Virus record (IMG/VR): IMGVR_UViG_3300042891_000977
Span: 1-21,953 of that record
DNA length: 21,953 bases
Source: a virus
Direction: 5' to 3' (one strand)
The notes under the pieces were generated by a model. That model was not told the DNA's origin and searched no databases. It saw nothing but the letters and a program-made list of their open reading frames with translations. The stretch's first letter is position 1; each line of letters opens with the position of its first letter. Shown one piece after another: positions 1-21,953 of the stretch. The position numbers and the translations under genes are program-made.

Positions 1-1
1 A

Positions 2-1504
2 GGAACGAGAACTCTTACTCAAATGGCAATGGAATATGAGACTAGAAATCCTGCTGAACAAATGGTGGAATCGCCTTTTGGAAAGGCCTCTTGTTATGCT
101 CAATGTTCGCCATCTCAAAATTTCTATACTGGAGTTAGAATCGATTGCGATCCAAGACTTCTATTTCAACCTTACAATTTAATGAATCCAGCAATCAACT
201 TCTATCGAGAAGCTGCTTGTGCTGTATCTGAGATGTTTGGTCATTGTGTTCGTTATTTCAAAACTCAAGCCGATACGGCTTCGGCTGATGCAGTACTTAA
301 GGAATACTCTTTATTCAACGTGACTGATGTTAAAGACATCAAAATCATGGTGCCGGATAACACATTCCCTGATAACTCAATATCTTTCTTACCTTATGAT
401 ATGGATTTCGGTGAAGGTATTGAAATTCATATTGTTAGAGATCACTTCGAAAGAGCATTCGGTGTAGATGATTTACCTGAACAAAAAGATTATCTGTACT
501 TTCCTTTAATTGATCGTATGTTTGAAGTTCATTCGGCATATTTATACAGAGACTTTATGATGTCTCAAGTTTATTACAAAGTAATGCTTTATAAATGGCA
601 GGATAAACTTAACGTAATGAGAGATATCAAAGAGATCAATGATTATGTAGATAACTTAACTGAAAACTTTGATGAGGTTCTTCAACCAGAAATTGACAAA
701 GAATTCTTGAAAATAACAAAGCCTGATCAATATACAACAGTAAACATTGGAGGATTTGATAAAGTTAGATCTCTTGTTAATAAAGATCTACAAATAAAAA
801 CATATGACTTAAATAACTACTTCACCGTAGTTGGTAAATACTTCTATGAATTGAATGCTGGAATTAAGCAAAATGAATTAGCCGTGAAATATAAATTAGC
901 CGTAAATAGACCTGTAAAAGAACATACTGCATTTTCTGCATGGTTCAAACCTCTTAAATCAAATTGGACAAGTCAAACAAATACTTATGATACCTTATTG
1001 AATGGATATAATGATGATGAGAATAAAGGTTATCAAATTAATTTGCTTTATAACAATGTCAATAATACCGTTGTAACTAGCGGGATTGAAGTTAAGATCA
1101 ATAATCAAACTCTTCAATTTAATCATAACTTCCCTCAACTAAATAGAGAAGAATGGTATGCTATAGTGGTTAATCAACTTAATGACTTTTCACAAGCATC
1201 AGTACATATTTGGAAAATGAAATGGTCCCAAGCGGCTCCAACTGCACAAAAGACTACGGATCTTCAGTTAGTCTATACCGAAAATGTTTCGATGATACCA
1301 GAAGAAGTAAAACCTACCTCAACCGCTTTCTCTTTATTAGGAGGAACTATTGGAATAACCAATGTAAGAATTTGGAACGAATCCATTGAAGAAGAAAAAC
1401 AGCCAGTGGTTCTAAATCAATATGTAGTAAGAGATTCTCATTTATCTTTGGCGATAGACAATGCTATACCTCCACTTAGATTAGTTAAAGAGTATGTTAG
1501 ATAA
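2..1504 (+). CDS. gp14: T4 gp14-like neck protein with C-terminal LamG-like domain (5' end possibly cut by window)
   Basis: Predicted head-tail neck protein. Numbering from the first ATG (position 23), residues 55-195 resemble T4 gp14: an NP-x-x-NF segment is followed by a hydrophobic helix and a tyrosine-rich strand, and then D-Y-L-Y-F-P-L-I-D-R-M-F-E-V at 156-169, matching the DLIYFPMDNSLFEI stretch of T4 gp14. Residues about 302-455 look like a concanavalin/LamG-type jelly roll (FSAWFKP, a central W-Y-A-I-V-V-N strand, and GITNVRIWNESI at the end), which T4 gp14 lacks. The frame stays open to the window edge (codons from position 2) and no clear ribosome site precedes ATG 23, so the true start may lie upstream. 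It is first in the order 14-16-17-18-19. Known: gp14 helps close the head for tail joining. Inferred: the extra domain may bind sugar or decorate the neck. Confidence 0.72.
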   Translation, partial: GTRTLTQMAMEYETRNPAEQMVESPFGKASCYAQCSPSQNFYTGVRIDCDPRLLFQPYNLMNPAINFYREAACAVSEMFGHCVRYFKTQADTASADAVLKEYSLFNVTDVKDIKIMVPDNTFPDNSISFLPYDMDFGEGIEIHIVRDHFERAFGVDDLPEQKDYLYFPLIDRMFEVHSAYLYRDFMMSQVYYKVMLYKWQDKLNVMRDIKEINDYVDNLTENFDEVLQPEIDKEFLKITKPDQYTTVNIGGFDKVRSLVNKDLQIKTYDLNNYFTVVGKYFYELNAGIKQNELAVKYKLAVNRPVKEHTAFSAWFKPLKSNWTSQTNTYDTLLNGYNDDENKGYQINLLYNNVNNTVVTSGIEVKINNQTLQFNHNFPQLNREEWYAIVVNQLNDFSQASVHIWKMKWSQAAPTAQKTTDLQLVYTENVSMIPEEVKPTSTAFSLLGGTIGITNVRIWNESIEEEKQPVVLNQYVVRDSHLSLAIDNAIPPLRLVKEYVR

Positions 1505-1532
1505 TGAAATGGGAAGAATGAAGGAGAATTAC

Positions 1533-1547
1533 CTAGTAACTTACTAG
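1533..1547. repeat. Perfect short inverted repeat in the 14-16 intergenic gap
   Basis: CTAGTAA and TTACTAG flank a single C, giving a 15-nt perfect inverted repeat. It lies in a 185-nt gap (1505-1689) that holds no convincing gene, although T4 has gp15 here. The one-base centre is too short for a good RNA hairpin, so it could be a protein-binding site or chance in AT-rich DNA. Confidence 0.3.
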
Positions 1548-1689
1548 TACTGCCTGAAGAACTATATTATTTCCTCGATCACCTTAGATAAAGGTTATAT
1601 GTTAATAATCACTGGTCAGATTCAGTACATTCTTTGATTCATTTAAGCTTTTTTTGCAAATAATAATAAAACCGAAGAGATGCTATTAG

Positions 1690-2337
1690 ATGCATCCACA
1701 AATAACTATGGAAGATAAAAACGATCCAGTAAGAAAATCTATAGATGATTTGTTAGCAGAAGATCAACAATCAAATTCTACTCCAGTATTGTCAGGAGGA
1801 GGATTACCTGCATTTCAAGTAACAGATCCTTTAGATTATGACGGAGAAAAAGATATAGCACAAAACAAAGCTAAGAAGTTAATGAATTCTCTTTTGAAAT
1901 TCTACCTATCACAGGAGTTAATACAAAAGAATGAATACATTACACTCAAAGCTAAAATTGATGTAATGACAATGAGTAATCTAATGTTTCAGATGAGAAC
2001 TGCTGAACATGCTATTGTTACTTTATTACGATCAATTGATGCTGGTGAAGCTTCTCCACGTATGTTTGAAGTTCTTGGCGGTTTACAAAAAACCATGTTA
2101 GATATTATGAAACATCAAACACTTCATATGATGGCTGCTGAAGAGAACATGAAAAAACTTAAACGTGATATTGATATCTATGGAGATTCAATTGATATCA
2201 CACCAAAAGATTCAAAACCGCAGATTGCAACCGTTAATAGAGGAACTAGAAATTTAATGAGAGACATTCAATCTGAAATCAATGGAGAAGAAATCGAAGA
2301 AACGGATTTTGACTCAGAAAATCAAGATGAACTATAA
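1690..2337 (+). CDS. terS: Small terminase subunit, T4 gp16-like
   Basis: Predicted DNA-recognition subunit of the packaging motor, partner of the large terminase encoded at 3019. It aligns by eye with T4 gp16: A-S-P-R-M-F-E-V-L at 121-129 matches the SPRHMEVFATL region of gp16, then comes a helical, probably coiled-coil stretch (about 100-160), and near the C-terminus an A-T-V-x-R-G-T-x-x-L-M-x-x-I segment matches the gp16 ATVFMGSPTELMDEI tail. At 215 residues it is longer than T4 gp16 (164), mostly through an acidic N-terminal extension. A second in-frame ATG at 1708 (MEDKND) is an equally plausible start. The stop is followed directly by the ATG of the next gene, which suggests coupled translation. 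Confidence 0.82.
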   Translation: MHPQITMEDKNDPVRKSIDDLLAEDQQSNSTPVLSGGGLPAFQVTDPLDYDGEKDIAQNKAKKLMNSLLKFYLSQELIQKNEYITLKAKIDVMTMSNLMFQMRTAEHAIVTLLRSIDAGEASPRMFEVLGGLQKTMLDIMKHQTLHMMAAEENMKKLKRDIDIYGDSIDITPKDSKPQIATVNRGTRNLMRDIQSEINGEEIEETDFDSENQDEL

Positions 2338-3015
2338 ATGATTAAGCCAATTAAAGGTACATTTAAAACCTTTCATGATTACATTAAAATTACCGGACAT
2401 AACGATAAAGAGCTAGATCCCAAGCAATTCACTAGAATTGATACGGAAGAGAAGGTCCTTTATCTAACTTTTGATACATGTCCAACCAGCATAGTAGATT
2501 TTAGTATCATCAATTGGTTAATAGAAAATAAAATACCAGCAACAATATTCCTAAATATTGAATGGTATAAAGAAAACAAATCAAAAGACCTATCATTCTT
2601 ACAATCACCGCAATTTGAAATCGGTGGTCATGGATACGAACATAAACGTCCTGCCAATCAAGATTTCCGAGAACAAACATATGATATTGATTCTTGTGTA
2701 AATTTTATTGAGAATGAGGTAAAACGAAAGGTAAAATGGTATCGTTCACCTTACGGAAAACCTAACGAAGACACATTTAATATCCTAGATCCTTTAGGAA
2801 TTAGATATGCATCTTGGGCAGGACATGTATTCGATAAGAGTGCACCAGAGTTACCTAATCCAAACAAAGTTGCATTAGCTTATTTAGCACAAAATACTCA
2901 GCCTGGAAATATTCTCGTATTTCATATTAATGGTGAAGGATTTAATTCGCTTGAGATCTTAAAGATTGCATATACTTGGGCAACTGAACATGGATATTCG
3001 TTCAAAAAGCTATAA
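2338..3015 (+). CDS. Polysaccharide deacetylase-like protein (NodB/CE4 fold), between the terminase genes
   Basis: Residues about 38-222 form a NodB-homology domain. Seen: L-T-F-D-T-C-P (43-49) in the place of the usual TFDDGP motif, H-G-Y-E-H (98-102) as the H-x3-H metal site, R-S-P-Y-G (136-140), and a late V-F-H-I-N (194-198) carrying the second conserved His. CE4 enzymes remove acetyl groups from amino sugars of peptidoglycan, chitin-like polymers or capsules, using a metal held by one Asp and two His. Here the metal-binding second Asp of motif 1 is Thr47, so activity or metal binding may be altered; TFDxC variants may form a separate subgroup. No signal peptide or membrane segment is visible, so any export would need lysis or virion packaging. 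The gene abuts terS and lies 3 nt before terL, an unusual site for a non-packaging gene. Confidence 0.8.
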   Translation: MIKPIKGTFKTFHDYIKITGHNDKELDPKQFTRIDTEEKVLYLTFDTCPTSIVDFSIINWLIENKIPATIFLNIEWYKENKSKDLSFLQSPQFEIGGHGYEHKRPANQDFREQTYDIDSCVNFIENEVKRKVKWYRSPYGKPNEDTFNILDPLGIRYASWAGHVFDKSAPELPNPNKVALAYLAQNTQPGNILVFHINGEGFNSLEILKIAYTWATEHGYSFKKL

Positions 3016-3018
3016 TTT

Positions 3019-4809
3019 ATGTTTAAAGTAAAAGAATATAAAGAGGAAAATTCCGAAGATGATAAAGTAATATGGACTTCCGCGAAAGTTGAAAAACTCC
3101 TTGTGGCAATGGAAGAAGGTTATGCTACGGCAGAACATCCATTTTATGAAGGAGATCCAAATTATCGAAAAGGAAATATCGTCTTTGAATATACGGATTG
3201 GGAATACGAAGAAATAAAGAAATGTGCTAAAGACATCATTCATTTTGCCAATCATTATTGTACAGTAATGACCGATGAAGGTTATATGAAAATTAATCTT
3301 CGTCCTTACCAAGAAGATGTACTTCGATCATATCAAGCAAATAGATGGAATATCTTTATGGCATCTCGTCAGATTGGTAAAACCATCACATCATCAATCT
3401 TCTTAACTTGGTATCTCCTATTTCACTTTGATAAAAACGTACTTCTTATGTCCAATAAGGGTGCCACCACCAAAGAAATCATGGATAAGATCAAAGCTAT
3501 CGTTGAAGGTCTTCCATTCTTCTTAAAACCAGGTGTTAATAAGAAAGACGTTATGACCATGATATTTGATAATAAATGTCGTATCATTGGTCAGAATACT
3601 ACAAAAACTGGTGGTATTGGATTTACCATCCATTTGCTATTTATAGATGAGTTTGCGCACATTCCAGAAGGAATTAAGAGAACCTTCTACGAAAATGTAT
3701 ACCCAACGCTATCATCATCTAAAATATCCAGAGTAATCATAACGAGTACGCCTAATGGATTTGATCTATTTCATGATTTATACAGTTCAGCTGTCGATGG
3801 AACTAACGAATATAAAGCGATGCGAGTCGATTGGTGGCAGGTTCCTGGTAGAGATGAAGAATGGAAAGAGAGAGAGATTGCTAATTTAGGTTCGCTTGAA
3901 GCATTTAATCAACAATATGGTTGTCAATTCTTATCGTCATCGAATCTTCTACTTTCATCCGATGAACTTAAAAGACTTAAGAGAGATGAGGTTGAATATA
4001 TATTCCATGAATTTGATGCACTCGATGATTTAGGTTTAGATTATTCTCAACTAAAATGGCACCCAGATTTTGATCCATTATATATTGAAGATCCCAAAAG
4101 ATTTTTTGTATTTGGAATAGATCTGGCCGAAGGAATAGGACGCGACCATTCAGTGATAAATATATTCGAACTTGATTCTTTATCATACGAAGATATCGAA
4201 AAACTAGAATCTCCTGGTGGAATCACTGACTTCTTTTCGTTAAAGCAAGTCGGTTTATTTCGTTCAAATATACATTCAATCGAGAATTTTGCAAAAGTTC
4301 TTTATACAATGTCGGTTAAAATATTTGAACAAGAAAATCTTCGTTTAGTTATTGAGTACAATGTTTATGGTGCAGAGTTGATGAAAAACCTGATTACGCT
4401 TTATCCAACATCCAATGATTTTGATGAGGATTCGGTAGTTAGATATCACCATCGAGTAGGAGCCAAAGTTAAACAACCCGGTCTTCGATTGAACAAAGAT
4501 CTTAAAAAGATTTATTGTGAAAAGATGAAAGCCTTAGTTATGTCTGGTAAAATCCAGCTAAATGAGAAACAATCTATACACGAAGCCTCTTTGTTTTCTA
4601 GAAATCCTACTGGAACATATTCAGCACAAACTGGAAATGATGACATCATCATGACAGCAGTTTCGGTATCATCTTTCTTTGATACTTTAGATTTTGCCGA
4701 TATCGTAGAAGAGTTCTTCGAATTCTTAGACGATGAAAAAATTGCCAAAATTGAAGAGATGATAGATGAAATCGGAGATGACAATGGAGAAATATATGAT
4801 ATTTTTTAG
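3019..4809 (+). CDS. terL: Large terminase subunit (packaging ATPase/nuclease), T4 gp17-like
   Basis: Motor that pumps DNA into the prohead and cuts the concatemer. The ATPase domain has a Walker A-type motif S-R-Q-I-G-K-T (116-122), Walker B L-L-F-I-D-E-F (206-212, Glu211 catalytic) and the coupling motif S-T-P-N-G (243-247), all in the arrangement of T4 gp17. The C-terminal RNase H-fold nuclease shows Asp368 (F-G-I-D-L-A-E-G), Glu446 (V-I-E-Y-N) and Asp541/542 (N-D-D-I-I-M), matching the gp17 acidic triad. Length 596 is close to T4 (610). The tail of the protein is strongly acidic. It follows the deacetylase gene by 3 nt, so terS, the deacetylase gene and terL probably share one transcript. 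Confidence 0.96.
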   Translation: MFKVKEYKEENSEDDKVIWTSAKVEKLLVAMEEGYATAEHPFYEGDPNYRKGNIVFEYTDWEYEEIKKCAKDIIHFANHYCTVMTDEGYMKINLRPYQEDVLRSYQANRWNIFMASRQIGKTITSSIFLTWYLLFHFDKNVLLMSNKGATTKEIMDKIKAIVEGLPFFLKPGVNKKDVMTMIFDNKCRIIGQNTTKTGGIGFTIHLLFIDEFAHIPEGIKRTFYENVYPTLSSSKISRVIITSTPNGFDLFHDLYSSAVDGTNEYKAMRVDWWQVPGRDEEWKEREIANLGSLEAFNQQYGCQFLSSSNLLLSSDELKRLKRDEVEYIFHEFDALDDLGLDYSQLKWHPDFDPLYIEDPKRFFVFGIDLAEGIGRDHSVINIFELDSLSYEDIEKLESPGGITDFFSLKQVGLFRSNIHSIENFAKVLYTMSVKIFEQENLRLVIEYNVYGAELMKNLITLYPTSNDFDEDSVVRYHHRVGAKVKQPGLRLNKDLKKIYCEKMKALVMSGKIQLNEKQSIHEASLFSRNPTGTYSAQTGNDDIIMTAVSVSSFFDTLDFADIVEEFFEFLDDEKIAKIEEMIDEIGDDNGEIYDIF

Positions 4810-4836
4810 TCACCTAATACATATCAGAAAATCCCA

Positions 4837-4851
4837 GATATATAATTAAAA
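4837..4851 (+). promoter_or_regulatory. Candidate late promoter of the sheath gene
   Basis: GATATATAATTAAAA begins 28 nt before the sheath ATG. It is a variant of the GATAAATA box found before the tail tube, payload and glycosyltransferase genes, and resembles the T4 late promoter TATAAATA. This is the weakest of the four copies because the fifth base differs. Confidence 0.4.
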
Positions 4852-4864
4852 ATAACGACGACCA

Positions 4865-7800
4865 ATGGCAATATCACCTAGTCTACAACAATTCAAATCC
4901 TCAGGTGTCTATCGTTTGGAATTTGACAAAAGTCAAATTACCAACATCCCATCTGAGACAATCCGTTTAATTATCGGATTCTCAAAAAAAGGACCTTTTA
5001 ATACTCCGGTTCTTTGTAAAGACACTGTCTTCTTCAAAGAAATTTTCGGAGATATTGATACTACATTAGAAAGAAAAGGTTCGTTCTTCCACAGAACGGC
5101 TCTTGTTTCTCTTGATCGTGGTCCGGTTATTGTATTGAACCTATTGAATCTTGACGATACTTTAGATCAATCACAATTCCGTTCTATTTCTACTGCGTCT
5201 TGGCAAGCCAATTCACCAGTTAAATATGCTCCAGTATCAAATTACTTTAACCAAGATAAATTCTGGTTTACTGATGCTCAAGCACTTATTGACACTGCTG
5301 ATAACTCTGATTACCAATCAGTTGTTGCTCAAAGATTACTTAACGTTGCAAACGTTGGTAGAAAAAACATCTCAATTTTTACTAAGAAATCAACAACTTT
5401 AGGTTTTGATGTATTAGCTAAAGATTGGTACGGAACTGGTAAAGTGCCAGATTTCATCAATGAAAACGATTACATCTCTGATTACATGATCGATTTGATT
5501 ATCGTTGAAGGTGACTTCTCAGATTACCAATCCCTTGCAATCGATCCTATCTACGGAACTTACTTCGATTCAACTGGTTTGAAAACAACCATCTCTGATT
5601 CTTTTGGAAATTCTTTAGACGGATTAACTCAATTCTTAAACTTAAATTCAGTTAACGTACTTGGTGTTTACACTGGTTGTTTAATTCCTGAATTCCAAGA
5701 CAAAAATGGTAATAACCTTTTCATCCAAGATCTAGTTAACCTAGAAACTTCTAAGACTGGTTTATTACTAGGTATTAACCAAGAAACTATCGATGATGCT
5801 CCTGAAACTATTGGAGATGATTTGATCGACTTAGTTGGTCACGGTATTGAATCTGAAGAACCAACTGTGGTAGATTTCTTATCTTACTACGGTTCAATCG
5901 TATCTGCAATTCCTTATGTAGCTGCAACCGGTATTTATAGCTTAGTAGTTGGTGCTACTTATAGTTCTACTCTATGTGCTGGTGCTCAGGCTATGATGAT
6001 CGCTTCTGCTTCATTAACCGGCGCTTCTTCTACAAACGGTTGGAACTCTAACGTAGGTCACTTTGATACTTTATTAGTATATGGTCCTTCTGCTTCACTT
6101 CCTGCTGGTTATTCTTCTAAATTTACTAGTGCTACTGAATTCGCTACTTTCCGTACCGATATCTCAGTAGATAACACATTTATTAAAGCCGGTGCTTCGA
6201 ATGGTGTTGCAGGTGCTTCAGGTAACTACTCTTACTTATCATCTGAATCTTATGATTCTTCAACGGATATCTTAACACTTAAGATCTCTAACGTTGCTGG
6301 TGCTGGTGTTACTGGTCCTACTTCAGTTGCTCAAGGTTACTATCGTTTATTCGCTACAGGATTAACTGCTGGTGGTACTGCTTCTTTACCTCTTATCAAA
6401 TCAGTAAATTTCAACTTCGCTGAAGGTGGTAATTTATTCAATGGGGTTGCAAATGATCTTTATCAAGCTAACCTTTCAGGTATTATAACTGATGGAGATA
6501 AAATTAAAATCAACAACACTGGAGCTACTGCAGTTGCTTATGCTGAATTCACTAGAGTTACTGCAAACGACTTTACCGGTGCTACCTTTACTAATGCTGC
6601 TGCATTCGGTAATGAGGCTCCTGTATTAAATGCATTCACTAACTACATTGAAGTTAATGCTTATACTAACTCAGATTTAAGTAGTGGAGCTACTGCAATT
6701 CTTCCACAAACAACTTATGTGGTTAACACTTTAACTGGTGATATCAACGAATCTTTCCCTCTATGGGGTGGAACTTCTTACACAAATCCTACTAACGTAG
6801 TTTGGGTAGATAATGGTTCTACTGGTCCTTTAGGATTGAATGGTTTCAATGGTCAAATCATTAAAAATCAATTGTTACTTGAGAACTTCGGTGGAACTGG
6901 TGGTGCTACAACTATCAATCCTACTACTGGAAAATCTCGTTTAACTAGAATTCTTTCAGTTAGTGAAGTATCTGATCCTACATCTGCTCTTTACAAAAAG
7001 ATCAAGATTACAACCGTAGATCCTATCTACATTTCAGGAACTAGTGAAATTGAAAGATATAAAGAGGCTTCTAACTTTGTAACCCACTACCGTGTTACTG
7101 CACTTAAAGGTTATACTTTAAGAAGTGGACAAATGCCTGATGGAAGTACTACTCGTCAAAATGAGATTCTAGATGTTATGTACAATAGTAATATCGCGGC
7201 TGCTCTTGCTGATCGTGAAACTATTACTTTCCGTTACATCATCGATTCATTCCAAGGAACAATCGAACCTGCAACTAAGATTCGTTTAACTAAACTTGCT
7301 AAGAATCGTCAATCCGCATTGGCAATCTGTAATATGCCTTCGGTGAAACAATTTAAAGATAGTACCAACCCTCTATTCAAATTAAACTCATCTACTCAAT
7401 TTGATGCTGCTTATATTGCTGATGGTGGTAACCTTTCATTGAATCCTTCTAACATATTCACTTTACCAGGTATTGCTGATGGTGCTAACTACTCTGCTTT
7501 CTATGGTCCTAACTTAACTATCAGAGAAGCTGGAAAAAATACTTCAGTTCCTTCTGCCGCTTATGTTGGTAACCTTTATATCGACAAATACACACAAGCA
7601 CTTCCTTACTCAATCGTTGCTGGTCCTCGTAGAGGTGTGGTAACAGGAACTGGTCTTGTAGGTGTTGAATATAATTTCGATAGAACAGATCTAGATTCAA
7701 TTGAACCATTTGGTTACAACGCAATCGTTAACAAAAGAGGTTTTGGTTTAACTATTAACGCTAACCAAACTGCTCAACAAACTATAAAATCCGCTCTTTC

Positions 7801-8125
7801 ACAAGTTCACGTAAGAGAGTTGTTAATTTACATCCAAGACGGAATTGAGGCTATCCTTAAAAATTACCGTTGGGAATTCAATACTGCTAACAATCGTTTA
7901 GAAATTAAAACTTTAGCAGATAACTTCCTATCACAAATTCTTGCTGATGGTGGAGTTTACGACTTCCAAAACATCATGGATACTACTAACAACACTACTG
8001 AGATCATTGATAACAACTTTGGAATCCTTGATACTTACATCGAACCTGTTAGAGGAATGGGTATCTTAGTTCACAGAACTACAATTCTAAGAACTGGTGC
8101 TATTTCAACTGGTAACTTTATGTAA
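4865..8125 (+). CDS. gp18: Contractile tail sheath protein, T4 gp18-like, enlarged
   Basis: Forms the contractile outer sheath of the tail. The C-terminal region is diagnostic: V-H-V-R-E-L-L, then a Y-D-F-Q-N-I-M-D-T-T-N-N-T stretch and Y-I-E-P-V-R-G match the end of T4 gp18 (VCDTTNNTPSVIDRN...FYIQPARS). The N-terminus also has the sheath start pattern (gly-val, then I-I-G-F-S-K-K-G-P and an F-G-D turn). At 1086 residues it is far longer than T4 gp18 (659). The excess lies mainly between residues 370 and 720, which are rich in Gly, Ala, Ser, Thr and Asn and look like extra beta-rich surface domains. Codons such as GGT, GCT, ACT and AAC are used more uniformly than in neighbours, as expected for a highly expressed virion gene. 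A late-promoter-like box precedes it and a hairpin follows it. Confidence 0.93.
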   Translation: MAISPSLQQFKSSGVYRLEFDKSQITNIPSETIRLIIGFSKKGPFNTPVLCKDTVFFKEIFGDIDTTLERKGSFFHRTALVSLDRGPVIVLNLLNLDDTLDQSQFRSISTASWQANSPVKYAPVSNYFNQDKFWFTDAQALIDTADNSDYQSVVAQRLLNVANVGRKNISIFTKKSTTLGFDVLAKDWYGTGKVPDFINENDYISDYMIDLIIVEGDFSDYQSLAIDPIYGTYFDSTGLKTTISDSFGNSLDGLTQFLNLNSVNVLGVYTGCLIPEFQDKNGNNLFIQDLVNLETSKTGLLLGINQETIDDAPETIGDDLIDLVGHGIESEEPTVVDFLSYYGSIVSAIPYVAATGIYSLVVGATYSSTLCAGAQAMMIASASLTGASSTNGWNSNVGHFDTLLVYGPSASLPAGYSSKFTSATEFATFRTDISVDNTFIKAGASNGVAGASGNYSYLSSESYDSSTDILTLKISNVAGAGVTGPTSVAQGYYRLFATGLTAGGTASLPLIKSVNFNFAEGGNLFNGVANDLYQANLSGIITDGDKIKINNTGATAVAYAEFTRVTANDFTGATFTNAAAFGNEAPVLNAFTNYIEVNAYTNSDLSSGATAILPQTTYVVNTLTGDINESFPLWGGTSYTNPTNVVWVDNGSTGPLGLNGFNGQIIKNQLLLENFGGTGGATTINPTTGKSRLTRILSVSEVSDPTSALYKKIKITTVDPIYISGTSEIERYKEASNFVTHYRVTALKGYTLRSGQMPDGSTTRQNEILDVMYNSNIAAALADRETITFRYIIDSFQGTIEPATKIRLTKLAKNRQSALAICNMPSVKQFKDSTNPLFKLNSSTQFDAAYIADGGNLSLNPSNIFTLPGIADGANYSAFYGPNLTIREAGKNTSVPSAAYVGNLYIDKYTQALPYSIVAGPRRGVVTGTGLVGVEYNFDRTDLDSIEPFGYNAIVNKRGFGLTINANQTAQQTIKSALSQVHVRELLIYIQDGIEAILKNYRWEFNTANNRLEIKTLADNFLSQILADGGVYDFQNIMDTTNNTTEIIDNNFGILDTYIEPVRGMGILVHRTTILRTGAISTGNFM

Positions 8126-8136
8126 TATTTGATGAA

Positions 8137-8160
8137 GCTAGGATCCGCAAGGATCCTAGC
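8137..8160 (+). terminator. 10-bp hairpin with GCAA tetraloop after the sheath gene
   Basis: GCTAGGATCC and GGATCCTAGC pair perfectly around a GCAA (GNRA) loop. No T-run follows, so it may be an attenuator or an mRNA 3'-end stabiliser rather than a full intrinsic terminator. It separates the sheath and tube genes, whose products are needed in similar amounts. Confidence 0.6.
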
Positions 8161-8182
8161 CAATTCTTTAACGAAGCACTAA

Positions 8183-8199
8183 GATAAATAATAAAATAC
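8183..8199 (+). promoter_or_regulatory. Candidate late promoter of the tail tube gene
   Basis: GATAAATAATAAAATAC lies 37 nt upstream of the tube ATG. The GATAAATA core and the following A-rich tract recur at 8847 and 14298, always a short distance before a late gene. Confidence 0.5.
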
Positions 8200-8219
8200 A
8201 CAAAAAAAGCAAATAAACA

Positions 8220-8774
8220 ATGCCAGGATTACCACATTTTCTAAACAGTAAAGCGGCTACTAAATACTACGAACCGTTTTATCAAAACTTGTTTGAGGTA
8301 AACATTCTTCCACCATCATCTATTTCTGGTGGAGAAATCTTGATTGAGCATGTAAACAAAATTGCAGGTTTAACACAAGATAGAGGTTCAGAAGCAACCA
8401 CTCAACAATACAAGTTCGCTAAAAGATCTTATGCAATGGGAGTTCCTACTGATACTGTTACTGATTTAACAGTTAGTTTCTCTCTTAACTTAAATGACGC
8501 AAACGAACTTTACGTATACAAAACTTTACGCGATTGGTTCCGTTTAATCTATAACCCACTTACCGGTGAACAAGGTTTAAAGAAAGATTATGTAGGTACA
8601 CTCGTTGTTACAAACTACAATCGTGCCGGAGATATTTTCTGGCAACGTACTTTCCATGACTGTTTCCCTACAGGAGATATCGGAGAACTAGCTTCTGATT
8701 ACTCAGGTGGTGAAAAAGTTGATATGCCAGACATTAAATTCCGTTCTGACTGGTGGGAAGAAAACATCGTTTAA
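8220..8774 (+). CDS. gp19: Tail tube protein, T4 gp19-like
   Basis: Subunit of the inner tail tube through which DNA passes. Seen: N-L-F-E-V-N-I near the N-terminus (T4 gp19 has NLFQVEI), a central strand-rich region, and a C-terminal F-P-T-G-D-I-G-E-L-x-x-D-Y followed by D-I-K-F-R-S-D-W-W-E, matching the gp19 pattern LWPTNVGELQLDWD...LALDYWE. Length 184 compares with 163 in T4. It follows the sheath gene as in T4, with its own candidate late promoter and a strong terminator after it, so it may form a one-gene transcript. In T4 the portal gene gp20 comes next; here the peptide-tagged small-gene cassette takes that place. Confidence 0.92.
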   Translation: MPGLPHFLNSKAATKYYEPFYQNLFEVNILPPSSISGGEILIEHVNKIAGLTQDRGSEATTQQYKFAKRSYAMGVPTDTVTDLTVSFSLNLNDANELYVYKTLRDWFRLIYNPLTGEQGLKKDYVGTLVVTNYNRAGDIFWQRTFHDCFPTGDIGELASDYSGGEKVDMPDIKFRSDWWEENIV

Positions 8775-8796
8775 TCTCAATCTACTAAAACATTTT

Positions 8797-8823
8797 AAAG
8801 AGAACTCGAAAGGGTTCTCTTTT
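8797..8823 (+). terminator. Intrinsic terminator after the tail tube gene
   Basis: AAAGAGAACTC pairs with GGGTTCTCTTT around a GAAA tetraloop (11 pairs, one T-G wobble) and runs into TTTTG. It ends the tube transcript just before the candidate late promoter of the small-gene cassette. Confidence 0.8.
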
Positions 8824-8846
8824 GTTGTATAATCATATAAGTAAGA

Positions 8847-8861
8847 GATAAATATAAAAAC
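8847..8861 (+). promoter_or_regulatory. Candidate late promoter of the payload-like gene cassette
   Basis: GATAAATATAAAAAC begins 25 nt before the GTG start of the first small gene and immediately follows the tube terminator. The core is identical to those at 8183 and 14298. Confidence 0.5.
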
Positions 8862-8871
8862 AAAAGAACTT

Positions 8872-8913
8872 GTGGAGAACCACATACCTACATTCGAATC
8901 ATTTTTAAACGAA
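8872..8913 (+). other. Predicted capsid-targeting peptide, copy 1
   Basis: Encodes MENHIPTFESFLNE. The L-N-E end fits the (L/I)-x-E cleavage rule of T4 gp21 protease. The DNA CACATACCTACATT (8881-8894) is nearly identical in the other copies. Confidence 0.65.
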
Positions 8914-9282
8914 TCAAAAGCCGTTGATTCCGCAATGGATAAAATAGAAGTTTTGCCTAAAGGATCTACATTCGAAGATGCAAAACGAATAGATGGTATA
9001 TTCGATAGAAGCAAACATACTTGGAGTGAAGTTATTGAAACTTTTGAAAAAAACCAAAAGGCGGCAAAACCTAAAATGGTAAATGTAAAAGATATTCAAA
9101 TAACTCAACCAAATATTCAAAGTAATAAAGTAAAGGCAATGATTGAAAAATACAACAAATTGCCTTTAATTAATGTAGTTCAATTTCCTGATGGATTGGC
9201 AATATATGATGGACATCATCGTCTATTAACTGCTTGGTCCATGGGAGAAACTAAAATCAAAGTTAATCTCGTAAAAATATAA
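8872..9282 (+). CDS. ParB/sulfiredoxin-like domain protein with predicted capsid-targeting N-terminus
   Basis: 136 residues. The GTG start is fixed by alignment with the next three products, which share the opening peptide H-I-P-T-F-x-x-F-L-N-E. Cleavage after Glu14 by a T4 gp21-type prohead protease would release the mature protein. Residues about 70-135 resemble the ParB N-terminal/sulfiredoxin-like fold: a V-N-V-K-D-I opening strand, a K-V-x-x-M-I-E-K-Y helix, then D-G-H-H-R-L (113-118) and a closing G-E-T-K-I-K-V-N-L-V strand. This fold occurs in CTPases, nucleases and DNA-modification partners; which activity applies cannot be read from sequence. Inferred: the protein rides inside the capsid and enters the host with the DNA, where it could act on the phage or host chromosome. 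First gene of a four-gene block. Confidence 0.78.
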   Translation: MENHIPTFESFLNESKAVDSAMDKIEVLPKGSTFEDAKRIDGIFDRSKHTWSEVIETFEKNQKAAKPKMVNVKDIQITQPNIQSNKVKAMIEKYNKLPLINVVQFPDGLAIYDGHHRLLTAWSMGETKIKVNLVKI

Positions 9283-9288
9283 AACATA

Positions 9289-9327
9289 ATGGGACACATA
9301 CCAACATTTAACGAATTTTTAAACGAA
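9289..9327 (+). other. Predicted capsid-targeting peptide, copy 2
   Basis: Encodes MGHIPTFNEFLNE. The DNA CACATACCAACATT (9295-9308) differs from copy 1 at one base. Confidence 0.65.
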
Positions 9328-9507
9328 TCCAAAAAGCACAAATTAAGTGTAGGTGATTGGGTTGAATTTGATAACGATAAAGCTAGAGTAGAAAAGGTTT
9401 ACTTTGCTCGTAACGGTAATGCCATGTATACTATCGGTAGTTCTAAACACGGAAATATTGATGTTGAAGCTGAAGATCTAGACGAAAACAAAACAAAAAC
9501 CGCATAA
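9289..9507 (+). CDS. Small protein of unknown function with predicted capsid-targeting N-terminus
   Basis: 72 residues. It opens with M-G-H-I-P-T-F-N-E-F-L-N-E, so the mature part after Glu13 would be about 59 residues. That remainder (L-S-V-G-D-W-V-E-F, then V-E-K-V-Y, a turn, and M-Y-T-I-G) looks like a small SH3/Tudor-like beta barrel, and the tail is acidic then lysine-rich. I do not recognise a family. It starts 6 nt after the preceding gene, and its TAA overlaps the next ATG by one base, indicating coupled translation within the cassette. Confidence 0.72.
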   Translation: MGHIPTFNEFLNESKKHKLSVGDWVEFDNDKARVEKVYFARNGNAMYTIGSSKHGNIDVEAEDLDENKTKTA

Positions 9508-9548
9508 TGAACAATCACATACCTACATTTGATACATTTCTTAATGAA
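9507..9548 (+). other. Predicted capsid-targeting peptide, copy 3
   Basis: Encodes MNNHIPTFDTFLNE. CACATACCTACATT at 9516-9529 is identical to copy 1. Confidence 0.65.
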
Positions 9549-9983
9549 GAAAGAGTATATGGAATGTTCAATGACTCTCAAGGAAAACCATCTAAAATAT
9601 CACAAGAAATTCTAGATATTTGTTTAAAAGCATTTCCCAAAACTATCATTGATAATATTGAATCAGTAGAAGCTGCTGGTTATGGAAAAACCAACATGGT
9701 TTCGCCTCCTACTATTTCTAATAAAGGTCAATCACGAGGTTATAACGATTACACATCAATTACATTAATCTTTCAAAAACCAATGGGTAGAATGAAAGTT
9801 ACCGAAATGTCAGTTGGTATTCGTAAAAGAACTTCTGGTCCTGGAACCGGATATATCGCAATTGATATGACTGCTAGTGGTCATATGATTCCTGGAGCTG
9901 AATGTGCAGTTGAATTCTGGTCAGATGATCCAGTTCATTTTTTAGATAAATTATACAATGAAAAAATCAAAGCATTTTTATAA
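9507..9983 (+). CDS. Protein of unknown function with predicted capsid-targeting N-terminus
   Basis: 158 residues, not recognised. It opens with M-N-N-H-I-P-T-F-D-T-F-L-N-E; cleavage after Glu14 would leave about 144 residues. The rest is mixed helix and strand: a helix near 30-50, a Gly/Ser/Asn-rich loop near 70-90, then strands (T-S-I-T-L-I-F, a basic G-I-R-K-R-T, Y-I-A-I-D-M) and a final helix ending A-F-L. No catalytic motif stands out. It shares a TAATG junction with both neighbouring genes, so the last three cassette members are likely translated together in fixed ratios. Confidence 0.72.
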   Translation: MNNHIPTFDTFLNEERVYGMFNDSQGKPSKISQEILDICLKAFPKTIIDNIESVEAAGYGKTNMVSPPTISNKGQSRGYNDYTSITLIFQKPMGRMKVTEMSVGIRKRTSGPGTGYIAIDMTASGHMIPGAECAVEFWSDDPVHFLDKLYNEKIKAFL

Positions 9984-10021
9984 TGAAACATATACCTACA
10001 TTCGAAGACTTCTTAAATGAA
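9983..10021 (+). other. Predicted capsid-targeting peptide, copy 4
   Basis: Encodes MKHIPTFEDFLNE. The DNA (CATATACCTACATT, 9989-10002) is the most diverged of the four at the third base. Confidence 0.65.
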
Positions 10022-10240
10022 GGATTTATTAAACCTTATGGTGAGAAAATGAAAGTTGAAGACTTTGCTAAAATCGAGGTAGGGAGTGAAATTCTTTATG
10101 CTGGTGCACCTTATGAAGTTGTTAAAAACGATGGAGTTACTCTACATTTGAAACCTTCTAAGAATTCTTATGGAATCACCGGAAAAGCTCATAAAGTTAA
10201 TTTCTCTATGTTCAATACCGCTGGAGCAATCCGTGATTAG
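9983..10240 (+). CDS. Small protein of unknown function with predicted capsid-targeting N-terminus
   Basis: 85 residues. It opens with M-K-H-I-P-T-F-E-D-F-L-N-E; cleavage after Glu13 would leave about 72 residues. The mature part (I-E-V-G-S-E-I-L-Y-A-G-x-x-Y-E-V-V, then V-T-L-H-L-K-P) again suggests a compact SH3-like barrel, broadly like the 72-residue protein two genes upstream though not clearly homologous. It is basic overall, which would suit packing with DNA. Its ATG overlaps the previous TAA. Last gene of the cassette. Confidence 0.72.
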   Translation: MKHIPTFEDFLNEGFIKPYGEKMKVEDFAKIEVGSEILYAGAPYEVVKNDGVTLHLKPSKNSYGITGKAHKVNFSMFNTAGAIRD

Positions 10241-10326
10241 ATGAATCTTCATAAATTTCAAATCATATAATTAATACTATAAGTCTAAGGACATGATCCG
10301 CTTGTAGTAAAAAATATCTACATGTT

Positions 10327-11688
10327 TTGAAATTAAGACAAGGGTTATTATTCCTAAAATCTCTACACACCAGATCTAAATCCGATGAAGAAGTTCTTCA
10401 ATGGATTGAATCTAGACGATCATTAGTTAAGCATACAATTCAACAAATTGATCTTAATAAACTAAATGGTTGGAAATTCTACGATCATAAAATTGAACAT
10501 ACTTCTGGTAAATTCTATCAAATTCATATTAGACGTAATGAGTTAGATGGAAGAGGATGGGATCAACCTATAATCAATCAACCTGAAATAGGTATTCTGG
10601 GATTTATTACCAAACAAATCAATGGGGTACTTCATTTTCTAGTTCAAGCTAAAATTGAACCAGGAAATATCAATATAGTTCAGCTATCACCTACTGTACA
10701 ATCCACTAAAAGTAATTTTACAAAAGTTCATGGTGGAGCACTTACACCATTTGTAGAATACTTCTTAAAAGGCGAATCGAGAATCCTAGTGGATCAGCTA
10801 CAATCCGAACAAGCTAGTAGATTTTTTCAAAAACGTAATCGTAATATCATCATCGAAGTTGAAGATGAGTTATCACATGAAAATTATTTATGGATGACCC
10901 TTGGAGATCTTGTTGCATTAACTAGATATCCTAATACAGTGAACATGGATAGTCGAACCGTTTTAAGTTGTATTCACTTTGGTTCATATTCATTTGAACA
11001 TTTAGAGCTAAGAGATTTTCTTGGTGGAATTCAACATGATTCCTCTTGGATAGATTCTCTACTTCGTAAAGACGTATATCAGAAATCATATCCAGAAATT
11101 CTATCTTTAATCACCGATCTTAAGTTTAGAAGAGAGGCTTCAACCAAGCTAATTTATCTTTCGGAAACACATGATTGGAATTTAATAGATGGTAAGATAG
11201 TACACAAAGATGAGAAGTATTTCGACGTAGTGGGTTATCGTATATTCATTGAAAATCGTGAATCTTCTCAATGGGATCAACCTCTTATTCAACCTAAATC
11301 TACTGGAATATGTTGTTTCTTTGCTCGTAAATTTGATGGAGTATTTCACTTATTAGTTCAACTAAAAGATGAAATTGGATCTTTTGATGGTGTTGAAATG
11401 GCACCAACAATTCAAATGTCTGAAGAAAATCTAGATCTATCTCCTTTCTTTGAGCAATACAGCTCTTTAATAAATACTGATTCTGTTTTATTTGATGTTA
11501 TGCAATCCGAAGAAGGTGGAAGATTTTATCAAGAACAAAATAGAAATATTGTCATAGAAGTTAATGAAGATTTAGAACTTCCAAGGAATTACATTTGGAT
11601 GACTCTTAATCAACTAAAAACCTTCTTACAATATAACAATTACGTGAACATACAAACACGTTCAATAATGTCATCTTTACCTTTATGA
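10327..11688 (+). CDS. NDP-hexose 2,3-dehydratase (EvaA family)
   Basis: Predicted to convert dTDP-4-keto-6-deoxyglucose to the 3,4-diketo-2,6-dideoxy sugar, the committing step to 2-deoxysugars. The protein is an internal duplication, as in EvaA/TylX3. Repeat 1 (about 45-220) has H-T-S-G-K-F-Y, W-D-Q-P-I-I-x-Q, the lipocalin-like G-V-L-H-F-L-V-Q-A-K-I-E-P-G-N and Q-L-S-P-T-V-Q. Repeat 2 (about 275-450) has W-D-Q-P-L-I, G-V-F-H-L-L-V-Q and M-A-P-T-I-Q. Both repeats carry an R-F-(F/Y)-Q-x-x-N-R-N-I-(I/V)-I-E-V block and end with W-M-T-L plus VNxxxRxxxS. 453 residues is normal for the family. The only usable in-frame start upstream of conserved sequence is TTG 10327; ATG 10322 is out of frame and stops at once. 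The stop overlaps the next gene (ATGA). Known from antibiotic and O-antigen sugar pathways; surprising in a phage. Confidence 0.9.
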   Translation: MKLRQGLLFLKSLHTRSKSDEEVLQWIESRRSLVKHTIQQIDLNKLNGWKFYDHKIEHTSGKFYQIHIRRNELDGRGWDQPIINQPEIGILGFITKQINGVLHFLVQAKIEPGNINIVQLSPTVQSTKSNFTKVHGGALTPFVEYFLKGESRILVDQLQSEQASRFFQKRNRNIIIEVEDELSHENYLWMTLGDLVALTRYPNTVNMDSRTVLSCIHFGSYSFEHLELRDFLGGIQHDSSWIDSLLRKDVYQKSYPEILSLITDLKFRREASTKLIYLSETHDWNLIDGKIVHKDEKYFDVVGYRIFIENRESSQWDQPLIQPKSTGICCFFARKFDGVFHLLVQLKDEIGSFDGVEMAPTIQMSEENLDLSPFFEQYSSLINTDSVLFDVMQSEEGGRFYQEQNRNIVIEVNEDLELPRNYIWMTLNQLKTFLQYNNYVNIQTRSIMSSLPL

Positions 11689-12641
11689 AAGTAGCTATAC
11701 TAAATTGCTCAGATATTGGAAAACGCAGAATGATTCCTGCATTTCAGGCAATCCCAGGTATTGAAGTAGTTATTGTTTGTAGTAGAGATATTCATAAAGC
11801 TCAAAGATATGCAGAGGAATTTGGAATTCCAAAATGGACAGACAATCCGGATGATATTATTGGAGTTGATCTAGTTTATATCTCATCGCCTCCATCTGAA
11901 CATTTTGATTCTATTAAAACATTTTTACGAAGAAAAATTAATGTTCTTTGTGAAAAATCCCTAACAATAGATGCCTATCAAACAACATATCTAATTAATT
12001 TAGCAGATAAAAACGGAGTTATACTTCAAGAAAATTATGGATTCCCTTTTCATACTCAATGGAACTGGATAAATGAAAATCTTAATCGAATAGGTGAGAT
12101 CTTATACATTAGAAGTGGATTTGAATTTCCTCCAAGAGACACAAAAACAGATTTTCGTTATAAGGCTGCTCTTGGTGGTGGTGCTCTTTTTGATGCCGGT
12201 GGATACCCCATCAAGTTAGCTTCTTTGCTAATGGGAACACCACAAAGGCTAGATGCGGTTACTCATCTATCAAAATCTCTAGATATCGATCTTTCAGGAA
12301 GAACATTTATCATCGATGATATGGGAATATCTGCATTTTTAACCTGGAGTTTTGAATCAACTTATCGTTGTGACGTGGAAATCGTTGGAACTCGAGGAAC
12401 TATTAAAGCGGATAAAATATTTACTCCTAGAGTAGATGAATCTGTTAAAGTAAGCCTTTCTCTTATTGAAGGAAATGTTAACGAATCACATGAATTTGTT
12501 TGCGATCATTTCGTGGAACTTATTCGAGATCTTAAAATCAAGATAGAGAATAAAGATAATTCTCATCATAAAAGTATATTAAAACAATCAAATTGGCAAA
12601 CATATGTATCGTCTACTAGTATCAGAACCTTCACTAACTAA
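11685..12641 (+). CDS. Gfo/Idh/MocA oxidoreductase, predicted NDP-hexose 3-ketoreductase
   Basis: Predicted NAD(P)H-dependent reduction of the C3 keto group made by the 2,3-dehydratase. The Rossmann start reads N-C-S-D-I-G-K-R-R-M-I-P-A-F; the usual GxGxxG is altered, but the S/A-D-I-x-x-R-R-x-x-P-A pattern is typical of sugar 3-ketoreductases such as KijD10. Seen further: C-E-K-S (89-92) with the catalytic Lys91 of the EKP motif, and G-G-G-A-L-F-D-A-G-G-Y-P (164-175), giving Asp170 and Tyr174 of the active site. 318 residues is family-typical. ATGA overlap with the upstream gene and a 38-nt overlap with the downstream gene mark it as part of a compact operon. The pairing with a 2,3-dehydratase is what makes the ketoreductase reading stronger than a general oxidoreductase call. 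Confidence 0.85.
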   Translation: MKVAILNCSDIGKRRMIPAFQAIPGIEVVIVCSRDIHKAQRYAEEFGIPKWTDNPDDIIGVDLVYISSPPSEHFDSIKTFLRRKINVLCEKSLTIDAYQTTYLINLADKNGVILQENYGFPFHTQWNWINENLNRIGEILYIRSGFEFPPRDTKTDFRYKAALGGGALFDAGGYPIKLASLLMGTPQRLDAVTHLSKSLDIDLSGRTFIIDDMGISAFLTWSFESTYRCDVEIVGTRGTIKADKIFTPRVDESVKVSLSLIEGNVNESHEFVCDHFVELIRDLKIKIENKDNSHHKSILKQSNWQTYVSSTSIRTFTN

Positions 12642-13686
12642 CTTTGAGGAATTTGCAAATCTTGCAAAAGAAGTTTGGGAAAGTGGAATCCTAACACATA
12701 ACGGACCTAAAGTCAAAGAACTTGAACAAAGGTTAAAAGAACAATGGCAGATTCCTCATCTATCATTAGTTACAAACGGAACTATTGCACTCGAAGTTGC
12801 AATGAGAGCTTTAGAACTTCCTAAAGGAAGTGAAATTATTACAACTCCATTTACCTGGATTGCAACGGCATCGGCTATTCAATGGCAAGATTATGAACCT
12901 ATTTTTGTTGATATTGATCCTTATACACTTAATATCGATCCATCTAAAATTGAAGAAAAAATCACAGAAAGAACATCTGCTATTTTAGCAGTTCATGTAT
13001 TTTCAAATCCATGTGATGTGGTTTCTATTCAAGAAATTGCAGATAAACATGCATTAAAAGTTATTTACGATGGTGCTCATGCCGTTGGTGTAAAATTCAG
13101 AGGTGTAGATCTTTCTCAATTCGGAGATATTACAACTCATTCATATCATGCAACAAAAATTTACAATACTGGTGAAGGTGGATCTATCATTACCAGAAAT
13201 CCTGAGCTAGCTAAACGTATAGAAAGACTTCGTTTCTTTGGTCATAACGAAACGAAAGATATTGTACATGAAGGAACTAATGCTAAAATGCATGAGATAT
13301 CTGCAGCAATGGGATTAGCTAATTTGAAGATGTTACCTAAAACGATTATACATCGACAGTTACTAACTCTTATGTATAAACATCGTATGGATGGTCTTCC
13401 GGTTCGTTTTCAAGAAATCAATAAAGACTCTTATAATTACTCATATTTCCCAATCATATTTGAATCAGAAGAACAATGTCTTAAAGTATATGCGGCATTA
13501 GAAGCAATTAAAATTATGCCTCGTCGTTACTTCTATCCATCGGTTAATGAATTCAAAATTTTTGATTCTCAACCATGTCCAGTTAGTGAAGATGTTTCAA
13601 AAAGAGTTCTTTGCCTACCATGTCATGATGGTGTAACTCTTATGGATATCGATGAAATTACCGCAACTATAATTAAAACCTTCTAA
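12604..13686 (+). CDS. DegT/DnrJ/EryC1-family PLP-dependent sugar aminotransferase
   Basis: Predicted to aminate a keto sugar nucleotide. Seen: N-G-T-x-A-L (58-63) for phosphate binding, Y-D-G-A-H-A (155-160) with the PLP-contacting Asp156, and S-Y-H-A-T-K (180-185) with the Schiff-base Lys185 followed by Y-N-T-G-E-G-G. The H-A-T-K-x-x-N-T-x-E-G-G form resembles VioA-type enzymes that act at C4 of dTDP-4-keto-6-deoxyglucose, so C4 amination is favoured over C3; this is an inference. 360 residues is full length. The start overlaps the ketoreductase gene by 38 nt; a slightly later start cannot be excluded. Known relatives make amino sugars of O-antigens, capsules and antibiotics. Confidence 0.92.
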   Translation: MYRLLVSEPSLTNFEEFANLAKEVWESGILTHNGPKVKELEQRLKEQWQIPHLSLVTNGTIALEVAMRALELPKGSEIITTPFTWIATASAIQWQDYEPIFVDIDPYTLNIDPSKIEEKITERTSAILAVHVFSNPCDVVSIQEIADKHALKVIYDGAHAVGVKFRGVDLSQFGDITTHSYHATKIYNTGEGGSIITRNPELAKRIERLRFFGHNETKDIVHEGTNAKMHEISAAMGLANLKMLPKTIIHRQLLTLMYKHRMDGLPVRFQEINKDSYNYSYFPIIFESEEQCLKVYAALEAIKIMPRRYFYPSVNEFKIFDSQPCPVSEDVSKRVLCLPCHDGVTLMDIDEITATIIKTF

Positions 13687-13687
13687 T

Positions 13688-14302
13688 ATGCACATAGTTA
13701 TAGGAGCTAATGGATTAGCTAAACAAGTACTTCCTTTGTATAATAGAAATCCTCGAGTTATCTTCTTTGATGATACTGATGAAGCAGAAGAGAACCTATA
13801 TGAGCATAAAATCATTCACGAACTTCAACCAATAAAGGACTATATTTCAGAAGGTGGTGATGTAATTTTCTCAATTTGTATTGGAAATCCTAAATGGCGA
13901 GAGTACTTCTTTAATCATCTAGTTAACTTAGGCGCCACACCAATTAATATCTTATCGGAATTATCTTCCATTCAAGAGAGATCCGAGATTGACACAGGGA
14001 ACATCTTATTAGACTATACCTTGGTGGAAACTGATGCAAAAATTGGAATAGGCAATCTTATAAATTGTTATGCAGGTTTATTCCATGATTCAGAAATTGG
14101 AGACTTTAATGAGATCATGCCAGGAGCTAAAATTCTAGGCGGTGCCAAAATTGGAAACTTTTGTAGAATAGGAACTAATGCAACAATTCTTCCAAAAATC
14201 CAAATTTGCTCTGGTGTTATTATTGGAGCCGGAGCCGTGGTAACCAAAAATATTACCGAGCCAGGAACTTATATTGGAATTCCTGCAAGGAAACAAGGAT
14301 AA
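13688..14302 (+). CDS. PglD/NeuD-family sugar N-acetyltransferase (left-handed beta-helix)
   Basis: Predicted to acetylate the amino group placed by the upstream aminotransferase. The N-terminus (I-V-I-G-A-N-G-L-A-K-Q-V) is the small Rossmann-like nucleotide-sugar domain of PglD/NeuD proteins. From about residue 95 come hexapeptide repeats (I-D-T-G-N-I, A-K-I-G-I-G, S-E-I-G-D-F, A-K-I-G-N-F, S-G-V-I-I-G-A-G-A-V-V) that build the trimeric beta-helix and acetyl-CoA site. His133 in L-F-H-D-S-E-I-G-D fits the catalytic His. The ending P-A-R-K is family-typical. 204 residues is full length. It starts one base after the aminotransferase stop. O-acetylation or another acyl donor is possible, but an aminotransferase neighbour favours N-acetylation. 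Confidence 0.9.
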   Translation: MHIVIGANGLAKQVLPLYNRNPRVIFFDDTDEAEENLYEHKIIHELQPIKDYISEGGDVIFSICIGNPKWREYFFNHLVNLGATPINILSELSSIQERSEIDTGNILLDYTLVETDAKIGIGNLINCYAGLFHDSEIGDFNEIMPGAKILGGAKIGNFCRIGTNATILPKIQICSGVIIGAGAVVTKNITEPGTYIGIPARKQG

Positions 14303-14314
14303 ATAACAAAATAC
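14298..14314 (+). promoter_or_regulatory. Candidate late promoter of the glycosyltransferase gene
   Basis: GATAAATAACAAAATAC overlaps the stop codon of the acetyltransferase gene and lies 27 nt before the glycosyltransferase ATG. Nearly the same 17-mer stands before the tail tube gene (one difference in 17). Confidence 0.5.
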
Positions 14315-14324
14315 AACAATATTA

Positions 14325-14363
14325 ATGGAATTTTTAAAGTATAAAAACTTCGTTCTTAATGAG
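14325..14363 (+). other. Possible capsid-targeting peptide on the glycosyltransferase
   Basis: Encodes MEFLKYKNFVLNE. It lacks H-I-P-T-F but keeps the aromatic/hydrophobic pattern and the (F/V)-L-N-E end at the same distance from the start. Weaker than the four cassette copies. Confidence 0.45.
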
Positions 14364-15206
14364 CAAACTAAATGGGTTAATTTAGAAACCGTTAACGAAG
14401 CTGCACTTACTGCTACTCCAGATAAAGGTGTTAAGTTTGGTATCTGTATCACTACTTACAAAATTGATTCTGGTGGTAGACAAAATCACATGTCCACCGA
14501 AAAAGTTCTGAGAGAATGTTTAGAGTCAGTTAAAGCACAGAGTTGGCCAGAATGGAAAGTCTACATCATGGGTGATGCATATCCACAAGAAGAATGGCCG
14601 GAAATTGAAAAACTTGCTGCATCTATCGTTCCAAAAGATAAACTTTGGATGGATAATTTAAAAACGCCGGGAGAAAGAGACAAATATGATGGATCTATCC
14701 CGCATCTGACTGGAGGAAACACAGCGGCAAACGCTACCATCGCTCAAATGAAAAAAGATGGTATTAAATATTTTGCACGTCTTGACCATGATGATGCCTG
14801 GAAAACTGACCATTTAAAAACTCATGCTACCGCATATACACAATACCCAGAAGTTGTTTATAGTTTAACACAAGCCCGTAAGAAAAGAGTTAAAGGCGAT
14901 ACCGGTTCATACATGTATTTCCCGGACAAAGGAACTTATGAGAATGCGGAGAATAACTACACTTTAGGTCTTGGTGGACAATGTCATTCTGCAATGACTT
15001 GGAAAATGGAACCTTTAAAATATATCAAGTATCGTACTTGGGATCAGCAAAAAGCTACGCAACCACGTAGAAAAGAATGCTTTCCTGGCGATTGGGATAA
15101 CACCGAAAGAATTAAAAGAATCGTAGAAGATGATAGTAACAAGCACTCGATGATTTACATTCCAAAGTTAACTGTAAAATATCGAAATTCAGAAGGAAAA
15201 TTCTAA
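14325..15206 (+). CDS. GT-A (family 2-like) glycosyltransferase with capsid-targeting-like N-terminus
   Basis: Predicted nucleotide-sugar transferase. The GT-A core begins at about residue 36 (V-K-F-G-I-C-I-T-T-Y-K), has an L-E-S-V-K-A-Q-S-W segment typical of family 2, and a metal-binding D-H-D-D (154-157) following a Y-F-A-R-L strand. The preceding 13 residues, M-E-F-L-K-Y-K-N-F-V-L-N-E, end in L-N-E at the same position as the tagged proteins at 8872-10240 and also resemble T4 MKTYQEFIAE. After removal the catalytic domain would be intact. It directly follows the sugar cassette, so the acetamido-deoxysugar is the likely donor; the acceptor (virion protein, host glycan, DNA) is unknown. A late-promoter-like box precedes it. 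No signal peptide or membrane span is seen. Confidence 0.82.
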   Translation: MEFLKYKNFVLNEQTKWVNLETVNEAALTATPDKGVKFGICITTYKIDSGGRQNHMSTEKVLRECLESVKAQSWPEWKVYIMGDAYPQEEWPEIEKLAASIVPKDKLWMDNLKTPGERDKYDGSIPHLTGGNTAANATIAQMKKDGIKYFARLDHDDAWKTDHLKTHATAYTQYPEVVYSLTQARKKRVKGDTGSYMYFPDKGTYENAENNYTLGLGGQCHSAMTWKMEPLKYIKYRTWDQQKATQPRRKECFPGDWDNTERIKRIVEDDSNKHSMIYIPKLTVKYRNSEGKF

Positions 15207-15207
15207 C

Positions 15208-15783
15208 ATGAAAAAACTACTATTCTTATTAATCTTATGTCTTCCATTTTTTGGATATTCGCAAGATACATTAGTAAAACGACCAATCTATACTGTAAAG
15301 TATTCCCAATCTCTACAACAACCTCTTTGGTTAGAGTATTCAGTCAAGCACCGTGATTGTGGAGCAAAACGAGATGGAATGGATTTTTATACCGAAAAAG
15401 GAATTACAACAAGCGACAATGCTGATTATGCTGAGAACGTATACGATAAAGGTCATATGGCTCCTGCAGCAGATTTCTGTGTTAATCGCGAAACTCTATT
15501 ACTAACATTCTCATATTTGAATTGCGCTCTACAACACTACAAATTAAATAGAGGAGTTTGGAAACAACTCGAAGCAAACGAACGTGAGTGGTCTAAAACT
15601 GATTCATTAATTATTCGAATCGATGTTATATTTGAAAAGGGTGCCACTAAATTACCTAGTGGAGCAACGATCCCTACTGCTTTTAGAAAGACCATCACAT
15701 TCTATAACGCTAAAAAGAAGGTTGTTTACTACTTCAAAAATGAACCTCCTACAAAACCACTAGATGCTTATCTAGTTAAATAA
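15208..15783 (+). CDS. Exported DNA/RNA non-specific endonuclease (NUC1/NucA family)
   Basis: The first 19 residues are a classic Bacteroidota signal peptide (K-K, a Leu/Phe-rich core, ending G-Y-S-Q). The mature part has Y-D-K-G-H-M-A-P-A-A-D (79-89), the D-R-G-H-type motif with His83 as general base, then N105 in Y-L-N-C-A-L-Q at the position of the Mg-binding Asn, and L-N-R-G-V-W-K-Q-L-E (113-122), all in NUC1 order. At 191 residues it is compact for the family. It degrades DNA and RNA without sequence preference; export places it in the periplasm or outside. Possible roles are nucleotide scavenging, cutting extracellular DNA at lysis, or attacking the DNA of superinfecting phages. It begins one base after the glycosyltransferase stop and is closed by a strong terminator. 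Confidence 0.87.
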   Translation: MKKLLFLLILCLPFFGYSQDTLVKRPIYTVKYSQSLQQPLWLEYSVKHRDCGAKRDGMDFYTEKGITTSDNADYAENVYDKGHMAPAADFCVNRETLLLTFSYLNCALQHYKLNRGVWKQLEANEREWSKTDSLIIRIDVIFEKGATKLPSGATIPTAFRKTITFYNAKKKVVYYFKNEPPTKPLDAYLVK

Positions 15784-15791
15784 CATAAAAT

Positions 15792-15861
15792 TGTTAATAA
15801 CTTTCAGACCCGAGATTTTTTAATCTCGGGTTTTTGTTTTATATTTGTAATATCAAATTAA
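15792..15861 (+). promoter_or_regulatory. Bacteroidota-type promoter of the Nudix gene
   Basis: The -7 box TATATTTG (15840-15847) fits the Bacteroidota consensus TAnnTTTG, 32 nt before the ATG. Upstream blocks TGTTAATAACTTT (15792) and AGATTTTTT (15813), and the downstream block ATATCAAATTAA, recur at identical or near-identical spacing in the promoter at 16317. The -33 region lies inside a terminator hairpin. Confidence 0.75.
15809..15840 (+). terminator. Intrinsic terminator after the endonuclease gene
   Basis: CCCGAGATT and AATCTCGGG form a perfect 9-bp stem around TTTT, followed by TTTTTGTTTT. It closes the preceding transcript. The same DNA forms the upstream part of the Nudix promoter, whose -7 box begins at the last T of the run. 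Confidence 0.93.
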
Positions 15862-15878
15862 ATATAAAACACATATAC

Positions 15879-16271
15879 ATGCAAAAGATTAGTGCTCAAG
15901 TTGTTCTCATTAATGAGGAAGGAAAAATTCTCTGTGTTTCTAGAAAAGATAATCATTCTGATTTTGGTTTACCTGGTGGTAAAGCCGATCCTGAAGATAA
16001 TGGTGATCCTATTCTAACTGCAATACGAGAAACAAAGGAAGAAACCGGTTTAGATGTACATGATCTAAAACTTATATTTGCAATTCACAAATATGGTTAC
16101 ATGAATTATACATTTGTAGCCAAGTATTCTGGTGAAATCAATTTTGACGAACCACACATTGTTAAATGGGCACCAATCAAATTAGCAACTGAAGGAACCT
16201 TCGGTGTATACAATCAATTAGTTGCCGAATCCTTAAGAGATTCAAATTACGAATTTATTAGACACTTTTAA
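15879..16271 (+). CDS. Nudix hydrolase
   Basis: Predicted hydrolase of a nucleoside diphosphate linked to another group. The Nudix box is visible at about residues 33-58: G-G-K-A-D-P-E-D, then A-I-R-E-T-K-E-E-T-G-L with the metal-binding Glu pair; it is about two residues longer than the standard spacing. The flanking V-V-L-I-N-E-E-G-K-I-L and F-G-L-P-G-G strands fit the fold. The substrate cannot be told: oxidised nucleotides, dinucleotides, NAD-type or sugar nucleotides, or RNA 5' ends are all possible. The reading frame is open back to an ATG at 15834, but that would lie inside the terminator and promoter, so ATG 15879 is chosen, giving 130 residues. First gene of the second module, with its own promoter. 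Confidence 0.9.
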   Translation: MQKISAQVVLINEEGKILCVSRKDNHSDFGLPGGKADPEDNGDPILTAIRETKEETGLDVHDLKLIFAIHKYGYMNYTFVAKYSGEINFDEPHIVKWAPIKLATEGTFGVYNQLVAESLRDSNYEFIRHF

Positions 16272-16316
16272 TTTAATGTGTCGCTATCTAGAGACTTTAT
16301 TCGATTAATGAAAAAA

Positions 16317-16386
16317 TGTTAATAACTTTTTTCAAAAAGATTTTTTTATTCCCAAAAGTTTTATTATATTTGTTATATCAAATTAA
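16317..16386 (+). promoter_or_regulatory. Bacteroidota-type promoter of the topoisomerase operon
   Basis: The -7 box TATATTTG (16365-16372) is 31 nt before the ATG at 16403. TGTTAATAACTTT starts exactly 48 nt upstream of the box and AGATTTTTT exactly 27 nt upstream, the same as in the promoter at 15792. The stretch after the box matches at 13 of 14 bases. No terminator is seen between the Nudix gene and this promoter. Confidence 0.78.
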
Positions 16387-16402
16387 TTAAAAATATCATA
16401 TC

Positions 16403-16822
16403 ATGAGCGATTACAAAAAATGGATGAATCAAAAACAATCAGAGGTAAGAATAACAATTTCTCCTTCTCCTCTTGAATATTCTGCAATCATGAAAGAGTA
16501 TTCATTACTAACCGGATCAACCAATTATTACGATAATCCTGATCTTTATAATGAAATTAGCAATCGTATTCGAAAAGAAATTATCCTAGAAAATGTTTCT
16601 TTAAACGAAGCTCAAGCTTTCGCCGAACCTATCAGAATTGCATTTCCTGATCAAGGTGTTTCGCTTCATGCTGGTGAAAATTCCTTCATAGGTAATACAT
16701 CTTGGAACGATCAATTAAAAATGTTCTTCGAATACCCAACATTTACTGAAATTGGTAAAACCATAATGGAAAATCGTAAAGCCGAAGCAAACGCAATGGG
16801 AATTCAAGCATCTTGGGAATAA
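16403..16822 (+). CDS. Protein of unknown function
   Basis: 139 residues, mostly acidic to neutral, with no signal peptide or membrane span and no family I recognise. The N-terminal part has a basic-polar opening (M-S-D-Y-K-K-W-M-N-Q-K-Q), a strand V-R-I-T-I-S-P-S-P and a Y/N-rich helix-turn region (residues 35-65); the C-terminal part ends in a charged helix with M-E-N-R-K-A-E-A-N-A-M-G. The start is supported by the promoter 31 nt upstream, spaced as for the Nudix gene. First gene of the operon that includes the topoisomerase subunits, so an early role in takeover or DNA metabolism is plausible but unproven. Confidence 0.7.
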   Translation: MSDYKKWMNQKQSEVRITISPSPLEYSAIMKEYSLLTGSTNYYDNPDLYNEISNRIRKEIILENVSLNEAQAFAEPIRIAFPDQGVSLHAGENSFIGNTSWNDQLKMFFEYPTFTEIGKTIMENRKAEANAMGIQASWE

Positions 16823-16844
16823 TCTAATAACTAAAAAAATCTAT

Positions 16845-17087
16845 ATGAACGCATTCTACGATAATTTAAAAGGAGTTGAACGAGTAATGTATAAAACGGC
16901 ATTTAACTTCCATATCAAATACCATGACGGTGCTACCGAAGATACTGCACACGAAGCTGGAATAAAAGAACTAGAAAGATTGGGAAGAATTCGCAAAGAA
17001 GCGGATCAACCACAAACTTACGTAGATCTTTCAACCGGTCGTAAATTCCGTTCAACCGAAGCAGATCTTATATCTAGTAACTCTTAA
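16845..17087 (+). CDS. Small protein of unknown function
   Basis: 80 residues, soluble, helical in the first two thirds (V-E-R-V-M-Y-K-T-A-F-N-F-H-I-K-Y, then D-T-A-H-E-A-G-I-K-E-L-E-R-L-G-R-I-R-K-E), with a short C-terminal strand region (T-Y-V-D-L-S-T-G-R-K-F). No family is recognised. It starts 22 nt after its upstream neighbour in an AT-rich spacer, in the topoisomerase operon. Confidence 0.65.
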   Translation: MNAFYDNLKGVERVMYKTAFNFHIKYHDGATEDTAHEAGIKELERLGRIRKEADQPQTYVDLSTGRKFRSTEADLISSNS

Positions 17088-17106
17088 CATCATATAATTT
17101 ATAACT

Positions 17107-17349
17107 ATGAAAAAAATACTCACATCAGTTTTAATTATTGCTTCTATCGCATCATCTTGTAAAGAACCAAAAAGTAAAACCGTGGTTAATCACGTTGTCA
17201 AATCTATTGATACTAGTTCACGATGGAATCCAACCATTCAGCAAATGGAACCAATCTATACATATCATTACGAAGATGGTGATAGCGTAAAGACTACAAA
17301 AGATTTTAGAATCGGTGATACCGTCCCATACATATATTATAAATACTAA
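17107..17349 (+). CDS. Small predicted lipoprotein with Bacteroidota surface-export-like signal
   Basis: 80 residues. M-K-K-I-L-T-S-V-L-I-I-A-S-I-A-S-S-C is a lipoprotein signal peptide with the acylated Cys at 18. The following K-E matches the first residues of the C-K-(D/E)-type lipoprotein export signal reported for surface lipoproteins of flavobacteria. The mature part (about 62 residues) is polar with several Tyr, no known domain. Inferred: a phage-made outer-membrane or surface lipoprotein, perhaps blocking receptors against superinfection, as the T5 Llp lipoprotein does; this is by analogy only. It sits between small unknown genes and the topoisomerase subunits. Confidence 0.75.
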   Translation: MKKILTSVLIIASIASSCKEPKSKTVVNHVVKSIDTSSRWNPTIQQMEPIYTYHYEDGDSVKTTKDFRIGDTVPYIYYKY

Positions 17350-17358
17350 TCGTTTCGA

Positions 17359-19194
17359 ATGAAAGCAGTAGACATAAGTAAAAAATACGAATTGCTCGAT
17401 GAAATTCAACACGTCTTAAAAAGACCGGGAATGTACATCGGATCAACAAAACCCCATCAATCATCAGAGTACTTCTTAACAAATGGAAAATTCCAAAAAG
17501 AAGAAATAGAATTCAATCCTGGCTTCTTAAAGTTATTCGATGAAATTGTTTCCAATTCAGTCGATGAATCCAAAAGAAATAAAACTCTAGATACCATCGT
17601 TATAAACATCAATGAAAAAACAAACGAAGTTACCATTTGGGATAATGGTGGAATTCCGGTTATTCAACATACCGAACACAAGCAATGGATTCCCGAACTA
17701 ATCTTCTCGAATCTTCGTGCTGGTTCAAATTTCGATGATACTCAATCTCGTACAGTTGCCGGTACCAATGGTGTAGGTTCTACATTAACTAACATCTTTT
17801 CCAAGAAATTTACCGTCAAAACCGCTGATGGTAAAAATCAATTCATTCAGACTTTTACCGACAATATGGGTAAAAGAACAGAACCTAAAATCACAAACTC
17901 TGAAAGGAAATTTACTGAAATATCTTATATCGCAGATCTAGAACAATTTGGAATGCAATCAATTGGTGACGAACATATCAAAATGATTCGTAAACGTTTA
18001 ATTGATATTGCTGCTGCAAATCCTGGTCTTCGAGTAACTTTCAATAAAGAGAAGTTTCGTTTCAAATCATTTTTAGAATATGTTAAATTATACGTCGATG
18101 ATGCTTTATTCGAATCTTCAGAAAATTGGGAATTCGCTTTTGCACCGTCAAATGGTTCTTTCCAATCTGTTTCCTTTGTTAATTCCATTGAAACTAAAGA
18201 TGGTGGAACTCATATCAATTATATCTTAAATCAAGCGGTTGAAAAACTTCGAGTTCTAATCAAGAAAAGACACAAAGTCGAAGTAAAACCTGCAGAAATT
18301 CGTAATCACATCTTTTTGTTTGTGAATGCAACGGTATTCAATCCGGCATTCTCATCACAAACAAAAGAAAAGCTAATTACAGAACCTAAAGATTTTGGAT
18401 CTTCTCACATCCTTTCAGATAAACTTGCAATGCGTATCTTTCAATCAGAAATTGTAAAATCTTTACTTGATTGGATTGATCGTAAAAAAGATGCTGAGGA
18501 AAGAGCACAACTTCGTAAACTAAACAAAAATCTAGATACCACCAAGATTCAGAAATTAATCGATGCAAAATCTAGAGGTGATCGTGATAAATGTGTACTC
18601 GGTATCTTCGAAGGAATGAGTGCATTAAGTGCCGTTCGTAAATTTAGAGATCCACAATCATTCGGTGCATTTCCACTCAAAGGTAAGTTTCTAAATGTTA
18701 ATGAATTAAAACCTTCTGATGTTATTAAGAATCGTGAAGTAGTCGATCTTATGGGTTCTCTTGGACTTCGTTTAGGTGAAGCACCTGAAAATCTTCGTTA
18801 TGGTAAGATTTACATATATACCGATGCTGATCCAGATGGTGATGCAATCGCTGCTCTGTTAATTAATTTCTTCGCTAAATTTTGGCCAGAACTATTTACC
18901 GAAAATCGAATTTTTAGAATTATGACACCTATTGTAGTTGCTCAAAAAGGAAAACAAACAATGAGTTTCTACACCAATGGTGATTATCATAAATGGTTTA
19001 ATGAAATTGATCCAAAACCTTGGTCTATCGAATACAAAAAAGGACTTGCATCTCTTGAAGATGTGGAATATAACGATATCATTCGTAACCCAAATACCTT
19101 ATTGATTAGCAGTGATAAGCTATTCAAACAAACTCTATCCGAATGGTTCGGTGGAGATTCTGCCCCTAGAAAAGCAAAATTGTTAAAAGCGTAA
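17359..19194 (+). CDS. gp39: Type II DNA topoisomerase large subunit (ATPase and TOPRIM), T4 gp39-like
   Basis: GyrB-like half of a phage topoisomerase. The GHKL ATPase shows R-P-G-M-Y-I-G-S (22-29), E62 in D-E-I-V-S-N, D95 in W-D-N-G-G and the glycine-rich A-G-T-N-G-V-G-S (134-141). The transducer contributes the Q-T-K loop (334-336). The TOPRIM domain has E418 in F-E-G-M-S-A and the metal-binding D-A-D-P-D-G-D (489-495). 611 residues; unlike T4, where gp39 and gp60 are separate, ATPase and TOPRIM are in one chain. It pairs with the cleavage subunit 4 nt downstream. T4 topoisomerase supports replication initiation and fork progress. Confidence 0.95.
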   Translation: MKAVDISKKYELLDEIQHVLKRPGMYIGSTKPHQSSEYFLTNGKFQKEEIEFNPGFLKLFDEIVSNSVDESKRNKTLDTIVININEKTNEVTIWDNGGIPVIQHTEHKQWIPELIFSNLRAGSNFDDTQSRTVAGTNGVGSTLTNIFSKKFTVKTADGKNQFIQTFTDNMGKRTEPKITNSERKFTEISYIADLEQFGMQSIGDEHIKMIRKRLIDIAAANPGLRVTFNKEKFRFKSFLEYVKLYVDDALFESSENWEFAFAPSNGSFQSVSFVNSIETKDGGTHINYILNQAVEKLRVLIKKRHKVEVKPAEIRNHIFLFVNATVFNPAFSSQTKEKLITEPKDFGSSHILSDKLAMRIFQSEIVKSLLDWIDRKKDAEERAQLRKLNKNLDTTKIQKLIDAKSRGDRDKCVLGIFEGMSALSAVRKFRDPQSFGAFPLKGKFLNVNELKPSDVIKNREVVDLMGSLGLRLGEAPENLRYGKIYIYTDADPDGDAIAALLINFFAKFWPELFTENRIFRIMTPIVVAQKGKQTMSFYTNGDYHKWFNEIDPKPWSIEYKKGLASLEDVEYNDIIRNPNTLLISSDKLFKQTLSEWFGGDSAPRKAKLLKA

Positions 19195-19198
19195 ATAT

Positions 19199-20557
19199 AT
19201 GAAAGTAGCCGAACAAAAAGTAAAGTCAGTAACTGAATATCTCGATACTGAATATTTAAGTTATGCAAAATATGTAGTAGAGAATCGAGCAATTCCATCC
19301 GTTATCGATGGATTTAAACCAACCCAAAGAAAGATTATTTTTACAGCAAACCGTGCATGGAAGAATGGAACAGAAAAACCATTTAAGATTTTTCAATTAA
19401 GTGGTAAGGTTGCGGTTGAATCTTTTTATCATCATGGTAATGCATCGCTTGATGCTGCAATTATTGGTATGGCACAATCATTTAAGAACTCCCTACCTCT
19501 TCTTGAAGAGATTGGTCAATTTGGTTCTTTACGATCTCCTGAAGCTGGTGCTCCTCGTTACATCTCTACCAAGTTATCTAAAAACTTCAGATTGCTTTAT
19601 AAAGATTTCGAGTTACTTACACCTCGAATGGAAGAAGGAAATGAAATTGAACCTGAATACTTCTTACCTATTATTCCTACTGTTTTATTGAATGGATCTT
19701 CTGGTATTGCGGTTGGTTTCGCAACTAACATTCTAAATAGAAATCCTATAGATTTAATTGATGCTTGTCTTGCGGTCGTTAATGGTAAGAAATATAAAGA
19801 ACCTTTGCCTTGGTGGAAAGACTTTAATGGAAAGGTTGAAAAAGTCGATGGCAGTGCATCATCATTTGTATTTCGTGGAATTTACGATGTGAAAGATACC
19901 ACAACCGTAGAAATCTCTGAACTTCCACCTTCAATGACCCTTGAGAAATACGACAATATACTTAATGGTCTTTTGGAAAAAGGAATCATTCGTCATTATG
20001 ATGATAATTGTTCAAATGGAATTAGCTATACCGTAAAAATTGGTAGAGCAGAAATGAAACAACATCAACCTCGTCTTGAAGGTTATTTGAAAATGGCTGA
20101 AGCTGAAACCGAAAATCTAACTTGCCTAGATGAAAATGGTAAGCTAATTATCTTCAAGAATGTAAATGAAATTATCAATTACTTTGTTAACTTTCGTCTA
20201 AGTTATTACGACAAAAGAAAACAATACTACATTGATTTATATACACGAGACTTAATCAGATTATCAAATCGTGCTAGATTTATTAAAATGGTTGTTGATG
20301 GTAAACTAAAAATTAATAACATTCCAAAAGCGCAAATTGAAGCCGAATTGATTAAACATAAATTCGATCAGTTAGATGGTTCATTTACATATTTACTATC
20401 TATGCCTATTCATTCATTAACGAAAGAAAAAATCGATGAACTACTTAAAGATGTTGAATCTAAAAAAGCAGAAATCGAAGAAATCAAAAAGTTAACGAAG
20501 GAAGAATGGTATAAACAAGATCTTATGGCTCTTAAAAAATCATTACAAACTAAATAA
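19199..20557 (+). CDS. gp52: Type II DNA topoisomerase medium subunit (DNA cleavage), T4 gp52-like
   Basis: GyrA/ParC-like half of the enzyme. The winged-helix region has Y-V-V-E-N-R-A-I-P-S-V-I-D-G-F-K-P-T-Q-R-K (25-45), the Y-H-H-G-N-A-S-L motif (77-84) and A-P-R-Y (118-121) with the DNA-linking Tyr121. The conserved G-S-S-G-I-A-V-G-F-A-T-N follows near 170. The C-terminal third is a long charged helical region, probably the coiled coil. At 452 residues it ends without a GyrA beta-pinwheel, as in T4 gp52 (about 440), so relaxation rather than supercoiling is expected. It begins 4 nt after the large subunit stop. Confidence 0.95.
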   Translation: MKVAEQKVKSVTEYLDTEYLSYAKYVVENRAIPSVIDGFKPTQRKIIFTANRAWKNGTEKPFKIFQLSGKVAVESFYHHGNASLDAAIIGMAQSFKNSLPLLEEIGQFGSLRSPEAGAPRYISTKLSKNFRLLYKDFELLTPRMEEGNEIEPEYFLPIIPTVLLNGSSGIAVGFATNILNRNPIDLIDACLAVVNGKKYKEPLPWWKDFNGKVEKVDGSASSFVFRGIYDVKDTTTVEISELPPSMTLEKYDNILNGLLEKGIIRHYDDNCSNGISYTVKIGRAEMKQHQPRLEGYLKMAEAETENLTCLDENGKLIIFKNVNEIINYFVNFRLSYYDKRKQYYIDLYTRDLIRLSNRARFIKMVVDGKLKINNIPKAQIEAELIKHKFDQLDGSFTYLLSMPIHSLTKEKIDELLKDVESKKAEIEEIKKLTKEEWYKQDLMALKKSLQTK

Positions 20558-20564
20558 TCAAACA

Positions 20565-20858
20565 ATGAATTACAAAAAACTATTCTTGGATGGTCTAATT
20601 ATAGTAGCCATCTTAACCGCATTAATTCCAACAACGAATTTAATCTATCAGCTAATGAATACTCCATCAGATATCGCTTTCATCGGGCCAGTTCTTTGGT
20701 TTGGTGTGATAGCTTTATCTTTATGGCTTATTATACAAAGAGCAAAATCAATTAGTACTAATTATAATCAATCAAAAGTATGGGAACCTACTCAGAAAAA
20801 AGTCATTGGGAAATCCAAAGAGAAAAAGAAAGAGAACAAGAAAAACAAGAACAATTAA
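20565..20858 (+). CDS. Small two-span membrane protein
   Basis: 97 residues. Two hydrophobic segments, about 9-30 (L-D-G-L-I-I-V-A-I-L-T-A-L-I-P) and 40-61 (F-I-G-P-V-L-W-F-G-V-I-A-L-S-L-W-L-I-I), are joined by a short loop. The last 30 residues are dense in Lys, Glu and Asn and should be cytoplasmic, placing both ends inside. The function is unknown. The adjacent band-7 protein is also membrane-anchored, so the two might act together. It could be a holin-like or membrane-remodelling protein, but nothing specific supports lysis. Confidence 0.7.
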   Translation: MNYKKLFLDGLIIVAILTALIPTTNLIYQLMNTPSDIAFIGPVLWFGVIALSLWLIIQRAKSISTNYNQSKVWEPTQKKVIGKSKEKKKENKKNKNN

Positions 20859-20881
20859 ACAAACAATTAAAAATCAAAAAA

Positions 20882-21724
20882 ATGGTAAAGAAAATTTTAA
20901 TCGGAATTGGTGCATTTATTGCATTGATAATTCTATTTCAATCATGTGAAAGAATCGATGCAGGACATGTTGGTGTAAAAGTTAATTTGTATGGAAGCGG
21001 TAAAGGTGTAGATGATGTTACTGAATGTACTGGTGTAGTATTCTATAATCCTCTATCTACTAAGATTTATGAATTTCCAACTTACATTCAACACAAAGAA
21101 TACAAGAAAACTGAAGATGTTGATAATTCATTTATCGTAAACTCGAAAGATGGTAGTGAATTTAGCGTTTCACCAATCATGAATTATTCAGTTCAACGTG
21201 ATAAAGTTCCTGCAATCTTTGCCAAATATCGTAGATCTCTTCCAGAAATTGAGGAAGGATTTTTAAAGACCGCGGTATATGATGCATTCCGATTGGCAAC
21301 TAATAAATACACAGCGGATGAATTAATATCTAATCGAGCAGTATTTGAAATTGAAGTTCGTCGATTATTAGAAGGACAATTATTGAAAGAAGGATTCATT
21401 ATCAATCAATTTACATCAAATCTAATTTATCCTGAAACTTTTAAACGTTCAATTGAAGCTAAAAACAATGCAGTACAATCTGCACTAAGAGCAGAAAATG
21501 AAGTTAAAACCGCTGAAGCACAAGCCAAAATTAAGATTGCAACTGCAAATGGTAATGCTCAAGCTATGTTAACTGCCGCAAAAGCTGAAGCCGAAGCAAA
21601 TAGTTTAAAACAGAAAACTATTACGCCAATGCTACTTCAATTAGAGTGGATTAACAAATGGAACGGAAAGTTACCAGAAACCATGTTAGGTGACAAAACA
21701 TCTTCCATGATTGGCATTAAATAA
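20882..21724 (+). CDS. Band-7/SPFH (prohibitin-like) membrane protein
   Basis: 280 residues from ATG 20882. An N-terminal membrane anchor (K-K-I-L-I-G-I-G-A-F-I-A-L-I-I-L-F) is followed by the SPFH entry pattern A-G-H-V-G-V-K-V-N-L-Y-G and the prohibitin-type Y-x-Y/F-x-P region. A long Ala/Glu/Lys-rich helix comes near 190-250 (A-E-N-E-V-K-T-A-E-A-Q-A-K-I, A-K-A-E-A-E-A-N), which in this family forms ring-like oligomers. The frame is open upstream to ATG 20780, which would add 34 charged residues overlapping the previous gene; 20882 puts the anchor at the very N-terminus and is preferred. Known bacterial relatives (HflK/HflC, prohibitins) regulate FtsH or organise membrane domains. Inferred: protection of phage proteins from proteolysis or membrane remodelling. 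Confidence 0.85.
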   Translation: MVKKILIGIGAFIALIILFQSCERIDAGHVGVKVNLYGSGKGVDDVTECTGVVFYNPLSTKIYEFPTYIQHKEYKKTEDVDNSFIVNSKDGSEFSVSPIMNYSVQRDKVPAIFAKYRRSLPEIEEGFLKTAVYDAFRLATNKYTADELISNRAVFEIEVRRLLEGQLLKEGFIINQFTSNLIYPETFKRSIEAKNNAVQSALRAENEVKTAEAQAKIKIATANGNAQAMLTAAKAEAEANSLKQKTITPMLLQLEWINKWNGKLPETMLGDKTSSMIGIK

Positions 21725-21741
21725 CAACAAATCAACAAAGA

Positions 21742-21765
21742 GCGAGTCTTCAGGCTCGCTTTTTT
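21742..21765 (+). terminator. Intrinsic terminator of the topoisomerase operon
   Basis: GCGAGTC pairs with GGCTCGC (one T-G wobble) around TTCA, followed by six T residues. It lies 18 nt after the band-7 gene stop. The remaining sequence to the window end (21766-21953) contains no ORF I can support. Confidence 0.9.
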
Positions 21766-21953
21766 AGGGTCCTTTTTAGGATGGCTTGTAGATAATTCCC
21801 TAACATATAACTTGAATGTACTTCTCGGATCAAAAGATGACATCTGTTGATATGTGGATATTTAGTTAATGAAAATTCTTATGGAATTAATTCGGGTCTT
21901 TAGAGATATCTCTATTTGATTGATGTTTTTAGATTATATTATTCCTATATTAA

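Follow-up and report, generated by a model that had tools for sequence, protein, structure and literature searches.

A repeated N-terminal peptide on unrelated proteins of a large T4-type phage is very likely a lineage-specific tag for capsid targeting and prohead-protease cleavage

Why do four adjoining phage genes with unrelated products begin with the same short peptide? The question was raised by a fragment of 21,953 bases (here called the window), which is the whole of its record and part of a large T4-type phage genome. Directly behind the tail tube gene, four ORFs open with M-x(1-2)-HIPTF-xx-FLNE, and the last residue of FLNE is number 14, 13, 14 and 13 in ORFs 1 to 4, respectively. No relatedness was found among the bodies that follow, and the ORFs abut, with stop and start overlapping or a gap within about 6 bases. 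An initial annotation, made from the sequence alone, had described four consecutive products sharing this peptide, with L-N-E ending at residue 13 or 14 in each; both statements held, and all four ORFs were confirmed. It had listed four copies only and had missed a fifth, divergent one at 14325. It had further proposed a capsid-targeting tag like that of T4, asked for a genome-wide motif search, and named the lack of a prohead protease as a finding that would refute the idea. The features are as follows:

3019-4809, + strand: large terminase, T4-type (context)
4865-8125, + strand: tail sheath (context)
8220-8774, + strand: tail tube gene, directly upstream of the tagged array
8872-9282, + strand: tagged ORF 1, 136 aa, GTG start; tag plus ParB/sulfiredoxin-like body (IYDGHHRLLTAW)
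8872-8913, + strand: N-terminal tag 1, MENHIPTFESFLNE, followed by S; predicted cut after E14
9289-9507, + strand: tagged ORF 2, 72 aa, small body, no family
9289-9327, + strand: N-terminal tag 2, MGHIPTFNEFLNE, followed by S; predicted cut after E13
9507-9983, + strand: tagged ORF 3, 158 aa, alpha/beta body, no family assigned
9507-9548, + strand: N-terminal tag 3, MNNHIPTFDTFLNE, followed by E; predicted cut after E14
9983-10240, + strand: tagged ORF 4, 85 aa, small body, no family
9983-10021, + strand: N-terminal tag 4, MKHIPTFEDFLNE, followed by G; predicted cut after E13
14325-15206, + strand: fifth, divergent tagged gene, glycosyltransferase family 2; tag MEFLKYKNFVLNE at 14325-14363

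The motif stands at the default start of 4 window genes, compared with a mean of 0.075 after shuffling. Tag 3 is atypical in having a glutamate at P1' (NE/E; here and below, a slash marks the end of the tag or propeptide). The glycosyltransferase has another VNE site, with the E at residue 25, and its counterpart in a relative keeps the tag, as MEFLKYNNFILNE. The body of ORF 1 gave weak ParB-like matches in PHROG (E = 1.7e-3 and 3.6e-3), and its structure model (pLDDT 52) was of too low quality for any reading. The AlphaFold model of ORF 3 (mean pLDDT 72) showed a folded domain after a low-confidence N terminus, with no match in the PDB at E ≤ 0.001. Relatives of ORF 3 were found only in the two nearest contigs in a scan of close relatives, plus a 67% relative in the genome G002.

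Since the window is a fragment, tag counts per genome were taken from near relatives, which were gathered by tail tube similarity. Three of them were read nearly whole: G001 (160 kb), G002 (254 kb) and G004 (294 kb), with tail tube identities to the window of 100%, 95% and 77%. The nearest, G001, carries the same tagged genes as the window. Because the named relatives infect Bacteroidota (Tenacibaculum, Chryseobacterium, Flavobacterium and Prevotella; the host of PAU is recorded as Sphingomonas), the host of the window phage is probably a member of the Bacteroidota as well, which is an inference. Membership in the bS21-encoding Bacteroidetes phage clades (PMC9723584) was considered and rejected, as bS21 (PF01165) was found in 0 of 5 relatives while the controls were positive.

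The genome-wide search, run in these near relatives, revealed dozens of tagged proteins. Using the pattern aromatic-xx-aromatic-(x)-[LIVM]-x-E among the first residues, we counted 25, 40 and 56 tagged ORFs in G001, G002 and G004, compared with shuffled means of 0.8, 1.1 and 1.6 (maximum 6). The motif begins at residue 7 in most of them and is enriched 19- to 29-fold at N termini over the remainder of the same proteins; the consensus reads M-K-x-[IL]-x-x-[FY]-x-x-F-[LIV]-N-E/[SAG]. A motif-free test, in which the first 17 residues of all ORFs were clustered, gave largest components of 21, 40 and 67 genes in the three genomes (≤3 after shuffling). With T4 as positive control, the same test placed IPI, IPII, IPIII and gp61.1 in one component; another T4 component consisted mainly of homing-endonuclease-like proteins. 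At the DNA level, a pattern for the 13-residue form matched 12, 21 and 39 times in G001, G002 and G004, nearly always on the coding strand, and 22 times in LR756500, a metagenomic phage of 462 kb. The reversed pattern matched 0 to 1 times in G001, G002 and G004, and the forward pattern was likewise found 0 to 1 times in T4, KVP40, P-SSM2, S-PM2, Aeromonas 65, 121Q, Atu_ph07 and RM378 as well as in PAU, PTm1, pT24, MaF61 and Lak-A1. A stricter pattern occurred in 25 stretches of viral sequence, and the genomes of bacteria and archaea searched, 257 Gb in all, gave no match.

A repeated sequence of this kind could also be a DNA-level element, i.e., a translation enhancer, a recombination hot spot or the trace of recent gene duplication, with its translation being incidental. 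In favor of this, tags of neighboring genes are more similar than those of distant ones (amino acid identity of 0.57 to 0.59 versus 0.44 to 0.51; permutation p = 0.0005 to 0.0025), and neighbors in G002 exceed the codon sharing expected (0.72 versus 0.56). They are, however, the only ones to do so: tags that share a residue otherwise share its codon at 0.57 to 0.66, compared with 0.56 to 0.62 expected from genome codon usage. Because codon choice inside the tags is near this expectation, selection acts on the peptide and not on the DNA. The residues F, F, N and E stay fixed while synonymous sites are otherwise near-randomized, and the bodies are not homologous. Based on this codon analysis the DNA-level element was rejected and can be regarded as all but excluded. 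Relatives that are 78 to 81% identical to ORF 1 have different tags; in its G002 counterpart, the body is 82% and the tag 31% identical. The likeness of neighboring tags, together with orthologous bodies bearing different tags, therefore suggests that tags are locally exchanged or homogenized while the cargo changes.

The end of the tag fits the cleavage rule of the T4 prohead protease gp21, (L/I)-x-E followed by a small residue. P2 is asparagine in 92 of 112 tags, and P1' is A, G or S in 74 of the 112 (66%, compared with a background of 19%), the search pattern having left both positions free. In the 16 residues behind the tag, a further [LI]NE occurs 2, 7 and 8 times in G001, G002 and G004 (0.5, 0.5 and 1.6 expected). 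That cutting actually takes place is inferred.

If the tag is cut in this way, a suitable protease should be encoded. The window itself contains neither a protease nor a capsid gene, and all evidence on both comes from relatives. A protease of the gp21 family (S77; PF03420 above the curated cut-off) was detected in nine of nine relatives and in six of seven named phages, so that the refutation by a missing protease does not apply. Scores in this clade are modest (40 to 51 bits, compared with 372 for the T4 control); the residues aligned to T4 His85 and Ser140, which we take to be the catalytic pair of gp21, are invariant in all 12 proteases aligned. In T4, gp21 cuts short N-terminal peptides off IPI, IPII, IPIII and Alt and 65 residues off the capsid protein (PMC9958956). 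The capsid propeptides of the clade end before the aligned mature arm in LYE/N, LNE/S or LNE/N, and that of the Chryseobacterium phage isolate MA9V-2 ends in FLNE/S, the same letters as the tag, where the T4 counterpart has FLTE/A.

Several further observations were made around the protease gene. In G001 (43467-45371), G002 (101682-103583) and G004 (245208-247121), the gp21-type protease forms one protein with a long C-terminal part of coiled-coil, scaffold-like character. This fusion comprises about 635 aa, or 1207 aa in MA9V-2, and contains an internal FLAE/S site; the T4 and PAU proteases are short and separate. A lysine/alanine-rich protein of 861 residues adjoining the capsid gene of G002 (106061-108646) ends in QFLINE, as if in a cleavage motif.

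The tag differs between lineages. It has the 10-residue T4 format, of which T4 itself shows three copies, in the genome G005 (MKSYKSFLNE) and in MA9V-2 (MKTFTYFINEA and MKNFFQFINES), and we infer from their sequences that these tags bridge the window type and the T4 peptide MKTYQEFIAEA. The fixed-motif test gave nothing above chance in PAU, PTm1 and Lak-A1. For PAU, the conclusion that no tag is present proved wrong, as the motif-free test revealed a different tag, MK[ST][LI]xxL[YF]E, that is shared by about 20 genes, with many of these lying around the protease and capsid genes (100248-121069 and elsewhere). In the same test, PTm1 was negative (15 pairs versus 10 shuffled), Lak-A1 was weak without a convincing set (79 pairs versus 38 shuffled), and KVP40 and RM378 showed no tag set. 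That PTm1 and Lak-A1 lack a clear tag set despite having the same protease is a point against the tag reading.

Another explanation is that the peptide serves in docking or sorting to a target other than the head, such as a compartment built by the phage, the RNA polymerase of the host or a common chaperone, with LNE being incidental. Any short N-terminal motif common to unrelated proteins is compatible with docking. Against it stand the strong P1-P1' cleavage grammar, the same site in the capsid propeptides, the intermediates in T4 format and the T4 positive control, so that we consider this explanation very unlikely. The shared peptide is thus, with high likelihood, a lineage-specific tag for capsid targeting and prohead-protease cleavage; packaging and cleavage themselves are inferred, no virion proteomics having been found. 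The T4-like tag proposed initially is supported in that nearly every prediction testable at the sequence level was met, while presence in virions, cleavage and injection remain inferences.

We also analyzed what the tag is attached to. Among 129 tagged proteins scanned for domains, few bodies were recognizable and strong matches were rare. Recognized cargo comprises a RimK-like ATP-grasp plus zinc-protease-like domain, a KTSC domain, a cytidylyltransferase-like protein, a glycosyltransferase and the ParB/sulfiredoxin-like ORF 1; leucine-rich repeats occur among the tagged proteins of LR756500. The tagged protein at G004 109748 resembles a polyvalent-protein ADP-ribosyltransferase (ART-PolyVal; E = 0.0011, below the family cut-off). 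A PADLOC scan of the 129 proteins gave only weak single matches that cannot be interpreted. PHROG 2667, annotated as "internal head protein" and including the starts of T4 IPII and IPIII, matched tagged ORFs in both G002 and G004, with a best E value of 1.6e-5, although it also matched in 2 of 14 control genomes and did not match the four tagged ORFs of the window.

A head-targeting tag could also be carried mainly by consumable parts of the core or scaffold, or by DNA-condensing proteins, instead of injected effectors. Consistent with this, some tagged genes lie next to the genes for portal, protease and capsid and are conserved in the clade (e.g., G001 35531, G002 93264, G004 254777 and G006 74265), and the T4 proteins gp22, gp67 and gp68 are broken down inside the core (PMC9958956). 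In contrast, 101 of 176 tagged bodies are singletons without a relative among the others. Because most bodies are variable or absent even in near relatives and several are enzyme-like, an effector set fits better than a fixed core, and we regard the core explanation as unlikely. For the effector reading, the evidence tips modestly toward most tagged bodies being injected into the host, an inference made without infection data.

The surroundings of the array bear on a further initial claim, namely that the tagged set replaces the portal gene after the tail tube gene. This was only partly confirmed: the array occupies the place of the portal gene in T4, but the portal gene has moved elsewhere and was not exchanged for it. 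G002 and G004 have the portal gene in one block with those for the protease/scaffold fusion and the major capsid protein, and in G002 it is about 33 kb upstream of the tagged array. The site after the tail tube holds differing tagged arrays, with four genes in the window, ten in G002 and other sets elsewhere, and from this comparison of relatives we infer that it is an exchange site for them. Downstream of the array lie deoxysugar genes and then, as judged by eye, a two-subunit topoisomerase. The former (10327-14302) start with a two-domain NDP-hexose 2,3-dehydratase, after which inspection by eye suggests an oxidoreductase, a DegT-type aminotransferase and an acyltransferase-like gene; they possibly form a deoxyamino-sugar pathway, perhaps for glycosylation of DNA or a surface. 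The window also encodes a DNA/RNA non-specific endonuclease with a signal-like N-terminal stretch (15208-15783; PF01223, E = 4.6e-24) and an SPFH/Band-7 domain protein (20780-21724; E = 1.9e-21) adjoining the topoisomerase-like genes.

As a separate observation, small proteins were found with a copy of the arm at the N terminus of the mature major capsid protein (VNGMG..LPGNPG..TGSGD; L107, i.e., G001 20541-20777, G004 271529-272242, G005 76331 and G006 60488). In two of these proteins, a lysine run and a tag-like FKxFxDFI stretch come after the arm copy. They may be capsid-arm mimics, which is no more than a possibility at present. T4 gp61.1 (NC_000866 18966-19130, 54 residues) opens with a capsid-targeting-like MKTFKEFIKE, behind which the sequence is similar to the mature arm of T4 gp23 (GDSGGNPENISIGTTSGAVVNKGP compared with GDHGYNATNIAAGQTSGAVTQIGP), and we infer from its sequence that it represents the same design in another lineage.

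The closest known system is that of T4, in which IPI, IPII and IPIII likewise share a short N-terminal peptide (MKTYQEFIAE) on unrelated small proteins with highly variable bodies. The T4 tag also reads aromatic-xx-aromatic-[LIV]-x-E with a predicted cut after (L/I)xE before A, S or G, and a gp21-type protease is encoded. In internal proteins of T-even phages, the bodies have been described as highly diverse and the targeting sequence as the only conserved part (PMC3012670), a picture that the variable tagged bodies of the window clade match. Unlike the T4 peptide, the tag of this clade is three residues longer in most copies, has a nearly fixed N at P2, is present in tens of copies compared with about four, occurs in consecutive arrays and is attached to cargo that reaches about 500 aa and includes enzymes. 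T4 gpAlt, a packaged ADP-ribosyltransferase, compares with the ADP-ribosyltransferase-like protein at G004 109748, whose homology is weak and which lies outside the window. PAU, a related T4-type phage, repeats a tag of its own, which differs in sequence and is not recognized by the window motif. In the giant phages SPN3US and phiKZ, many inner-head proteins, with ejection proteins among them, are similarly processed by a gp21-like prohead protease (PMC5694885); several of their propeptides, however, exceed 100 residues and are not a shared short tag, and no 13-residue repeat has been described there. The literature searched, which left out most subscription journals, contained no description of the present tag, an earlier description not being excluded, and no proteomics, N-terminal sequencing or cryo-EM for any phage of the clade. 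The principle is already known from T4. Judged by the literature that could be searched, what is new is how many genes are tagged, that the cargo extends to proteins of about 500 residues, and that lineages have tags of their own.

In the mechanism that we propose, the tag would bring the proteins that carry it into the scaffolding core while the head grows, and the gp21-type protease would remove the tag after the terminal [LIV]-N-E at head maturation, a prediction based on the tag's own site, the protease and the sites in the capsid protein. By inference from T4, the bodies would stay inside the DNA-filled head, reach the next host cell together with the genome and be active there before the phage starts to express its genes. 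In this view they would be rapidly exchanged small enzymes and binding proteins, as expected of anti-defense or host-takeover factors, and the tag would have spread to about 25 to 67 genes per genome in this clade, compared with about 4 in T4. A bolder reading, toward which we lean with reservation, is that of a general protein-delivery program, in which one in-frame, 13-residue address-and-release tag serves some 40 to 67 exchangeable proteins per genome, each lineage's tag has evolved to match its own scaffold and protease, and the set of injected effectors can be read from the genome.

Little is known of the proteins that large phages deliver together with their DNA, since internal proteins show no obvious kinship and are not annotated. 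Provided that the tag acts as we infer, a sequence search would yield, for each genome, dozens of candidates for injected anti-defense or takeover proteins, nearly all without a known function. The T4 targeting sequence already serves to load foreign proteins into phage heads, and HIPTFxxFLNE, MKYIKEYEEFxxE, MKSYxxFLNE and MKTLxxLYE would, if the reading is true, be ready addresses for the same use.
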